Below, piece after piece: positions 1 to 64,000 of a stretch of 64,000 bases of DNA. The stretch covers positions 186,001-250,000 of the forward strand of contig CASEVY010000007.1 of the NCBI GenBank assembly GCA_949291515.1, written 5' to 3'. Both the position numbers and the translations under genes were made by a program. The notes under the pieces were generated by a model that worked only from the letters and a program-made list of their open reading frames with translations, was not told where the DNA came from and did no database searches. Within the stretch, counting starts at the first letter, position 1. Every line of letters starts with the position of its first letter. Origin of the DNA: an uncultured bacterium (GTDB taxonomy: Bacteria > Elusimicrobiota > Elusimicrobia > Elusimicrobiales > Elusimicrobiaceae).

Positions 1-424
1 TTCAATGGTAAGCATAGTCATAAAATTATCCCTTCCAAAAATTTCATCCATTATGACCTTTAAATATGCTTGTTCTTTATCATCAATTTGCACAAAAATA
101 ATGCCATCTTTGTGTAACAATTCTCGAAAGCAATTCTAGACGAGGATATATTAGAGATAGCCAAATAGAATGCTCTAAGTTATCATCGTAATGGTCAAAA
201 GCAGAGCCTGTATTGTAAGGAGGATCAATATAAATGCATTTTACCCGCCCTTTATAATAGGGCAAAAGGGCTTTTAGGGCTTCCAGATTGTCCCCTTTTA
301 TAAGCATATTGCCTTGGGTTTGGTCCCCCACGGACAGATCTTTATTTTCCACCAATACCTTATACGGCGTTTTATCTGCCGTGGTGAGGGCTTCTTTTTT
401 ATTTAACCAATCCAAAATGGGCAT
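1..424 (-). pseudogene. Site-specific DNA methyltransferase (Mod-like), frameshifted and cut by the window edge
   Basis: The N-terminus of a beta-class DNA-amino methyltransferase. It has the usual pre-motif MLIKGDNLEALKAL and the catalytic IDPPYNTGSAF, which place it with type III Mod and related enzymes. The first frame runs from ATG at 424 to a stop near 83. The family sequence continues in another frame across positions 1-125 (ELLHKDGIIFVQIDDKEQ and onward). The two frames meet at about 122-126, where a GAGA dinucleotide run appears to have lost one GA unit. The gene continues off the window to the left. No res partner is visible. It is a pseudogene unless slippage restores the frame. Confidence 0.8.
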
Positions 425-673
425 AATATCAATCCTTAAAAACTGTATTTACTATTACTTTACAAAATTACACTAAATAAAAAAATTATTTCTATAGAGG
501 GGATTTATATGATTCCTTGCAAATGTACTTATAGGTATCTAGTAATTTATAAGTAAATATTTTTTATCTAAAAATCATTTTATACAATTAATTTTGAAAT
601 TGCCCAATTAAGACATGATAAAAGACTTGGGACGAATACTTGGAATATTTGATGAGTTTGGGAGTTGAAACAT

Positions 674-1363
674 ATGCAAGGGGATAATAGGCTTTTTCAA
701 CAATTAGATAATATAATAGTTCTGTCCCTTAAAACGAATCATCTAAAACTAGTGGAATTGCACGAAAAGTTCAAAAATTTTAGAGTAACAAATCCCTACG
801 ACAGGCCAGATCTGGTATATAAACATGCTTTTGGCTTTTTTGTGTCTGAATATCTCCGTGATTTAAAGGTGTTGGATGAAAAATCTGACATTGATTCAAT
901 CTTTTTACAGGGAAGACGCCTTTTAGAATGTGTTATTACAATTAAATATATCCAAAAACACAATTTGTTTAGACACGTCGTAGGATTCTGTGAATGGGAC
1001 CGAAAAGAGTACCTAGAAGGGCAAAAGGCACGGGTTAAGGCCGATTTAGATTTATTTCCTTATTTGGAAGGAATTATCAAATGGGATATAAAGCAACAAC
1101 AAGATTTGGACTCTTTAAAACAAAAGCATGCCAAACCGTGTAAACTTCCCTCTGTTCGAAAAATGGCAGATGATTTTGGGATGAACGCGGATTATGCCTA
1201 TTTTTATAAACTGACTTCTAAAATTTTGCATTTTTGCCCATTCAGCCTAAACAATGAGCACTTATATGATGGTATTATACATAGACGTATATTCCTTTTG
1301 AGGGTGGATCGTTATTGGAAGGAACTGATTAAAGAATTGTCTGCGTTGTATGTCTCTTTCTAA
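674..1363 (+). CDS. DUF5677-like protein of unknown function
   Basis: A 229-residue soluble protein with no signal peptide or membrane segment. I chose ATG 674 over TTG 665 because the GGGAG ribosome-binding site at 660-664 is correctly spaced only for the ATG. The C-terminal part (YFYKLTSKILHFCPFSL) resembles the conserved Tyr/Ser/His-containing helix of DUF5677 proteins, which often sit in defence and mobile regions. No catalytic role is established. It stands alone between a broken methyltransferase and a broken GmrSD gene. The DUF assignment is by eye and moderate; the function is unknown. Confidence 0.55.
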   Translation: MQGDNRLFQQLDNIIVLSLKTNHLKLVELHEKFKNFRVTNPYDRPDLVYKHAFGFFVSEYLRDLKVLDEKSDIDSIFLQGRRLLECVITIKYIQKHNLFRHVVGFCEWDRKEYLEGQKARVKADLDLFPYLEGIIKWDIKQQQDLDSLKQKHAKPCKLPSVRKMADDFGMNADYAYFYKLTSKILHFCPFSLNNEHLYDGIIHRRIFLLRVDRYWKELIKELSALYVSF

Positions 1364-1565
1364 AAGGCACAACCATCATGTCATAAGCTCATAAGGACGG
1401 ACGTTGAGTTAGGAAATAAATAAGCCATTAGATATATATGATATATAATATATTTTAGCTATTCTTTCATTTGTTAAGCATTTTTCAATGTTTATATAAA
1501 TTGGCGGGATGAATAAGGCAAGGCGGGTGCAAAGCATTTAAGAAGAAAGTTAAAGGAGAGCGAAT

Positions 1566-3368
1566 ATGGCTCAATATGAAGTAAATAATACATCTATTTC
1601 TACATTATTATCTTGGATTCGTAGTGAAGAAATCGCAATACCAGAAATCCAACGCCCTTTTGTGTGGGATTCAACTAAAGTTCGTGATTTGATTGATTCC
1701 CTTTATGCAGGGTTTCCAGTGGGTTATATTATTGTTTGGAAGAATCCAGACATCCATTTAAAAGATGGAACTATTTCTTCCGGAAAGAAAATTTTAATTG
1801 ATGGGCAACAACGTATTACCGCCTTGCAAGCGGCGATTGTAGGTGAACACATTGTTGGAAGTAACTACCGGAAAAAACGTATTAAAATTGCTTTTAATCC
1901 ATTAAAAGAGTGCTTTGAAGTTGCCAACCCAGCCATTGAAAATAATGTTGCTTGGATCACGGATATTGCGCCACTTTATCAGCCGGGGTTTGATTCTTTT
2001 AACTTTGTTATCAATTATTGTAAACAGAATAAATTGGAAGATAATAAACGTAGTGATATCAATGCGGTTATTACGCGTCTACAACAAATTCAAAATAATA
2101 ATTTAGGTGTTATTGAACTTTCGCCACAGTTGGATATTGCCTAGGTTACAGATATTTTTATTCGTATTAACTCCAAAGGGGTTGTTTTATCACAAGCCGA
2201 TTTTGCTATGTCCAAAATTTCTTCTGATAATCAATATGGAGGCAATCAAATCCGTAAAATAATGGATTATTTTTGTCATCTAATGCAAAAACCTGAAGAT
2301 TATGATGCTATTTTACATAATGATATAGATTTTTCTTCAACGGAAGATTTTACTGCAATTAAATGGGTTGTTACAGAAAATGAAGATATTTATGTGCCAG
2401 ACTATACCGATGTGTTGCGCGTAGCATTTACCTTTAAGTTCCTGCGTGGAAAGATTGCTGATTTGGTGAGTCTTTTATCTGGCAGAGACTTTAACTCGCG
2501 GGAGTATCAGGAAGCAATAGCCGCGGATTCTTTTGCCAAGCTTAAGGAGGGTGTATTGGCGTTTGTAAATAAAACTAATTTTCAACGCTATTTAATGATT
2601 GTGAAATCAACGGGTATTATTTCTCCCTCTATGATTCGCTCACAAAATGTTTTGAATTTTGGTTATGCTTTGTATTTGCTTTTGCGTGAAAGAAGAATTG
2701 AAAATGCTGTGATTGAAAAAGTCGTGCGCCGTTGGATTGTATTAACTATTTTGACTGGCAGATATTCTGGTTCTCCGGAATCTACCTTTGATTATGATAT
2801 TAAACGTTTTCAAATGAATGATCCAATGGATTTGTTACAGCATACCGAAGAAGGGGAATTGTCGGAGGCTTTCTGGAATAATATATTGGTAACGAAGTTG
2901 GATACCGCCGTAGCCAGTAGCCCCATGTTCAATGTCTTCTTGATGGCACAAGTCAAAATGGGAGATTTTGGCTTTTTATCAGAGCAGATAGACGTGAAAA
3001 CTCTTATAGAGCAAAGAGGGGATATTCATCATATTTTCCCTAAAAAATATTTACAGAAATTTGGGATTAAAGAACGTAGTTTGTATAACCAAATTGCTAA
3101 CTATGTATATACCCAATCTGAAATTAATATCAAGATTAAAGATCAAGCTCCTCGAGATTATATGGCTCTAGTAAAGGAACAATGCCTGGCTAATGATACA
3201 GGTTATGGCGGCATTAATTCAATAGAAAAGTTGAATAAGAATATGAAAGAAAATTGTATTCCTCCAGAGATTTTTGATATGGGCTATACAAAATTCGAAG
3301 ATTTTTTGGATAAACGTCGTTATTTAATGGCACAAAAAATCAAACAATATTATCAATTGCTAAAATAA
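1566..3368 (+). pseudogene. GmrSD/DUF262-type restriction protein interrupted by one in-frame amber codon
   Basis: A full-length GmrSD-family gene of 600 sense codons apart from a TAG at 2142-2144 (codon 193). Both halves lie in the same frame, and no bases appear missing. The N-terminal DUF262 part has IQRPFVW (about residues 28-34) and DGQQR (79-83), the nucleotide-binding/hydrolysis signature. The C-terminal part has DIHHIFPKKYL followed by NQIANYVYTQSEIN, the HNH-like DUF1524 nuclease. Such proteins are type IV restriction enzymes that attack phage DNA with modified bases. The ribosome-binding site AAAGGAGAG is good. A second product could start at ATG 2208, but it would lack the GmrS domain. 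Probably inactive unless the amber is suppressed. Confidence 0.85.
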
Positions 3369-3397
3369 TCAATAGTGCTTTATTACCAGTATGTTAA

Positions 3398-3430
3398 AAC
3401 TCCTCACAACTGTGTGAGGAGTTTCGCTTT
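3398..3430 (+). terminator. Rho-independent terminator after the GmrSD gene
   Basis: A perfect 9-bp stem, CTCCTCACA (3400-3408) with TGTGAGGAG (3413-3421), around a 4-base loop. The U-rich tail (tttcgcttt) is weak. It lies 30 bp past the gene's stop. Confidence 0.7.
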
Positions 3431-3983
3431 AAATAATTAAATCAATTATGAAACAAACGGCAGAACTTAGTGGCTATTTTTCGCTTGCCAAAAATAAGGA
3501 CGGCGGACGGAGGCCACCAAGAATGGAAGATAACATCGCAAAAATAAATTTTAGGATTTTAGAATAAAAACTCCGGCCCAAAAATTTTCTGGAAAATTTT
3601 AGGAACTTTCCTTATGCTGCCGCCTATATAGTGGGCTTCATAGGTAAAAGCGCGAAAGACTGAGGATACTGCTCTCATTTAGGCGCTCTATCAGTGAAGG
3701 TCTAAAATAAGCCATTTATAGGCTCTATATCTTCGCCCTATTTCCACAGAAGGAATAGGGCAATTTTATGCCTGTAACTGCAAACGATGGATAAAAACTC
3801 CTAAAAATGTTTATTTTTGGGCTGAAACGCTCCAATAAGCCCCCAAAAACTAAATTGCTACAATTGTTTCCTTTATAATCCGCTATACAAATTGAAAATG
3901 GTTTACACTTACCCATTATATGAACCCCGATAAAGGGTTCCCGGTTTTAGAACCGTGCATCTTATGAAATTAAGGTGATATAA
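3431..3983. other. Intergenic stretch without a convincing gene; several hairpins
   Basis: About 550 bp with no supported reading frame. The clearest structure is GCCCTATT (3735-3742) pairing with AATAGGGC (3754-3761), followed by AATTTTA; it looks like a terminator for a short plus-strand transcript. An AGCC/GGCT hairpin sits just upstream near 3710-3725, and AACCCC...GGGGTT-type pairing occurs near 3920. It could hold a small RNA or the recombination site of the downstream serine recombinase. Nothing here is certain. Confidence 0.4.
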
Positions 3984-4181
3984 ATGTTGAAAGAAATGAA
4001 AGGTAGTATTGAGAAAAACGAAAGAAATAATGAGGCAGTGGCCTATAATAGCAAGCGGGGTAAGTGCGTAAATGACATATTTGCATCTTATGTATTGGGC
4101 AATAATTGGGATGTGGTGGAATCTGTAGACGTACAGAGCGGAAAATATCCAGCGGGGTGGGGCAGTTATGGACGCTTATAA
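3984..4181 (+). CDS. Small hypothetical protein at the head of the recombinase module
   Basis: A 65-residue protein that is charged in its first half (MLKEMKGSIEKNERNNE) and has no known domain. It has an AAGGTGA ribosome-binding site. Its end overlaps the next small ORF by 14 bp, as expected for co-transcribed genes. I do not recognise it; it may be an accessory factor of the recombinase module. Confidence 0.5.
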   Translation: MLKEMKGSIEKNERNNEAVAYNSKRGKCVNDIFASYVLGNNWDVVESVDVQSGKYPAGWGSYGRL

Positions 4182-4368
4182 TATCTCACTCAGAGCCTTT
4201 GACGAGGCCTATTTGGAAGAAAGCAGGCCCGTATTGGAACAATATTTTCAGCGTCCTTTAAGTTTAGCGGAAGTGGAAAGTATTATTAATTCTTTCCTGG
4301 AACTGGAAGAAGTAGTCAGAAAGGTGCAGAATGCCCCTCAAAATGAGGGCTTTACATCTTTTTCATAG
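4168..4368 (+). CDS. Small acidic hypothetical protein
   Basis: 66 residues, rich in Glu/Leu, predicted helical (AEVESIINSFLELEEVVRKV), with no recognised domain. It overlaps the preceding ORF and lies 49 bp before the XRE repressor. The same-strand packing of four genes ending with the recombinase suggests one operon. Function unknown. Confidence 0.5.
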   Translation: MDAYNISLRAFDEAYLEESRPVLEQYFQRPLSLAEVESIINSFLELEEVVRKVQNAPQNEGFTSFS

Positions 4369-4417
4369 GATGATAAGCTTAGCTGCTATAAAGTTTTATA
4401 AAGGGATATATAGATAT

Positions 4418-4612
4418 ATGGATAATTTAATCATTCAGTTAGAAGAATACAGATTGAAACATCGTATTACACAGCAGGATTTAGCCCGTAAATTGGGCGT
4501 ATCCTTTGTATCGGTAAACAGGTGGTTAAATGGCCACGCCAGACCCCAAAAGTTACAGGTATATCAGATTAAACAACTTTTACAAGATAAGGAAGTGCAG
4601 TATGGTAAATAA
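4418..4612 (+). CDS. XRE-family helix-turn-helix regulator
   Basis: A 64-residue Cro/CI-type DNA-binding protein with a clear HTH: ITQQDLARKLGVSFVSVNRW, then LNGHARPQ. A longer ORF opens at 4331, but ATG 4418, preceded by AAAGGGA, gives the normal length for this family. Its end overlaps the recombinase start by 11 bp, so the two are translationally linked. It probably controls this mobile module. Its operator is not identified. Confidence 0.8.
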   Translation: MDNLIIQLEEYRLKHRITQQDLARKLGVSFVSVNRWLNGHARPQKLQVYQIKQLLQDKEVQYGK

Positions 4613-6350
4613 AGAAAATCAATTTCAAGAAAAAGCAGTCATTTTTTTGCGTGTTTCCAGCATTAAGCAGGAAGACGGATACTCCCTGGACGCACAGGAG
4701 AAGTTGGCCCGTTCGTATGCTCAGCGTAACAATTTGCAGATAGTAAAAATGTGGAAAGTACAGGAATCTGCCTGGGGTAAGAAAGAACGCAAGGAGTTTA
4801 GCGCCATGCTGGACTTTGTAAAGCGTAATGACAGCGTAAAACACGTGATATTTGATGTGGTAGACCGTATGACCCGTAACGATGCCGACAAAATACGGGT
4901 AATCCGTTTAATTCGCGAATACCACAAAAGTATTCATTTTTCCCGAACCAACCAGTTGTTAAATGACCAGACGCTGGATTCCAATAAGGAATTTATGATG
5001 GATGTAGAAGTAGCGGCTTCCAAAAAGTTATCTAACGACATTGCCTATAAAACCCGTATGGGTATGGTGGAAAAGGCCGAACAGGGCATTTATCCGGGCA
5101 ATGCGCCGCTGGGGTATATAAACGTAACTACGAAAGAGAAAGAGACCATTATCGAAGCGGACCCGGTTAATGCCCCGCTGGTGACGGAACTGTTTGAATA
5201 TGCCTCTACGGGGAAGTATTCTTTGGAAGAGTTGGAAGAAATTTTTTACGGAAAAGGACTCAGAACCAAAAGCAGGGGAAACCGCGTTTCGTTAAAAAGT
5301 ATCTCCAAAATGCTTCACTCTCCCTTTTATTACGGTGTGTTTAAGTGGGGTAAAAAGCTCTATCAGGGTACTCATACGCCGCTTATTAGCAAAGACGTAT
5401 GGGATAAAACCCAAGAAGCCCTGGCCGCCAAAGCCCACCGCTATGGTACCCAGCACAATTATCCATTTAACCGCTTAATCACGTGCGAACATTGCGGGCA
5501 TTATATATTGGGGGCTAAAGCCAAGCATAAGTATTTGTATTATCGGTGTGCGCATTACAATAAAGACCATAAAAAGAGCGGATATTTGACGGAAGCCCGC
5601 TTAGCCGAACAATTGGCAGATACCATACAAGACATTGAACTGCCTAAAGAAGTGGTAGAAGTGCTTTGTAAGGGGCTTAAACAGAAAGGATTGCGGGCAA
5701 ACCAAATTAATGCAGGTACCAAGCAGATATTGCAAAAGGAACTGGAGCGCGTAAGTGGGCGTATAGAGGCCTTGCTGGATATGTATTTGGACCGTAAAAT
5801 AACCGATACGGCCTATCAGGCCAAAAACAGGCAATTGCAGGAAGAACGGGAACGTATTGAGGGGGAACTCGCCCGTTGTACGGGCAGTGCCGAAGGGGCC
5901 CAGCGGGCTGTACAGGGGCTGGCTATGCTGTCCGGGCTTAAAAAGTGTTACCGGGAAGCGGATAATTACGGTAAGGCGGACTTATTGCGTGCGGTAGGGG
6001 CCAAGTTCCTGCTTACGCAAGATAATCAAATTGTGGTGGAGTATAAAGAGCCGTTTAAGGCCATTTATGAAGCCAAGCATCTGGCCCAAACAGAAGCCAA
6101 AGAGACGGAAAGGGATAAAAAAACAGCCCTCTTAAACAAGGGCTGTTTGGAAATCTACGACGATAAAAGCGCTCAAAGCGCATCTAAAAGTTGTAGCAGA
6201 AATTATTGGGGTGCTAACCAATTGCCGGTACCTCATTTCTATCCAAATCCCGCCAAAAAGATACCTTTTTCCCTGCGCGAAACAGGGAATATCTCTCTTT
6301 ATCCAAAAGAGAGTTTGTATCTGTTTTGCAAGCGGATACAAAGAGAATAA
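4602..6350 (+). CDS. Large serine recombinase (integrase type)
   Basis: A 582-residue site-specific recombinase starting at ATG 4602 with AAGGAAG upstream. The resolvase domain (about residues 12-155) begins FLRVSSIKQEDG and contains the nucleophilic serine (about Ser19/20). A recombinase domain follows, then a Cys4-type zinc ribbon (CEHCGHY ... YYRCAHYNK) and a coiled-coil region, the full layout of large serine integrases. The last 70 or so residues look foreign. They are encoded across a 10-bp hairpin (6121-6148) and the first CAGGGAA repeats, as if an original stop was lost. It may integrate or excise this part of the island. Confidence 0.88.
   Translation: MVNKENQFQEKAVIFLRVSSIKQEDGYSLDAQEKLARSYAQRNNLQIVKMWKVQESAWGKKERKEFSAMLDFVKRNDSVKHVIFDVVDRMTRNDADKIRVIRLIREYHKSIHFSRTNQLLNDQTLDSNKEFMMDVEVAASKKLSNDIAYKTRMGMVEKAEQGIYPGNAPLGYINVTTKEKETIIEADPVNAPLVTELFEYASTGKYSLEELEEIFYGKGLRTKSRGNRVSLKSISKMLHSPFYYGVFKWGKKLYQGTHTPLISKDVWDKTQEALAAKAHRYGTQHNYPFNRLITCEHCGHYILGAKAKHKYLYYRCAHYNKDHKKSGYLTEARLAEQLADTIQDIELPKEVVEVLCKGLKQKGLRANQINAGTKQILQKELERVSGRIEALLDMYLDRKITDTAYQAKNRQLQEERERIEGELARCTGSAEGAQRAVQGLAMLSGLKKCYREADNYGKADLLRAVGAKFLLTQDNQIVVEYKEPFKAIYEAKHLAQTEAKETERDKKTALLNKGCLEIYDDKSAQSASKSCSRNYWGANQLPVPHFYPNPAKKIPFSLRETGNISLYPKESLYLFCKRIQRE
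6112..6150 (-). terminator. Terminator-like hairpin inside the recombinase 3' end
   Basis: A perfect 10-bp stem, AAACAGCCCT (6121-6130) with AGGGCTGTTT (6139-6148). Read on the minus strand it is followed by at least seven T residues, so it forms a canonical minus-strand terminator. On the plus strand the tail is only TTT. Its place inside an open reading frame is unusual and suggests that the recombinase tail is secondary. Confidence 0.5.
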
Positions 6351-6528
6351 GAGAACGTATTCAAAAACTAGATAAATTCCCTGATAAACAGGGAAAATAC
6401 AGGGAATTGTTGCTTTTTAGCCCTATTACATAAGGAAAGGGGTGGCCTGCTGTATAGGGCCGCCCCTGTATAATTTGCCCAAATTCCCTAAAATCATAAC
6501 AGGGAATTTATGGTTTGATTACAGGGAA
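6269..6528. repeat. Cluster of TTCCCTG/CAGGGAA repeats
   Basis: Eight copies of a 7-base motif lie in 260 bp: TTCCCTG at 6269 and 6377, TTCCCTA at 6484, and CAGGGAA at 6283, 6389, 6400, 6500 and 6522. Three form inverted pairs (6269/6283, 6377/6389, 6484/6500). They start inside the 3' end of the serine recombinase gene and run into the gap after it. This pattern suits binding sites for the recombinase or a regulator, or iterons. The assignment is inferred. Confidence 0.7.
6438..6475 (+). terminator. GC-rich hairpin downstream of the recombinase
   Basis: GGGGTGGCC (6439-6447) pairs with GGCCGCCCC (6458-6466) with one G-T wobble. It is followed by tgtataattt, only a weak U-tract. It could end recombinase transcription or form part of the repeat-rich site. 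Confidence 0.45.
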
Positions 6529-6828
6529 TATCTTGCTATGTATTAGGGTGTATGTCTATAGTGATTGATTTGTATAACAGATCGAGAGATATCGTTAAAG
6601 AACTATATTAATTGAGATAGAAATCAATATCTCTAGAAACGATATTAAAAGAATATAAAATAGTTATAATATATTAATATAGATATGAAATATAAATGTT
6701 TGCATAACAGTTAATTATAACTTTCGTAAAGAAAGTGTTTCTATGTAACAAATATATTTGTTGCTGTATATAGTTGATAACGTGTACGTATTGTATCGTT
6801 TGTTTTGTTAGATACAAGGTATTTATAT
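6529..6828. promoter_or_regulatory. AT-rich leader of the type I operon with nested inverted repeats
   Basis: No gene. AGAGATATCGTT (6585-6596) is matched by two complementary blocks downstream, ATATCTCT (6627-6634) and AACGATAT (6638-6645), so its two halves can pair with different partners. ATTGA/TCAAT pair at 6611/6624, and ACTTTC/GAAAGT form a further hairpin at 6720-6736. Many TATAAT-like strings occur but I cannot single out one promoter. It probably carries the hsdR promoter and control sites. Confidence 0.4.
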
Positions 6829-9800
6829 ATGAAGAATGAGAGCCAAATAGAAACCGATTTTATTAAAAAACTTCAAGAATTAAAATACACCTATCGGGAA
6901 GATATCAAGGATCGGGCTTCTTTAGAAGAAAATTTTAGAAAGCATTTCGAAGAATTAAACCGGGTAAAATTAAGCGATTCTGAATTTACAAGATTAAAAG
7001 AAAGCATTATTACCCCGGATGTATTCCTTGCTGCCAAACGTTTACGTGAAACAAACACTTTTAAAAGAGATGATGACACTCCCCTTCAATACACTTTAGT
7101 CAACACTGTGGATTGGTGCAAAAATGAATATGAAGTAATTAATCAACTTCGTATCAATACGGAAAATAGTTATCACAGATATGACGTAATTATTCTTATT
7201 AATGGCATTCCTGTGGTCCAGGTGGAGTTAAAATCTCTCCAAATTACGCCCAGAAGGGCTATTGAACAGATTGTTGAATATAAAAACGACTCTGGCAACG
7301 GTTTTACAAATACCCTGCTTTGTTTTATGCAACTTTTCATTGTAAGCAATGAAAGTAATACCTATTATTTTGCCAACAATAACAAAACTCACTTTGCTTT
7401 TAATGCGGACGAACAATTTTTGCCCGTATATCAGTTGGCGGATAAAGATAATAAAAAAATTACCCATTTGTACGAATTTGCCGATACGCTTTTACGTAAA
7501 TGCACTTTAGGGGAATTGATTAGTAAATATATGGTTCTGGTCGTTAGTGAACAAAAAATGATGATTATGCGCCCCTATCAAATTTATGCGGTTAAAGCCA
7601 TTATGGACTGTATAGAGCAAAACCGTGGGAACGGATACATTTGGCATACCACGGGCAGTGGTAAAACCCTTACTTCTTTTAAAGCCTCCACGCTGTTGAA
7701 AGATAACCGCAATATAGCCAAATGCCTGTTTGTGGTAGACAGAAAAGACCTGGACCGCCAAACCAGAGAGGAATTCAATAAATTTCAAGAGGGCTGTGTA
7801 GAAGAAAACACGAACACAGAAAGCCTGGTGCAACGCTTAACCTCAACCGATTATCGGGATAAAGTGATTGTAACCACCATTCAAAAGTTAGGTTTAGCTC
7901 TGGATGATGACAGCAAAAAGAATAAAGAGAAAAGAAAGAAAGGGGAACTAACCTATAAAGAACGCCTGGCCCCTTTGCGGGATAGTCGCTTGGCCATCAT
8001 TTTTGACGAATGTCACCGCTCCCAATTTGGGGATAATCACCAAGCAATAAAAAAATTCTTCCCCAAGGCGCAACTATTCGGTTTTACAGGCACGCCTATT
8101 TTTGAAGAAAATGCTGTTTCCAAACAAATAGAAGGCACCGAGGGTTCTTACGCCACCACCAAAGATGTATTTGAAAAGGAGCTCCACGCCTATACTATCA
8201 CCAACGCTATTGATGATAGAAACGTATTGCGCTTTCATATTGATTATTTTAAGCCTCAAAACGATGTTTCTATTTCTAATGTTAGCAGTAAGGAGCAAAA
8301 ACAAGCCGTTATTAAGGCTATTTTATCTAAGCATGATATCTTAACCAATAACAGAAGATACAACGCCCTTTTAGCTACTGCGTCTATTAATGACGCTATT
8401 GAATATTACCATCTGTTCAAGGAGGAGCAATCCCGTCTCTCCCAGGCAACGCACGGGGAATACGCGCCTTTACATATTGCTTGTGTGTTCTCTCCTCCGG
8501 CGGAAGGGAATAAAGACGTGCAACAAATCCAGGAAGACCTTCCCCAGGAAAAAGAAGACAATAAAAAAGACCCGGATAAAAAGAAACTGGCCTTAAAAGA
8601 AATCATAGCAGACTATAATCTCCAATATAGTACCAACCAGGATATTACTAATTTTGACGCCTATTATCAGGATGTTCAAAAAAGGATTAAAGACCAAAAA
8701 TACCCCAACACCGACTATCCGCATAAGAATAAAATTGACATTACCATCGTGGTAGATATGTTGCTTACGGGGTTTGACTCTAAATATTTAAATACTTTAT
8801 ATGTAGATAAAAACTTAAAATACCACGGTTTAATTCAAGCCTTTTCCCGTACCAACCGGGTTTTAAACGATACCAAACCCTATGGGAATATTTTGGATTT
8901 TCGCAACCAATCTGCGGAAGTGGATGCCGCCATTGCCCTCTTTTCAGGGGAAAAGAACGCCTCCCGCGCCAAAGAAATTTGGTTGGTGGAGCCTGCCTCC
9001 CAGGTAGTGGAAAAACTGGCCAACGCCGTTGCCGAGTTGGAAAAATTTATGCAATCCCATGGTTTGGCATGCAAACCTGAAGAAGTAAATAATTTGAAAG
9101 GGGACGCCGCCCGCTGTGAATTTATTAATAAATTTAAAGAAGTACAGCGCTTAAAAACCCGTTTGGACCAATATACAGAAATAGACGCCGAAACAAGCCA
9201 AAAAATAGACTCTTTATTACCGGTAGACACCTTGCGTGCTTTCCGTGGTGCTTATATAGACGTGGCCCAACGTTTAAAGGAGAACCAACCCCAAACGCCA
9301 GAAGAATCCAGCCAGGCCTTGCAAAGTGTGGATTTTGAGTTGGTCCTTTTTTCCTCTGCCATTATAGATTATGACTACATTATGTCTCTTATTTCCAAAT
9401 ATACGCACGAGGAACCCCAAAAGCAAAAAATGCAAAAAGAGCAACTCATTGCGCTTCTTTCTTCCACGTCTAACATGCTGGACGAACGGGAATATATTGT
9501 GGAATACATTAATTCTTTGCAGGTAGGTGTACCGTTAGCGGAAGAAGAAATAAAAAAGGGCTATCAGCAATTTAGGGCCCAAAAAGACAACCAAGCCATT
9601 AATGCCCTAGCCCAAAAGCACGGCCTGGAAGCCCAGCCGTTACATACATTTATTCAAGAAATCCTTGCCCGTATGGTGTTTGACGGGGAAAAACTGAGTG
9701 ATTTATTTGCCCCGCTGGGCCTGCCCTGGCGGGAAAGAACCCAAAAAGAACTGGCCTTCATGGCGGACCTTATCCCCCTGCTTAAGAAACTGGCCAACGG

Positions 9801-9837
9801 CCATAAAATTATTGGATTAAATGCCTATGAATCATAA
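6829..9837 (+). CDS. hsdR: Type I restriction enzyme R subunit
   Basis: A 1002-residue motor/nuclease subunit that translocates and cuts DNA lacking the host methylation. I start it at ATG 6829 with AAGG 9 bases upstream, not at TTG 6805. The PD-(D/E)xK nuclease shows D119, E133 and K135 (RYDVIILINGIPVVQVELK). The helicase motor has Walker A TTGSGKT (about 274-280), DECH (about 393), FGFTGTP, LLTGFDSKYLNTLY and QAFSRTNR. The length and order match EcoR124-type HsdR. It heads an overlapping operon with hsdS, a PrrC-like ATPase and hsdM, and overlaps hsdS by 17 bp. No damage is seen. Confidence 0.96.
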   Translation: MKNESQIETDFIKKLQELKYTYREDIKDRASLEENFRKHFEELNRVKLSDSEFTRLKESIITPDVFLAAKRLRETNTFKRDDDTPLQYTLVNTVDWCKNEYEVINQLRINTENSYHRYDVIILINGIPVVQVELKSLQITPRRAIEQIVEYKNDSGNGFTNTLLCFMQLFIVSNESNTYYFANNNKTHFAFNADEQFLPVYQLADKDNKKITHLYEFADTLLRKCTLGELISKYMVLVVSEQKMMIMRPYQIYAVKAIMDCIEQNRGNGYIWHTTGSGKTLTSFKASTLLKDNRNIAKCLFVVDRKDLDRQTREEFNKFQEGCVEENTNTESLVQRLTSTDYRDKVIVTTIQKLGLALDDDSKKNKEKRKKGELTYKERLAPLRDSRLAIIFDECHRSQFGDNHQAIKKFFPKAQLFGFTGTPIFEENAVSKQIEGTEGSYATTKDVFEKELHAYTITNAIDDRNVLRFHIDYFKPQNDVSISNVSSKEQKQAVIKAILSKHDILTNNRRYNALLATASINDAIEYYHLFKEEQSRLSQATHGEYAPLHIACVFSPPAEGNKDVQQIQEDLPQEKEDNKKDPDKKKLALKEIIADYNLQYSTNQDITNFDAYYQDVQKRIKDQKYPNTDYPHKNKIDITIVVDMLLTGFDSKYLNTLYVDKNLKYHGLIQAFSRTNRVLNDTKPYGNILDFRNQSAEVDAAIALFSGEKNASRAKEIWLVEPASQVVEKLANAVAELEKFMQSHGLACKPEEVNNLKGDAARCEFINKFKEVQRLKTRLDQYTEIDAETSQKIDSLLPVDTLRAFRGAYIDVAQRLKENQPQTPEESSQALQSVDFELVLFSSAIIDYDYIMSLISKYTHEEPQKQKMQKEQLIALLSSTSNMLDEREYIVEYINSLQVGVPLAEEEIKKGYQQFRAQKDNQAINALAQKHGLEAQPLHTFIQEILARMVFDGEKLSDLFAPLGLPWRERTQKELAFMADLIPLLKKLANGHKIIGLNAYES

Positions 9838-11011
9838 TAAAAAGAGCCTAACGCCTAAGTTGAGATTTCCCGAATTTACCTCTGACTGGATAGTTACAGA
9901 GTTAAGGAATCTATTGGATTATGAACGCCCTGAAAATTATATTGTTAGCAGTGAACAATACCAACAGAATGGTGTCCCTGTACTAACTGCAAATAAAAGT
10001 TTTGTGCTTGGATATACTAATGAACAAGATAATATTTATACAGAATTTCCAGTAATAATTTTTGATGATTTTACAACTGAAAAAAAATATGTCGACTTTG
10101 CCTTTAAAGTTAAATCTTCAGCTATTAAGATTTTAAAACCTAAAGGAGAGAACAATCTTAAATTTATTTTTGAATTAATAAATACCATTAAATTTGAAGC
10201 AAAAGAACATAAAAGATATTATATTTCAACATATCAAAATTTTTTGGTTTTGATTCCCAAGACTCTTCTGGAACAACAAAAAATAGCAGATTGTTTAGCT
10301 TCGTTGGATGAGTTAATTAGCGCGGAAAATAAAAAATTAGATGCTCTAAAAAAACATAAGCAAGCCCTTATGCAAAACCTATTCCCAGCCCGGGGTAAAA
10401 CCATGCCCTCCTGGCGCTTTGCCCAATTTAAAAATGATAACTCGTGGAGAATGACGGGAATTGGAGAAGTAGGAACGATTGTTACTGGTAAAACTCCTTC
10501 GACTACAAATGCCTCATTATGGAATGGAAGTATCCAATTTGTAACGCCAACTGACATCAAGGAAAACAAGTATCAATACAATACTCAAAGGTCTGTGGTA
10601 AAAACTTCCAAAATGAGAATTTTACCAAAAAACACAATAATGTTTACATGTATTGCCTCTATCGGTAAGATGGCCCTATCTGTACATCCTTGTATTACAA
10701 ACCAACAAATTAATTCTATTATCCCGTATTCTTATTATGAGAGCGAGTTCCTTTATTATTCATTATTACAAAGAACCCCTTTGATAAAAGCTAGTTTGGA
10801 AACCACAACGGTTCCTATTATTAACAAAACAGATTTTTCAAAATTGCATATCTGGATAACTGATAACAAACAAGAACAAGAGAAAATAGCCGAGTGCCTC
10901 TCCACTGCGGATCAGCTTATCCAGGTTCAGACTCATAAACTAGAAACCTTAAAAATGCACAAAAAAGCCCTTATGCAAGGCCTGTTCCCTACATTGGAGG
11001 ATATTAAATAA
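9821..11011 (+). CDS. hsdS: Type I restriction specificity subunit
   Basis: A 396-residue protein with two target-recognition domains (about 15-165 and 200-350). Each is followed by a related helical spacer: EQQKIADCLASLDELI ... KHKQALMQNLFP, and EQEKIAECLSTADQLI ... MHKKALMQGLFP. The subunit directs both methylation and cleavage to a bipartite site. ATG 9821 and 9827 are both possible starts within the hsdR overlap. Its stop overlaps the start of the ATPase gene by one base. The two recognition domains differ strongly, so the target should be asymmetric. Confidence 0.95.
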   Translation: MPMNHNKKSLTPKLRFPEFTSDWIVTELRNLLDYERPENYIVSSEQYQQNGVPVLTANKSFVLGYTNEQDNIYTEFPVIIFDDFTTEKKYVDFAFKVKSSAIKILKPKGENNLKFIFELINTIKFEAKEHKRYYISTYQNFLVLIPKTLLEQQKIADCLASLDELISAENKKLDALKKHKQALMQNLFPARGKTMPSWRFAQFKNDNSWRMTGIGEVGTIVTGKTPSTTNASLWNGSIQFVTPTDIKENKYQYNTQRSVVKTSKMRILPKNTIMFTCIASIGKMALSVHPCITNQQINSIIPYSYYESEFLYYSLLQRTPLIKASLETTTVPIINKTDFSKLHIWITDNKQEQEKIAECLSTADQLIQVQTHKLETLKMHKKALMQGLFPTLEDIK

Positions 11012-12345
11012 TGAGTGTTAATATACCCCGAAAACTTGCTACGCAAACATATAAAAAATGGATGAATAAATTAGTCAGCTTAGGCGTGCAAATCAAAGAG
11101 CCCTCCAGAGTGAAGGAATATAAAGCTTTGTTTAGCGCAAATTATAAAAAAGCACGTGGAGAGCAAGACTATCACTTACAACATGGGCTCAATCAAGAAA
11201 CCAAGCGGAAATTAGATTATCTCTTTAGATGTTTGGAGAAAAAAGAAGTATTTAATAGTATAGAGGATATTGCCCACTATTTGCGGCTATATTTAGAAGA
11301 TTCTAAATTTATTGTTTTGTTCGCTTACAATGGAACTGGTAAAACACGCTTGTCTGGAGCGTTTAAAAAGATCGGTCAGGTGTTAAATGAAAGCACTGGT
11401 GAAAAATCAGCCGATACTTTGTATTATAATGCATTTACAGAGGACCTGTTTACTTGGGATAATGACCTGCCACACGACACTACCCGCTCCTTAAAAATGA
11501 ATACGGCCTCTCGCTTTATTGCTGGGTTAAATGCAATGGCGATAGAAGAAAAAGTAACCCCTTTCTTACATCGATATGCTGATTTTAATTTTACAGTTCA
11601 ACATGGGGAGATTAAATTTCATAGAGATGTAATGATTGATGGCAACTTGAAAAGAGTGGATAATATTAAAATATCCCGCGGGGAAGAGCGGATTTTTATT
11701 TGGAGTTGTTTTTTGGCAATTATACAAATGGCTATTGACCAGGATGCTGGATATGACTGGGTTAAATACATCTATATAGATGACCCAATTTCTTCACTAG
11801 ATGACAATAATGTGATTGCCGTAGCTACAGATTTGGCCGAGTTATTAAAACAAAGCTCAAAAAAAGTTGTTGTTTCCACTCACCACCCATTATTTTTTAA
11901 TATATTGTGTAATACAATCAAGAAGTCGGTTCAGCTGTTTTTACATAAGACACCTCAAACAGAACGATATCTCTTAAAAGGCACAGCTAAAACCCCTTTT
12001 TTTCATCATGTGGCCTTGCTAAAAGAAATGAAAGACATAGCCGATTCTGGCACGCCCTATACATATCATTTTAATATTCTTAGAAATATTTTAGAGAAAA
12101 CAGCCTCTTTTTTGGGGTATGAAAATTTTTCAAGCTGTGTTAAGAAAATTTTTCCAGAGGACGAAGCTGTTTATAGTAGAGTTATCAACCTTTTAAGCCA
12201 TGGAAATTACTCGATTTTTGAGCCTCAAGAAATGGTTGAAGATAACAAAAAATATTTTAGAGAAATAGTAGAAGGCTTATTAACACAATACCCTTTTAAC
12301 CCAAAACTATTTGAACCAGAAGCTTCACAAGGAGACGCGCAATGA
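11011..12345 (+). CDS. PrrC/RloC-like ATPase, candidate anticodon nuclease
   Basis: 444 residues between hsdS and hsdM, overlapping both. An ABC-type ATPase: Walker A FAYNGTGKT (104-112), signature-like KISRGEER (220-227), Walker B IYIDDPISSLDD (254-265) and a switch histidine in STHHP (289-293). The C-terminal part has R358 and E362 (LRNILE) and H397 (LLSHGN). In phage-exclusion protein PrrC the tRNA-cleaving residues are Arg320, Glu324 and His356, with the same Arg-x3-Glu spacing and a similar distance to His. PrrC is encoded inside a type I operon and is held inactive by it until a phage inhibits restriction. The ATPase family is clear; the nuclease role is inferred. Confidence 0.8.
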   Translation: MSVNIPRKLATQTYKKWMNKLVSLGVQIKEPSRVKEYKALFSANYKKARGEQDYHLQHGLNQETKRKLDYLFRCLEKKEVFNSIEDIAHYLRLYLEDSKFIVLFAYNGTGKTRLSGAFKKIGQVLNESTGEKSADTLYYNAFTEDLFTWDNDLPHDTTRSLKMNTASRFIAGLNAMAIEEKVTPFLHRYADFNFTVQHGEIKFHRDVMIDGNLKRVDNIKISRGEERIFIWSCFLAIIQMAIDQDAGYDWVKYIYIDDPISSLDDNNVIAVATDLAELLKQSSKKVVVSTHHPLFFNILCNTIKKSVQLFLHKTPQTERYLLKGTAKTPFFHHVALLKEMKDIADSGTPYTYHFNILRNILEKTASFLGYENFSSCVKKIFPEDEAVYSRVINLLSHGNYSIFEPQEMVEDNKKYFREIVEGLLTQYPFNPKLFEPEASQGDAQ

Positions 12346-14132
12346 CCGAAAATCAACAAAAACAATTAGGTGCCACTTTATGGGCCATAGCCGATAAATT
12401 ACGCGGGGCAATGAGCGCAGATGATTTTAGAGACTATATGTTATCTTTCCTCTTTTTACGGTATCTTTCTGATAATTATGAAGATGCAGTAAAAAAAGAA
12501 CTGGGGCCAGATTATGCCCAGTGTGAGCAGGAAATACAGGCCAATAGCCAAGGGTTAGATGCCTATATTACGGGCTTAAAGGAGCGTATTGAAACCTACA
12601 GCAAGACCCTTTCCCCCGCTAAATTGGGCTTAAATGACAATGAAGCCACAGACGAAGCCCTCACCAAGGCCAGAAGTATTTTTATAGAAAATAACAATAA
12701 AATGCTCTATAGCCGCAATGTAATTGCGTTGGCGGTGTGGTATATCCATAATTTGGATCAAGTGGAAACGCTGGAAAAGCAAATGCGCCGTAAAATCCAC
12801 TATGTAATAAAACCCGCTTATTTATGGAGTAATATTTACGAACTAGCCCGCACCCAGAATGAACAATTGCTTAAAACCTTACAAAGCGGATTTAAATATA
12901 TTGAAAATGAATCTTTTGAAAGCAGTTTCCGGGGGTTGTTTTCGGAAATTAATTTGGATTCAGACAAACTTGGTAAAAATTATAGCGCCCGTAATGCCCT
13001 GTTGTGTTCTATCATAACAGAAATTGCAGAAGGCTTGTCCAGCTTTCCCAATGATACGGACATTTTAGGGGATGCGTATGAGTATTTAATCAGCAAGTTT
13101 GCGGCAGGATCTGGCAAAAAAGCGGGAGAATTTTATACCCCGCAACAGGTATCCACTATCCTTTCCCGTATTGTTGCGCTAGATAGCCAAGACCCTAGCA
13201 CAGGTAAAAAGAGTCATTTACGAAATGTATTGGACTTTGCTTGCGGGTCCGGCTCGTTGTTAATCAATGTACGCAAGCAATTTGGGCCCAATGCTATTGG
13301 GCAAATATACGGGCAGGAGAAAAATATCACCACTTACAACTTGGCCCGTATGAATATGTTGCTTCATGGGGTAAAAGATTCTGAATTCCAAATTTATCAT
13401 GGGGATTCTTTGCTAAATGATTGGAGTTTGCTAAACGAAATGAACCCCGCTAAAAAGATGCAGTTTGAGGCAGTGGTGGCAAACCCTCCTTTTAGTTACC
13501 GCTGGGAACCGAAAGAAGATATGGCGGAAGATTTTAGATTTAAAAACTATGGTCTTGCTCCTAAATCTGCCGCGGATTTTGCATTTTTATTGCATGGATT
13601 TCATTTTTTAAGTGATGATGGTACCATGGCTATTATTTTGCCCCATGGTGTATTATTCCGTGGGGGAGGCGAAGAAAGGATTAGAACAAAACTTATCAAA
13701 GACAATAACATAGACGCTATTATTGGCCTGCCGGAAAATTTATTTTTCTCCACTGGTATTCCGGTGTGTATTGTGGTGCTTAAAAAGTGTAAAAAATATG
13801 ACGATGTATTAATTATTAATGCCAGTGAATACTTTGAAAAGGGCAAGCGCCAAAATAGCCTTTTACCTGAACATATTGACAAGATTGTAGATGCTTATCA
13901 ATACCGTAAAGAGGACGATAAAAAATTTTCCCGCCGGGTTTCTGTTAAAGAAATAGAGGAAAACGGGTATAACTTAAATATTTCGCGCTATGTGAGCACT
14001 GCCCCGGAAGAAGAAATTATTGATATTCAAGAAGTATGGCAAGAACTTGAAAAAATTGACAAAGATATCAATAAAGCCAAAACAAAACATAATGAATTCT
14101 TAAAGGAATTAGGGCTAAAGCAACTCCCGTAA
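12342..14132 (+). CDS. hsdM: Type I DNA adenine methyltransferase subunit
   Basis: A 596-residue modification subunit. The N-terminal helical HsdM_N domain (about 8-170, with an insertion near 55-110) is followed by the N6-methylase core, with the S-adenosylmethionine motif DFACGSGSLL (298-307) and catalytic NPPF (381-384). YTPQQV at 265-270 and the downstream AIILPHGVLFRGG are typical of the family. It starts by ATGA overlap with the preceding gene, so hsdR-hsdS-ATPase-hsdM form one transcript. It is somewhat longer than the commonest HsdM proteins but intact. Confidence 0.96.
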   Translation: MTENQQKQLGATLWAIADKLRGAMSADDFRDYMLSFLFLRYLSDNYEDAVKKELGPDYAQCEQEIQANSQGLDAYITGLKERIETYSKTLSPAKLGLNDNEATDEALTKARSIFIENNNKMLYSRNVIALAVWYIHNLDQVETLEKQMRRKIHYVIKPAYLWSNIYELARTQNEQLLKTLQSGFKYIENESFESSFRGLFSEINLDSDKLGKNYSARNALLCSIITEIAEGLSSFPNDTDILGDAYEYLISKFAAGSGKKAGEFYTPQQVSTILSRIVALDSQDPSTGKKSHLRNVLDFACGSGSLLINVRKQFGPNAIGQIYGQEKNITTYNLARMNMLLHGVKDSEFQIYHGDSLLNDWSLLNEMNPAKKMQFEAVVANPPFSYRWEPKEDMAEDFRFKNYGLAPKSAADFAFLLHGFHFLSDDGTMAIILPHGVLFRGGGEERIRTKLIKDNNIDAIIGLPENLFFSTGIPVCIVVLKKCKKYDDVLIINASEYFEKGKRQNSLLPEHIDKIVDAYQYRKEDDKKFSRRVSVKEIEENGYNLNISRYVSTAPEEEIIDIQEVWQELEKIDKDINKAKTKHNEFLKELGLKQLP

Positions 14133-14332
14133 TTCTTGAAAGGTTAAGATAAAATGTGCGTTTGTTTTTAAACAAATAAGGTATGCTTCATGGCTTTTTA
14201 AAAGATATGAGAGTTACACCTCATCCTGTATATATAAAAATGTTTACTAAGGCCTGTATTTATGTGTTTAAAAGGGGAAGATATACTTGAAGGCAGTTTC
14301 GTTTTACCCAATACTAATATCATGACTTGTAT

Positions 14333-16213
14333 TCAAGATATTTTTTCTATTTTCCATCCGGCTTTCTCTATTTCTTTTTCGTGGCCTCGAATATATTCCT
14401 CGTTACATGCAAAGCATAATAAATCAGTAGGACGGCTCATGGCTACATATAACATTTTCATAGCTTCAGCTTCACGTTCTTTTGGTTGCTTTATTTCTTG
14501 CCCTTTTAAAATATTGAGGATTTTCTGTGACTCGGTGGTGTGGTATTGCGTTTCCATTACCAGAGTGGCTGTATGTGTTTCTCCTTTAACGCTATGTATT
14601 GTGCCAATTTCTATATTTATTCCATCTAAAGAAAAAATATTTTTTTGCAAAGGAGAGAGCACTTGACTTGATATGGAGACGGTAGTATTGCTCCTAAAGT
14701 TTAAAGTAGATTCGGAATATTCAAAATGAAATATTTTTTCTAAAGTTGATAAAATCTTATCAAAATCAGATATTGTAATTAAAGATTTTGCAAAAGCCTT
14801 TTGGCACAAAGAATATATCTGTTTTCTCAATAAAAAATTTTCAGGTTTTTCTTTTACTGCTTTCCAAAAAGAAAGATATGAATAATAAGTATTTGTTTGA
14901 GCGTTAGTAATATTTTCCAAACGAAGTATTTCTAAACAAATCTGTGTAATAATTTTAAAAATAGAATTGAAATCCTTAGTTTTTGCTGATTTTTGACTAA
15001 TTAGTTCTATTGCTTCGCTTATAGAATCAATATGATTATGTTCTATCTTAATTTCTTTGCTAAAAGTGGGATAGTAATCCGATAAAGTAAGGCGGTTTTC
15101 CTTTTTTTCTGCTACCCAGGCAATTGCTTTAAATATTGCTTTTTTATTTTGTAAATTGTGTTGTTTTATTTTTTGTACAAAGCATGGTAAAACTTTTTTG
15201 ATTGCAGATGAGGTGTATATAAACAAATACGGAGGAATATCAGATTGTCGTATAGATACAATACTATGATCTATGTCTTTATATAATGAGAACCGTTCCA
15301 CTATTGGAGAAATTTGCGATGAAAGCCTCAGCGTTTTGTGTAAAATTAAAGGGGTGCCTCTGAATTCCCATATTTTATTGCTTTGCACTTTATTAAAAAT
15401 ACTCTGATTAATATCCCCAATTCTTTGATATACTACTGTCGGATGATTAAATAATTTTTCCAATAGTTCTAACTGAGTTTGATTCATATCTTGCATTTCA
15501 TCAACAAAGATATATTTGAATCTTAAGCGTATAATATCTAGTATTTTAGGGTATTTTTCAATATATTCTTGAGCTAATAGGTAAGCGTCAGCATAAGACA
15601 AAAAACCTTTTTTGTATAGGTCTTTTTTCATTTTTAAAATAGCTTGATAAACTTTTCCTTCATGATTTTTTAATAAAAAATTAGTTTTATCATAATGAAT
15701 TAATTCGTCATGAAGGATACCGGTATTAAATAATAGATCGTCTTTGAAAGAATTTTTGTTAGATCTATGATACAGATATAGTTGTAATTCTCGCGGAGGT
15801 TTTGTTATTTTTCGAACAATTTCACTAGCTATATATAAAGGTCTATGTTGATATGTTTGAATATAAAAGGGTATAGCTAAAAATTGGTCTACAAAAGATT
15901 GTATAGTCCCAATGAAATTGGGAGATTTAAATATAAAATTGCATTTATTATCTAGTTTTGAGTGCAAAAGCTTAATTGCGGTGTTTGTGTGGGATAGGAC
16001 TAAAATGCCACGATTTTGTTCTAGAGGCAGGCGCTTCTCTAGTAGTAACAATTTTGCTAAAAGGGCTGTTGTTTTACCGCTGCCTGGAACAGCTTGGCAG
16101 TCAATGGTATCCAAATTTTTAATAAAAGACTTTCTTTCCTCATCAAAACTGCAGTTTGAAGGGAGTAATAAAGGTATAATTTTATCTATCTCCTGGTCAG
16201 AAATCGGTAGCAT
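14333..16213 (-). CDS. gajB: Gabija GajB, UvrD-like helicase
   Basis: A superfamily 1 helicase of 626 residues from ATG 16213. A longer TTG start at 16261 would overlap gajA by 65 bp and is less likely. Motifs: Walker A AVPGSGKTTALLAK near residue 41, GTIQSF (Ia-like), YIFVDEMQDMNQTQLELL (motif II), GDINQSI (motif III), IGTIHSVKGETHTATLVM (motif V) and LYVAMSRPTDLL (motif VI). All are intact. Directly after an OLD-type nuclease this is the Gabija pair, in which GajB senses DNA ends and activates GajA. Start overlaps the gajA stop by 17 bp. Confidence 0.88.
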   Translation of the reverse strand: MLPISDQEIDKIIPLLLPSNCSFDEERKSFIKNLDTIDCQAVPGSGKTTALLAKLLLLEKRLPLEQNRGILVLSHTNTAIKLLHSKLDNKCNFIFKSPNFIGTIQSFVDQFLAIPFYIQTYQHRPLYIASEIVRKITKPPRELQLYLYHRSNKNSFKDDLLFNTGILHDELIHYDKTNFLLKNHEGKVYQAILKMKKDLYKKGFLSYADAYLLAQEYIEKYPKILDIIRLRFKYIFVDEMQDMNQTQLELLEKLFNHPTVVYQRIGDINQSIFNKVQSNKIWEFRGTPLILHKTLRLSSQISPIVERFSLYKDIDHSIVSIRQSDIPPYLFIYTSSAIKKVLPCFVQKIKQHNLQNKKAIFKAIAWVAEKKENRLTLSDYYPTFSKEIKIEHNHIDSISEAIELISQKSAKTKDFNSIFKIITQICLEILRLENITNAQTNTYYSYLSFWKAVKEKPENFLLRKQIYSLCQKAFAKSLITISDFDKILSTLEKIFHFEYSESTLNFRSNTTVSISSQVLSPLQKNIFSLDGINIEIGTIHSVKGETHTATLVMETQYHTTESQKILNILKGQEIKQPKEREAEAMKMLYVAMSRPTDLLCFACNEEYIRGHEKEIEKAGWKIEKIS

Positions 16214-18032
16214 ATCTAATTGCTTCAAATAAGTATTGGGTATATTGGTTTCCAGTATCAATAGTATCGGCGGATTCTATTTTGTTTGCCAAATCATAAG
16301 CCAGTTGCGTTTTGGAAACTTTATTCTTAAAGAGAGTTTGAATCAAAATGCAAGCTTTATCATTAGGATTTTGCTTAATTTTTTCAGTTAGTTCTTTGTA
16401 TGCCTGGTTTGAGAGGAAGTTTCGGGAAATCTCTAAAATGAAAGGGAAAATACTTTCGTTTTTTGCCAAACAATACTCCAAGGTCCACACCGGGGAAACA
16501 AATGTTTGTATTCGTTCTGCATTAAATGCGTATCCTTTTTCTTTTATTTTTTGAGAGATATCGTAGTCCTTTATAGTTTCTTGGTTTTTTGCATCTTTTT
16601 TGAATGCATATTCATCCGGTTTCACATCTAAGTCTGTTACGACAGATATCGGAATATTAATTGAGGGCTGTTCGTTATCTTTTCTTTGAAAAATTTTTAC
16701 ATAGCGTAAGAAAGCCACTCCTCCTACATTTATTATAGAAATACCTTTTTGCGTTAAATCGATATCAATTTTTTTAGCTAATACAGGAAGCAAAATTTGT
16801 TCCGCCCAACCTTCTACCAGTATGAGTCCATGAGCAAAAAAGAGATTAGCTTTTGTTACATCAAGGAAGCATTCTAAGAAGCGGTAATCTTCTTGTTGGA
16901 GATTTGTAAATTCTGGAGCTAGAGAAAAAGCTCTCTCTCCATCAAATAGAAAAATATTTTCTAACAAGACTTTGGATGCAATGTTCGGACTATGTGTAGA
17001 AATAATAAGTTGCAAATCAGTTTCTTTGGAACAGAGATTCTGTAAATGGGAAATAATTCTCATCTGTGCTTGAGGATGTATATGCGCTTCTATTTCCTCA
17101 ATTAAGCCTATTTTTAGGCCTACAAAATCTTTTCTTATGAGGTTCAAAAGTTCTGTTGCAATAAATAATATATTATGTGTTCCAAGTCCCGCCTTTTCGT
17201 CTTCAAAAGCTAGTCTTAAGGTTTCAAGAATGCTTTTGATAGAAGGTGTATTTACTTCAAAAGTAGCTTGCCGAGGGGTGCCAAAAAAATCATTCAGAAA
17301 AGTATTTAAAGTCTTAAATATCTCGTAACCATCAGAATTCCGAAGACCTTTACATAAACAGGCATCTCCGTCATCAACAGGGCATTTCTCTTCTTGATAG
17401 GAACTATCGAAATATTGTTTGATTAAACAATTTAAACATATGGAGGATTTTATCAAAGGATGACTGTCTTCTGAAATCTCGGTGAACTCTTTACGCCCTT
17501 TGAGAATTTGTGATAAACGAGAGTTTCTTCTCGGGACCAGTTCATTTGTTGCATCTCGCAAAGGTTTTAAATATGTGGTTCTAAGAAGTTCTCGTACTTC
17601 GGCGGGTAAAATAGTACCCTCTTTATCATTTCCTGCTCGGATGTCGGGTGATATTATTCGTTCTTTCAGGCTTGCTTGAAGAAATATTTTTAGAAAAGGG
17701 GTTTTTGTCTGTTCGTCCCAAGATAGCCACTCCAGGAAGCAACTTGCTTCTTCATCCCTTAAATCTTTGAAAATACATTCAATTCTTAATGTTTTTGCTC
17801 CCTGGAAAAAATCTTCTTCTTTTAGGGATATCCATTCTCCGCTATGTGTTTTTAGTAGCAATTTAATAGCATCAATAGCGGAACTTTTACCAGAGTCATT
17901 TTCTCCAACGAAAATATTTAAACCTGGTTTTAATTTGATGGAGAAGTGAGGCTTGTCCAAATCTAATGACGTTGAGCTTTCTAAACTCCCAAATTTTCTA
18001 AAATTCCATAGATTTAAAGTTTCTAAATACAT
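16197..18032 (-). CDS. gajA: Gabija GajA, OLD-family ATPase/TOPRIM nuclease
   Basis: 611 residues. The N-terminal ABC-type ATPase has Walker A FVGENDSGKSS (41-51) and a C-terminal ATPase half with IEEIEAHIHPQAQ (about 311-323) and the switch ISTHSPN. The TOPRIM nuclease has E407 and E411 (ILVEGWAEQ) and D467/D469 (VVTDLDV). GajA is a DNA-nicking enzyme whose activity is relieved when phage replication depletes nucleotides. Residues 199-227 contain five cysteines (CLNC, KCP, ACLC) that may bind zinc, an addition I do not associate with the family. The start lacks a strong ribosome-binding site. Confidence 0.87.
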   Translation of the reverse strand: MYLETLNLWNFRKFGSLESSTSLDLDKPHFSIKLKPGLNIFVGENDSGKSSAIDAIKLLLKTHSGEWISLKEEDFFQGAKTLRIECIFKDLRDEEASCFLEWLSWDEQTKTPFLKIFLQASLKERIISPDIRAGNDKEGTILPAEVRELLRTTYLKPLRDATNELVPRRNSRLSQILKGRKEFTEISEDSHPLIKSSICLNCLIKQYFDSSYQEEKCPVDDGDACLCKGLRNSDGYEIFKTLNTFLNDFFGTPRQATFEVNTPSIKSILETLRLAFEDEKAGLGTHNILFIATELLNLIRKDFVGLKIGLIEEIEAHIHPQAQMRIISHLQNLCSKETDLQLIISTHSPNIASKVLLENIFLFDGERAFSLAPEFTNLQQEDYRFLECFLDVTKANLFFAHGLILVEGWAEQILLPVLAKKIDIDLTQKGISIINVGGVAFLRYVKIFQRKDNEQPSINIPISVVTDLDVKPDEYAFKKDAKNQETIKDYDISQKIKEKGYAFNAERIQTFVSPVWTLEYCLAKNESIFPFILEISRNFLSNQAYKELTEKIKQNPNDKACILIQTLFKNKVSKTQLAYDLANKIESADTIDTGNQYTQYLFEAIRYATDF

Positions 18033-18115
18033 AAAGGCTACGATTGAATAATTATTTTGGTCTATATTTGTCTGATTATATTATATATAAATATTTATCG
18101 TTGCTTGGAGGAGGC

Positions 18116-19318
18116 TTATAAAAACCGAAAATTTCTTAGGAGGAGGTCGGTTTCTTCTGAGGCTTGTCTGAGATTTATTGTAAGTATACTTAAAGTAATG
18201 GCATTTTCTGCCAAAAATATATTCTGACAACAATTTTGTTTAAAAGTCGGATAACATAAAATAATGTTGCGGCGGTTAAAAAATCGATTGTAGGCCAGCA
18301 TTTGATAAATATCAGCCTCAGATGGTTTATTATCGGGTAAGTCTAAAATTTTATATTTGGTATCAATGATGGTGTCATTTCGGAACAGGATATCAGGCCG
18401 TATGCTGTAACTGGTGTTGGCATAGTCGCCAATACTATCAATGATGGTTCGGGATTTTTGGGTTTGCACTTGCCCTGGGAAAGCTTTTTCCAAAGCGGCA
18501 GCCACAAACTCTTCAAACAGCTTATTCATATCAAATAAAATGGCTAAATTGGTAAAAGTTTTATTATGCAGGCTAATCGTGCTGTGTTGTAAGAATAAAA
18601 GGGCCAAATCCAAAACGTCTTTGAAAATTAATTGGTTCCGATTGAGCAAAATCTTTTTGGCTTGCGCATAGGAAATAGCCCTCAATTCGACATCTTCATA
18701 AATAGCTAAAATTTTATTTAAGCGGGCTCTAGTGGCAGGTACAGCCGTCAGAAGACACAAAGCCTGAGCTACAAACTTAAAAGTTTGGTTAAGCAAATTG
18801 TCAGAAGTAAATTCATCAAACTGGCAATATACGCGGGCTAAATTGCCCATATTCACCAGCTGGTTTCTGGCAAATAAGATACGTCCGCGAACGGCAGGGA
18901 GGTTCTCTTCTTTCGTTTCATAGTGATGGGGAATGTGCCGCTGCAGTGCATTTAATAATATATTGGCATAGTGAGCAATTAAGATTTCTAGAAAAGGCTG
19001 TTTCGTTTTGCTGATTTCTGCACTGTTTATCGTATGAATTTCTAAATTTTGAGTGTAGCGGAGCATAAACATCAGATTTTCCAAACACGAGGAGTCATTC
19101 TCTCCAATAATTTTGGGGATAATGTTTAATTGAAAATCAGCAAAACGAATAATGCCAACGTGGGCCTCGGTTTTAATGCCGTCCAACTGAAAATCCAAAG
19201 CGGTTGTTAAGCCCTTATCCTTCAAAAATTTTTTGAAAGATTTGGCCTGCTCTTGAATGAGGCCTAGTTCCGCATAGCTAATCTTCTTCCATTCCTGGGT
19301 TGTTATCTGTGTTATCAT
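18116..19318 (-). CDS. mcrC: McrC, nuclease subunit of McrBC
   Basis: A 400-residue McrC-family protein. It has the conserved central VRGRILFARNQ (143-153) and CQFDEFTSDNLLNQ (165-178), and a C-terminal PD-(D/E)xK nuclease with D309 (IRPDILF) and D319/K321 (IIDTKYK). It assembles with the McrB GTPase ring and cuts DNA containing modified cytosine. The start overlaps the mcrB 3' end by 41 bp. An 83-bp gap separates it from gajA, so all four minus-strand defence genes may be co-transcribed. Confidence 0.92.
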   Translation of the reverse strand: MITQITTQEWKKISYAELGLIQEQAKSFKKFLKDKGLTTALDFQLDGIKTEAHVGIIRFADFQLNIIPKIIGENDSSCLENLMFMLRYTQNLEIHTINSAEISKTKQPFLEILIAHYANILLNALQRHIPHHYETKEENLPAVRGRILFARNQLVNMGNLARVYCQFDEFTSDNLLNQTFKFVAQALCLLTAVPATRARLNKILAIYEDVELRAISYAQAKKILLNRNQLIFKDVLDLALLFLQHSTISLHNKTFTNLAILFDMNKLFEEFVAAALEKAFPGQVQTQKSRTIIDSIGDYANTSYSIRPDILFRNDTIIDTKYKILDLPDNKPSEADIYQMLAYNRFFNRRNIILCYPTFKQNCCQNIFLAENAITLSILTINLRQASEETDLLLRNFRFL

Positions 19319-21218
19319 GCAATATTTTTTCTAAAGCTTTGATGAATTCGTCATCCTTTAACTGATCTTTTTGCTCAAATCCCGGAATGATTTTTTTTAG
19401 CTTTTCCGGATTTCCATAGAAATATTCTTGTAATAAGGGCAGAATACACTGATAAAATTTTTGTTGTAATTCTGCTTTATTTGTCACTTTCATAAAGTAG
19501 CTGTGGCCGAGTTGATGGTCCCGGTCTAACTCAGCTGTTATCTTTTCATTTAGTCGTTTAAACCAGCCCGGCAAGTCAAATCCTTCTATGGATTGTAATA
19601 AGCTTTCGTCCGGCATCATTTCTTCAAACACAAACCGGCGGCGCAGCGCGATATCCACCAGTGCGATGGATTTATCCGCCGTATTCATAGTGCCAATGAT
19701 ATACAGATTATTGGGTACGCTAAACTCCTCTTGCAGATAGAGCAACGGAGCAGACATGGTAATCTCATTTTTTTCCCGTTTATCATTCTCTATAAGTGTA
19801 ATGAGTTCCCCGAAAATCTTGGAAATATTCCCGCGGTTGATTTCATCAATGATTAGCACATAGTTGTTGCCGGTATCTTTCCGGGCTTTGTCTGCTATTT
19901 GTTTGAAGGGCCCCTCGTATAGTTTGTAGGCAATCTTTTCTCCGTTTAACATGGGACGGATTCCTACCATAAAATCCTCGTAGGAATAGTTTTGGTGGAA
20001 AGTAATAAATTTAATTTTCCCTTCATTTTTCAATTCGTCAAAGCGGGCTTTGGCCAGGCTATAAACGGGGCTCACTTTCCCATCAATAATTTCTACTGCT
20101 TTGGTTACGGTGTGATACGTCTTTCCCGTCCCAGGCGGCCCGTAAAGAATTTGGTTGAGAGGGTATTTAGGCTTTGAAGAATGATGTGCCGACGTATCAT
20201 CACGGTCCGATAATAACTTTTTTACATAATCAATTAGTTCAGGTTCTCTGACTTTAGAGATAGTTGCGTTGTGTCCATTGAAAAGATAGTCTTCTATTTT
20301 TTGTTTTGTCCAAGCCACTTGGAAAGACCACCAGTTTATTCTCTGGGTAACTTTTCCAATAGCTGTATTCGCAGGTGACAATAAAATAAATACATCTCCC
20401 ACGGCCACTCGGCTAAGTGTGTTGCGATGTTTATCCATACCATTTTTCCCGTATCCATTTTCCCAGCAGTTTTGAGCAATGAAACGGCCACTCTGATCTT
20501 GCCCCTCCCAATTGGAGCGTACTGCCCAGAAAGAAGGACCCTGTATGTTGGCAGAACCTTCTAAAGGGGCTTTTTTATCTTCCCAAGCTTGGAAAGAGAG
20601 CTGGTATGGAAATTGCGAAGGATATTTTTGTTTAGCGATTTGTTGGACTTGTTGAAAACACGAAAAAGAATTTTCTCTTTTTATGCCCAAAAAGGAGCAA
20701 GTTTTTGCATCCATTGGATAATAAATCGTTGGGAAACAAATAAATAAAAATTGGCTTATTTTTGTAATACCTATAAATGGCAATTTGACGAGAGTTTCAA
20801 ATTCACTTTCTTCTATTTTCTGGGCATTTAATCGTTTCTGTGCAAAAGCCCACAGTAAAGAAATATCATCTTTCCCCCGTTCATAAGCATAGCGAACAAA
20901 CCATGTAGCGAAATTGCTAAAACAGGGAATTCCCATAAAATCAGCAGGAAGCGGCGCTTGCAAGTTCATAATTTCTTTAGCATGTTTGCATAGTTCAATT
21001 CGATTATTTGGAGCAATATTGCGATTAAAACAGGCAATGAAAGTGAGTGGGTCCATTTCTTGAAAGGAAATTTTGTTGTTTTTTGGATTCTCATCTTGCT
21101 GGCCTGGGAATATCTCATTAAATACTTCTGCCAAGGATTGGGCATTATATTCAGCACAAATTTTTGTCAGCATTTCATTAAAAAATGGAAGCCAAGTAAA
21201 TGAAGTTTGTTCGGACAT
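19278..21218 (-). CDS. mcrB: McrB-type AAA+ GTPase with an N-terminal DNA-reading region
   Basis: 646 residues. The AAA+ motor has Walker A LYGPPGTGKTYHT (358-370), Walker B LIIDEINRGNISKIFGE (455-471), the McrB GTP signature MNTADKS (511-517) and the arginine-rich IALRRRFVFEE. The first 350 residues hold a helical region and then FWAVRSNWEG ... NTLSRVAVGDVFILLS at about 230-290, which resembles PUA/EVE-like base-reading domains. That would choose modified DNA; the domain call is by eye. Ribosome-binding site AAGGAGAG. A structured leader lies upstream. Confidence 0.9.
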   Translation of the reverse strand: MSEQTSFTWLPFFNEMLTKICAEYNAQSLAEVFNEIFPGQQDENPKNNKISFQEMDPLTFIACFNRNIAPNNRIELCKHAKEIMNLQAPLPADFMGIPCFSNFATWFVRYAYERGKDDISLLWAFAQKRLNAQKIEESEFETLVKLPFIGITKISQFLFICFPTIYYPMDAKTCSFLGIKRENSFSCFQQVQQIAKQKYPSQFPYQLSFQAWEDKKAPLEGSANIQGPSFWAVRSNWEGQDQSGRFIAQNCWENGYGKNGMDKHRNTLSRVAVGDVFILLSPANTAIGKVTQRINWWSFQVAWTKQKIEDYLFNGHNATISKVREPELIDYVKKLLSDRDDTSAHHSSKPKYPLNQILYGPPGTGKTYHTVTKAVEIIDGKVSPVYSLAKARFDELKNEGKIKFITFHQNYSYEDFMVGIRPMLNGEKIAYKLYEGPFKQIADKARKDTGNNYVLIIDEINRGNISKIFGELITLIENDKREKNEITMSAPLLYLQEEFSVPNNLYIIGTMNTADKSIALVDIALRRRFVFEEMMPDESLLQSIEGFDLPGWFKRLNEKITAELDRDHQLGHSYFMKVTNKAELQQKFYQCILPLLQEYFYGNPEKLKKIIPGFEQKDQLKDDEFIKALEKILHDNTDNNPGMEED

Positions 21219-21305
21219 ATATTCTCTCCTTTTTGTTTATTGTATATATCAAATACGACAACATGTTGTCACTAAGAACAGCCGGAAAATCAAATGGGCG
21301 GGCAA

Positions 21306-21500
21306 TAAAAACGGCTGTTATTTCTAATGGCAACCAATACGCATTAGAAACACAGCCGTAGTTACTTACCAAATTGGCAAATAACATTCGCCGTAAATTG
21401 GCGGGCTCATGACTTCCCTCCGCATTACGGTTAATTGGCCTTGTCAGTATTGGTTGCCTTTTGCCCTAAGGCAAAAGCGTGCCGTTTCTTCGGCACTAAG
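21306..21500 (-). ncRNA. Candidate structured RNA or attenuator upstream of mcrB
   Basis: Transcribed leftward toward mcrB. It has stems GTGCCG/CGGCAC (21479-21496) and CTTTTGCC/GGCAAAAG (21458-21477). It ends in a long interrupted hairpin, ACGGCTGT plus TTTCTAATG (21311-21329) against CATTAGAAA plus ACAGCCGT (21342-21359), followed on the minus strand by five Ts: a strong terminator 87 bp before mcrB. The terminator loop is the exact complement of a 12-base block upstream (21447-21458, GTATTGGTTGCC; partner 21329-21340), so pairing between the two could compete with termination or form a pseudoknot. No known class recognised. Confidence 0.5.
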
Positions 21501-21764
21501 CCAGGTTTAAATCGTTAATTTCTTTTTTCTCTTTTGATCCTTTTTAAAAGCTAATTTTATTGTAGCAATTTGTACCAGAAATATAATAAAAATACGATTT
21601 TGGCAAACTTTCCTAAAAATATTTATGCAATTTTTTGTCTTGCCTGTGTCACTTTAAACTTCCGTCGAGAAAATAATCAAATCCTTAATTCTTAAATCTA
21701 CTTATTATAATAAATAATTAGCACTCATTTGACTTGGTTGCTAATTTTAAGTAATATATCTATC
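21501..21764. other. AT-rich gap between the two candidate RNAs
   Basis: No gene or strong repeat. It is very AT-rich and probably holds divergent promoters for the leftward mcrB leader and the rightward RNA and methyltransferase unit. I cannot point to one promoter with confidence. Confidence 0.3.
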
Positions 21765-21960
21765 AAATTAAGCGGGAAAACCGCTTCTCAGGGTCTGTTA
21801 ATGGCGAAGTTGGAGGAGTCAGTTTCTTGGACCCTATTAGAAACCATAGCACAGGGGCAGAATACTGTGCTAGGCTAACCCCAGCCTGAACGGGGACTCC
21901 ATCCTGCAGTGCAAACCAAGGCCAACTGGTATAAAAACCTGAAGCGTTTCGCTTCAATTT
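21765..21960 (+). ncRNA. Candidate structured RNA upstream of the ParB-methyltransferase gene
   Basis: A run of well-formed stems fills about 190 bp: AAGCGG/CCGCTT (21770/21781), GGGTC/GACCC (21791/21830), GTTTCT/AGAAAC (21822/21839), AGCACAG/CTGTGCT (21848/21865), GGCT/AGCC (21873/21883), a long-range GGAGTC/GACTCC (21815/21895), and a final TGAAGCG/CGCTTCA hairpin (21940/21950) followed by ATTT. The GGGTC pairing interlocks with GTTTCT/AGAAAC, suggesting a pseudoknot. No protein reading is plausible. The ribosome-binding site of the next gene follows at once, so it is either a leader or a separate RNA. Confidence 0.5.
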
Positions 21961-21981
21961 CCCACAATTAGGAGTATTTTT

Positions 21982-23316
21982 ATGAGGCAAAAATTAAACT
22001 GCGACCTTACGGTCGTCTATATCTCCTTGGACACGCTGACGGAGTATCCAAATAATCCCCGCCAGCATGACGCCAAGCAGATTACTAAAATCCAGCATTC
22101 TATTGAAGAATTTGGGTTTGTAAATCCTATTTTGGTAGATGAGCATAATGAGATTATTGCTGGCCACGCTCGGCTGGAAGCGGCCCGTCTTGCCCACTTG
22201 CAGCAAGTGCCCGTGATTCGTTTAGGACATTTATCTGTGGCCCAGAAAAAGGCATATCGTATTGCCGATAATAAACTGGCCGAGTTGGGAACATGGAGCA
22301 TAGAGAATTTGCAGTTGGAGTTCCAAGAACTGGAAAAGTCTGCGTTGGATTTTTCGCTGAATATAACCGGCTTTGATATGGGAGATATTGATCTGATTTT
22401 AGAGGGAAAAGAAACAAAAGCCGATCCCAAGGTTAATAATATCCCGTTTATTCCAGATGATGAGATCGTCAGCAAGGAGGGGGATATATGGCTTTTAGGA
22501 GAACACCGCATTATTTGCGGGAATTCTTTGCAAAAGGACACTTTAAGCCAACTGATGGAAGATAAAAAAGCCGATATGGTGTTTACGGATCCACCGTATA
22601 ACGTAAAAATAAACGGGCATGTTTGCGGAGCGGGGAACGTGCAGCATAAAGAGTTTAAATTCGCTTCCGGCGAAATGACTAGCGAAGAATTTACTCAATT
22701 TTTGAAAACGTCCTTTGAACTATTGTGTGCATTCAGCAAAGACGGTTCTCTGCATTATATCTGTATGGATTGGCGGCATATCAAAGAGATTATGACGGCG
22801 GCTGAGGTGTATGACCAGTTTAAAAATCTTTGTGTTTGGCGCAAGGATAATGCGGGGATGGGCTCATTCTATCGTTCCCAGCACGAACTGATTTTTATGT
22901 TCAAACACGGGAAGGAACCTCATATCAATAATGTGGAACTGGGGATACATGGCCGGTATCGTACTAACGTATGGAATTATGCGGGAGTGAATACGCCTAG
23001 CGCGGAAAATGCTGAAAAGCGGGCAATGCATCCGACGGTTAAGCCAGTGGAGCTAATTAAAGACGCTATTTTAGATGCGTCCAATCGGGGCGGTGTTGTA
23101 TTGGATGCTTTTTTAGGTTCCGGCAGTACGCTAATAGCGGCGGAAAAGGCCGGCCGTATATGTTATGGCGTAGAACTGGAACCGAAATATGTGGATACGG
23201 CTATCCGACGGTATGAAAGTTTGGGAGGAAAACATTTCGCTGTACATATGGGCAGTGGCAAGACTTATCAAGAACTATTGACCGCTAAACGGGCGGAAGG
23301 AGGCAAACATGACTAA
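21982..23316 (+). CDS. ParB-domain DNA methyltransferase (phage type)
   Basis: 444 residues. An N-terminal ParB/sulfiredoxin-like domain (about 15-110: LTEYPNNPRQHD, GHARLEAA, AYRIADNKLAE) is fused to a beta-class DNA methyltransferase with catalytic FTDPPYN (about 200) and the SAM motif DAFLGSGSTLIAAE near residue 375. HPTVKP precedes it as usual. This fusion is common in prophages next to terminase genes, where it methylates phage DNA against host restriction. Ribosome-binding site TTAGGAG. Its end overlaps the DUF5681 gene by 8 bp. Confidence 0.92.
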   Translation: MRQKLNCDLTVVYISLDTLTEYPNNPRQHDAKQITKIQHSIEEFGFVNPILVDEHNEIIAGHARLEAARLAHLQQVPVIRLGHLSVAQKKAYRIADNKLAELGTWSIENLQLEFQELEKSALDFSLNITGFDMGDIDLILEGKETKADPKVNNIPFIPDDEIVSKEGDIWLLGEHRIICGNSLQKDTLSQLMEDKKADMVFTDPPYNVKINGHVCGAGNVQHKEFKFASGEMTSEEFTQFLKTSFELLCAFSKDGSLHYICMDWRHIKEIMTAAEVYDQFKNLCVWRKDNAGMGSFYRSQHELIFMFKHGKEPHINNVELGIHGRYRTNVWNYAGVNTPSAENAEKRAMHPTVKPVELIKDAILDASNRGGVVLDAFLGSGSTLIAAEKAGRICYGVELEPKYVDTAIRRYESLGGKHFAVHMGSGKTYQELLTAKRAEGGKHD

Positions 23317-23692
23317 TGAATACGAAGTGGGATACGGGAAACCGCCCAAGAAACATCAGTTTAAGCCGGGCTTTAGCGGTAATAAAAAGGGCCGCCCAAA
23401 AGGTCAGCCCAATTTGCACACCATTGTAGGCAAAGTATTAAAAGAAAAAATTAGCATTTTGAAAAATGGCGAAGTGCTAAAGATGACAATGCTGGAGGGA
23501 ATTATCCGCAAACTTTTTGTGGAGGGGTTGCAAGGCAAAGAGGGGGCGATTAAACGTATCCTGGAGTTATGCGAACGGCTGGAACACAGGCAGGCGGAGC
23601 AGGCCGTCCAGCGGGAGGTCCTTCAGCAAGATGATAAAGCCTTGCTCGACGCTGTTTTAAAAGAGTTTTTAGGGGAAGATGCGCGTGGATGA
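23309..23692 (+). CDS. DUF5681-domain phage protein
   Basis: 127 residues. The N-terminus VGYGKPPKKHQFKPGFSGNK plus the following KGRPKGQPN is the DUF5681 signature. Such proteins lie just before large terminase genes and are thought to be small-terminase or packaging partners; that role is from context, not from an assay. The C-terminal half is helical and charged. AGGAGG lies upstream. It overlaps both the methyltransferase and the terminase gene. Confidence 0.8.
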   Translation: MTNEYEVGYGKPPKKHQFKPGFSGNKKGRPKGQPNLHTIVGKVLKEKISILKNGEVLKMTMLEGIIRKLFVEGLQGKEGAIKRILELCERLEHRQAEQAVQREVLQQDDKALLDAVLKEFLGEDARG

Positions 23693-25057
23693 AGAGATAA
23701 TTCTTTGCCGAAAACAGCTGGACGCGCTTCTGCGGCAGGATTTTAAAACATTCGTTTGTAAGGTGTTCTTGGAAATCAGCCCGGGAGCGGTTTACCAGGA
23801 TAATTGGCACATCAGTCTTATTTGCGCCGAGTTGGAGGCTATGCTCCGCGGCGAAAATAACCGATTAATTATCAATATCCCGCCGCGCTATATGAAATCC
23901 ATTATATGTTCTGTGGCGTGGCCGGCCTATGTGTTGGGGCATTGTCCGCAGGAGGCCGTAGTTTGTGTGAGCTACGCCGATGAATTATCCAAAAAACTGG
24001 CGGCGGGCGGTATTCCACGACGGTAGGCGGCACCTTAACCGGGCGCGGCGGCAATTGGCTGGTGATAGATGACCCCATTAAACCCGCCGACGCAAATTCG
24101 GACTTAATACGCAATAAAGTGAACGAGTGGTACGGAAATACGCTTTACAGCCGGTTAAATGACAAGAAAAACGGGAAGATTATTCTTATTATGCAGCGCA
24201 CACACGAACAGGATTTGACCGGTTATCTGCTGGAAAGCCAAGCCGTGTTTAAGCATACGGCTATTCCGTTGCTGGCCCGGCAGGCCGAGCATTGGGTTTG
24301 GACGCGGCGGATGGGGAATATAACGCGCCAGTTTCACTATGACCGTCTGCCTGGTGAGCCGTTACACCCGGCCAGGGAAGGATTGGCGGAAATAGAGCGT
24401 ATCAAAACCTCTATGGGACGTATGGCGTTTGCCTGCCAGTGCCAGCAGGATCCGCTGGCGCCGGGCGGAAATATTGTCAAATGGGAGTGGTTTAAATGTT
24501 ACCGCTGGGACGCATTGCAACAGAGCGTTTACAGCGGGGAGTTTTCGGTTCTGCAAATGATGTTTAGCTGGGATTTGGCCATCAAACGCGGCAAGGAAAA
24601 TGATTACAGCGTGTGCATTTGTGCTTTGCGTACCGATAAAGGCTGGTACATTTTGGATGTAAAACGCTGGAAATTGGAACTGCCCGAACTGGTTAAAACC
24701 GGCTATGCTTATATGGAGGAAAAACGCGCGCTGTTCAACCGGCTTAGATATGGCTTATCTTTCAAGGTATTAGTGGAAGAAGCCGGCTGCGGCATTGGTT
24801 TTTTGCAGGAAATTCAGCGCAAATACTCCCGCTCAGTATTGCCTGTTAAACCTATAGACGATAAGGAAACCCGCCTTAAAAATGTAACGCCTGCTTTGGA
24901 AGCGGGGCGTTGTTTCCTGCCGGAAGGGGAAACCGCGTGGATGGCTGACTTTAAGCACGAGGTGCTGGGTTTTCCGCATACCAAGCACGATGACCAAGTG
25001 GACGCATTATCCCAATTATTAGAGTATTGGAAACCCAAAACCTTTGATTTTATTTAG
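23679..25057 (+). pseudogene. Phage large terminase with internal deletion and frameshift
   Basis: The first part (to about 24003) has the ATPase start: NIPPRYMKSIICSVAWPAYV as Walker A region, then VSYADELSKKLA. The second part, in another frame from about 24004, resumes with TTVGGTLTGRGGN and the Walker B WLVIDDPIKP. The nuclease domain follows: FSWDLAIKRGKENDYS, LVEEAGCGIGFLQEI and HDDQVDALSQLL. By comparison with known terminases roughly 45-50 codons are missing at 24003-24010. The nuclease half is otherwise clean. DNA packaging by this protein is therefore not expected. Confidence 0.85.
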
Positions 25058-25167
25058 TTGACTTGCCGGGGAGGAGTAGTGCGTGTTGTATATATTGAGA
25101 AAAAATCTTGACTTCGCTCCCAATAGTAAGCGTATATGTAGGTACGTTAAAACTATAGGGAGGAAGT

Positions 25168-25671
25168 ATGACCAAACATAACACCAAAAAAGCTTCTCAA
25201 AAAGCCACTGCCTTAAAGAAAAAAGCAAACACGCCATCGTCTAAGGACAAGAAAAATTCCGGTCCGCACGGTTTGGGAGCAGAAACAAAAGCCGGTCAAA
25301 CTGTTTCGCTCATAAAAAATCTTTCAGATACACAGCCCGCCCTTGCTCCCACCCCAGCGCAGAAACCGGCAATCCCTTCCACGAATGATCTGCGAGAAAT
25401 TGCCAATACTGTCAATCCTTTGGCTCAACTCATGCGTAAAAATAAGTACCGGGCCGAAAAGCGCGCCACAGAGAACAAAAAATCCCTGCGGGATGTCCGC
25501 CTGCCGCTGGCAGGGGCCGTATTGGAAAAGAAATACAAAGGGCGGGAAATAGCCGTCAAGGTATTGGAAATCGGATTTGAGTATAACGGCAAATACTATA
25601 AAAGCCTTTCCGCGGTCGCCTGTGCTATTACCGGACAGCATATTAGCGGGTATCATTTCTTCGGATTATGA
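25168..25671 (+). CDS. DUF2924-domain protein
   Basis: 167 residues. A Lys/Ala-rich N-terminus (TKHNTKKASQKATALKKKA) is followed by the DUF2924 block at about 110-167 (RLPLAGAVLEKKYKGREI, YNGKYYKSLSAVACAITG, GYHFFGL). DUF2924 genes regularly precede phage-type serine recombinases. The function is unknown, possibly DNA binding. AGGGAGGAAG is a strong ribosome-binding site. Its stop overlaps the recombinase start (ATGA), so the two are translationally coupled. Confidence 0.85.
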   Translation: MTKHNTKKASQKATALKKKANTPSSKDKKNSGPHGLGAETKAGQTVSLIKNLSDTQPALAPTPAQKPAIPSTNDLREIANTVNPLAQLMRKNKYRAEKRATENKKSLRDVRLPLAGAVLEKKYKGREIAVKVLEIGFEYNGKYYKSLSAVACAITGQHISGYHFFGL

Positions 25672-27101
25672 GCGAAATTGTCCGCCCGTTATATTGCGCC
25701 GTATATACGCGCAAATCCACCAGTGAGGGGCTGGAGCAGGACTTTAACTCCTTGGATGCCCAGCGTGAGGCCTGCATGGCCTATATCGCCAGCCAACGCG
25801 GGGAGGGGTGGCTCCCCCTTAATACCCACTATGATGACGGCGGCTTTACCGGGGCCAATACGGACAGGCCCGGTCTCCAGCAGTTAATCCGGGATATCAA
25901 ACAAGGATTAGTGAACTGTGTGGTAGTGTATAAGGTGGACCGCCTGTCCCGCTCCCTCCTGGATTTTTCCCAGCTTCTGGAGTTTTTTGATAAACATTCC
26001 GTATCGTTTGTGTCCGTTACGCAAAACTTCAATACTAAAACCTCTATGGGCCGTTTGACGCTTAACATATTGCTGTCTTTTGCCCAGTTTGAACGGGAAA
26101 TCATCGGGGAGCGCACGCGGGACAAAATGGCGGCCTCCCGCATGAAAGGCAAATTTGTGGGCGGGCTCATCCCGTTTGGATATCGGTTGGATAGAGAACG
26201 GCATTTGCTGGTGCCAAATCCACCGTATGACGAGCAGGTACGGTTTATTTTTGAAAGCGTTTTGCGGGAGGAAAATGTTTCCAAAGTATTGGATGTTTTG
26301 AATGCAAAAAGTATCGGCTTCCCGGAACGCAAACTGCGCCATGGAGGAGTATGGCAGGCCCGGCCAATATCCCGCGCCCATTTATACCGCATTATCCACA
26401 ACCCCACCTATATTGGCCAAGTGCTTTATAAAGGGAAAATATACGAAGGCGAACACGAAGGCATTATCTCGCGGGAAACATATGATAAGGTACAGGAGTT
26501 ATTGCGTTCCCGCCGCATCAACCACGGTTTTACCCGCAAACGGATACCCGGGCTTTTACGGGGCCTCCTCTATTGTAAGGAGTGCGGCTCGGATATGGTG
26601 CCGGTGTATGCTAAGAAAAATGGAATAAAACATTTTTATTATATATGCCACCGCTGCCAAAAGGAGGGGTATGCCTCCTGCCCTACCCGAACGGTACGCC
26701 AGCCGGAGTTTAATGAGGCGGTTTTGAAACAGCTGGCAGAACGCGGGTTAATCAATAGGGCGGAACTGGAACAGCAGAAATTAGAGCAACAAACGGAAAC
26801 GCTGGCCCAAGTCGTACGGCGGATTTCTTACGCATACCAAGGGGAAAATATAGAGGTTTTGCTCCCCAACGGGGTAAGTTTTGCATTCCACGCGGCGGTA
26901 AAACCCAATTATGTGCGGCGTACCAAACGGGTAAACGCCAATCCCAAAGCACCCAAGATAGACAAAAGGACGTATTATAAAGCGCTTGCTTTGCAGATAC
27001 GGGAATATATGCGCGTGAATAACCTTTCCCAGCGGGAATGTGCCTCGGCCCTTGGCATGAGCCCCGCCCGCGTGAGCCAATTGCTCAGATCTAATAGTTA
27101 A
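25668..27101 (+). CDS. Serine recombinase with C-terminal helix-turn-helix
   Basis: 477 residues. The resolvase domain has the catalytic serine in YTRKSTSEGLEQDFNSLDAQ (about Ser17) and conserved VVYKVDRLSRSLLDF, FAQFEREIIGERTRDK. The recombinase domain (about 165-270) and a zinc ribbon (CKECGSD ... CHRCQ) follow. The end, NNLSQRECASALGMSPARVSQL (about 448-469), is a helix-turn-helix, an arrangement different from the first recombinase at 4602. With DUF2924 it forms a two-gene unit. Convergent overlap with the NERD gene is 4 bp. Confidence 0.9.
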   Translation: MSEIVRPLYCAVYTRKSTSEGLEQDFNSLDAQREACMAYIASQRGEGWLPLNTHYDDGGFTGANTDRPGLQQLIRDIKQGLVNCVVVYKVDRLSRSLLDFSQLLEFFDKHSVSFVSVTQNFNTKTSMGRLTLNILLSFAQFEREIIGERTRDKMAASRMKGKFVGGLIPFGYRLDRERHLLVPNPPYDEQVRFIFESVLREENVSKVLDVLNAKSIGFPERKLRHGGVWQARPISRAHLYRIIHNPTYIGQVLYKGKIYEGEHEGIISRETYDKVQELLRSRRINHGFTRKRIPGLLRGLLYCKECGSDMVPVYAKKNGIKHFYYICHRCQKEGYASCPTRTVRQPEFNEAVLKQLAERGLINRAELEQQKLEQQTETLAQVVRRISYAYQGENIEVLLPNGVSFAFHAAVKPNYVRRTKRVNANPKAPKIDKRTYYKALALQIREYMRVNNLSQRECASALGMSPARVSQLLRSNS

Positions 27102-28204
27102 TCTTTATCCCTCATGTTATAGATATTGTTAATGTGTTGCTGACAGATATTAGGGTTGTTACCATTATAGACGGCGTTTTGCAATAAAGGAATAATATGC
27201 TTTGCATAGGTAATGGGCGGCTCTGTGGCTAATATTTTATTTATAACCCGCATAGCATGACGTTGGGTTGTAAGATATGTGTTCTGGGACATAAAACTAA
27301 TATTTTTTAATTCGCAGTTTCCATAAAATACAATAACAGAGAAACAGGGAATGTTCTGGCCTAGATAGGATTTTAAATGTCTAATGTGTTGAGCATTTTG
27401 CATAATAGGATTGTAAAAGCGGTGTTTTTCTCTGCCGTAATTTAGCACCTGTGTCCATTGACGTTGTGTTTCATTTCCAAAAAGCCATCCGCTGTAATCT
27501 TTTATTTCAAAAACGATTAATCCTACGTCGCTTACTAATACTAAATCAATTTGCGAAAAATGGTTATTTCCTAAAGGAATGTATAAATCGTGGAATATCT
27601 CTTCAGGGGAAAAACCCGCATGACGCAGTTTTAGAATAAGGTTGCGTTCGGATTTTTCACCTCGGTCTGTATTTGTAACTTCGGCTACCAGCGTTCGGTC
27701 TTTTATCAAGCTTTTTAACCAAATAACAATAAACGCAATAAATAAAATAACAAATACAAAACCGCTAAAAGTTGGGCGCTTATCATTCTGATAGCCAGAA
27801 TAGCTGTCAGATTTTCTATGTGAGGAATTAGATGTTTTTAAAGATGAGGTTTGTTTGGGCCTCGGCGGAGGAAGGATGGAAATATTCTGTAATACTACTT
27901 CTTTTGATTTTGTTTTTATTTTTATAGTTTTTTCTTTATTCTTTTCAAAAGAGGTGGTTAAAAAGACGATAATATTTCCTTTTTTATCTAGCTCAATATT
28001 AGACAGAAGCGATATTTTGCCCTTATATCTTTTTGTTGAAAGTTTTTTTCTTCCTATCTTGTAATATTGTTTGTCAGGAATTGTTTCGGCAAATTTAACT
28101 TTTTTCCCAATAAAAGTTTTATAGTTTGATGTGTTGATGGTGGTCGCACAAAGGGTGATAGAAAAACAAAGAAATAGAAGTGGGAAAATGATTTTTTTCA
28201 ACAT
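27098..28204 (-). CDS. Membrane-anchored NERD-domain nuclease-like protein
   Basis: 368 residues. A signal peptide or anchor at 1-20 (ending SITLCA), an approximately 125-residue polar region, a membrane helix at about 148-165 (FVFVILFIAFIVIWL) and a NERD domain at about 180-330. The NERD nuclease residues are E183/E186, D220 (FSQIDLVLVS) and E233/K235 (VFEIKDYSGW). NERD proteins are predicted DNA-processing enzymes. Here the nuclease would face the cytoplasm behind an outward-facing N-terminal domain, which could act as a sensor. Function inferred only. Confidence 0.75.
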   Translation of the reverse strand: MLKKIIFPLLFLCFSITLCATTINTSNYKTFIGKKVKFAETIPDKQYYKIGRKKLSTKRYKGKISLLSNIELDKKGNIIVFLTTSFEKNKEKTIKIKTKSKEVVLQNISILPPPRPKQTSSLKTSNSSHRKSDSYSGYQNDKRPTFSGFVFVILFIAFIVIWLKSLIKDRTLVAEVTNTDRGEKSERNLILKLRHAGFSPEEIFHDLYIPLGNNHFSQIDLVLVSDVGLIVFEIKDYSGWLFGNETQRQWTQVLNYGREKHRFYNPIMQNAQHIRHLKSYLGQNIPCFSVIVFYGNCELKNISFMSQNTYLTTQRHAMRVINKILATEPPITYAKHIIPLLQNAVYNGNNPNICQQHINNIYNMRDKD

Positions 28205-28287
28205 ATGCCCATTATAACATTTCCCGCTGAAGATATAGATTTGGTATAGATAAATTATAGTTTGGAAAAAACAAGAGGTTAGTTGAT

Positions 28288-28920
28288 ATGGGAACGCTTA
28301 AACATTTGTGGAATAAAAAAGAAACGGTCGCTGTTTTGAAATTGTTTTTGAAAAATGAAAATAAAAATTTATCCAAAAACAATGTTAAAGTTCTTGAGTT
28401 GGCAGAATTATTTAAAAGAGAGGCAATAGAAAGGAAGAGAGAGACATATCCTTCTGCGGCTAGTATTGCCATGAAATTGGGCAATTTTACAAGTCTTCTA
28501 AACCAAAAAGGGTTGCCCCATGTCAGCAAATTAGATAAGCAGGTGTGGCAGGAATATGCAATCCCCTGGTATTTTCAGGAAATTGTAAATGCTGAAGAGG
28601 GCAAGCAGGTTACGGTCACTCATTTATTGTATGAACGGAATAGATGTATTGTAAATAAAAAGAAACAACAGGCCGCTTTAAAAGGCGAATTAGAGTGCGA
28701 AATCTGCCATTTCAATTTTGAAAAGGTTTATGGAAATGTGGGAAAAAATTTTATAGAAGCCCACCATATTGTTCCATTAGCAGAGGCAAAAGGATTACAT
28801 AACACGAAATTAGAAGATTTGATTTTAGTATGTTCCAACTGCCATCGGATGTTGCACCGTATTCCTTCTAAAAATGCAGTTGATATTTTAAAAAATAGGT
28901 TGAAGAACATGCAAAATTAA
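28288..28920 (+). CDS. HNH endonuclease
   Basis: 210 residues. The C-terminal HNH motif is complete: CEIC (137-140), EAHHIVPL (158-165, catalytic His159/160), HNTKLEDLI with Asn172, and CSNCHRMLH (182-190). The zinc-binding Cys pairs make it a typical HNH nuclease. The N-terminal 130 residues look helical and may bind DNA. It is divergent from the NERD gene. It is probably a defence or mobile-element nuclease. ATG 28288 is preceded by GAGGTTAGTTGAT, a modest ribosome-binding site. Confidence 0.85.
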   Translation: MGTLKHLWNKKETVAVLKLFLKNENKNLSKNNVKVLELAELFKREAIERKRETYPSAASIAMKLGNFTSLLNQKGLPHVSKLDKQVWQEYAIPWYFQEIVNAEEGKQVTVTHLLYERNRCIVNKKKQQAALKGELECEICHFNFEKVYGNVGKNFIEAHHIVPLAEAKGLHNTKLEDLILVCSNCHRMLHRIPSKNAVDILKNRLKNMQN

Positions 28921-28940
28921 ATTTCGGGCAGTTAAATGAA

Positions 28941-28980
28941 GGGCAAAAGGATACAAAGATACCTTTTGCCCTTGATTTTG
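28941..28980 (+). terminator. Terminator after the HNH gene
   Basis: GGGCAAAAGG (28941-28950) pairs perfectly with CCTTTTGCCC (28962-28971), followed by ttgatttt. It lies 20 bp after the HNH stop. Confidence 0.8.
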
Positions 28981-29029
28981 GGCCCAAAATGCGCCGTAGG
29001 AAAAAGTATCTGTTTTCCCCAGAGATGCT

Positions 29030-29062
29030 TAAAACAAAAAATCCCCGACGATAGCCGGGGAT
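29030..29062 (-). terminator. Second terminator downstream of tRNA-His
   Basis: On the minus strand ATCCCCG pairs with CGGGGAT (29056-29062 with 29041-29047) and is followed by TTTTTTGTTTT. It lies about 55 bp beyond the tRNA 3' end. Confidence 0.75.
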
Positions 29063-29082
29063 AAACAAGCTAAAAAGGCATT

Positions 29083-29110
29083 AAAAAATCCCACCAAAGG
29101 TTCGATGGGA
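29083..29110 (-). terminator. Terminator directly after tRNA-His
   Basis: A short TCCCA/TGGGA stem (29106-29110 with 29089-29093), with an inner CC/GG pair and a run of six Ts on the minus strand, 8 bp past the tRNA. Confidence 0.6.
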
Positions 29111-29117
29111 GTAAATA

Positions 29118-29195
<78 letters not shown>

Positions 29196-29411
29196 GTAAA
29201 TCTTCCTAACACCTTATATCTCACATGCTCTTTGAGATTTTTCCCGCTAAATGCGCTAAATTACTAAGGCGTTTATGTCAATGTCTTTTAATTTTATCAT
29301 TTTACCCCGCCCTATGGCAAGATTTCCACAAAAACTATCGCCAAGCAATTATTTGCAGAGCGCTAATCCCAATATACGGCCAAATAAATCAGTCAATGCC
29401 GGTTAGTTCTC

Positions 29412-29915
29412 TTACCAATGTTCAGCGTGTATTTTCGCGGGGTCAAAGCGATCCTCTTTCCCCTTTTCCTCATCGCCGTAGCCAAGCACTACTATTCCTA
29501 CGGGTACTATATTGGAAGGGAGAGAAAATTCTTTTGCTATTCCGGCCGCTCTTTCCTTATTGGGGTATACTCCCAGCCATACGCTGCCAAGCCCTAAATC
29601 TTTTGCCGTCAAAAGCATATTCTGTATCGCCGCAGCGCAATCTTGTTGGAAAAAATCTTGGCTTACTTCGGTATCAGCGCACACTATTACCGCGCACGGC
29701 GCGCTTTGAAGCATCATCGAGTAAGGGTGCGCATTCATTATTTTTTGTTTGCCTTCTTCGGTTTGTACGGTGACAAAGCGCCAGCTTTGTTTGTTTCTTG
29801 CGGTGGGGGCGCTCATCGCCGCTTTTAGGATTTGGATAAGTTTTTCCGCCTCGATAGGTTTATTTTTATATCTGCGGATACTTCTTCTGGTGAAAATCGT
29901 TTCCAAGGTTTCCAT
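29412..29915 (-). CDS. Nitroreductase family protein
   Basis: 167 residues, close to the compact FMN-dependent nitroreductase fold. The N-terminal FTRRSIRRYKNKPIE is the FMN-phosphate-binding start of the family. SAPTARNKQSWRFV follows, and GLGSVWLGVYP lies in the second half. It probably reduces nitro compounds, quinones or flavins with NAD(P)H. The gene lies 2 bp after the sdaA stop, so they are co-transcribed. Substrate unknown. GGAGAAAAT upstream serves as ribosome-binding site. Confidence 0.9.
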   Translation of the reverse strand: METLETIFTRRSIRRYKNKPIEAEKLIQILKAAMSAPTARNKQSWRFVTVQTEEGKQKIMNAHPYSMMLQSAPCAVIVCADTEVSQDFFQQDCAAAIQNMLLTAKDLGLGSVWLGVYPNKERAAGIAKEFSLPSNIVPVGIVVLGYGDEEKGKEDRFDPAKIHAEHW

Positions 29916-29917
29916 AT

Positions 29918-31135
29918 TTATTTTCTCCTTAAAATTTTCTCTTTAAAAAATCTCGCCAGACCGCCTTTTGCCGTTTCGCGGTAGTCGCTGTTCATATCTT
30001 TGCCGGTTTGCATCATTGTGGCTAAGATATCATCATAAGATACGCGGTTGTCGTCGTCGGAAGCTATCGCGTAGGTGGCGCAGTCTATCGCGCGGCTGGC
30101 GGCGAGGGCATTCCTTTCTATGCAAGGTATTTGCACCAAGCCGTCCACCGGATCGCAGGTAAGCCCCAAATGGTGCTCAAGCCCCATTTCCGCCGCGTAT
30201 TCTATTTGGCGGTTATTGCCGCCTTCCAGCTGACAAGCCGCGGCGGCCGCCATCGCGCAGGCGACGCCGACCTCTCCTTGGCAGCCCACTTCCGCCCCGG
30301 ATATCGAGGCATTGGCTTTTGCCAAATTGCCCACAAGGCCAGCCGTGGCCATAGCGCGGAGTATAGGGGTATCGTCCAGCTCATAAATTTCTTTAGTTAT
30401 TCTAAGTACTGCGGGTAATACTCCGCAGGAGCCGCAGGTTGGAGCGGTAACTACCACGCCGCCGCTTGCGTTTTCTTCCGAACAGGCAAGCGCGTAAGAA
30501 AACAATTTATGCATACGTCTTACGTATCTTGGCGAGGTATCCGATATTTTAAAATATCTTCTGGCCTTTCTTTCCAGCTGCAGACTGCCGGGCAGGACTT
30601 CCCATTTCTTTACGCCGTTATTGATTGTTTCCTGCATTTGCTTCCACATTTCGAGCAAATAGTCCCAAATTTCCGGGCCTTCCACTTCTTCGACATACTC
30701 CCATAGGCTCATTTTTCTCTTTTTGCAGTATTGGTTTATTTCCTGCATGGTTTTAAGCGGATAGATGGTTTTAGGCGGATTGTCAAAATCCTTATCGTCT
30801 TTGATATCGCCTCCTCCTACGCTGTAAACCAGCCAGGAATCGAGGATATTGTCTTTTTCGTCCAGAGCCTCAAACTTGAGGGCGTTTGGGTGTTTGGGCA
30901 TAAAGGTATTTTCTTCCCAGACGAGCGATACCGGTTTGGGTTCCAGTCCCGAAGTTACGGCGAAATCTGTCAGATGGCCTTTTCCCGTCAAAGCCAGCGA
31001 GCCGTAAAGGTAAACTCTGAAGCTGTGGGCCGAGGGGTTTTTCTTATTGAAAATTTCGGCGGCTTTTCTTGGGCCCATCGTATGGCTGCTTGAGGGGCCC
31101 ATACCAACTTTAAACAGTTCTTTTAATGTCTGCAT
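29918..31135 (-). CDS. sdaA: L-serine dehydratase, iron-sulfur type, single chain
   Basis: 405 residues containing both beta and alpha parts. The N-terminus MGPSSSHTMGPRKAAE is the family signature. The cluster-binding cysteines are in APTCGSCGVLPAVL and TCDPVDGLVQIPCIERN. It converts L-serine to pyruvate and ammonia with an oxygen-sensitive [4Fe-4S] cluster, fitting an anaerobic amino-acid fermenter. The start lies only 29 bp from the divergent mntP-like gene, so promoters must overlap the coding regions or each other. Confidence 0.93.
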   Translation of the reverse strand: MQTLKELFKVGMGPSSSHTMGPRKAAEIFNKKNPSAHSFRVYLYGSLALTGKGHLTDFAVTSGLEPKPVSLVWEENTFMPKHPNALKFEALDEKDNILDSWLVYSVGGGDIKDDKDFDNPPKTIYPLKTMQEINQYCKKRKMSLWEYVEEVEGPEIWDYLLEMWKQMQETINNGVKKWEVLPGSLQLERKARRYFKISDTSPRYVRRMHKLFSYALACSEENASGGVVVTAPTCGSCGVLPAVLRITKEIYELDDTPILRAMATAGLVGNLAKANASISGAEVGCQGEVGVACAMAAAAACQLEGGNNRQIEYAAEMGLEHHLGLTCDPVDGLVQIPCIERNALAASRAIDCATYAIASDDDNRVSYDDILATMMQTGKDMNSDYRETAKGGLARFFKEKILRRK

Positions 31136-31164
31136 ATAAAAATGTTACTATATATTTTGGAATT

Positions 31165-31728
31165 ATGAACATCATTGATATTATACTTATAACGTTCAGT
31201 CTTTCAATAGACAATTTTGCCGTAAGCGCGGCCAGCTCCTGCGGGGGGAAAGTATGCTCTTGCGGGCATATTTTGAAGGTAGCCGGCACATTTTGCGCGG
31301 TTGGTCTTCTTTTTTTGTTTTGCGGATATTTCGGCGGGGTGAAACTGCTTGGCTACATCAGCAGCTGGGATCATATAGTCGGGCCTCTTCTTTTGTTTTA
31401 TATCGGCGGGAAGATGATTAAGGGAGCCATTTCCCAGCGGGAAGAAGATGGCGGCAGTTGTTCAAGGCTTGATATGCGCGGCCTAAAAGTATTGCTTGCT
31501 TTGGCCCTGGCAACGAATATAGACGTTTTGGCGGCGGGTGTATCGATAGCGGCTTTTGAAGTGAATATAACGGCTGCGGCACTTTTTTTGGCTTTTTTCG
31601 TATGTGCGGCTGTGGTATTGGGTTTTACGGTCGGGTCCAAACTGGGGCGTCGTTTTGGCGGCAGGGTGGAAGTAATCGGGGGGCTGGTGCTAATCGGGCT
31701 TAGCGTCAAGATTTTTTTAGAGGGGTAA
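31165..31728 (+). CDS. mntP: MntP-family manganese efflux pump (putative)
   Basis: 187 residues with six predicted membrane helices in two repeats. The paired acidic signatures are SLSIDNFAVSAA near the start and ATNIDVLAAGVSIA in the second half. MntP exports excess Mn(II). An in-frame start at 31126 exists, but ATG 31165 gives the normal N-terminus MNIIDIILITFSLSID. A homologue follows 75 bp downstream. Cysteines in the first loop (CGGKVCSCGH) could bind metal. No Mn riboswitch is seen upstream. Confidence 0.85.
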   Translation: MNIIDIILITFSLSIDNFAVSAASSCGGKVCSCGHILKVAGTFCAVGLLFLFCGYFGGVKLLGYISSWDHIVGPLLLFYIGGKMIKGAISQREEDGGSCSRLDMRGLKVLLALALATNIDVLAAGVSIAAFEVNITAAALFLAFFVCAAVVLGFTVGSKLGRRFGGRVEVIGGLVLIGLSVKIFLEG

Positions 31729-31803
31729 AAAGTTGTTAAAAAATGGCAATTTAATGTAAAATCTCGGTATACATTATGGTAAAATAAAATATAGGATATA
31801 TAT

Positions 31804-32370
31804 ATGGGAATAATATCGTTGATACTAGTATTGCTGTGCATATCGACCGGTTGTTTCGCGATAGGCGTTACGTCCGGGAGCAAACTGGGGAGCTGCTATA
31901 AATCGTCGGTGGCTTTGAAAACGACATTGGTGTTTGTCGTAACCAGTCTGTTGGCTTTATCGTTGAGTTTCATTCTCGGCAAGTTATTGTATAACAGTGT
32001 TGCGCATGTTTCGCAATGGATAGCTTTCGCGATGTTCTTCTTGATAGGCGTAAGGCTTCTTATGGAATCGATAGAGAAAGCGCCGAGTTTGAATTATACC
32101 GATATAGTTCAAAGTTCCTATTTGATAAGGGTGGCGGTTCAAGCCAGCGTAGACGCTTTTATGTTGGGCTTTGTGCTTGCGCTGATAGCGCCGCGCTATC
32201 TGTTGGGGACATTGTTTTTGTCCGCATTGTTTACGTTTTTGGCTACGACTTTGGGTCTTTCGCACGGACACAGTTTTACCAAGACGGTTTTGGGCAACAG
32301 GCTTCAGCTGGTTGCCGGCATAATAATGGTAATTATAGCCGTAAGATTTGTTATAGCGGCCAATGTGTGA
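31804..32370 (+). CDS. Divergent MntP-like membrane protein
   Basis: 188 residues, six predicted helices, tandem to mntP. It keeps the overall repeat layout (TGCFAIGVTSGSKLG in the first half, AVQASVDAFMLGFVLALI in the second), but the first-repeat Asp seen in its neighbour is missing. Probably a paralogue with a changed or lost ion site. AGGATATATAT precedes the ATG. A strong terminator follows. Confidence 0.65.
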   Translation: MGIISLILVLLCISTGCFAIGVTSGSKLGSCYKSSVALKTTLVFVVTSLLALSLSFILGKLLYNSVAHVSQWIAFAMFFLIGVRLLMESIEKAPSLNYTDIVQSSYLIRVAVQASVDAFMLGFVLALIAPRYLLGTLFLSALFTFLATTLGLSHGHSFTKTVLGNRLQLVAGIIMVIIAVRFVIAANV

Positions 32371-32392
32371 CGCTGGGCCGCAGATCATATTT

Positions 32393-32422
32393 TAAAAACG
32401 CTGCCTGTTGCAGCGTTTTTTG
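32393..32422 (+). terminator. Terminator after the tandem transporter genes
   Basis: AACGCTGC (32397-32404) pairs with GCAGCGTT (32410-32417) around CTGTT, followed by TTTTG. It separates the transporters from the hpt operon. Confidence 0.85.
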
Positions 32423-32437
32423 TAGCAAGGAGTTTTT

Positions 32438-32974
32438 ATGGAATACAATCCTCCGGTAAAAAGGATACTTATCAGCGGTGAACAGATAGATAAAAGAGTA
32501 AAGGAGCTTGCCGATAAGATTTCCGAAGATTATAAAGGGAAAACGCCGATAATAGTGGGGATATTGAGAGGATCGGTACTGTTTTTCTCTAATTTGGTCA
32601 AGAATTTGAGCATTGACTGTAATTTGGATTTTATGTGTTTGGCGTCGTACAGCGGTACGGCCAGCAGCGGAAAGGTGCGCTTTATTTTAGATATGCGCGA
32701 AGACGTAAAAGGGCGCGACGTAATCATAGTGGAAGACATCGTCGATACGGGTATAACGGGGCAATATCTTTTGGATTTGCTTAAGACGAGGAATCCTTCC
32801 TCCGTTGAGATATGTTCGCTTTTGGACAAACCTTCAAACCGCCAGCTTGAGATAAAGCCCAAATATGTAGGTTTTGAGATAGAGAACGAATTTGTAATAG
32901 GTTACGGTCTGGACTATAACGAACTGTACCGCAACTTACCTTATATAGGAGTATTTGATGAAACAAAGAAATAA
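32438..32974 (+). CDS. hpt: Hypoxanthine phosphoribosyltransferase
   Basis: 178 residues of the type I phosphoribosyltransferase fold. The PRPP loop VIIVEDIVDTGITGQYLLDLL (about 93-113) is complete. The flexible-loop SYSGTASSGKV and the C-terminal VIGYGLDYNELYRNLPYIGV match bacterial Hpt. It salvages hypoxanthine and guanine to IMP and GMP. AAGGAG ribosome-binding site. It opens the eight-gene operon through position 40,912, and its end overlaps ftsH by 17 bp; an hpt-ftsH pairing is also seen in Firmicutes. Confidence 0.94.
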   Translation: MEYNPPVKRILISGEQIDKRVKELADKISEDYKGKTPIIVGILRGSVLFFSNLVKNLSIDCNLDFMCLASYSGTASSGKVRFILDMREDVKGRDVIIVEDIVDTGITGQYLLDLLKTRNPSSVEICSLLDKPSNRQLEIKPKYVGFEIENEFVIGYGLDYNELYRNLPYIGVFDETKK

Positions 32975-34883
32975 CAAGAAACTGCCGGGAGTACCTTTGA
33001 GGCAGATATTGCTGTGGATATTGACTTTTATAATAGTCGTAAGCATATATTCGAAGATGGGGCAGAACCAGGCTGCCAAAGAGCTTGATTATTCCGATTT
33101 TAAAGCGAAGGTAACAAACGGGGATATTCTATCGGTAACGATAGCGTCCGACACGATTACCGGCACATTTAAAGACAACGGCAAAGAATCCAAATTCCAG
33201 ACGATAAAGGTAGATGATAACGCTTTGGTGCAGGAGCTGGTCGACGCCAAAGTACCGTTTAAGGCGCAGGCCGACAAAAGCTGGATATACAGCGTATTGT
33301 TTAATATAGGTATGGTACTGTTGTTTGTGTTCGCGTGGTGGTTTTTGTTTATCAGGCCGCAGCGCAACGACGGCAGGAGCGCTTTGAATTTTGCCAAGAG
33401 CAAGGCTAAAATGCAGGATCCGTCAAAGCAGGAAGTAACGTTTAAGGACGTTGCCGGCTGCGACGAAGCCAAAGAAGAAATGCAGGACATCATCAAATTC
33501 CTTAAGAACCCCAAGAAATTCCAAACTTTAGGAGCCAAGCTGCCCAAAGGCATATTGCTATACGGCGCGCCTGGCACTGGTAAAACTTTGCTTGCCAAGG
33601 CTGTGGCGGGCGAGGCGAAAGTAGCTTTCTTTTCGGCATCGGCTTCAGAATTTGTGGAGATGTTCGTCGGCGTCGGTGCCGCCCGCGTAAGGGATTTGTT
33701 CAATAACGCCAAGAACAATGCGCCCGCCATCATATTTATTGACGAGCTTGACGCCGTAGGGCGCCGCCGTTTTGCCGGCATAGGCGGCGGACACGACGAA
33801 AGAGAGCAAACCTTAAACCAGCTTTTGATAGAGCTTGACGGTTTTGAAAGCAAGCAAGGGATAATTTTGATGGGTTCGACAAACCGCCCCGACGTCTTAG
33901 ATCCCGCTTTAACTCGTCCCGGCAGATTTGACAGGCACATCAATGTCCCCGCGCCGGATATGCAAGGGCGCAAAGAGATTTTGGAAGTGCACGCCAAGAA
34001 GGTCAAAATGAGCAAAGACGTGGATTTGGGCGTAATAGCCAAGAGTACGCCCGGTTTCGTGGGAGCTGATTTGGCCAATGTGATAAACGAGGCGGCGATT
34101 TTGGCCGCGCGCGCCGATAAGCCGGCGGTAGAAACCGACGATATAGAAGAAGCGGTGGAAAGAGTAATGGCGGGCCCGCAGAGAAAGAGCCGCGTCATTT
34201 CCGAACACGAAAAGCGCGTAATAGCGGCGCACGAGGCCGGCCATACGGTGGTGGCCAAGCATTCCAAACACAGCGATCCGGTGCATAAAGTTTCCATAAT
34301 ACCCCGGGGGCCGGCTTTGGGTTATACTATGCAGCTTCCATTGGAAGACAAATACCTTACCACCAAGAGCGAGATTTTGGACAAATTGACGATACTGCTC
34401 GGCGGGCGCGCTGCGGAAGAGATTTTGTTTGACGAAATAACCACCGGCGCGCATGACGATTTGTCGCGCACTACGGCCTATGCCAGGAAGATGGTGGCGG
34501 AACTGGGAATGAGCGAAAAGCTCGGCCCGATATCTGTGCAGACCGATCAGAACGAAGTATTTTTGGGAATGGATTTATCCAGACACAAAAATTATTCTGA
34601 AGAACTTGCCAGGGAAATCGACAATGAAGTCAGCCTGTTGGTAAAAGAATCTTATCGTAAAGCCAAAGCCATACTTACCGAAAATAAAGCGGCATTGGAG
34701 AAACTTATAGAGCGCCTGCTCGAGAAAGAGGTGGTCGACTCCGACGAGATTGACGAGATACTCGGCCTGAAAAAGGAAACAAAAGCGGAGGACAAGCCCG
34801 CTTCTTCCGACGGCAATAAGCAAGAAGATGGCGAAGCGAAAGAGTCCGCCGACGCCGATAAAACGGAGGAAAAGAATGCCTAA
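32958..34883 (+). CDS. ftsH: ATP-dependent zinc metalloprotease FtsH
   Basis: 641 residues from ATG 32958. A TTG three bases earlier is less likely. Two membrane helices (about 14-31 and 108-131) flank a periplasmic domain. The AAA+ part has Walker A GAPGTGKT (203-210), Walker B IIFIDELDA (258-266) and the second region of homology ending RPGRFDR. The protease has HEAGH (425-429). The acidic/lysine-rich tail after residue 610 is variable. It degrades misfolded membrane proteins and regulatory proteins. TAGGAG lies upstream, inside hpt. Confidence 0.96.
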   Translation: MKQRNNKKLPGVPLRQILLWILTFIIVVSIYSKMGQNQAAKELDYSDFKAKVTNGDILSVTIASDTITGTFKDNGKESKFQTIKVDDNALVQELVDAKVPFKAQADKSWIYSVLFNIGMVLLFVFAWWFLFIRPQRNDGRSALNFAKSKAKMQDPSKQEVTFKDVAGCDEAKEEMQDIIKFLKNPKKFQTLGAKLPKGILLYGAPGTGKTLLAKAVAGEAKVAFFSASASEFVEMFVGVGAARVRDLFNNAKNNAPAIIFIDELDAVGRRRFAGIGGGHDEREQTLNQLLIELDGFESKQGIILMGSTNRPDVLDPALTRPGRFDRHINVPAPDMQGRKEILEVHAKKVKMSKDVDLGVIAKSTPGFVGADLANVINEAAILAARADKPAVETDDIEEAVERVMAGPQRKSRVISEHEKRVIAAHEAGHTVVAKHSKHSDPVHKVSIIPRGPALGYTMQLPLEDKYLTTKSEILDKLTILLGGRAAEEILFDEITTGAHDDLSRTTAYARKMVAELGMSEKLGPISVQTDQNEVFLGMDLSRHKNYSEELAREIDNEVSLLVKESYRKAKAILTENKAALEKLIERLLEKEVVDSDEIDEILGLKKETKAEDKPASSDGNKQEDGEAKESADADKTEEKNA

Positions 34884-36234
34884 ATATTTCGGTACGGACG
34901 GCGTAAGAGCAGTAGCGGGGCAGTTCCCGCTTGTTGAAGATTTCATAACCAAGTTGGGCTATTGCGCTTTGAAAGAGATGGAGAAGCAAGGGCGCGCGCC
35001 GGCCAACAGGGACGTTATTATAGCGGAAGATTCCCGCGCGTCCGGCCGCGAAATAGCGGGTTATCTTTCCAAAGGCATAAGAGCGGCAGGCTACAATGTG
35101 GTGCATATAGGCATAGCGCCGACGCCTGCGGCGTCCTTTCTTACGCAGAAGTATAAAGCGGTATGCGGGATAGTGATATCCGCGAGCCATAACCCCGCTG
35201 AATTTAACGGGATAAAATTCTTTTCTCCGTTAGGCTGTAAAATCAACGAGGATTTGGAAGCCGATATAGAAACGGCGATAGAGAGTTGTTCAAGCGTTCC
35301 CGCGGAAAAGGAAGGGACCTCTTACTGCGAGAAGGGCGAACTTATAGACGATTATATAAACTTCCTTAAAAGCACCTTCCCTAAAGATATAGACCTAAAA
35401 GGCACAAAAATAGTTTTGGATTGCGCCAACGGCGCGTCATATAAAATAGCGCCGCGCGTTTTTAAAGAGCTTGGCGCGGAAGTGTTGACGTTAAACACTT
35501 CGCCCGACGGTACGAACATAAATGATAATTGCGGCGCTTTGCATACGCAGGGTATGCAGGACGCGACAAAAGCCGATAACGCTTTTATGGGCTTTTCTTT
35601 TGACGGCGACGCGGACAGGCTGATAGCTTCAGACGAGAAAGGCAGACAGCTTGACGGCGATAACGTTATAGCCGCTGCGGCTCTTTATTTAAAAGGCAAG
35701 AAAGCGTTAAAAGGCAATAAAGTCGTACTTACGATAATGGCCAATTTGGGGCTGATTAATTTTCTTAAGGCAAACGCGATAGAGCCTGTTCTGACGAAAG
35801 TTGGGGATAAATACGTCTTTGAGGAGTTGGAAAAGGACGATTTATCCATAGGCGGAGAAACTTCCGGCCACGTGATATTCAGAGATATTTCACAAGCGGG
35901 CGACGGGATACTGTGCGCGCTGCAGCTTTTGGCGATAGTAAAATATTCCGGCAGGCCGGCTTCCGCGGTAAAGGATATGTGGACGAAATATCCGCTCAAG
36001 CTGGTGCCGGTAAAGGTAACGGAAAAGACGCCTTTGGAGCAGGTGGACGGATTTTTGGATTATGTCGACGTGATGCAAAAAGCTATGGGCGAGAAGGGCA
36101 GAATAGTGGTAAGATACTCCGGCACCGAACCTCTTTTGAGGATATTGGTCGAAGGGGAAGACAAAGCCCTAGTAGAAGAAACCGCCGAAAAGGTAGCGCA
36201 ATATTACAGGAGCAAAGCGGGTGCGGCGGCATAA
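34876..36234 (+). CDS. glmM: Phosphoglucosamine mutase
   Basis: 452 residues from ATG 34876 (MPKYFGTDGVRAVAG), preceded by GGAGGAAAAG. The active phosphoserine is S104 in ISASHNP. The Mg site is DGDAD at 243-247, and SGTEPLLRILVEG lies near the end. It converts glucosamine-6-phosphate to glucosamine-1-phosphate for UDP-GlcNAc. It overlaps ftsH by 8 bp. glmS, two genes later, makes its substrate, so the amino-sugar route sits in one operon. Confidence 0.95.
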   Translation: MPKYFGTDGVRAVAGQFPLVEDFITKLGYCALKEMEKQGRAPANRDVIIAEDSRASGREIAGYLSKGIRAAGYNVVHIGIAPTPAASFLTQKYKAVCGIVISASHNPAEFNGIKFFSPLGCKINEDLEADIETAIESCSSVPAEKEGTSYCEKGELIDDYINFLKSTFPKDIDLKGTKIVLDCANGASYKIAPRVFKELGAEVLTLNTSPDGTNINDNCGALHTQGMQDATKADNAFMGFSFDGDADRLIASDEKGRQLDGDNVIAAAALYLKGKKALKGNKVVLTIMANLGLINFLKANAIEPVLTKVGDKYVFEELEKDDLSIGGETSGHVIFRDISQAGDGILCALQLLAIVKYSGRPASAVKDMWTKYPLKLVPVKVTEKTPLEQVDGFLDYVDVMQKAMGEKGRIVVRYSGTEPLLRILVEGEDKALVEETAEKVAQYYRSKAGAAA

Positions 36235-36247
36235 AGAGGTAAATGGT

Positions 36248-36967
36248 ATGAAATTGGAATTAGGCGTAAACATAGATCATATAGCGACTTTAAGGCAGGC
36301 GCGCGGAATGAACAATCCCGTTCCGTTTGAAGCCGCGCAAGCGTGCATAAGGCTTGGCGCGGAATATATAGTGATACATTTAAGGAGAGACAGACGCCAC
36401 ATACAGGAAAACGATTTGCGCCTGCTTACCAAACATTATAGGGAACATATCCACTTGGAGATGGCCGCCACGCAGGAAATGACGGACTTGGCGGTTAAAT
36501 ACAAACCCGGTTCTGTCTGTATAGTGCCGGAATATCCGGGCGAACTTACGACTTCGGGCGGACTGAAGTTGGACGAAAAGCATATTCCTACGATACAAAA
36601 GACTGTAAAAATTCTAAGGAAAGCGGGGATAAGAGTAAGCCTCTTCGTGGATCCAAAGGCCGATGATATACGCGCGGCCAAAAGGATAGGCGCCGACATT
36701 GTGGAGTTATGCACTAAAGATTACAGCGAAGCCAAGACGGAAAAACAGCGCCAGGCTTTGCTGGAGGAGCTGTCCGTCGCGGCCATACTTGGGCGCGAAT
36801 TGGGGCTTGAAGTTCACAGCGGGCACGGCTTGGATTACGATAATGTGGAAGACGTCGCAAGCATAAGCGGAATGCAGTGTCTTAATATAGGGTTTTCGAT
36901 AATAGCCAGGGCGGTATTTGTAGGTTTGCCGCAGGCCATATTGGAAATGCGCCAAAAGATTTCTTAG
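36248..36967 (+). CDS. pdxJ: Pyridoxine 5'-phosphate synthase
   Basis: 240 residues, the usual length, starting at ATG 36248 (MKLELGVNIDHIATLRQARG). The conserved IHLRRDRRHIQENDL, VCIVPEY, SLFVDP and GLEVHSGHGLDYDNV are all present. It forms the vitamin B6 ring from deoxyxylulose phosphate and 3-amino-2-oxopropyl phosphate. Its place between glmM and glmS fits the B6-dependent chemistry of the cell but is not functionally tied to them. An in-frame upstream start at 36221 overlaps glmM and is not preferred. Confidence 0.95.
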   Translation: MKLELGVNIDHIATLRQARGMNNPVPFEAAQACIRLGAEYIVIHLRRDRRHIQENDLRLLTKHYREHIHLEMAATQEMTDLAVKYKPGSVCIVPEYPGELTTSGGLKLDEKHIPTIQKTVKILRKAGIRVSLFVDPKADDIRAAKRIGADIVELCTKDYSEAKTEKQRQALLEELSVAAILGRELGLEVHSGHGLDYDNVEDVASISGMQCLNIGFSIIARAVFVGLPQAILEMRQKIS

Positions 36968-36977
36968 GAGTTTAAGT

Positions 36978-38777
36978 ATGTGCGGAATAGTGGGATATAC
37001 GGGCGGCAAAGATTGCGTCGATATTATAATAGACGGCCTTAAGAAACTTGAGTATAGAGGATACGATTCTGCCGGCATAGCCTTTGAGGAAGATAAGGGT
37101 ATAGACATTCTCAAAGCCGTAGGACGAGTAGATAATTTGGAAAAATTGGTACGGGCGGGCAAAGTTAAATCCCATTGCGCGATAGCGCATACCCGCTGGG
37201 CGACGCACGGCAAGCCGAGCGTTTTAAACAGCCATCCGCACTGCGATTGTAAAGGGGAAGTGGCGATAGTACATAACGGTATAATAGAAAATTACGACGA
37301 ACTAAAAAAAGAGCTCTCTTCCAAAGGCCATAAATTCGCCTCGGAAACCGACAGCGAAGCCGCCGCCCACTTAATAGAAGAAGAACTGAAGAAACAAAAA
37401 GATTTTTTTAAGGCTTTCGCCTCCGCCGTAAAAAAACTCAAAGGCGCTTACGCGCTTGCCGCGACTTACAAAAACGCGCCCGGCGTAATTTGCGTCGCAA
37501 AGAAGCAAAGCCCTCTTGTAATAGGCCAGGGCAAAGGCGAATATTATCTGGCCTCCGATGTGCCCGCATTCCTTAATCACACCAATAAGGCTATATTTTT
37601 GGAAGACGGCGATTTGGCCAAAATAACTTGCGGCGCCTGCGAAATTTATAATCTTGCCGGCGTAAAGCAAAGCCGCAAAGTCAATGTGATAAAGTGGAAC
37701 CCGGCTACCGCTCAAAAAGGCGGATACAAACACTTTATGATAAAAGAGATTTTTGATCAGCCTCAAGCAACTAAGGACACGATCTCCACTTTGCCGCCCG
37801 ATATCAAAAAGGCGTTCGGCATAACGCCGGCGGCGGCAAGGAAAATCAAAGGGCTTTATATAGTCGCCTGCGGCACTGCGTATCACGCGGGGCTGTGCGC
37901 GAAGTATGTGATAGAGCACTTCGCGAAATTGCCGGTAGAGGTTGAAACGGCTTCGGAATTTAAGTACAGGAGCATAAATTTCCAAAAGGACTGGCTGTTT
38001 ATAGCGGTATCGCAGTCGGGCGAAACGGCCGATACTTTGGCCGCTTTAAATAATGCCAAACAGGCTGGCCTTAAGGCTTTAAGCATTTGCAATGTGGTGG
38101 GTTCGACCATAACAAGAGCCAGCGATTATACCGTTTACACCCATTGCGGGCCGGAGATAAGCGTAGCTTCGACAAAGGCGTTTACCTCCCAGTTGGCGGT
38201 GCTCTACAGCTTCGCTTTGAATATCGCAAAGGAGCAAGGCTCTCTTGCAAAGACCGCTTTTGACAAATTGTATAAGGAATTTAAGAATTTGCCTTCTCTT
38301 ATAGAGCAAACGCTTAAAGACGCGCAACAGATAAAGAAGCTCGCAAAGGCGGTTTATAAAAGCAATTCCTATATATTCTTGGGCAGGAACGCGGCCTTCC
38401 CGATAGCGCTTGAAGGCGCTTTGAAACTTAAGGAAATATCTTATCTCCATGCGGAAGGCTTTGCCGGCGGCGAAATCAAACACGGCCCGATAGCCATAAT
38501 AGACAAAGGTATGCCCGTAGTGGCTTTGGCTCCTAAGGGAGAACTGTACGAGAAGATGTTGTCTTCCTGTCAGGAAGTCGGCGCGCGCGGCGCGAAGCTG
38601 ATAACCGTAACCAATACTCCTTTAAAGGGCGCGGTAGAGGTCCCTTATACAAACGAGTACCTTTTCCCGATATTGGCGGTGGTGCCGCTTCAGCTGTTGG
38701 CTTATTATGTTTCCGATTTGCGCGGAAGAGAAATCGACAGGCCGCGCAATTTGGCAAAGAGCGTTACGGTGGAATAA
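36978..38777 (+). CDS. glmS: Glucosamine-fructose-6-phosphate aminotransferase (isomerizing)
   Basis: 599 residues. The glutaminase part begins MCGIVGYTGG with nucleophile Cys2 after Met removal, and has AHTRWATHG and IVHNGIIENYDE. Two SIS sugar domains follow (about 285-590) with VACGTAYHAGLCAKY, SQSGETADTL and ending LAKSVTVE. It makes glucosamine-6-phosphate, the entry to peptidoglycan and lipopolysaccharide. TAGGAGTTTAAGT upstream. No glmS ribozyme is seen in the 10-bp gap before it. Confidence 0.96.
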   Translation: MCGIVGYTGGKDCVDIIIDGLKKLEYRGYDSAGIAFEEDKGIDILKAVGRVDNLEKLVRAGKVKSHCAIAHTRWATHGKPSVLNSHPHCDCKGEVAIVHNGIIENYDELKKELSSKGHKFASETDSEAAAHLIEEELKKQKDFFKAFASAVKKLKGAYALAATYKNAPGVICVAKKQSPLVIGQGKGEYYLASDVPAFLNHTNKAIFLEDGDLAKITCGACEIYNLAGVKQSRKVNVIKWNPATAQKGGYKHFMIKEIFDQPQATKDTISTLPPDIKKAFGITPAAARKIKGLYIVACGTAYHAGLCAKYVIEHFAKLPVEVETASEFKYRSINFQKDWLFIAVSQSGETADTLAALNNAKQAGLKALSICNVVGSTITRASDYTVYTHCGPEISVASTKAFTSQLAVLYSFALNIAKEQGSLAKTAFDKLYKEFKNLPSLIEQTLKDAQQIKKLAKAVYKSNSYIFLGRNAAFPIALEGALKLKEISYLHAEGFAGGEIKHGPIAIIDKGMPVVALAPKGELYEKMLSSCQEVGARGAKLITVTNTPLKGAVEVPYTNEYLFPILAVVPLQLLAYYVSDLRGREIDRPRNLAKSVTVE

Positions 38778-38778
38778 T

Positions 38779-39120
38779 ATGGCGCTCATCGGGATAGGCG
38801 TAGATATGGAAGACATCTCCCGCTTTGAGAATGCGGAGGAGAAACTTCTAAAGCGCATTTTTACCGATGAGGAACTGGCCTTCTGTTTTAAATCCGTTAA
38901 GCCTTATGAACATTTGACGGCGCGTTTCTGCGCGAAAGAGGCCGCTTTCAAGGCTTTGCCTTTTGACGAAATAGCTTTTAAAAATATAGAGGTTAAGACC
39001 TTGAACGACGGCAAGCCGAGCCTTGTAATACACGACGATAGAGCAAAAGGGCTTGATGTAAAGCTGTCTTTATCCCACACCGACTGCTCCGCGATAGCTT
39101 TTGTGATAGTAAGCAGGTAG
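38779..39120 (+). CDS. acpS: Holo-[acyl-carrier-protein] synthase
   Basis: 113 residues from ATG 38779, one base after the glmS stop. IGIGVDMEDISRFENAEE carries the Mg-binding Asp, and FCAKEAAFKAL the catalytic Glu/Lys. SLSHTDCSAIAFVIV closes the fold. It transfers phosphopantetheine from CoA to acyl carrier protein. It is translationally coupled to glmS. The pairing acpS-nnrD is common in bacteria. Confidence 0.93.
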   Translation: MALIGIGVDMEDISRFENAEEKLLKRIFTDEELAFCFKSVKPYEHLTARFCAKEAAFKALPFDEIAFKNIEVKTLNDGKPSLVIHDDRAKGLDVKLSLSHTDCSAIAFVIVSR

Positions 39121-39123
39121 TTT

Positions 39124-40011
39124 ATGCAAAAAAGCGAGAGAACGGACAAAAACTTTTTTAAAAAGAATTATCCCCGCAGAGCCAAAAATTCCTATAAGAA
39201 TTTAAACGGGAAAGTTTTTATAGTCGCCGGCAGCCAAGATATGCCCGGAGCAGCCGTTTTGGCCGCACGTGCGGCATATAGGGCCGGCGCCGGCTTCGTT
39301 ACGGTAGCGAGTGTGGAGCAGGCCCGCTGCGCGCTGATTAAAGCCGTTCCCGAGGCTTTGATATTGAATATAAAATCGCCTAAAGGGTATCTCGGCGAAA
39401 GCGCTTTAAGAAAAATACAGAGCTACGTCAAAAAGAACAAGCAGGACGTGATTCTTATCGGCTGCGGGCTGGGCAAAGGCGCGGATATTACCTTTAAACT
39501 TTTGCGTTCCGCCAAAACGCCTGCCGTAATAGACGCCGATTCGCTTAATTATGTCTCCAAGCGCGGTATTAATCTTTTAAAAGACATACCTTCGGTTCTT
39601 ACTCCGCATGAAGGCGAGATGAAAAGATTGCTCGGCGATATTTCTTTTAACGGAGATACCGCCGCTTTGACAGTGTCGGATATTACCGGCGGCGTTTGTC
39701 TGCTTAAAGGGCCAAATACTCAAATCTGTTTTGAAGGCCGCCGACAAATCAACACAAGCGGAAACGAAGGTTTGGCGAAAGCCGGCAGCGGAGACGTATT
39801 GGCGGGCATTATCGCCGCGATATGGGCAAAGCTGCTGAAAGCCGACTCGGAAAAAAACGAACGGGAAAGAGGCTTTATCGCCGCTTGTTTGGGCGTGTAC
39901 CTGCACGGCTTTGCGGCGGATTTGGCGGTTAAGGATTTTTCCAAGGAATCGCTTACGGCAAGCGACGTTATAGACGCTTTGCCAAGGACTCTTAAAAAAC
40001 TTTTGGAATAA
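39124..40011 (+). CDS. nnrD: ADP-dependent NAD(P)H-hydrate dehydratase
   Basis: 295 residues of the ribokinase-like YjeF C-terminal family. It has VFIVAGSQDMPGAAVLAARA (about 31-50), LIGCGLGKG, VIDADSLNY, TPHEGEMKRLLG and GLAKAGSGDVLAGIIAA. It repairs NADH and NADPH hydrates. The epimerase half (NnrE/YjeF_N), often fused to it, is absent here and would have to be encoded elsewhere. A short charged N-terminal extension (about 25 residues) precedes the domain. It lies 3 bp after acpS. Confidence 0.92.
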   Translation: MQKSERTDKNFFKKNYPRRAKNSYKNLNGKVFIVAGSQDMPGAAVLAARAAYRAGAGFVTVASVEQARCALIKAVPEALILNIKSPKGYLGESALRKIQSYVKKNKQDVILIGCGLGKGADITFKLLRSAKTPAVIDADSLNYVSKRGINLLKDIPSVLTPHEGEMKRLLGDISFNGDTAALTVSDITGGVCLLKGPNTQICFEGRRQINTSGNEGLAKAGSGDVLAGIIAAIWAKLLKADSEKNERERGFIAACLGVYLHGFAADLAVKDFSKESLTASDVIDALPRTLKKLLE

Positions 40012-40030
40012 AAAAATATAAAATATATAT

Positions 40031-40912
40031 ATGACGATACTAATAATTATCCTCTCTATAATACTAATAGCGCTGTTAATGGTTTTCATAGCATATAAAG
40101 AAAGCGACAAAATTATACTGCGCAATACCAAGCGTTCTCAGATAACGGTATTTCCAGATCAGCTAAAGTTGGAATTTGAAAGGGTTATTTTTAAGAATTC
40201 CGACGGGATTACCCTAAAAGGCTGGTTTATACCCGCCGAGCAGGAAAGCTCAAAAACCATAGTGTTTATGCACGGTTGGGGTATGAATAAGGGTACGATA
40301 TTGCAAAATACGGTCTTTTTGAGGAAAAAATACAATTTGTTTTATTTCGACTTTAGAGGTTCTGGCGAAAGCGGTGAAGGTTTGTCTTCAATAGGCTACT
40401 TGGAAATCCGCGACGCCAAAGCCGCGATAGAAAAACTTGTCGAGACTCGCCCCGACGCCTGTAAAGAAATCGGGCTTTACGGCCTTTCTATGGGTGCGGC
40501 CGTAGCTATTTATGAGGGCGCACATAACGATGCCGTTAAATGCGTGGTCGCCGAAGGCTGCTATTATTCTTACGAGAAAGTGGTCGCCCGCTGGGCGCGC
40601 GTGCATAAACATACCCCCTACTTCCCGCTTGTAGCTTTGGCTTTGTTTTTCGCCAAAAAGCGTTTGGGTATGGATCCGGAAGAATTCAGCCCCAAATACA
40701 ATATCGCCAAATTGAACGGCAAGCCCGTATTCATAATAAACGGGGCGGACGATACCCTTTCCCCTCGCCATGACGCCAGAAAGCTCTATCACCGCGCCAA
40801 AGAACCCAAACAAATTTGGATAGTGCCCAATGCCACCCATACGGAAGTGGCGGACGTTGCCGGCCAGCAATATAAGAACAGACTTAACGAGTTCTACGAC
40901 AAATACTTGTAA
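40031..40912 (+). CDS. Alpha/beta hydrolase with an N-terminal membrane anchor
   Basis: 293 residues. A hydrophobic N-terminal helix (ILIIILSIILIALLMVFIAY) is followed by a hydrolase fold. HGWGMNKG supplies the oxyanion region, GLSMGAA the nucleophilic serine (about 155), GADDTLSP the aspartate and ATHTEV the histidine. It resembles the membrane-anchored esterase-like hydrolases near the Bem46 family; the substrate is unknown. Only 19 bp after nnrD and without a clear ribosome-binding site, it may be the last gene of the operon. Confidence 0.85.
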   Translation: MTILIIILSIILIALLMVFIAYKESDKIILRNTKRSQITVFPDQLKLEFERVIFKNSDGITLKGWFIPAEQESSKTIVFMHGWGMNKGTILQNTVFLRKKYNLFYFDFRGSGESGEGLSSIGYLEIRDAKAAIEKLVETRPDACKEIGLYGLSMGAAVAIYEGAHNDAVKCVVAEGCYYSYEKVVARWARVHKHTPYFPLVALALFFAKKRLGMDPEEFSPKYNIAKLNGKPVFIINGADDTLSPRHDARKLYHRAKEPKQIWIVPNATHTEVADVAGQQYKNRLNEFYDKYL

Positions 40913-40935
40913 TATCCGATAAATCTTAGCATAAT

Positions 40936-40966
40936 AAATCCCGGCTTCGCGGCCGGGATTTGTTTG
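40936..40966. terminator. Terminator shared by convergent genes
   Basis: AAATCCCGGC (40936-40945) pairs perfectly with GCCGGGATTT (40952-40961). TTTG follows on the plus strand and TTATTAT on the minus. It lies between the hydrolase operon and the convergent metzincin-like gene. Confidence 0.85.
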
Positions 40967-40994
40967 TCGATTGCGCAAATATTTGAAGCTCTTT

Positions 40995-42533
40995 TTAGAA
41001 AATATTTTTAAAGTCTTTGCTGAATTTTTCCATATCCTTCTTGCTTATCTTTATACTCTTTATCTTTAAGTCTTTGTGCGGATAGTATTTCTGCATATAA
41101 CCTTGCCAAAGGGTTGCTTCCATTATGTATTTGTCCAAAGTTATATCGCTTTCGAATGTGCCGTATAGCCAGATACGGCCTTTATTTATGAAGTCTCTAA
41201 TGGCTTTTGTCTCTTCGGGGGAAATTAACTCTTCTCCGCCGGCAGATTTACCGTTCGCATTGCCTTGTATTAGGGTATATTTCTTGTAATCCCGCGTATC
41301 GTAGACAAACATTAACCTGTCCGTTACGGAATAGACGAATGCTCTTCCTTCATCTAAAATTGCGTATACGTATAGAAGCCTCCCGTCCGAAGTCTTTACT
41401 TTTACCATAGTTTGAGACACTTCATTGTCAAAAGTTATTTCCCTAACTATACCCGGTGCATATTCATAAACGACGACATTCTTGGAAGCGGGTATCTTCT
41501 CCCTTTTTCCCGAAGTCAAATCCACCAGTTTGTACTCCTTCGTTTCATCTTTGGGAAACTGCAATGCTTTTGGAGTGTAGGCAACGGATTCACAGTCGCT
41601 TTGCGAAGTTGTCTGCAGCAAATTAAGCGGGGCCCTGAAGTTTATTTTTGTCGTAGTTTTTATTTTGCCGTCTTTGCAAAATTCGGTAAGATAATAGTAG
41701 CCGTTATAGAAGTTAATCATCGGTTGTCTGTTGATCTGCATACCGTTCCTGAAGACTATTTCCTCGTCTGTTTCATTCTGACAGAAAGATTTAAACTCAA
41801 AATCGGCTTCCGCATTGTTAAGGGGGAGTTTCTTTTTGTGTTTCATAGTCAGATATAAAGCGTTTGCGAGCGCGTCGGCGTCGTCGCAGGTAAGGGCTAT
41901 GGCTCTGTCCATTATTGAGGGGCGCAAATCGCTGCTGTATAAAATATCCTTTATAGCCGCGCCGCCGCCGTAGGAGTCGGCTACGGCCAAGCTGTGTCCA
42001 ACTTCATGGGTAAGGACTCTTTGCAGATTTTCCGGAGATGACGTTCTTAAATATATCCCCATATAAAAAAGAGATTTGTCAAAAGATCCTGCAGCCAGGC
42101 TTTTAAGTTTGCGCCAATATGGATCGTCGCCGTCAAGAATGGTCACGACTACGCCGTCGTTCATCACGACGGTATCCCTATCGGAAAAATACAGGACTTG
42201 GTCCGACATTCCGAAATCTATAATATCCTGCATAAACTTAAATTCGTTTTGTCTGTTTTGTGCGATTATTCTGTCATTAAGGTTTTTAAACCAGGCATTA
42301 TAGGCTTTGACCGGATTTACAGGGCTTTGTTCCGGCGGGAGTATTGTTTCCGTTCCGTTTTTTTTGGAAACCATATCAAAAGGTATAGGCTTTTTATTTA
42401 CGATATGGTCTATGGCATACTGATTGTTGCCCCTCGGGTTGGAATTTATGTGAGAAGACAAAAGTATATACGGCTCGGCAAAAGCTGCTGCCGAAGCCAA
42501 AAGGAAAAATATTGATAATATAATATTATTCAT
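40995..42533 (-). CDS. Secreted metzincin-like zinc protease, copy 2
   Basis: 512 residues with a signal peptide (about 1-19, LASAAAFA). The zinc site is HEVGHSLAVAD, the HExxHxxxxxD form of metzincins. The usual Gly is Ala, and the third ligand is Asp. A Met-turn-like PSIMD follows about 25 residues on, then CDDADALANALYL. The C-terminal half (about 270-512) is a beta-rich region without a known name. It is a paralogue of the next minus-strand gene, with the same order of motifs. Probably a secreted or periplasmic protease. No operon partner is certain. Confidence 0.75.
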   Translation of the reverse strand: MNNIILSIFFLLASAAAFAEPYILLSSHINSNPRGNNQYAIDHIVNKKPIPFDMVSKKNGTETILPPEQSPVNPVKAYNAWFKNLNDRIIAQNRQNEFKFMQDIIDFGMSDQVLYFSDRDTVVMNDGVVVTILDGDDPYWRKLKSLAAGSFDKSLFYMGIYLRTSSPENLQRVLTHEVGHSLAVADSYGGGAAIKDILYSSDLRPSIMDRAIALTCDDADALANALYLTMKHKKKLPLNNAEADFEFKSFCQNETDEEIVFRNGMQINRQPMINFYNGYYYLTEFCKDGKIKTTTKINFRAPLNLLQTTSQSDCESVAYTPKALQFPKDETKEYKLVDLTSGKREKIPASKNVVVYEYAPGIVREITFDNEVSQTMVKVKTSDGRLLYVYAILDEGRAFVYSVTDRLMFVYDTRDYKKYTLIQGNANGKSAGGEELISPEETKAIRDFINKGRIWLYGTFESDITLDKYIMEATLWQGYMQKYYPHKDLKIKSIKISKKDMEKFSKDFKNIF

Positions 42534-42562
42534 AATTAAAGTCTATATAAAATCAAACTAAA

Positions 42563-42603
42563 AAAACAGGGCTGAAAGGCCCATTTAAAGATGGGCCTTC
42601 CTT
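42563..42603 (-). terminator. Terminator between the two protease paralogues
   Basis: On the minus strand AAGGCCCA ... TGGGCCTTT forms a stem around a TTTAAA-type loop, followed by a pyrimidine-rich tail ending in TTTTTT. It closely resembles the terminator at 44226-44262. Confidence 0.7.
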
Positions 42604-42648
42604 ATCTATAAAGTTATACTTTTGCCGGGAGGAAAACCTCGTGAATAT

Positions 42649-44190
42649 TTATATTTTGGAAAGGCCGTTAATTTTTTCTCCGAAGTTAGAAAGATCCTCA
42701 TTTGTTATTTTTAATTCCGCCGATTCGGGCCCTTCCTCTTCGTAGGGATAGTATTTTTGCAGATATTCTTGCCAGCGCAGTGCTTGTTCGATAAGATCGT
42801 TAAGCGATATCCCGCTTACGTAAATTCCGTAGTTTTTTTTGTTTTCTCTTTCAAAAAGGTTGCGCAGTTGTATTAGTTTGTTTATTGTTTGGCTGTCCTG
42901 ATTTCCTATGGTTACAGCGCCTTTGGCTGTAATCTTCAACGCGGTAAATTGGCTTGGCTCTGAGACATCGTATATAAAAGATATATTCTCGGGCGGAGCG
43001 TATACGAAAGACTGCCTGTCGTTTAATATCGCATAGGCGTATAAAATAATGCCGTCTTTATTTTTTATTCTTACGGTTGTTTCGGAAAAAGAATCGCCGA
43101 AGGTTATTTCCCGGACAATTGCTGGTGCGTATTCGTGAATGACGGTGTTTTTGTTTGACGATATCGTTACGCGGTTGTTTGAAAAAAGATTTATTTTTAT
43201 TGCCGGTTTATCCTGGTTGTCGGATAAGGTTTCATTTTCGTCATAATCTATACCGTAGCAATTTCTGTAAACGGTCGGGGAGAAAATATTTAGCGGTTCT
43301 CTATAATCTATTTTTGTGGATTTTTTTATATTTCCGTCCGAGCAGAATTCCAGCAGATAATAATAACCCCTGGAGAGCAGGACCGAAGGTTTTCTGTCCA
43401 GCTGTTGGCTGTTGTGAAAGAGTATTTCTTCTCCCTCTTGCTCGCCGCAAAACGATTTAAAGGTAAAATTGCCCGTAATTTTATTATTTTTTTTCATCGA
43501 CAAATACAGCGCAGAGGCTAAAGCGTCGGCGTCGTCGCAGGTAAGGGTTTGTTCGGAATGCATTATCGACGGTTTGGCCTCGCCTCCGTACTCTATGTCC
43601 CTTAGAGAAATGGCGCCCGGATAGGAGTCTGATATAGCCAAACTGTGCCCGATTTCGTGTGTAAGCACATATTGTAAGTCCATAAAATTTTGCGCGTCTT
43701 CATTAATATAGATCTGTATGTCTTCCGTAGAGGGGTAGTAAGAACCCGCGGAGGATATACGGGTTTTTTGCCAAAAAGGATCGGTTTGCGGAACGATATA
43801 AACCGTTATTGTGTTTGGAGATGGCGCTTCTTGTGTGTTTTCCATATAAAACGCTTTGCCGGAGAGGACAAAATCCAGCGTTTCTTTCATAAAGCCGAAT
43901 TCCTGCCATCTGTTTTGCGCGGTTATTAAATCTGACAAATTTTGGAACCAATCTTTGTAGGCTTTGGGGAGATTAACCGGGGATTGGCTCTCGGTCAGAA
44001 TTTTCTCCGCCTGATTCGTTCTTTTTATTATTTTATAGGGGATCGGCTCTTTGTTGACGATGTCTTCTATGGCGTATTTTAGTGTTTGCGGATGTGTGTT
44101 TTGGAAATGTTCTCGTATGAGGAAATACGGCGCCGCAAACGCCGCATAAGATAATAAAACGAAAAGTGTAGATAATATCAATTTGTTCAT
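42649..44190 (-). CDS. Secreted metzincin-like zinc protease, copy 1
   Basis: 513 residues with a signal peptide (about 1-19, SYAAFA). The zinc site is HEIGHSLAISD and the Met-turn-like PSIMH follows, then TCDDADALASALYL. The overall layout and many short blocks match the downstream copy (QSPVN...KAY, the beta-rich tail, LRWQEYLQKYYPYE), so the two arose by tandem duplication and then diverged. The catalytic Glu is kept in both. Substrate unknown; an exported role is supported only by the signal peptide. Confidence 0.75.
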   Translation of the reverse strand: MNKLILSTLFVLLSYAAFAAPYFLIREHFQNTHPQTLKYAIEDIVNKEPIPYKIIKRTNQAEKILTESQSPVNLPKAYKDWFQNLSDLITAQNRWQEFGFMKETLDFVLSGKAFYMENTQEAPSPNTITVYIVPQTDPFWQKTRISSAGSYYPSTEDIQIYINEDAQNFMDLQYVLTHEIGHSLAISDSYPGAISLRDIEYGGEAKPSIMHSEQTLTCDDADALASALYLSMKKNNKITGNFTFKSFCGEQEGEEILFHNSQQLDRKPSVLLSRGYYYLLEFCSDGNIKKSTKIDYREPLNIFSPTVYRNCYGIDYDENETLSDNQDKPAIKINLFSNNRVTISSNKNTVIHEYAPAIVREITFGDSFSETTVRIKNKDGIILYAYAILNDRQSFVYAPPENISFIYDVSEPSQFTALKITAKGAVTIGNQDSQTINKLIQLRNLFERENKKNYGIYVSGISLNDLIEQALRWQEYLQKYYPYEEEGPESAELKITNEDLSNFGEKINGLSKI

Positions 44191-44225
44191 ATCTAAAATT
44201 TATATAAATAAAAGCGGAATAAAAA

Positions 44226-44262
44226 GGGCTAAAAGGCCCATTTAAAGGTGGGCCTTTTAGTT
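44226..44262 (-). terminator. Terminator after the hypothetical gene at 44296
   Basis: A perfect 12-bp stem, CTAAAAGGCCCA (44229-44240) with TGGGCCTTTTAG (44249-44260). The minus-strand tail is CCCTTTTT. It insulates the protease gene downstream. Confidence 0.85.
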
Positions 44263-44295
44263 CGAAACCAGAAATGTGTTTTTGGCGGCGGGCGG

Positions 44296-44802
44296 TTATT
44301 TTTTCTTTGACTGTTCTTCTTTCTGCCTGAAAACGCTTATAAGTTGTTGGCTGTAAGCGTAGAATTTGTAGAATTCTCCTTTTGTGTCCCTGGCGGAGAG
44401 TTCGTCTGCGGTAATATAAAAAGTTTTATTTTTGTTTATTGCGAACAGGGTTATTTTAGAAGGGTCTTTCGGTTCGGGGAGGAAGTCGCAGGGCATCATT
44501 TTATCGCATAGTTTTGCGCCTTCTTCTATAAAAGTAAGCGCCGCTTTTTTTACGTTTTCCTCATTTTCGCCGATAATCCCGCCGATGCCGGCCGGGCTGT
44601 TGTTTTCGAAATATAGGCTGGCATTGCCGAGTACGGACGCGGCCAAGATGATGTTTTTTAATATGCCGTTATGGTCTTTCATACAATATTCCAATCCGGC
44701 AACGAGGATTTCTTCTTTGCCTATGCCCTTAAGCCCTTTTTTATTTTCCAAATTGTTTACGTCCAGCCAGAAGCCTCTCATATTTTTATACGCGTTATTC
44801 AT
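44296..44802 (-). CDS. Hypothetical protein
   Basis: 168 residues, no signal peptide, predicted mixed helical; no family recognised. Its start is supported by AAGGGGGTG upstream. It contains two Cys (about 40 and 98) and a polar Lys/Gln-rich tail (RQKEEQSKKK). It is separated from the proteases by a strong terminator and is divergent from deoB. It looks real from its coding pattern, which matches its neighbours, but I assign no function. Confidence 0.65.
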   Translation of the reverse strand: MNNAYKNMRGFWLDVNNLENKKGLKGIGKEEILVAGLEYCMKDHNGILKNIILAASVLGNASLYFENNSPAGIGGIIGENEENVKKAALTFIEEGAKLCDKMMPCDFLPEPKDPSKITLFAINKNKTFYITADELSARDTKGEFYKFYAYSQQLISVFRQKEEQSKKK

Positions 44803-44867
44803 AGCACCCCCTTGCTAAGGAAATCTTTTTAATATACATTAGAATTATATCAGTTCTCGGAGGTTTT

Positions 44868-46070
44868 ATGCAGGCTAAAGGCAGGGCGATAATCTTGATG
44901 ATGGATTCTTTTGGTATAGGCGGCGCGAAGGACGCGGCTTTGTTCGGAGACGAAGGGTCAAACACTTTTTTGCATATAGCGGAAAATTATAAAAATCTTA
45001 AAGTGCCGAACTTAAAGAAACTCGGCCTTGTCGAAGCGGGGAAGGCATCTTGCGGAGTGGCCGCGCCTACGGACGAGAGCGCAAAGGCCGATTTCGATTT
45101 GCCTTCCAAATACGGATATATGAAGGAAGTAAGCAAAGGCAAGGACACTTCTTCCGGGCATTGGGAAATGGCGGGCGTGCCGGTAACTTTCAATTGGGGC
45201 TATTTTAAGCCTGAATATCCGTCATTCCCGCAAGAGTTGATAGAAGCCATATGCAAGGAAGCGGGCATAAAGGGGATACTGGGAAATAAGGCGGCGTCTG
45301 GTACGGTGATAATAAACGAACTTGGCGAGGAGCATATAAAGACGGGTTTGCCGATATGTTATACTTCGGCGGACAGCGTATTCCAAATAGCCGCGCACGA
45401 AAAATATTTCGGGCTGGATAAATTGTATCGCTTGTGCGAGATAGCTTTCAAACATTTAAAGCCGTACAATATAGCGCGCGTGATAGCGCGGCCTTTCGAG
45501 GGGGAAAAAACGGGCGAATTTAAGCGCACAAAAAACCGCCATGACTATTCGGTCAAGCCGCCCGCGCCTACCGTACTTGATATTATGAAAGAGGAAGGCG
45601 GGCAGGTCATATCTATAGGGAAGATATCTGATATTTTCGCCGCGCAGGGCATTACCCGCGCGGTAAAAGCCAGCGGTTTGGAAGAACTTTGGGACGTAAC
45701 TTTAAGCGAGGTTAAATCCGCGCCCAAAGGCAGCATAATATTTACGAACTTTGTCGATTTCGATATGACCTGGGGCCACCGCCGCGACATAAAAGGGTAT
45801 GCGGAAGGTTTGGAATATTTTGATTCCAGGTTAAAAGAACTTGCGGCGATACTTGAAGAGGACGATATAGTCTTTATAACCGCCGATCACGGCTGTGATC
45901 CTCACTATAAAGGCAGCGACCATACGCGCGAGCAAGTGCCGGTAATAATGTTCGGCAAGAATGTAAAGCCCGGCTATATAGGCGGGCGGGAGAGTTTCTC
46001 TGACATAGCGGCTACGATAGCCGATTATTTTAAACTCAAGGCGCCTTTAAACGGGAAGAGTTTTCTATAA
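44868..46070 (+). CDS. deoB: Phosphopentomutase
   Basis: 400 residues of the alkaline-phosphatase-like fold. N-terminal metal site ILMMDSFGIGG, active threonine region KGKDTSSGHWEMAGVPV (about 89-105), FVDFDMTWGHRRD and the C-terminal metal ligands ITADHGCDPHYKGSDHTRE. It interconverts ribose-1-phosphate and ribose-5-phosphate, linking nucleoside salvage to sugar metabolism. GGAGGTTTT upstream. It is monocistronic, ended by a strong terminator. Confidence 0.95.
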   Translation: MQAKGRAIILMMDSFGIGGAKDAALFGDEGSNTFLHIAENYKNLKVPNLKKLGLVEAGKASCGVAAPTDESAKADFDLPSKYGYMKEVSKGKDTSSGHWEMAGVPVTFNWGYFKPEYPSFPQELIEAICKEAGIKGILGNKAASGTVIINELGEEHIKTGLPICYTSADSVFQIAAHEKYFGLDKLYRLCEIAFKHLKPYNIARVIARPFEGEKTGEFKRTKNRHDYSVKPPAPTVLDIMKEEGGQVISIGKISDIFAAQGITRAVKASGLEELWDVTLSEVKSAPKGSIIFTNFVDFDMTWGHRRDIKGYAEGLEYFDSRLKELAAILEEDDIVFITADHGCDPHYKGSDHTREQVPVIMFGKNVKPGYIGGRESFSDIAATIADYFKLKAPLNGKSFL

Positions 46071-46094
46071 TAGGAGAACAAGTTTAAAAAATAG

Positions 46095-46126
46095 AAAGCC
46101 CCGCTCAATTGCGGGGCTTTTTTTGG
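46095..46126. terminator. Bidirectional terminator between deoB and the AI-2E transporter gene
   Basis: AAAGCCCCGC (46095-46104) with GCGGGGCTTT (46111-46120), followed by more Ts on the plus strand. The minus strand also has CTATTTTTT. Confidence 0.92.
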
Positions 46127-46141
46127 AATTTATTGTCTAAA

Positions 46142-47164
46142 CTATCCGAGCAGATTCCGCCCGGCCAAAATTGAGGCCAACGGTCGGGTGGGTTTGTATC
46201 GCTCCAAAATCATTTTGGCTATGGAAGTTAAAGGAACGGCCAGCAATGCGCCCATAACGCCCCAAACCAAGGCCCAAAAAATTAAGCATGCGATTACTAT
46301 TACCGGGTTAAGATCCATACCCTTGCCCAGCCATTTCGTTTCAAGAATATTGCCTATGACAAAATGAATCGTTATCAACAGCGAAAGAGTTAATACCATA
46401 TGCCAGTCGAAACCGTATTGCAGGAAAAGCACCGGCAAAGGCAGCATGGTAGCGATAAACGGGCCGATATTGGGTATAAAATTCAGCGCGAAAGTTATGA
46501 ACGCTATCATAAGAGCCAGCTCCGAGCCGACCAAAGTAAGCGTCAGCCAAGTGAATAAGCCCGTCAGCAGCGAAACCAATATTTTTATAATCAAATAATA
46601 AGAAATTTGTTTTTCTATATTGCTGACCAGATTGGTTTTTTCTTTGGTGCTGCTCATAAAAATAAATATGACGAACAAACATATCAAACCGGCATTGGTA
46701 AATATGGAAACGATATTGCTGCCCATAGTCTTAACCATATTGAACACCGGGATATTGTTAAGATAATTCATCAGTACGTCGGAGTTAAGTACAATGCCCA
46801 TTTTTTGTGCGTTAAGTATAAGCCAATCGATGGTGTCGTTAAGTTTGGAAGCGTAAATATCCGTACTTTGTATAAACGATTCTATTGATGCCGAAATGAA
46901 GAATATCGAGAGGACCGAAAAGCATACAAACAACAATACCGTAGCCAAAAGCCCCAAGAAAGTCGGCACGTGCCATTTTTCTTTCATATAGGCGGCGGCG
47001 GTATTTAAGAGCATATAAATAAAATAAGCGATTACGAAAGGCATCAAAATGACTCTCGTATAAACCAGAAAGGCCGTCAGCGCGCCGGCCGCCAGTATCA
47101 TCAGGCAGACATTGTTTACGGCGGCGAATTGTTCCAATTTTTTGTTTATGTTATCTGTTTTCAT
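46142..47164 (-). CDS. AI-2E family transporter (UPF0118)
   Basis: 340 residues with seven to eight predicted membrane helices. The family features ILMPFVIAYFIYMLLN near residue 40 and, in the last half, FALNFIPNIGPFIATMLPLP, ETKWLGKGMDLNPVIVI and WGVMGALLAVPLTSI are present. Members include AI-2 exporters and Na+(Li+)/H+ antiporters; which this is cannot be told. ATG 47164 (preceded by AAGGATATTG) is better than the in-frame TTG just before it. It overlaps nadE by 14 bp and is co-transcribed with it. Confidence 0.88.
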   Translation of the reverse strand: MKTDNINKKLEQFAAVNNVCLMILAAGALTAFLVYTRVILMPFVIAYFIYMLLNTAAAYMKEKWHVPTFLGLLATVLLFVCFSVLSIFFISASIESFIQSTDIYASKLNDTIDWLILNAQKMGIVLNSDVLMNYLNNIPVFNMVKTMGSNIVSIFTNAGLICLFVIFIFMSSTKEKTNLVSNIEKQISYYLIIKILVSLLTGLFTWLTLTLVGSELALMIAFITFALNFIPNIGPFIATMLPLPVLFLQYGFDWHMVLTLSLLITIHFVIGNILETKWLGKGMDLNPVIVIACLIFWALVWGVMGALLAVPLTSIAKMILERYKPTRPLASILAGRNLLG

Positions 47165-49073
47165 CAATATCCTTAAGCCATAAATATCCGCCGATGTCGC
47201 TTGGCAGGCGCAGGTCCGCGCGCGGGCTTATGGCGGCGGAGCCTATTTTGGGGCCGTCTGGCAGGCAGGAGCGTTTAAACTGCTGAGAGAAAAATCTCTT
47301 AAAAAATACTGTCAGCCATTTTTGTATTTGTCCTGTAGTATACTTGTTCTTAAATGCGTATTGCGCCAAAAACATAATTTTGTTAGGCGCGAAATTATAG
47401 CGCAGGAAATAATACAAGAAGAAATCGTGTAGTTCGTATGGGCCGACCAAATCTTCGGTTTTTTGTGTTATTTTGCCGTTTTTGTCCGCGGGCAGCAATT
47501 CTGGGCTTATCGGCGTATCGACTATGTCGAGCAAAATATTCTTTACGTCCGAATTGTCGTTTTTTTGCGCCAAATATTTGACCAAGTGCTTTACCAGCGT
47601 TTTCGGCACTCCGCAGTTGACGCCGTACATCGACATATGATCCCCGTTAAATGTAGCCCAGCCCAAAGCCAGTTCAGACATATCGCCGGTACCTATAACC
47701 AACCCGCCGTATTTGTTTGCCAGATCCATCAGTATTTGGGTGCGCTCGCGGGCTTGGGCGTTTTCATATACGGCATCTTTTAGGTTTTTGTTATGGCCTA
47801 TTTCTTTAAAGTGCAAAAGGCAGGATTGTTTAATGTCTATCTCCTTAAAGTCGGCGCCGAGCAATTTGATTAGTTTTACGGCGTTTCGGTAAGTTCTGTC
47901 GGTTGTGCCGAAGCCCGGCATGGTAACGGCCAGTATATTGTTTGGCGGCAAATTGAGTTTATCCAAAGTTTTCTTGCAGATTAAAAGCGCTAGTGTGGAA
48001 TCCAAACCGCCGGAAACGCCTATAACCAATTTGCGCGCTTTTGTGTGCAGTATGCGCTTGGCCAAGGCTGCGGATTGAATTTCTGTTATTTCCGCAAATC
48101 TTTCTTCCGCATTAGAACCTTGCGGCACGAAAGGATTGGGGTTTATTTTTCTGCTCAGTTTTATGCCTTTGGCGCTTGAATTTATTTCAACGGTTCTGTA
48201 ATCTTTTTTGCAAAGTGCCGCGCAGTCGCCGAAAGTGGTATTGGCGAGCCTTTCGTTTCTTAAGGCTTGAATGTCTATTTCGGTCATTATCGTTTGCGCT
48301 TTTAGGCTGAAGCGTTCGGATTGTTCAAGCATAGTTCCGTTCTCGCAGATAAAAGCGTTGCCGGCGAAAACGGCGTCGCTTGTCGATTCTCCGAATCCGC
48401 AGGAAGCGTAAACGTATCCCGCCATACACCTTGCCGACTGCTGCCTTATTAAATCCTTAAGATATCGATATTTTCCCGTAAGTTCGTCCGAGGCTGAAAG
48501 ATTAAAAATTATTTCCGCGCCCGCCGTCGCCGCGTAAGAGGAGGGCGGAAGCGTGGCCCAAAGATCCTCGCATATTTCCGCGCAGAAAACGGCGTCTTTG
48601 GTCTTAAATAGCAAATCTGCGCCGAGGGGTATTTCTTTTCCTTCGATGTTTACGGTTTTGTTTTTAATATCCGCGGCTGAAAAGAAATATCGCTTTTCGT
48701 AAAATTCTTTATAGTTGGGAAGAAAAGTTTTTGGGACTATTCCCATTATTTGGCCTTTGTGCAGCACCGCGGCCGCGTTTAGCAGTTTGCCCTCGAACGA
48801 GAAAGGCAGCCCGAGTATTATAACTATATCCAAAGCCTTTGTTTGTTTTGCCGCGATTAATAGCTGTTGAAGCGCGGAGTTAGACAAAAGCGGATTAAGG
48901 AACAAGTCTCCGCAGGTATAACCCGTCAGGGCAAGTTCCGGCAGCAGTGCGAAATCGGCTCCGCGCGTGGCGGCCTCTTTAACCGCTTTGACTATTTCTT
49001 CCCGGTTAAATTCCGTATTTGCGGGCAGCACCTGCGGTATAATCGCGGCCGCCTTTATAAAACCGTAGTTCAT
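47151..49073 (-). CDS. nadE: Glutamine-dependent NAD+ synthetase
   Basis: 640 residues. The N-terminal nitrilase-type glutaminase has Glu in LLPELALTGYTCGD, Lys in KTFLPNYKEFYEKR and Cys in CAEICEDLWA. The C-terminal synthetase has the ATP loop VIGVSGGLDSTLALL and GDMSELALGWATF. It converts nicotinic acid adenine dinucleotide to NAD+ using glutamine nitrogen. It resembles the large bacterial/mycobacterial type. The copA gene starts upstream on the same strand, separated by 48 bp. Confidence 0.95.
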   Translation of the reverse strand: MNYGFIKAAAIIPQVLPANTEFNREEIVKAVKEAATRGADFALLPELALTGYTCGDLFLNPLLSNSALQQLLIAAKQTKALDIVIILGLPFSFEGKLLNAAAVLHKGQIMGIVPKTFLPNYKEFYEKRYFFSAADIKNKTVNIEGKEIPLGADLLFKTKDAVFCAEICEDLWATLPPSSYAATAGAEIIFNLSASDELTGKYRYLKDLIRQQSARCMAGYVYASCGFGESTSDAVFAGNAFICENGTMLEQSERFSLKAQTIMTEIDIQALRNERLANTTFGDCAALCKKDYRTVEINSSAKGIKLSRKINPNPFVPQGSNAEERFAEITEIQSAALAKRILHTKARKLVIGVSGGLDSTLALLICKKTLDKLNLPPNNILAVTMPGFGTTDRTYRNAVKLIKLLGADFKEIDIKQSCLLHFKEIGHNKNLKDAVYENAQARERTQILMDLANKYGGLVIGTGDMSELALGWATFNGDHMSMYGVNCGVPKTLVKHLVKYLAQKNDNSDVKNILLDIVDTPISPELLPADKNGKITQKTEDLVGPYELHDFFLYYFLRYNFAPNKIMFLAQYAFKNKYTTGQIQKWLTVFFKRFFSQQFKRSCLPDGPKIGSAAISPRADLRLPSDIGGYLWLKDIDENR

Positions 49074-49121
49074 AATATATAAATTAGCAAAAAAAGGGGG
49101 GAAACGGCAATTTGACGAATG

Positions 49122-51560
49122 TCATTTTATCCCCGTTACTTTATAACCCGCTTTTTCTATGGCGAGTATAATATCGCTGTCGGCAATATTTTGCGGCGCT
49201 TTAACTGCGGCAGTTTTGGCGTTAAGGTCAATATCGGCTTGCGCGCCCAAAGCCGCGAGCGCATTCTTGACTCTGCCCGCGCAGTGCTGGCAGGCCATAC
49301 CTTCAATATGGATAATTTTGTTCATATAATACTCCTTATTTTCTACGGGATTGAAATTGGCGAGTCTAAGCGAGTTTAGAACTACGCAGACGGAACTTAA
49401 TGCCATTGCGGTTGCGGCGAACATCGGGTTTAACTGCCACCCCAGCGCCTTATAGAAAACGCCGGCCGCCAGCGGTATGCCCGCGGCATTATAAAACAGC
49501 GCCCAAAACAGGTTTTGCTTGATATTGGCTATTGCCGCGCGGCTTAGTTTTAGGGCATAGGCGGCGTCGGAAAGTTTGTCGTGCATAAGTACTATATCGG
49601 CCGATTCTACGGCTATATCGCTGCCCGCGCCTATGGCTAGGGCGAGGTCTGCGGCGGCGAGGGCCGGCGCGTCGTTTATGCCGTCGCCTATCATTGCGGC
49701 GGATTTGCCTTGCTTTTGCAGGTTCTTGACGAAATCCGCTTTATCAGCCGGCAATACTTCCGCTTTAAAATTTTCTATTCCCAGCTGCTTTGCCGTTGCC
49801 GATGCGGTAACTTCATTGTCGCCCGTAAGCATATAGACTTCAAGCCCCATTTCCCTAAAGGCTTTTAAGGCTTCTTTTGCGTCGGGTTTTATTTTGTCGG
49901 CCAAGGCAATTAAGCCCAATGCCGTTTTGTTCTTGGCGAAGAAAAGTACGGTTTTGCCTTGAGCGGACAGTTCCCGCGCTTTTTGTTTAAAGGCGGAAAC
50001 GTCTATGCCTTCTTTAAGCATCAGCTTTAAATTGCCGCCCAGAATTTCCTGTCCGCCGCTGAACGCTTTTACGCCGAAGCCTTCTCCAAAGCTGAAATTT
50101 TCGGTTTTAAGCGGGTTGATATTGTTTTCTTTGGCGTAAGCCGTTATGGCTTTGGCCAAAGGATGGGAAGAAAATTTTTCTATTCCCGCGGCGGCGGAAA
50201 TTAGCAGGTTCTTATCTTGCGCGGCGATATCGCTTACGGCAGGCTTGCCTTGTGTCAGCGTACCGGTTTTGTCCAATACAACGCAGTCCGTTTGTAAGCC
50301 GGTCTGAATGCTTTTTGCGTTTTTAATCAGGACGCCGTTTCTGGCTCCGCTGCCGGTGGCGCACATAATTGCGGTAGGAGTAGCCAACCCCAAAGCGCAA
50401 GGGCAGGATATTACCAATACCGCTACCGCGCAGTTAAGCGCGAAGGGGAAGCCCTGCCCCGCCAAAAGCCAAACTATCCCGCTTATCAGCGCTATGGCGA
50501 TTACCGCAGGCACGAAAACGGCGCTTATTTTATCGGCCAGTTCGGCTATCGGCGGCTTTGAAGCGTTTACGTCCCTCATCAGTTTGATTATTTGGGCCAA
50601 GGTCGTATTGTCGCCGACTTTTTCCGCCTTAAAAGTGAAATAACCGTCGGTATTTATCGTCGCGCATATTACTTTATCGCCCGCTTTTTTTTGTACCGGT
50701 ATGCTTTCGCCCGTGACGAACGATTCGTCCAAGAAGCCTTCCCCGTTTTCAATTCTCCCGTCTGCGGGTAGGCGCTGCCCGCTTCTTATGACTATCAAAT
50801 CGCCTTGTTTTAGCCGGGATACGGGTATGGTTTGATTTTTCCCGCCCCGGATAACTTCCGCCGTTTGAGGCGCCAAATTTATCAGTTTTTCTATTGCTTT
50901 TGAAGTATGTCTTTTCGCGCGGTCTTCCAAGAATTTGCCCAGGCTTATTACGCTTAGTATTACCGCCGCCGATTCAAAATACAGACTATGCGACAGATGC
51001 TTTGCTAGGCTCAAGTCGCCCGCTTTTGCCGCCAGCAGTATGCCCGCCAAGGAGTAGAAACTATAAAGCAAAGCCGCGCCAGCGCCGATGGCGACCAAGC
51101 TGTCCATATTCGGGGCGCCTTTAAAAAGGCTTTTGAAACCGGAAATGAAATATCTGAAATTTAGCCCTACTATCGCCGCAGCGAATAATGCTTGCAGAGA
51201 TCCGTTTAAAACCGGCGGAAGGCTTTTTGCCAAGGGCAGTCCGAACATCGCGCCCATAGATATATACATCAGCGGGATTAAGAGAATGAAAGAGAGTAAA
51301 ATTTTTTTCTTGCCGCGCGGAGAATCTTTTTTGGTGGATACGGAGTTGTCTTGCATTGGGGCCGCGCCATAGCCCGCGCGTCGTACGGCAGAGATAATAT
51401 CCTGCTGAGATACGGTATTTTCCCGATATATAACGCTCAACGTGTTGAGCAGAAGGTTGACGCGCGCTTCTTCTACGCCTTTAAGGGCGCGCACGCTTCT
51501 TTCCACCGCCGCGGAACATGCGGCGCAGGACATTCCTGTTATAACAAAAGTTTGCTTCAT
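49122..51560 (-). CDS. copA: Copper-transporting P1B ATPase with fused C-terminal CopZ domain
   Basis: 812 residues. N-terminal heavy-metal domain GMSCAACSAAVE (Cys12/Cys15), eight membrane helices with CPC in VISCPCALGLATP, phosphorylation site VVLDKTGTLTQG, and GDGINDAPALAAAD. It exports Cu(I). After the last helix an in-frame linker leads to a second metal domain, IIHIEGMACQHCAGRVKNAL. CopZ-like domains normally form a separate small protein. The linker encodes AAGGAG six bases before ATG 49325, so a 67-residue CopZ could also be made alone. Confidence 0.93.
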   Translation of the reverse strand: MKQTFVITGMSCAACSAAVERSVRALKGVEEARVNLLLNTLSVIYRENTVSQQDIISAVRRAGYGAAPMQDNSVSTKKDSPRGKKKILLSFILLIPLMYISMGAMFGLPLAKSLPPVLNGSLQALFAAAIVGLNFRYFISGFKSLFKGAPNMDSLVAIGAGAALLYSFYSLAGILLAAKAGDLSLAKHLSHSLYFESAAVILSVISLGKFLEDRAKRHTSKAIEKLINLAPQTAEVIRGGKNQTIPVSRLKQGDLIVIRSGQRLPADGRIENGEGFLDESFVTGESIPVQKKAGDKVICATINTDGYFTFKAEKVGDNTTLAQIIKLMRDVNASKPPIAELADKISAVFVPAVIAIALISGIVWLLAGQGFPFALNCAVAVLVISCPCALGLATPTAIMCATGSGARNGVLIKNAKSIQTGLQTDCVVLDKTGTLTQGKPAVSDIAAQDKNLLISAAAGIEKFSSHPLAKAITAYAKENNINPLKTENFSFGEGFGVKAFSGGQEILGGNLKLMLKEGIDVSAFKQKARELSAQGKTVLFFAKNKTALGLIALADKIKPDAKEALKAFREMGLEVYMLTGDNEVTASATAKQLGIENFKAEVLPADKADFVKNLQKQGKSAAMIGDGINDAPALAAADLALAIGAGSDIAVESADIVLMHDKLSDAAYALKLSRAAIANIKQNLFWALFYNAAGIPLAAGVFYKALGWQLNPMFAATAMALSSVCVVLNSLRLANFNPVENKEYYMNKIIHIEGMACQHCAGRVKNALAALGAQADIDLNAKTAAVKAPQNIADSDIILAIEKAGYKVTGIK
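49325..49337 (-). promoter_or_regulatory. Internal ribosome-binding site for a CopZ-like product
   Basis: AAGGAG (49337-49332), six bases TATTAT, then ATG (49325-49323) inside copA, giving a 67-residue metal chaperone ending at 49122. Spacing is optimal. It looks like the start signal of a once separate copZ gene. Confidence 0.6.
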
Positions 51561-51595
51561 AATGTCATAAGGCGGGATAGCCCTTTGAAACCGCT

Positions 51596-53872
51596 TTATT
51601 TAAAGTCGGAACAGATTTTCATTCTGTCGGAAAAATCATTGTTCCTTAACATCTTGCGGAACTCTTCTATCGGTACGGGTTTTGAGAACAGGTATCCCTG
51701 CCCCATATCGCAGCCTATATCCTTTAGAAATTGCGCCTGTTCGCAGGTTTCGACGCCTTCGGCGACTATTGTTACGTCCAATGATTTGAGCATTTTAACC
51801 GTTCCGGCGATAATATCCTTCGCTCTTTGCGTTTCTTCCTGAGTGTTGAGGAATTCCTTGTCCAGCTTAAGGGTATCGAAGTGCAGGCTCTTCATTACGT
51901 TAAGAGATGAATATCCCGCGCCGAAGTCGTCTATGGCTATCAGGTAACCCTCTTTATGGAATTGCTTGATAACTTCTTCCATCTTATCCAAATTGTCGAG
52001 CAATGTACTTTCGGTAATTTCGGCCTCAAGCAGGTGCGGCGGGATTTTGTAAAAATCGGCCGTTTGCTTAAACTCCTCGCAGAATTTAGGATTGTTTATG
52101 TGCAGCCTGGAAAAGTTTATCGCCAAATGTACGGGTTCTAAGCCTTCGTCAATACAGGCGCGCAGTTCTTTTGCCGCGCTTGTCAGCATAAACATATCCA
52201 AATCCAAAATGAAGCCGTTGCTTTCAAATATCGGTATAAACACATTGGGCATTATCATTCCTTTTGCGGGGTGAAGCCAGCGCACCAGTATTTCCGCGCC
52301 TTCCATTTTTAAAGTGTTCAAATTAACCTTGGGCTGAAAGTATATTTTGAATTGTTCGTTGGTTAGCGCTTCGCGCATGCCGTTTTCTATGGCTTTTTCC
52401 GTAAGGATTTGCTTTATGGAAAAATCCCTATAAAATGCGAAATTGGCAGATTTGTTCTTCTTTACTTCCGAACACGCCAAGTTTACCCTGTCCAGCATAA
52501 GATAGAACGGCAGGCCGCGCTCTATAGGGAATATGCCGCAGTTGGTTATAATTTCGTAATTTAAATCGGTGGAAGCGTAGCAGTTTTTTATTTCTTTGCA
52601 TATTTCGCGGACGCGCTTCTCTATTTCTTCTTTTTCTTTGTACTCTACCACAAGCAGGAATTTGTCGCCGGAAAATCTGGCGAAAGTTTCCGGCTCTTTA
52701 AGATGTTCTTTTAACACGTTTGCTATATGTATAAGCACCATATCGCCCTGTCTGAAGCCGTAGAGTTCGTTTATTACCTTAAATTTGTCTATATCGAGCA
52801 GCACCATTGCGAAGTTTGACTCTTTGTTTTCCGCAAGCAGTTTGGATAGATCCATCTTAAGTTTGTTCAGGTTGCCGCTTTCGGTAAGGGGATCGATGAA
52901 AGCGCTTTGGTAAAAAGCCTCTTTGCTTTTTGTTTCCGTCTTTTTGATATGCAGCATCAGCAGTGTAAATATCAATATAATTTCCAAGCACAGCGCTACC
53001 GACATCAGCATTACCTGGTTTACCTTTCCCATAAAAGGTTCCGTAGGCAGAACGAAAAGCAAATACCAATCGTTTACGCCGAGCGGCATATAGGCCATAA
53101 ACTTATGTTCGCCTTTTACTTTCAAACTGGCAATCCCGCTTTTGCCTTGCAGCAGTTCTTTTACGAAGATATCTATGTTTTTAGGCTTCTCAAATTTGAT
53201 GCCTTTCATATATTCCAGCAGATTTTTTGCCGTTTTTACGGCTTCGTGATGGGTAGATTTTATTATTAATTCTCCGTCGTTATTTACTATATAGGAATAG
53301 CCGTGTCCGCCGAATTTGGAAACTTCCAAAATCCTCTCGTAATAAAAAGTGGGGTGCGTAGCAAATATAGCCGCCTGAGGCTTGCCGTATACGAATACCG
53401 GAGAAGCTATCACGATAAGCTGCTTGTCGCTGTAAGGGTCGGGAATGGGGCCGGCTACGACGGTTTGTCCTTCCAATATCTTTTCCATTTCTTGCTGCGG
53501 CAGGAAATCCTTTACCATAGAATGGTCGTGGAAATATGCTTCGCCTTCGTTTAGTATAATGCCCATTTGGGTAAAATCGTTGTTGCGGTTTTCTTCGTCG
53601 AGTATGTCAATGAAAGTATCCAGATCGGTTATATTATAGTATTGGGCCATAATGCCGGCGACGGCGTTTACCGTCTGGGTTTCTTCTTTGAGCTTGGAAC
53701 TTAAAGCGTTGGCTTCCATTTCGGCTATTTCGGTGATATTGCCGCGCATATCTCTTTTGAGATTTTTTTGCAGTATGTCCAGATAGAAAAACAAACTTGT
53801 TACCAGTAAAATTACCGTAACGGAAATAAAGAACCAAAAATTCTTATAAATCAATTTTGTTTTTTCGTGCAT
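51596..53872 (-). CDS. Cache-GGDEF-EAL membrane signalling protein
   Basis: 758 residues. Membrane helices at about 13-31 and 285-310 enclose a Cache-type sensor domain. A diguanylate cyclase domain follows (about 345-475), but its active site reads SGDKF instead of GGDEF, so it is probably inactive. The EAL phosphodiesterase domain (about 500-745) keeps AEILVRWLHP (E of the EAL motif), AEITEST, IDDFGAGYSSL and VAEGVETCEQA. Likely a c-di-GMP-degrading sensor protein. AAAGGATATT precedes the ATG. copA lies 35 bp downstream. Confidence 0.9.
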   Translation of the reverse strand: MHEKTKLIYKNFWFFISVTVILLVTSLFFYLDILQKNLKRDMRGNITEIAEMEANALSSKLKEETQTVNAVAGIMAQYYNITDLDTFIDILDEENRNNDFTQMGIILNEGEAYFHDHSMVKDFLPQQEMEKILEGQTVVAGPIPDPYSDKQLIVIASPVFVYGKPQAAIFATHPTFYYERILEVSKFGGHGYSYIVNNDGELIIKSTHHEAVKTAKNLLEYMKGIKFEKPKNIDIFVKELLQGKSGIASLKVKGEHKFMAYMPLGVNDWYLLFVLPTEPFMGKVNQVMLMSVALCLEIILIFTLLMLHIKKTETKSKEAFYQSAFIDPLTESGNLNKLKMDLSKLLAENKESNFAMVLLDIDKFKVINELYGFRQGDMVLIHIANVLKEHLKEPETFARFSGDKFLLVVEYKEKEEIEKRVREICKEIKNCYASTDLNYEIITNCGIFPIERGLPFYLMLDRVNLACSEVKKNKSANFAFYRDFSIKQILTEKAIENGMREALTNEQFKIYFQPKVNLNTLKMEGAEILVRWLHPAKGMIMPNVFIPIFESNGFILDLDMFMLTSAAKELRACIDEGLEPVHLAINFSRLHINNPKFCEEFKQTADFYKIPPHLLEAEITESTLLDNLDKMEEVIKQFHKEGYLIAIDDFGAGYSSLNVMKSLHFDTLKLDKEFLNTQEETQRAKDIIAGTVKMLKSLDVTIVAEGVETCEQAQFLKDIGCDMGQGYLFSKPVPIEEFRKMLRNNDFSDRMKICSDFK

Positions 53873-53996
53873 AATATCCTTTCCGCCCCCTTAATTTATA
53901 TTAGCAAATATTAAAGGCGTGATTAAAATAAGGGAATATATTTTGTACAATAATTTTGCTTGAGTTTTTATTTAAAAGGAACGGAGGTCGTTTGCG

Positions 53997-54698
53997 ATGA
54001 AAAGAATATTTGCGTTAACGGTCGGCTTCGGACTATTGACGGTTTTTTCTTATGCCGCTCAAGAGGTTTGTACATGCCATAAGACCGATCTTACCTGCAG
54101 GAATATGTGTATAGATAAACTATCCAAGAACTGTAATAAGAAAGACTGCGCCGAGAAAGTGGCAGCCCAAAAAGCCGAAATCAGGGCCGAGGTAAAAAAT
54201 GCCGGCGATAAGGTAAAACAGCTGAAAGCGGATTTGAACAATTCCGCTCAAAGCGGAGCCGCGGCGGTCTCAGCCAAGTATGAGGAAGCCAAAGCGGGGG
54301 CAAAAGCCAAAAAAGAAGAATCAAAAGCCAAGGCTGAGCAGAAAATAGCCGATGCCAAAGCCAAATACAAAGAGGCCAAGAACAATATTAAAGAAACCGC
54401 GGCCGATAATAAAGAGACGGTAAAAGCGCGCTATGAACAAGCCAAAGCCGACGCCGACGCCGCCAAAGAGGCCGCCGAGGAGAAGGCCGAGCAGAAAATA
54501 GCCGACGCCAAAGCCAAATACAAAGAGGCTAAAGCCAAAGCCGAAAACAAGGATCAAAAGGCAGAGGCAAAAGCCAAGTATGAAGAGGCTGTCGCCAAAG
54601 CCAAAGCCGATAAGGAAGCGGCAAAAACTAAAGCCAAACAAGCCAAAGCCGACGCAAAGGCGGAACTGGAGGCTTGGGAAAACGCTTTTAAAAATTAA
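53997..54698 (+). CDS. Secreted Ala/Lys-rich coiled-coil protein
   Basis: 233 residues. A signal peptide (about 1-20, VFSYAA) is followed by a Cys-rich stretch with six cysteines at 25-51 (CTCHKTDLTCRNMC ... CNKKDC). Residues 55-225 are an almost unbroken Lys/Ala/Glu coiled coil. AEQKIADAKAKYKEAK occurs twice, and KAKYEEA-type heptads recur. It resembles TolA- and apolipoprotein-like helical proteins without a named family. Likely periplasmic and disulfide-bonded at its N-terminus. AACGGAGG upstream; strong terminator downstream. Confidence 0.8.
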   Translation: MKRIFALTVGFGLLTVFSYAAQEVCTCHKTDLTCRNMCIDKLSKNCNKKDCAEKVAAQKAEIRAEVKNAGDKVKQLKADLNNSAQSGAAAVSAKYEEAKAGAKAKKEESKAKAEQKIADAKAKYKEAKNNIKETAADNKETVKARYEQAKADADAAKEAAEEKAEQKIADAKAKYKEAKAKAENKDQKAEAKAKYEEAVAKAKADKEAAKTKAKQAKADAKAELEAWENAFKN

Positions 54699-54718
54699 GA
54701 ACTTATCAGGCCGTAATT

Positions 54719-54755
54719 TAAATCCGCCCTTAAAATAAGGGCGGATTTTTTTTGG
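54719..54755 (+). terminator. Terminator after the coiled-coil gene
   Basis: AATCCGCCCTTA (54721-54732) with TAAGGGCGGATT (54736-54747), then six Ts: a 12-bp perfect stem. Confidence 0.92.
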
Positions 54756-54800
54756 ATAAATTTAGTTTTTGCCTTGCGGCGCGAAGGTAAAAAATAAAAC

Positions 54801-55388
54801 TTATTTGACGTAAGGTTTTATGCGCTTATATATCCGCTGAGCGATAATATCGTATCCTTTGGCGTTGGGGTGTATCATATCGGATTTAAGCGAGCGGTCG
54901 GTAAAGATGCCGGCCATTATGCCGGGTACGAAAACGGCTTTCTTTTCTTTTGCCAAATCTTTCATAAAATCGGTATATTTGCCCATGCCCGGGCCGCCGG
55001 TATCGACTATTACGGCGATGGCTCCTTTTTGTTGGACATAATCGACAATTTCGTTTAAGGCTTGTTTTGTTTGGTCAAAAGGACGTTTGCGCATATAATC
55101 GTTTGCTCCGAATTCTATCAGGACAATACGGGGATTATAATCGTCCAATTGTGAAATGCGTTCAAGGCCGTCTTGTGCGGTGTCGCCGTTTACGCCCAAG
55201 TTGACGACTTCCCTGCCGATTATTTCGCCCAGTACGGCGGGATAGCTTTCCCCGCTTTGCGCGCCGTAGCCATAGGTCAGACTGTCGCCGAAGGCGATAA
55301 TGTCGCTGCCGTTATTTTCCATATTGGCCGGCTTCCCGGAGCAGGCGGTTGTCAGGAACAATATAAATGCCAAATAATAAAATCGCAT
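54801..55388 (-). CDS. SGNH/GDSL hydrolase lipoprotein
   Basis: 195 residues. A lipoprotein signal ends with the lipobox LTTAC (Cys16). The hydrolase blocks are IIAFGDSLTYGYGA (nucleophile Ser), GVNGDTAQDG, IEFGANDYMRK and DMIHPNAKGYD (Asp/His). It resembles TesA-type esterase/lysophospholipase I. It is probably anchored in the periplasm. It is divergent from dapL. Confidence 0.9.
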   Translation of the reverse strand: MRFYYLAFILFLTTACSGKPANMENNGSDIIAFGDSLTYGYGAQSGESYPAVLGEIIGREVVNLGVNGDTAQDGLERISQLDDYNPRIVLIEFGANDYMRKRPFDQTKQALNEIVDYVQQKGAIAVIVDTGGPGMGKYTDFMKDLAKEKKAVFVPGIMAGIFTDRSLKSDMIHPNAKGYDIIAQRIYKRIKPYVK

Positions 55389-55440
55389 ACAAGGAATATT
55401 ACCATTTTTTATATACTATTAGTAAGTAAGGAGTATCCCC

Positions 55441-56637
55441 ATGATTAAAATTAATGAAAATTATCTGAATTTGGAACAAAATTATCTTTTTCCCGCTATT
55501 GCCAAAAAAGTAAAAGAGTATAGGGAAAAACACCCTTCTGCCGATATTATCAGTCTGGGCATAGGCGACGTTACCCGTCCGCTTCCCCGGGCCTGCGTGG
55601 AGGCTTTGCATAAGGCTTCCGACGAAATGGCTTGCGAAAAAACTTTCCGCGGATACGGGCCCGAACAGGGATATTCCTTCCTTATAGAAGATATTATAAA
55701 AAACGACTATGAGGCTTTCGGCATAGAGCTTTCCCCGCAGGAGGTTTTCGTAAGCGACGGGGCCAAGTGCGATGTGGGCAATATACAGGAAATTTTTTCG
55801 ACCGATATTACCGTCGCCGTAGCCGATCCGGTGTATCCAGTTTATCTTGACACCAACATAATGGCGGGCCGGAAAGTCTTGAAACTTCCCTGCTTGGCGG
55901 AAAACGGTTTCGCGCCAAAGATACCGGATTTCAAGGCGGATTTGATTTATTTGTGTTCCCCTAACAACCCTACCGGCGCGGTATTGAACAAGGAACAGCT
56001 TAAAGAGTGGGTGGATTATGCAAAAAAGAACGGTTCCGTGATAATATTCGACTCGGCATATAAGGAATATATCCGCCAAGCCGATTTGCCGCGCTCGATC
56101 TACGAGATTGAAGGCGCCAAGGAAGTTGCGATAGAAGTCCGCTCCTTCAGTAAGACCGCGGGTTTTACCGGGCTTAGGTGCGCGTATATGGTTGTTCCGC
56201 TTGCTTTGAAAGGAGCGGGCAAAGGCAAGGACGTTCTTTTAAACGATTTATGGCGAAGACGTCATTGCACTAAATTTAACGGTGTTCCCTATATCGTTCA
56301 GCGTGCTGCGCAGGCGGTATATAGCGAGCAGGGCAAAAAGGAAGTAAAGCAGCTTATAGAATATTATATGACCAATGCCGCCATTATAAAGAAAGGTTTA
56401 TCTTCCTTGGGTCTTACCGTATACGGCGGCGAAAATGCGCCTTATATTTGGCTTAAACTGCCTAACGGCCTAAAATCCTTTGATTTTTTTGATATTCTGC
56501 TTAGCCGTGCCAATGTCGTAGGTACGCCGGGCAGCGGGTTCGGCGAATGCGGGGAGGGCTATTTCAGGCTTACCTCTTTCGGCTCCCGCGAGAATACCCT
56601 AAAAGCTGTAGAGAGGATAGAAAAACTTAAACTATGA
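55441..56637 (+). CDS. dapL: LL-diaminopimelate aminotransferase
   Basis: 398 residues of the class I/II aminotransferase fold. The family blocks are [50 protein letters not shown] and the PLP lysine in [15 protein letters not shown]. DapL makes LL-diaminopimelate directly from tetrahydrodipicolinate, bypassing the acyl-intermediate steps. AAGGAG upstream. It overlaps dapF by 4 bp (ATGA), so the two steps are linked. It helps place the genome among bacteria using the DapL route. Confidence 0.95.
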
Positions 56638-57446
56638 AAGAAATTCCCTTTATAAAAATGGACGGTTTGGGCAATGATTTTTTTATCATTGAGCCCGCAA
56701 ACAGCGGCATTAAGCTAAGCGCCAAGGATATACGCAGCCTTGGCGACAGAAAGACAGGCGTCGGTTTTGATCAGCTTTTCGTTTTGAAACCGTCAAAGAA
56801 GGCCGACGTCAAAATGGTAATTTACAACTCCGACGGTAGCGAGGCTGGGGCCTGCGGCAACGGAGCGCGCTGCGTCGCGGAATTGGTGTTCAAATACAAA
56901 GGCTCAAAAGAGTGCAGCATTGAGGCGCCCGGCGGGAAAATACTTAAGGCTTATAAAGGGAAAATGATAACCGTAAATATGGGCCCCGCAAAAACGGCTT
57001 GGGACGAAATACCGCTAAGCCGCAAGGTGGATACTCTGCATCTGCCGCAGATATTGCCGGCTTTTGACGCGCCCTGCGCGGTATCGATGGGCAATCCTCA
57101 TTGCGTATTTTTTGTCAAAGACATAAAGAAAATAAATTTGGCGCAAAACGGCCCGGAAATAGAATGGCATCCGTTGTTTCCTCAGCGTACGAATGTGGAA
57201 TTCGCGCAAATAATTACGCCCTCCAGAATACGTATGAGGGTTTGGGAGCGCGGCGCGGGTATAACCTCAGCCTGCGGAAGCGGAGCGTGCGCGGTGCTTG
57301 TCAGCGCGGTGAGAAGGGGCCTAACGAAAAATAAAGCCGAAATCGTGGCAGACGGCGGCACTCTGGTAATAGAAATCAACAAAGACGGCGATGTCCTGAT
57401 GAGCGGGCCCGTACATACCGCTTTTACAGGTACGGCTTATCTATAA
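56634..57446 (+). CDS. dapF: Diaminopimelate epimerase
   Basis: 270 residues. The two catalytic cysteines lie in [13 protein letters not shown] and [24 protein letters not shown] begins the family, and [12 protein letters not shown] and RTNVEFAQ are present. It converts LL- to meso-diaminopimelate, the peptidoglycan cross-linker and lysine precursor, acting directly after DapL. Confidence 0.96.
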
Positions 57447-57482
57447 AAAACTAGCGATTGTTTGTTTTTTTTGCTAAACAAA

Positions 57483-57512
57483 AAACCGCGCGTAATATAC
57501 GCGCGGTTCTTA
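57483..57512. terminator. Terminator between dapF and the convergent barrel gene
   Basis: AACCGCGCGTA (57483-57493) with TACGCGCGGTT (57497-57507). The minus-strand reading is followed by TTTTTTG, so it ends both genes. Confidence 0.9.
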
Positions 57513-57528
57513 TTTTCTTGTTTCTCGT

Positions 57529-58287
57529 TTAAAATAAATATCTGGCGTTTAAACCCCATACCGCGGAAGTGGTAACGTCTTTGGTATGTTTTTCTATGTT
57601 GTAGTAAGGCGTCAAGGCGAATCTGTCCTGTATGATGTCGCGCGAATAGTTTACGCCGAATGCAAACCCGAAGAAATCCTCATCAAATCCGAAATACCCT
57701 TTTAGACCCAAAGAAAAGCCTAAAGAGTTATAATCGTCCAAATAGTATTTTGCCAAACCCGTCAAATCCCATAGCGAACCGGAAGACATGGCGTCGGTGG
57801 AGCTCATATACTTAAAGCCGAACCGCGCCCCTAAAGTGAAGTTGTCAACAAGTTCCGATGATCCTATTGTGCCGTGCATCGCGAAATCGGTGGAACCTTT
57901 TGCCGCGCCTTCATCGCCGTTAAAGGGGGAATCAAACATCTTCGGGCTGAAATATACGTCCAAGTCCAAAAATCTGCCGTGGCTGATTTCATTCATAAAT
58001 CTGTACTTGCCGTATATGGCGATATCTTGAAGGCCGCTGTCTTCATGTTTTATGTCTGCCCAGCCGAAAGACAAACCTATCATTAAGTTGTCACGGAATC
58101 CCGCTGTAAGGCTTTCATAAAGTCCCCAGCTTTTATCAAGTTTAAACTCGTTGTTCGTAAAACCCAAATAACTGTCCGAGATTATTTGGCCTTGCGCTGG
58201 CATAAAGAAGGGATCGGTAATGTTTAGCGCTTTGGCGTTTGCCGGCAATATTAAAGCGGCGGCGAGAAGTAAAATATACTTTTTCAT
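57529..58287 (-). CDS. Outer-membrane beta-barrel protein
   Basis: 252 residues. A signal peptide (about 1-19, PANAKA) is followed by alternating hydrophobic/aromatic strands and a final Phe (NARYLF), typical of barrels inserted by BamA. No substrate motif is visible. It resembles generic porin-like or MetA-pathway-type barrels only in shape. The closely spaced divergent gene is an MscS-type channel, with a 70-bp promoter region between. Confidence 0.75.
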   Translation of the reverse strand: MKKYILLLAAALILPANAKALNITDPFFMPAQGQIISDSYLGFTNNEFKLDKSWGLYESLTAGFRDNLMIGLSFGWADIKHEDSGLQDIAIYGKYRFMNEISHGRFLDLDVYFSPKMFDSPFNGDEGAAKGSTDFAMHGTIGSSELVDNFTLGARFGFKYMSSTDAMSSGSLWDLTGLAKYYLDDYNSLGFSLGLKGYFGFDEDFFGFAFGVNYSRDIIQDRFALTPYYNIEKHTKDVTTSAVWGLNARYLF

Positions 58288-58357
58288 AGCGTCTCCTATT
58301 TCCTAAATTAAAATTATATACTTAATAATAATACCATTTTAGGGAGGTTATGCAAGA

Positions 58358-59557
58358 ATGATTTTCATAGAAACATTGTTTCCTTCAATGCCGCCTCAAT
58401 TAAAATATCTGATAGGCATAGCCCTGTTATTTGTGTGTATAGTGCTGTCCAAGTATATAGCCAAAGGCCTTCAGATCGCTGTGGAAAAACTATTGGAAAG
58501 CAGATCCGTTATATCCAAAGGCTGGCTTCCTTTGATGTCAAAGAATAAGCTCTTCAGCAATATATTCTTTGCTTTCGCGGTATCTTTTGCGGCGTCTTCC
58601 GTGCCGTTTTTTGTGGGGGAATATTATCCGAATATGAGCTCAATGCTGGGGCGGGTGCTTAACTGCTTGGCGATTATAATGTTTACTTTGGTGCTATGTT
58701 CGGCTTTGAGCGTTATTTCAGACAAATTCTCGCGAAGCATAAAATTGCCGGTTAAAGGCATAGTGCAGGCGGTCAAAGTAATTTTATGGATTGTAGCCAT
58801 TATCTTAATGATGTCGGCCCTGCTTGATAAAGAACCGCTTTACTTCCTTGGCGGGTTGACCGCTCTTTCTGCCGTAATATTGCTGATATTTAAAGATTCC
58901 ATTTTAGGGCTGACTTCCGGATTTCAGCTTCTTTTGAACGATTTGGTTCGAGTTGGCGACTGGATAGAAATACCCAGCCAAGGCGCAGACGGCGAAGTAG
59001 TGGATATTTTGCTTACCACCATTCGCGTCCGCAATTGGGACAATACCATAGTGAACGTACCGGCGTATGATTTGATTGCCCATTCCTTTACCAACTGGCG
59101 CGGAATGACGGAGTCCGGCGGAAGGCGCATAAAGCGCGCGATAAACATAGATATGAAGAGTATTCGTTTCCTTACGGAAGAGGATATCGAAAAATTAAAG
59201 CGTATAAATTTGCTGAAAGATTATCTCTCGGCTAAAGAGAAGGAAATTGAAGCCATAAATAAAAAACGCGGCGTTAAAGACGATAATTACAACGCAAGAC
59301 GCTTAAGCAATATAGGTACTTTTAGGGCGTATTGCTATAACTATCTTAAACAAAATCCCAATATATCGGATAAATTTACATGTATGGTAAGGCAGCTTTC
59401 CCCGACAACCGAAGGCTTGCCGTTGGAAGTTTATGCCTTTTCCTCCAATACGAACTGGACGGATTACGAGGCTATACAAGCCGATATCTTTGATCATTTC
59501 CTTTCGATAATAGACTTGTTTGACTTAAAAGTTTACCAGCGTTACGGAACCGATTAA
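58358..59557 (+). CDS. MscS-family mechanosensitive channel (YbdG-like)
   Basis: 399 residues. Several N-terminal membrane helices and the MscS pore/beta domain: VILLIFKDSILGLTSGFQLLLNDLVRVGDWIEI, then GEVVDILLTTIRVRNWDNTIVNVPAY. The C-terminal domain ends LPLEVYAFSSNTNWTDYE...FDHFLSII. The long form fits YbdG-type channels that release solutes under osmotic stress. GGGAGG upstream; the earlier ATG in the leader stops after three codons. Confidence 0.92.
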   Translation: MIFIETLFPSMPPQLKYLIGIALLFVCIVLSKYIAKGLQIAVEKLLESRSVISKGWLPLMSKNKLFSNIFFAFAVSFAASSVPFFVGEYYPNMSSMLGRVLNCLAIIMFTLVLCSALSVISDKFSRSIKLPVKGIVQAVKVILWIVAIILMMSALLDKEPLYFLGGLTALSAVILLIFKDSILGLTSGFQLLLNDLVRVGDWIEIPSQGADGEVVDILLTTIRVRNWDNTIVNVPAYDLIAHSFTNWRGMTESGGRRIKRAINIDMKSIRFLTEEDIEKLKRINLLKDYLSAKEKEIEAINKKRGVKDDNYNARRLSNIGTFRAYCYNYLKQNPNISDKFTCMVRQLSPTTEGLPLEVYAFSSNTNWTDYEAIQADIFDHFLSIIDLFDLKVYQRYGTD

Positions 59558-59612
59558 AGAAAAAGCCGATAACCGCTCCAATTGGCCAATATTATATTAA
59601 AATGGTAAAATT

Positions 59613-59648
59613 ATATATAAGGCGCCAGCAATAAGCCGGTGCCTTATT
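59613..59648 (+). promoter_or_regulatory. Leader hairpin before the FadL-type gene
   Basis: TAAGGCGCC (59618-59626) pairs with GGTGCCTTA (59638-59646) with one wobble, followed by TTATTTT. It directly follows a TATATAA string that may be a -10 box. It is either a terminator for the MscS gene or an attenuator for the barrel gene. A palindrome ATTGGCCAAT lies at 59581-59590. Confidence 0.4.
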
Positions 59649-59685
59649 ATTTTAAGCGCGTAATTTTATGCGCTTAGGAGGAATA

Positions 59686-60921
59686 ATGAATAAAATGTTT
59701 CGACTTGCCGCGTTTGTTGCGCTTTCCTGTTTATGTACGACAACCACTCTTGGCGCGGGTTTTGGGCTGTATGAATTCAGTGCCAGGGGCAATGCCATGG
59801 GCGGCGCCGTCTTGGCCGGAGAAGCGGAGCCTGCCTCATTGGCTTTAAATCCCGCTTTGATAACCGATCTTAAAGGTACGCAGCTTCAGCTGGGCGTTAC
59901 CGAAATTACGGCTTCCGCCAAAGTAACTTATAACGGCGAAAGCCAGTCTCCCGACAGAGTCTGGTGGACTTTGCCTACTTTTTATTATACCCAACAGCTT
60001 TTTGAAGATTGGTATTTCGGCTTGGGCGCTTTTCCGCGCTTTGGCCTCAGCGGGACCTATCCCGACAGGAATTGGACTGGCGCTTCCGACGTATATGACG
60101 TAGACGTGCAGTCCTACTCGATTCAGCCCACCGTAGCTTTCCAGGCGACGGACAGATTTTCGGTCGCCGCCGGCGCGGAAATTATGTATTTTGAGTTCAG
60201 CGAAGGCAAAAGAATAAATCTCGGCCCTTTAGGACATAATGACCTTGAAGTGGAAGGCGACAGCTGGGGCCTTGGCGCCATTTTAGCTATGGCCTATAAA
60301 GCCAACGACAAGGTAAACTTGGGCGCCAGCTTCAGAACCAGAGTCAAACAAGGCTTGGACGGAACCAGCAAATTCTCCAACCCGATGACTATCCCCGGCG
60401 TAGGTGCGTTTATCAACGGTTCGGCGCACGGCGATATTATGCTGCCTGCCCAACTCGCTTTGGGTATTTCTTACAGGCCGATAGACGATTTGTTGATAGA
60501 GTTTAACTGGACGAATATTTTCTGGAGCAGTTTTGACGATTTGACTATCTCTTTTGAGCATATGCCCGGCACCGGCGTTTCTGGTTCCAGCAGGCAGAAG
60601 AAAGAGTGGAAAGACACTTACAGAATGGGTTTGGGCGCGGAATATACTTTATCCAATGTGGTCAAACTCAGAGGCAGCTATATCTTTGACAAGACCCCGA
60701 CCAACGACGATTATATGGATGTTTTGGTACCCGTCAGCAACAGACATTTGTTCGGCGCGGGCGTTGGGCTTAACTTGGGCAAAGGTTTTATATTGGACGC
60801 TTCCTATACCTTCCTTATAGGCGAGGGCATGAGCGGCACCAATATAGAGAATGGCGCCTCGGTCAGATACGGACAGGCTTTCAGCCATATGGCCGGTTTG
60901 AGCTTGAGATATATCTTATAA
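59686..60921 (+). CDS. FadL/OmpP1-family outer-membrane transporter
   Basis: 411 residues from ATG 59686, with AGGAGG upstream. A signal peptide ends near residue 24. The FadL start follows: AGFGLYEFSARGNAMGGA with the N-terminal hatch, then the NPA motif in SLALNPALITD. Barrel strands follow to the end (LSLRYIL). The family moves long-chain fatty acids or hydrophobic compounds across the outer membrane. The MscS gene is upstream on the same strand, but the hairpin between suggests separate control. Confidence 0.9.
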   Translation: MNKMFRLAAFVALSCLCTTTTLGAGFGLYEFSARGNAMGGAVLAGEAEPASLALNPALITDLKGTQLQLGVTEITASAKVTYNGESQSPDRVWWTLPTFYYTQQLFEDWYFGLGAFPRFGLSGTYPDRNWTGASDVYDVDVQSYSIQPTVAFQATDRFSVAAGAEIMYFEFSEGKRINLGPLGHNDLEVEGDSWGLGAILAMAYKANDKVNLGASFRTRVKQGLDGTSKFSNPMTIPGVGAFINGSAHGDIMLPAQLALGISYRPIDDLLIEFNWTNIFWSSFDDLTISFEHMPGTGVSGSSRQKKEWKDTYRMGLGAEYTLSNVVKLRGSYIFDKTPTNDDYMDVLVPVSNRHLFGAGVGLNLGKGFILDASYTFLIGEGMSGTNIENGASVRYGQAFSHMAGLSLRYIL

Positions 60922-60932
60922 TAGATTGCATA

Positions 60933-60966
60933 AAAAAGGCCCCGCCATTTGGCGGGGCTTTTTTAT
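60933..60966. terminator. Terminator between convergent barrel genes
   Basis: GCCCCGCC with GGCGGGGC around ATTT (about 60939-60958), flanked by A- and T-runs on both sides, so it works on both strands. Confidence 0.9.
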
Positions 60967-60990
60967 TGGTCTAGTGGATATTAAAGCGTT

Positions 60991-61743
60991 TTATATGCTG
61001 AGGAGTTTCACTCCGAAACTTACCGACCAATCCATACTTTTTTCGCTTCCTCCGGCGTGCCAGCCCGGTTTTAAGTACATCGATATTTCGTCAAACAGCA
61101 TTATACCCGTTTCTATTTCTATGATAAACTCGTCGGAATTGTCTTCGTAATCCATATAATATTTCGGGTCGAACAGGACCCACCAATTATGGTCGGAAAT
61201 ATAAGCGGCCATTGTTCTTATTCTGCCTTTGTTTATGTCATTTCTTGAGGAGGGCCCCGCCACGCTTACGTAATGTTTATATCCGAGTGCGAAAAATACC
61301 TGCGGGACAATCTCGTATTCCGCAAATACCGCAGGGCTGAATTGCCATTTGCCGGCGCCAAGCTCGTCATACTTGGCCGCGGGAAGATAAAATTCCCACG
61401 TGGTGCCGAAAGAAAGTTTTTCCTCTTTTTTTATCGCAGATGCGGAAACGAGTATATCGCCTATTCCGTTTTTGGAACTGTCCCGACTTTCAAATCTTTT
61501 TATGGGCACTTCCGTACCTATCGAAAATATCTTGTTGAAAGAGTAATAATATTTTAGCGTCATGGCGGTTTCGGAAATGCCGGCCTCGTCATCGATAACC
61601 GTCAATGACGGATTAAATTCGAAAGTGGATATTTTATCCGTCGGCTTGACGCCGCGCACCTCGCATTCCGGTATTTCAACGGCAAATGCGTTGGCCGACA
61701 GAAAAACTAAAGACAAAACCGCAGGTATGAGGTTTCCTTTCAT
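60991..61743 (-). CDS. Outer-membrane beta-barrel protein
   Basis: 250 residues from ATG 61743, with AAGGGGG upstream; the longer in-frame start at 61794 lacks a ribosome-binding site. A signal peptide of about 20 residues (SANAFA) is followed by strand-rich sequence with many Tyr/Phe/Trp, ending VSFGVKLLSI. No domain name is recognised beyond generic barrel or transporter-like layout. It is the third barrel gene in 4 kb, pointing to a diderm envelope. The substrate is unknown. Confidence 0.7.
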   Translation of the reverse strand: MKGNLIPAVLSLVFLSANAFAVEIPECEVRGVKPTDKISTFEFNPSLTVIDDEAGISETAMTLKYYYSFNKIFSIGTEVPIKRFESRDSSKNGIGDILVSASAIKKEEKLSFGTTWEFYLPAAKYDELGAGKWQFSPAVFAEYEIVPQVFFALGYKHYVSVAGPSSRNDINKGRIRTMAAYISDHNWWVLFDPKYYMDYEDNSDEFIIEIETGIMLFDEISMYLKPGWHAGGSEKSMDWSVSFGVKLLSI

Positions 61744-61802
61744 TTTACCCCCTTTGACATAATCTAAGTATAGTAATTTATGACTAAAAAACAATATCTT
61801 TT

Positions 61803-62366
61803 CTAAAACTGTACAAATATGCCCACCGCGGCGCTCAGCCCGATGTAAACTATCGGGTGAAGTTTCACTTTCCTTATCAAGATGAATAGTATAAAAAGAT
61901 AGATGATATTTTTTAAGAGGAAGAGATCTTTCAAATTTGAAGTCTGCTCGTAAAGTTTGAAATCGAATACGGATACTTTAACTATTTCCCATACCGCTAT
62001 CGTGACAAGCGCGCAGACGGCGGGTCTTAGTCCCGTGAAAGCGTCCGCTACATATTTGTTTTTGATGAATTTGTTTAATATGCCCGCGACTATTATTATT
62101 ACTATTACCGAAGGCGTCACTATTCCCAAAGTGGCGATTATCCCGCCCAGTATCCCGCCCGCGTTAAAGCCGGAAAAGGTGGCCATATTTATACCCAGCG
62201 GGCCGGGCGTAATTTCTGAAACGGCAATCATATCGGCCAACTGGTGCGTGGTAAACCAGCCGGTCTTAAAAGACAGCTGATATAAGAACGGCAGCGTAGC
62301 CAATCCGCCGCCCACGGCAAAGAGTCCTATTTTAAAAAACTCAATGTATAAAAGAAGATATGTCAT
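61803..62366 (-). CDS. Chromate transporter family protein, second half
   Basis: 187 residues of the CHR family (short-chain form, one domain). It has the signature KIGLFAVGGGLATLPFL and VSEITPGPLGINMATFSG near the N-terminus and about six helices. Paired short CHR proteins act together as an anion (chromate/sulfate-like) exporter. The start overlaps the upstream partner by 4 bp. The true substrate is unknown. Confidence 0.9.
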   Translation of the reverse strand: MTYLLLYIEFFKIGLFAVGGGLATLPFLYQLSFKTGWFTTHQLADMIAVSEITPGPLGINMATFSGFNAGGILGGIIATLGIVTPSVIVIIIVAGILNKFIKNKYVADAFTGLRPAVCALVTIAVWEIVKVSVFDFKLYEQTSNLKDLFLLKNIIYLFILFILIRKVKLHPIVYIGLSAAVGIFVQF

Positions 62367-62920
62367 TTTGCCGTTTTCCTCTGTATGGCGTTATGAATTA
62401 TGGCCGCTATCGCGCAGAAAACCACCAGTAAAGCGGGTGATATCTTAAAGTAAAAATATACCGCCAGACTAAATGCGAACAATAAACCGGTAAACAGGCT
62501 TACTATCCCTTTTTTGAAGAAAGGCAGCAAGGCGTTTACTATCAGAGCGGCGACGCAAATTCTTATGGAGGCGAAAAGCCTTTCGGTAATTTCCGCGCTC
62601 ATATATTGTTTAAGAAACAGGGCTATAATCGTAATAATTATAATGCTTGGCGTTATTATGCCCAGCGTGGCGGACAATGCCCCTAATATGCGGCGTTTCT
62701 GATAGCCCAGCAAAGAGGCGGTATTTACCGCTATTACGCCCGGCGTTACTTGCGAAACGGCGAAGAAATCCATAAGCTCCTGACGGGTCATCCATTGTTT
62801 TTTGTCTATCAGTTCCTTTTCTATTACCGGCAGCATGGCGTATCCGCCGCCGAATGTCATCGCGCCTACTTTGGCGAAGGTAAGGAAAAGATCAAGCAGA
62901 GAGATGTTTTTGTCTTGCAT
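62363..62920 (-). CDS. Chromate transporter family protein, first half
   Basis: 185 residues, homologous to its downstream partner: FAKVGAMTFGGGYAMLPVIE and FAVSQVTPGVIAVNTASLLG, with six predicted helices. It forms the first gene of the pair. It lies 1 bp after the HAD gene stop on the same strand, so the three may be co-transcribed. Gene order and overlap support a working two-subunit CHR transporter. Confidence 0.9.
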   Translation of the reverse strand: MQDKNISLLDLFLTFAKVGAMTFGGGYAMLPVIEKELIDKKQWMTRQELMDFFAVSQVTPGVIAVNTASLLGYQKRRILGALSATLGIITPSIIIITIIALFLKQYMSAEITERLFASIRICVAALIVNALLPFFKKGIVSLFTGLLFAFSLAVYFYFKISPALLVVFCAIAAIIHNAIQRKTAK

Positions 62921-62921
62921 A

Positions 62922-63611
62922 TTAAAGTATTTTTAGAAGGTCCTCTATTTTATCTACTTTGATAAAGCCGTGTGATAGTTTCCCGGCATTTAGATTTTCG
63001 TGCTGCCAGGTAAGGGCATAAGGTATCCAAACGGCTTTAGCGCCCAATTTGACTACAGGCATTATGTCCGATCTTAGTGAATTGCCGACCATAATAAATT
63101 CCTGCGGCATTACGCCCAGACGATTCATAAGGGTTTTATAACCGCGTATATTCTTTTCGCTCATAATTTCTATATGGTGCAGATATTTTGTCAGGCCGGA
63201 TTTATGCAGTTTTCTTTCCTGGTCCAGCAAGTCGCCTTTTGTCGCGACGACCAGTTTATATTTTTGGCTTAAAGTTTTAAATGCGGTCAAGGTGCCGGGC
63301 AGCAGTTTTACGGGTTGTTGCAACATCGTTCTGCCGATATTTATCATCTCGCCTATGGTGGCGGAAGATATTTTGTTGGCGCTTATTTTTAATGATGTTT
63401 CTATCATTGAAAGCACGAATGCTTTAATGCCGTAGCCGTAAAGCGGCAAATTTTTTATTTCCGTGGAATAGAGTTCTTCTTTAATGGCGGCTTTGTCGGC
63501 ATAAGATGAGAGGAGAAGATAAAACTTTTCTTCCGCCTGGCGGAACAAATCCTCATTGGCCCACAGGGTGTCGTCGGCGTCGAAAGCCACTATTTTTATA
63601 TTGCGCATCAT
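62922..63611 (-). CDS. HAD-family hydrolase (phosphatase)
   Basis: 229 residues from ATG 63611; a TTG 15 bases earlier is less likely. Motif I FDADDTLW (catalytic Asp pair), motif II VVATKGD and motif IV MVGNSLRSDIMPVVKLG are present, with a helical cap between about 20 and 95. It resembles PGP/YjjG-type small phosphatases of the class with a C1 cap. Substrate unknown. It leads into the chromate transporter pair. Confidence 0.88.
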   Translation of the reverse strand: MMRNIKIVAFDADDTLWANEDLFRQAEEKFYLLLSSYADKAAIKEELYSTEIKNLPLYGYGIKAFVLSMIETSLKISANKISSATIGEMINIGRTMLQQPVKLLPGTLTAFKTLSQKYKLVVATKGDLLDQERKLHKSGLTKYLHHIEIMSEKNIRGYKTLMNRLGVMPQEFIMVGNSLRSDIMPVVKLGAKAVWIPYALTWQHENLNAGKLSHGFIKVDKIEDLLKIL

Positions 63612-63640
63612 AATTAATTCTACCAATTTTTGATTATAAA

Positions 63641-63668
63641 AAAGGCGCCGCTTTTTGGCGGCGCCGAT
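63641..63668 (-). terminator. Terminator after the rubrerythrin gene
   Basis: On the minus strand GGCGCCGC (63665-63658) pairs with GCGGCGCC (63651-63644), followed by TTTTTT. It lies 15 bp past the gene stop. Confidence 0.9.
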
Positions 63669-63683
63669 ATGTCTTGGGGAGTT

Positions 63684-64000
63684 TTATTTCTTTACCTCGA
63701 AATAGGCTTTTTTATATTTGCATACCGGGCACATTTCGGGTGCTTTTTCGCCGGTAAAAGTGAAGCCGCAGTTCATACATTTCCAAGTTACTTTGCCGGT
63801 CTTTACGAAAACTTCGCCTTTTTCAAGTTCGTCGAACAGTTTTAAGTAGCGTTCTTCGTGTTCTTTTTCTATTTGAGCTACTTTCTCGAAGAGGAAAGCT
63901 ATATCGTTGAAGCCTTCTTCTTTTGCTTCTTTGGCGAAGTTAGCGTACATATCGGTCCACTCGTAATTTTCGCCGGCGGCTGCGTCTTTAAGGTTTTGCA
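63684..64000 (-). CDS. Rubrerythrin, partial (5' end beyond the window)
   Basis: The C-terminal 105 residues are present. The end of the ferritin-like di-iron domain reads [20 protein letters not shown] with [10 protein letters not shown] and EKEHEERY (Glu/His iron ligands). The rubredoxin-like tail carries CMNCGF ... CPVCKY (two CxxC pairs). It reduces peroxide in anaerobes. An internal ATG at 63950 is not the start; the frame runs on through 64000. Monocistronic at its 3' end, with a strong terminator. Confidence 0.93.

Follow-up and report, generated by a model that had tools for sequence, protein, structure and literature searches.

The window analysed here, a stretch of 64,000 nt from an uncultured member of the Elusimicrobiaceae (contig CASEVY010000007.1), carries the genes mcrB, mcrC, gajA and gajB on its minus strand. 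Upstream of mcrB lies a structured leader RNA of about 205 nt (minus strand, about 21307-21510) which consists, from 5' to 3', of the helices P1, P2 and P3, a 12-nt segment VL, the 3' strand of P1 (A'), the hairpins P4 and P5, and a terminator with a segment VR in its loop (Table 1). Just past gajB, at 11011-14132, a type I methylase gene overlaps that of a PrrC-like anticodon-nuclease protein (PADLOC E 2.8e-129), which places the locus in a wider defence island. On the other side, the leader is flanked by a prophage-like module at 21982-27101 (a ParB-N6/N4 methyltransferase, a DUF5681 protein, a terminase large subunit and a large serine recombinase), with a tRNA-His gene nearby at 29118-29194.

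Table 1. Features of the leader RNA and the genes that follow it (positions in the window)
Feature	Position	Strand	Basis
mcrB, first gene after the leader (SD ~21230-21224)	19278..21218	minus	
mcrC	18116..19318	minus	
gajA (Gabija)	16197..18032	minus	
gajB (Gabija)	14333..16261	minus	
Promoter-like extended -10 (TGCTACAAT), upstream of leader	21559..21567	minus	sequence; candidate
Segment A, 5' strand of P1 (TGGCTT; CTGTTTTTGG in canonical copies)	21498..21503	minus	fold and canonical copies
Hairpin P2 (GTGCCG...CGGCAC)	21479..21496	minus	fold
Hairpin P3 (CTTTTGCC...GGCAAAAG)	21458..21477	minus	fold
VL, 5' half of private code (GGCAACCAATAC)	21447..21458	minus	complementarity to VR, covariation
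Segment A', 3' strand of P1 and 5' strand of antiterminator (GACAAGGCCA; canonical CCAAAAACAGCCG)	21436..21445	minus	constrained folding
Hairpin P4, apical loop with palindrome TCATGA (21412-21407)	21391..21430	minus	fold, covariation
Hairpin P5	21361..21385	minus	fold, covariation
Segment B, terminator 5' arm (ACGGCTGTGTTTCTAATGC)	21341..21359	minus	pattern search, folding
VR, 3' half of private code, in terminator loop (GTATTGGTTGCC)	21329..21340	minus	complementarity to VL, covariation
Segment B', terminator 3' arm and T5 run	21307..21328	minus	sequence, fold

The intrinsic terminator hairpin (21359-21307, ACGGCTGT...ACAGCCGTTTTT) ends in a T5 run (21311-21307); the mcrB ATG, at 21218, follows 88 nt later. 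VR is perfectly complementary to VL over 12 nt at a distance of about 106 nt; by simple arithmetic (4^-12), inverted repeats of 12 nt are expected about 0.001 times in 200 nt. An earlier sequence-only reading had described both the long T5-tailed hairpin before mcrB and the exact 12-base match between its loop and an upstream block, and both observations hold. Its interval, 21306-21500, was correctly located, but the RNA begins slightly further upstream, with P1 at about 21503 and the promoter-like element at about 21567. The window leader (221 nt) folds at -81.6 kcal/mol, compared with -57.8 +/- 4.7 for shuffled sequences (z = -5.1). The core 11-mer of VL and VR occurs at only two sites in the whole 1.5-Mb genome, VL and VR themselves, and no trans-encoded partner was found in the window's own genome. 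Extended -10-like elements with an 8/9 match or better precede 35 of 112 copies of the leader, at scattered distances, and the promoter assignment is correspondingly tentative. In many 5' ends (e.g., L111, L113, L125) an SD-like AAGGAG soon follows the -10-like element, and then a variable small hairpin; judged by eye, there is no start codon behind the AAGGAG elements.

The window RNA belongs to a class of leaders with at least 119 distinct copies, found in the Elusimicrobiaceae and, probably, the Endomicrobiaceae. A nucleotide search across 90 genomes of the window's family returned full-length homologues at 81-100% identity, plus weaker ones. The terminator-stem pattern ACGGCTGT-N(20-45)-ACAGCCGTTTTT has matches in 50 of these 90 genomes, at up to 15 places per genome, and the reversed control pattern has none. 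Common to the pattern matches is the whole leader, in the order CTGTTTTTGG, P2, P3, VL, CCAAAAACAG(C/T)CG, P4, P5, ACGGCTGT, VR loop, ACAGCCGTTTTT. A covariance model of the leader detects the RNA in 92 of 341 Elusimicrobiota genomes, with 7 candidates scored per genome. Eighty of the 92 belong to two genera of the Elusimicrobiaceae; the other 12 represent a second family, probably Endomicrobiaceae, where a Ruminimicrobiellum contig (L289) has a copy. Copy numbers, taken from a separate, fuller search, reach about 45 strong copies in the 1.5-Mb genome G024 and exceed 20 each in G312 and G318; the window's genome has 3.

The earlier reading recognised no known class, and this agrees with a comparison against Rfam 15, in which searches at the gathering cut-off and at E values up to 10 assigned no family to the window or canonical copies. 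The T-box riboswitch model likewise gave no match to either. As for a retron, no reverse transcriptase occurs among the window neighbours or the families listed for first downstream genes. The literature searched on Elusimicrobia leaders, pilins and RNA motifs held nothing relevant, and Weinberg 2010 mentions neither Elusimicrobia nor pilins. Among the matches listed in genome contigs, terminator matches outside the Elusimicrobiota are without P1 and P1'. A phage or plasmid origin was considered and rejected: blastn searches of phage and plasmid sequences found no genuine match, and pattern scans of IMG/VR with the terminator and with the A'-to-B region returned only chance matches lacking P1, code or terminator. 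A scan of IMG/VR with the window code alone hit 81 stretches, as many as are expected by chance for a 15-mer. One copy, L016 (G062), is truncated, its 5' half (P1-P3 and VL) being kept and its terminator half replaced.

Comparison with related loci shows how the leader relates to the genes after it. Between the window (20600-21900) and G077 (L195), the leader with its intergenic and upstream DNA is 97-100% identical, the leader itself 99-100%, the ParB-methyltransferase 96% and gajAB 92.5%, and DNA identity falls to 61-70% from the onset of the mcrB coding region. This pattern would be explained by replacement of the restriction module directly after the leader. In G053 the leader is more diverged, with gajAB, mcrC and part of mcrB 93.6% identical. 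In G002, G014 and G065 a leader of this kind is followed by a GmrSD-like gene in place of mcrB. The leader thus stays beside a restriction module that is exchanged. The ParB-methyltransferase adjoins the window-type leader in all relatives seen.

Across the class, a same-strand start codon follows the terminator at a median distance of 44 nt. A same-strand ORF of 100 codons preceded by an SD lies within 130 nt in 94 of 113 copies, versus 19 of 113 in a mirrored control region that is nearly twice as wide. Because very few of the 119 copies have a McrB or GmrSD gene behind them, the idea of an mcrB-specific leader was rejected. Among the first downstream proteins, 59 of 111 carry the N-terminal motif of type IV pilins. 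G024 has 114 pilin matches, about 8% of its genes if some 1,400 are assumed, so the proportion behind leaders (53%) represents strong enrichment. More than 100 type IV pilin-like genes occur in each of G020, G024 and G014, genomes of about 1.5 Mb. Other downstream products are glycosyltransferases (families 8 and 2), outer-membrane beta-barrels, sulfatases and lipoproteins, together with restriction-type proteins (McrB, GmrSD, and EcoRI-, MmeI- and type III-like methylases). The leader-bearing genes would appear to specify anti-phage systems and parts of the cell surface that phages can exploit.

The most variable part of the leader is the helix formed by VL and VR, which we call its private code. 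Over 119 distinct copies the code helix has a median length of 10 bp, and a helix of at least 8 bp was found automatically in 111 of them; the automatic search misplaced P1' in five window-type copies, and in each of these a free search gives 12 bp. G-U pairs make up 32 of 1159 code pairs (2.8%, obtained with a helix finder slightly biased against G-U), compared with 9.3% in P5 helices. When VL and VR are swapped between copies, mostly 4-7 bp can pair. Both halves change on a scaffold that is kept, as in the window (GCAACCAATAC/GTATTGGTTGC), G087 (GGAACTTGATAC/GTATCAAGTTCC) and G055 (GCTTATCAGG/CCTGATAAGC). Compensatory change in this pairing had been suggested as a check when only the window sequence had been read, and a 42-sequence alignment has it on both sides in 11 of 11 code columns. 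Over the whole structure 89.3% of cells are paired, versus 72.1% after shuffling and 38-46% when slid, and all helices covary; about a quarter of the rows in the 42-sequence alignment are one column out of register, which lowers the pairing figure for the code helix. In alignment A1 the window copy is misaligned at P1.

There are 93 distinct codes among 109 copies. Code identity is near the random level while the scaffold is still 80-85% identical, and the code evolves much faster. In G024 all 45 of 45 copies have different codes; their own pairs average 10.1 bp and cross pairs 3.8 bp, against 3.55 bp for random codes of equal composition. Repulsion between codes within a genome beyond chance was not seen, cross pairs of at least 7 bp numbering 47 with 28 expected. 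The codes are private, without sign of active mutual repulsion. Exceptions to self-complementarity are L110 and L182, in which the two halves do not match, and L170, which has one mismatch. In L110 (240-470) and L182 (7840-8053), VL and VR resemble the codes of other copies; these broken codes suggest recombination between two leaders or faulty assembly.

The conserved segments suggest how the RNA might switch. Segment A (CTGTTTTTGG) is a near-duplicate of B (CGGCTGTTATATTTGGG), and A' (CCAAAAACAGCCG) resembles B', and two sets of pairings are possible: A:A' with B:B', giving P1 and the terminator, or A':B with A:B'. In silico, CCAAAAACAG is able to pair either with CTGTTTTTGG, as P1, an anti-antiterminator, or with the terminator 5' arm. 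In the proposed OFF state, A:A' would form P1 around P2 and P3, and B:B' the intrinsic terminator. In the ON state, A':B would be lengthened by the VL:VR code helix and A would be free to take up B', making the terminator impossible. During transcription P1 would form first; as B and then VR leave the polymerase, they would break into P1 by pairing with A' and VL and so build the antiterminator, which B', on emerging, could displace to terminate. VL:VR would be paired only in the ON state, the conserved segments being common to both. Since the code helix forms in a single state, the balance should depend on how strong it is; lying outside all shared segments, the code is also free to vary.

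Constrained folding is consistent with this order of events. When the RNA is cut just after VR, ON is more stable than the P1 state in 105 of 105 copies, by a mean of 9.5 kcal/mol, and at full length OFF is more stable than ON in 99 of 105, by a mean of 6.5 kcal/mol, in energies that take no account of pseudoknots, RNA polymerase pausing or proteins. In the ON state the terminator 5' arm takes up, on average over the 105 copies, 12.3 of the 14 nt of A' (P1'). In the window copy the minimum-energy fold holds the antiterminator for lengths up to 195 nt and the terminator beyond. Covariation says little about the A':B pairing, because A, A', B and B' hardly vary. From anatomy, conservation, compensatory change, position before genes and these computed energies, we infer regulated termination and consider it very probable that the RNA, as 5' leader of the mcrBC-gajAB operon, is a transcription attenuator acting in cis and that it belongs to a multi-copy leader class. 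The sequence-only reading had offered an attenuator of the McrBC-Gabija unit; the attenuator is supported by the compensatory changes, the mutually exclusive terminator and antiterminator, and the nearby start codons, but it is not specific to mcrBC-gajAB, belonging to a genome-wide class that mostly precedes pilin genes. Private codes may keep dozens of leaders that share A, A', B and B' from pairing with each other, and some factor or dimer, perhaps acting through the palindromic P4 loop, may tip the ON/OFF balance.

Several other explanations need to be weighed against this one. VL and VR might instead pair together with the finished terminator, as the sequence-only reading implied, in a long-range kissing or pseudoknot contact that strengthens the OFF state. 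Both halves are free in the OFF fold, VR being contained entirely in the terminator loop and VL in an unpaired junction. Such a pair would, however, require about 10 of some 13 loop nt to adopt an A-form helix, which is sterically hard. Moreover, the code is contiguous with A' and B and so makes one long nested helix with A':B, as it does in 105 of 105 copies, which a mere kissing pair would not need. We therefore give this alternative little credence, and the code is most likely part of the antiterminator. A ligand-binding riboswitch that uses this expression platform, with P1-P3 or P4 as aptamer, is a possibility of some standing, though still an improbable one. A multi-copy leader with a conserved P1 as anti-antiterminator has the layout of many riboswitches; against this, there is no invariant junction core, P2, P3 and the loops vary in length and sequence, nearly all invariant positions lie in the switching strands, and the surface and defence genes downstream have no metabolic theme. 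A riboswitch is compatible with the attenuator explanation and would name its trigger.

That the copies are an independent family of trans-acting small RNAs, placed before genes by chance, is very unlikely. Their own promoter-like sequence and terminator, and their number per genome, would fit such a family, and a separate small RNA had been the other suggestion of the sequence-only reading. It is disfavoured by the close same-strand start codons and by a fivefold excess of same-strand genes over the mirrored control. A plain small RNA would have no use for alternative terminator/antiterminator pairing, and the window code is present at no other site in its genome. A DNA-level element, whether a recombination or inversion site, a cassette boundary or a mobile repeat, might be suspected from the abrupt fall in identity between leader and mcrB relative to G077, from the alternation of McrB and GmrSD-like genes behind one kind of leader, and from VL and VR being perfect inverted repeats. 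These repeats differ between copies, however, so no single recombinase could recognise them. Furthermore, P2-P5 behave, and P4-P5 covary, as RNA helices, and besides pilins no protein family recurs next to most copies. We consider this explanation highly improbable.

The apical loop of P4 has a further property. A 6-nt palindrome (TAATTA, TCATGA, TTGCAA, TTATAA, TTCGAA and CTGCAG among them) is present in 18 of 24 distinct P4 loops, where shuffling predicts 1.7; palindromes of 4 nt or more occur in all 24, where it predicts 9.9. Kissing dimers use palindromic loops, and the P4 palindromes suggest that leaders may dimerise. An extension of the attenuator reading, which we hold to be unlikely, is that terminated leaders dimerise through P4 and that the class comprises dozens of natural, mutually orthogonal switches acting on sister molecules. 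VL would then pair only with a VR of the same code, so each leader would sense only transcripts of its own gene. If true, this could allow gene-by-gene expression, for example bistable or one at a time, of pilins, surface sugars and anti-phage systems.

Taken together, the data best support an undescribed RNA class of gut Elusimicrobiota, placed before dozens of pilus, surface and defence genes. In Rfam 15 and the literature searched, we found no leader RNA class that controls pilins, glycosyltransferases and restriction/Gabija genes together. About 45 copies in a 1.5-Mb genome is above what is usual for one riboswitch class. The class raises a directly testable question, namely why every copy has its own code, and it may provide a handle on how bacteria might silence costly phage-related surface and defence genes until they are needed.

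Known systems share parts of this design. GEMM-I (c-di-GMP-I) riboswitches control pilins in other bacteria and, like the present class, are leader RNAs before pilin genes; the single match to the c-di-GMP-I model scored 14.2 bits against a cut-off of 59, and canonical copies gave none. The Termite-flg and Termite-leu motifs are structured RNAs from termite-gut bacteria (PMC2864571); these have Rfam accessions, whereas the leader matches no Rfam family. Like the attenuators of trp operons and riboswitch platforms, the leader has three to four segments in mutually exclusive pairs and an intrinsic terminator just before the first gene. To this it adds a palindromic P4 loop and a hypervariable code helix, specific to each copy and part of the antiterminator alone. 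It also differs from classical attenuators in its dozens of copies per genome, with no known ligand and no leader peptide noticed. The antisense-controlled attenuators of pT181 and pIP501 similarly derive specificity from variable loop pairing, and many orthogonal attenuators engineered from pT181 can coexist if their loop sequences differ (PMC3753616). In contrast to the pT181 type, the loop here has its partner within its own RNA; no gene for an antisense RNA was seen, and in the window's genome the code is found only at VL and VR. A hypervariable, nearly always self-complementary private code is a natural counterpart of those engineered attenuators, in a natural set of about 45 copies whose codes are all different.
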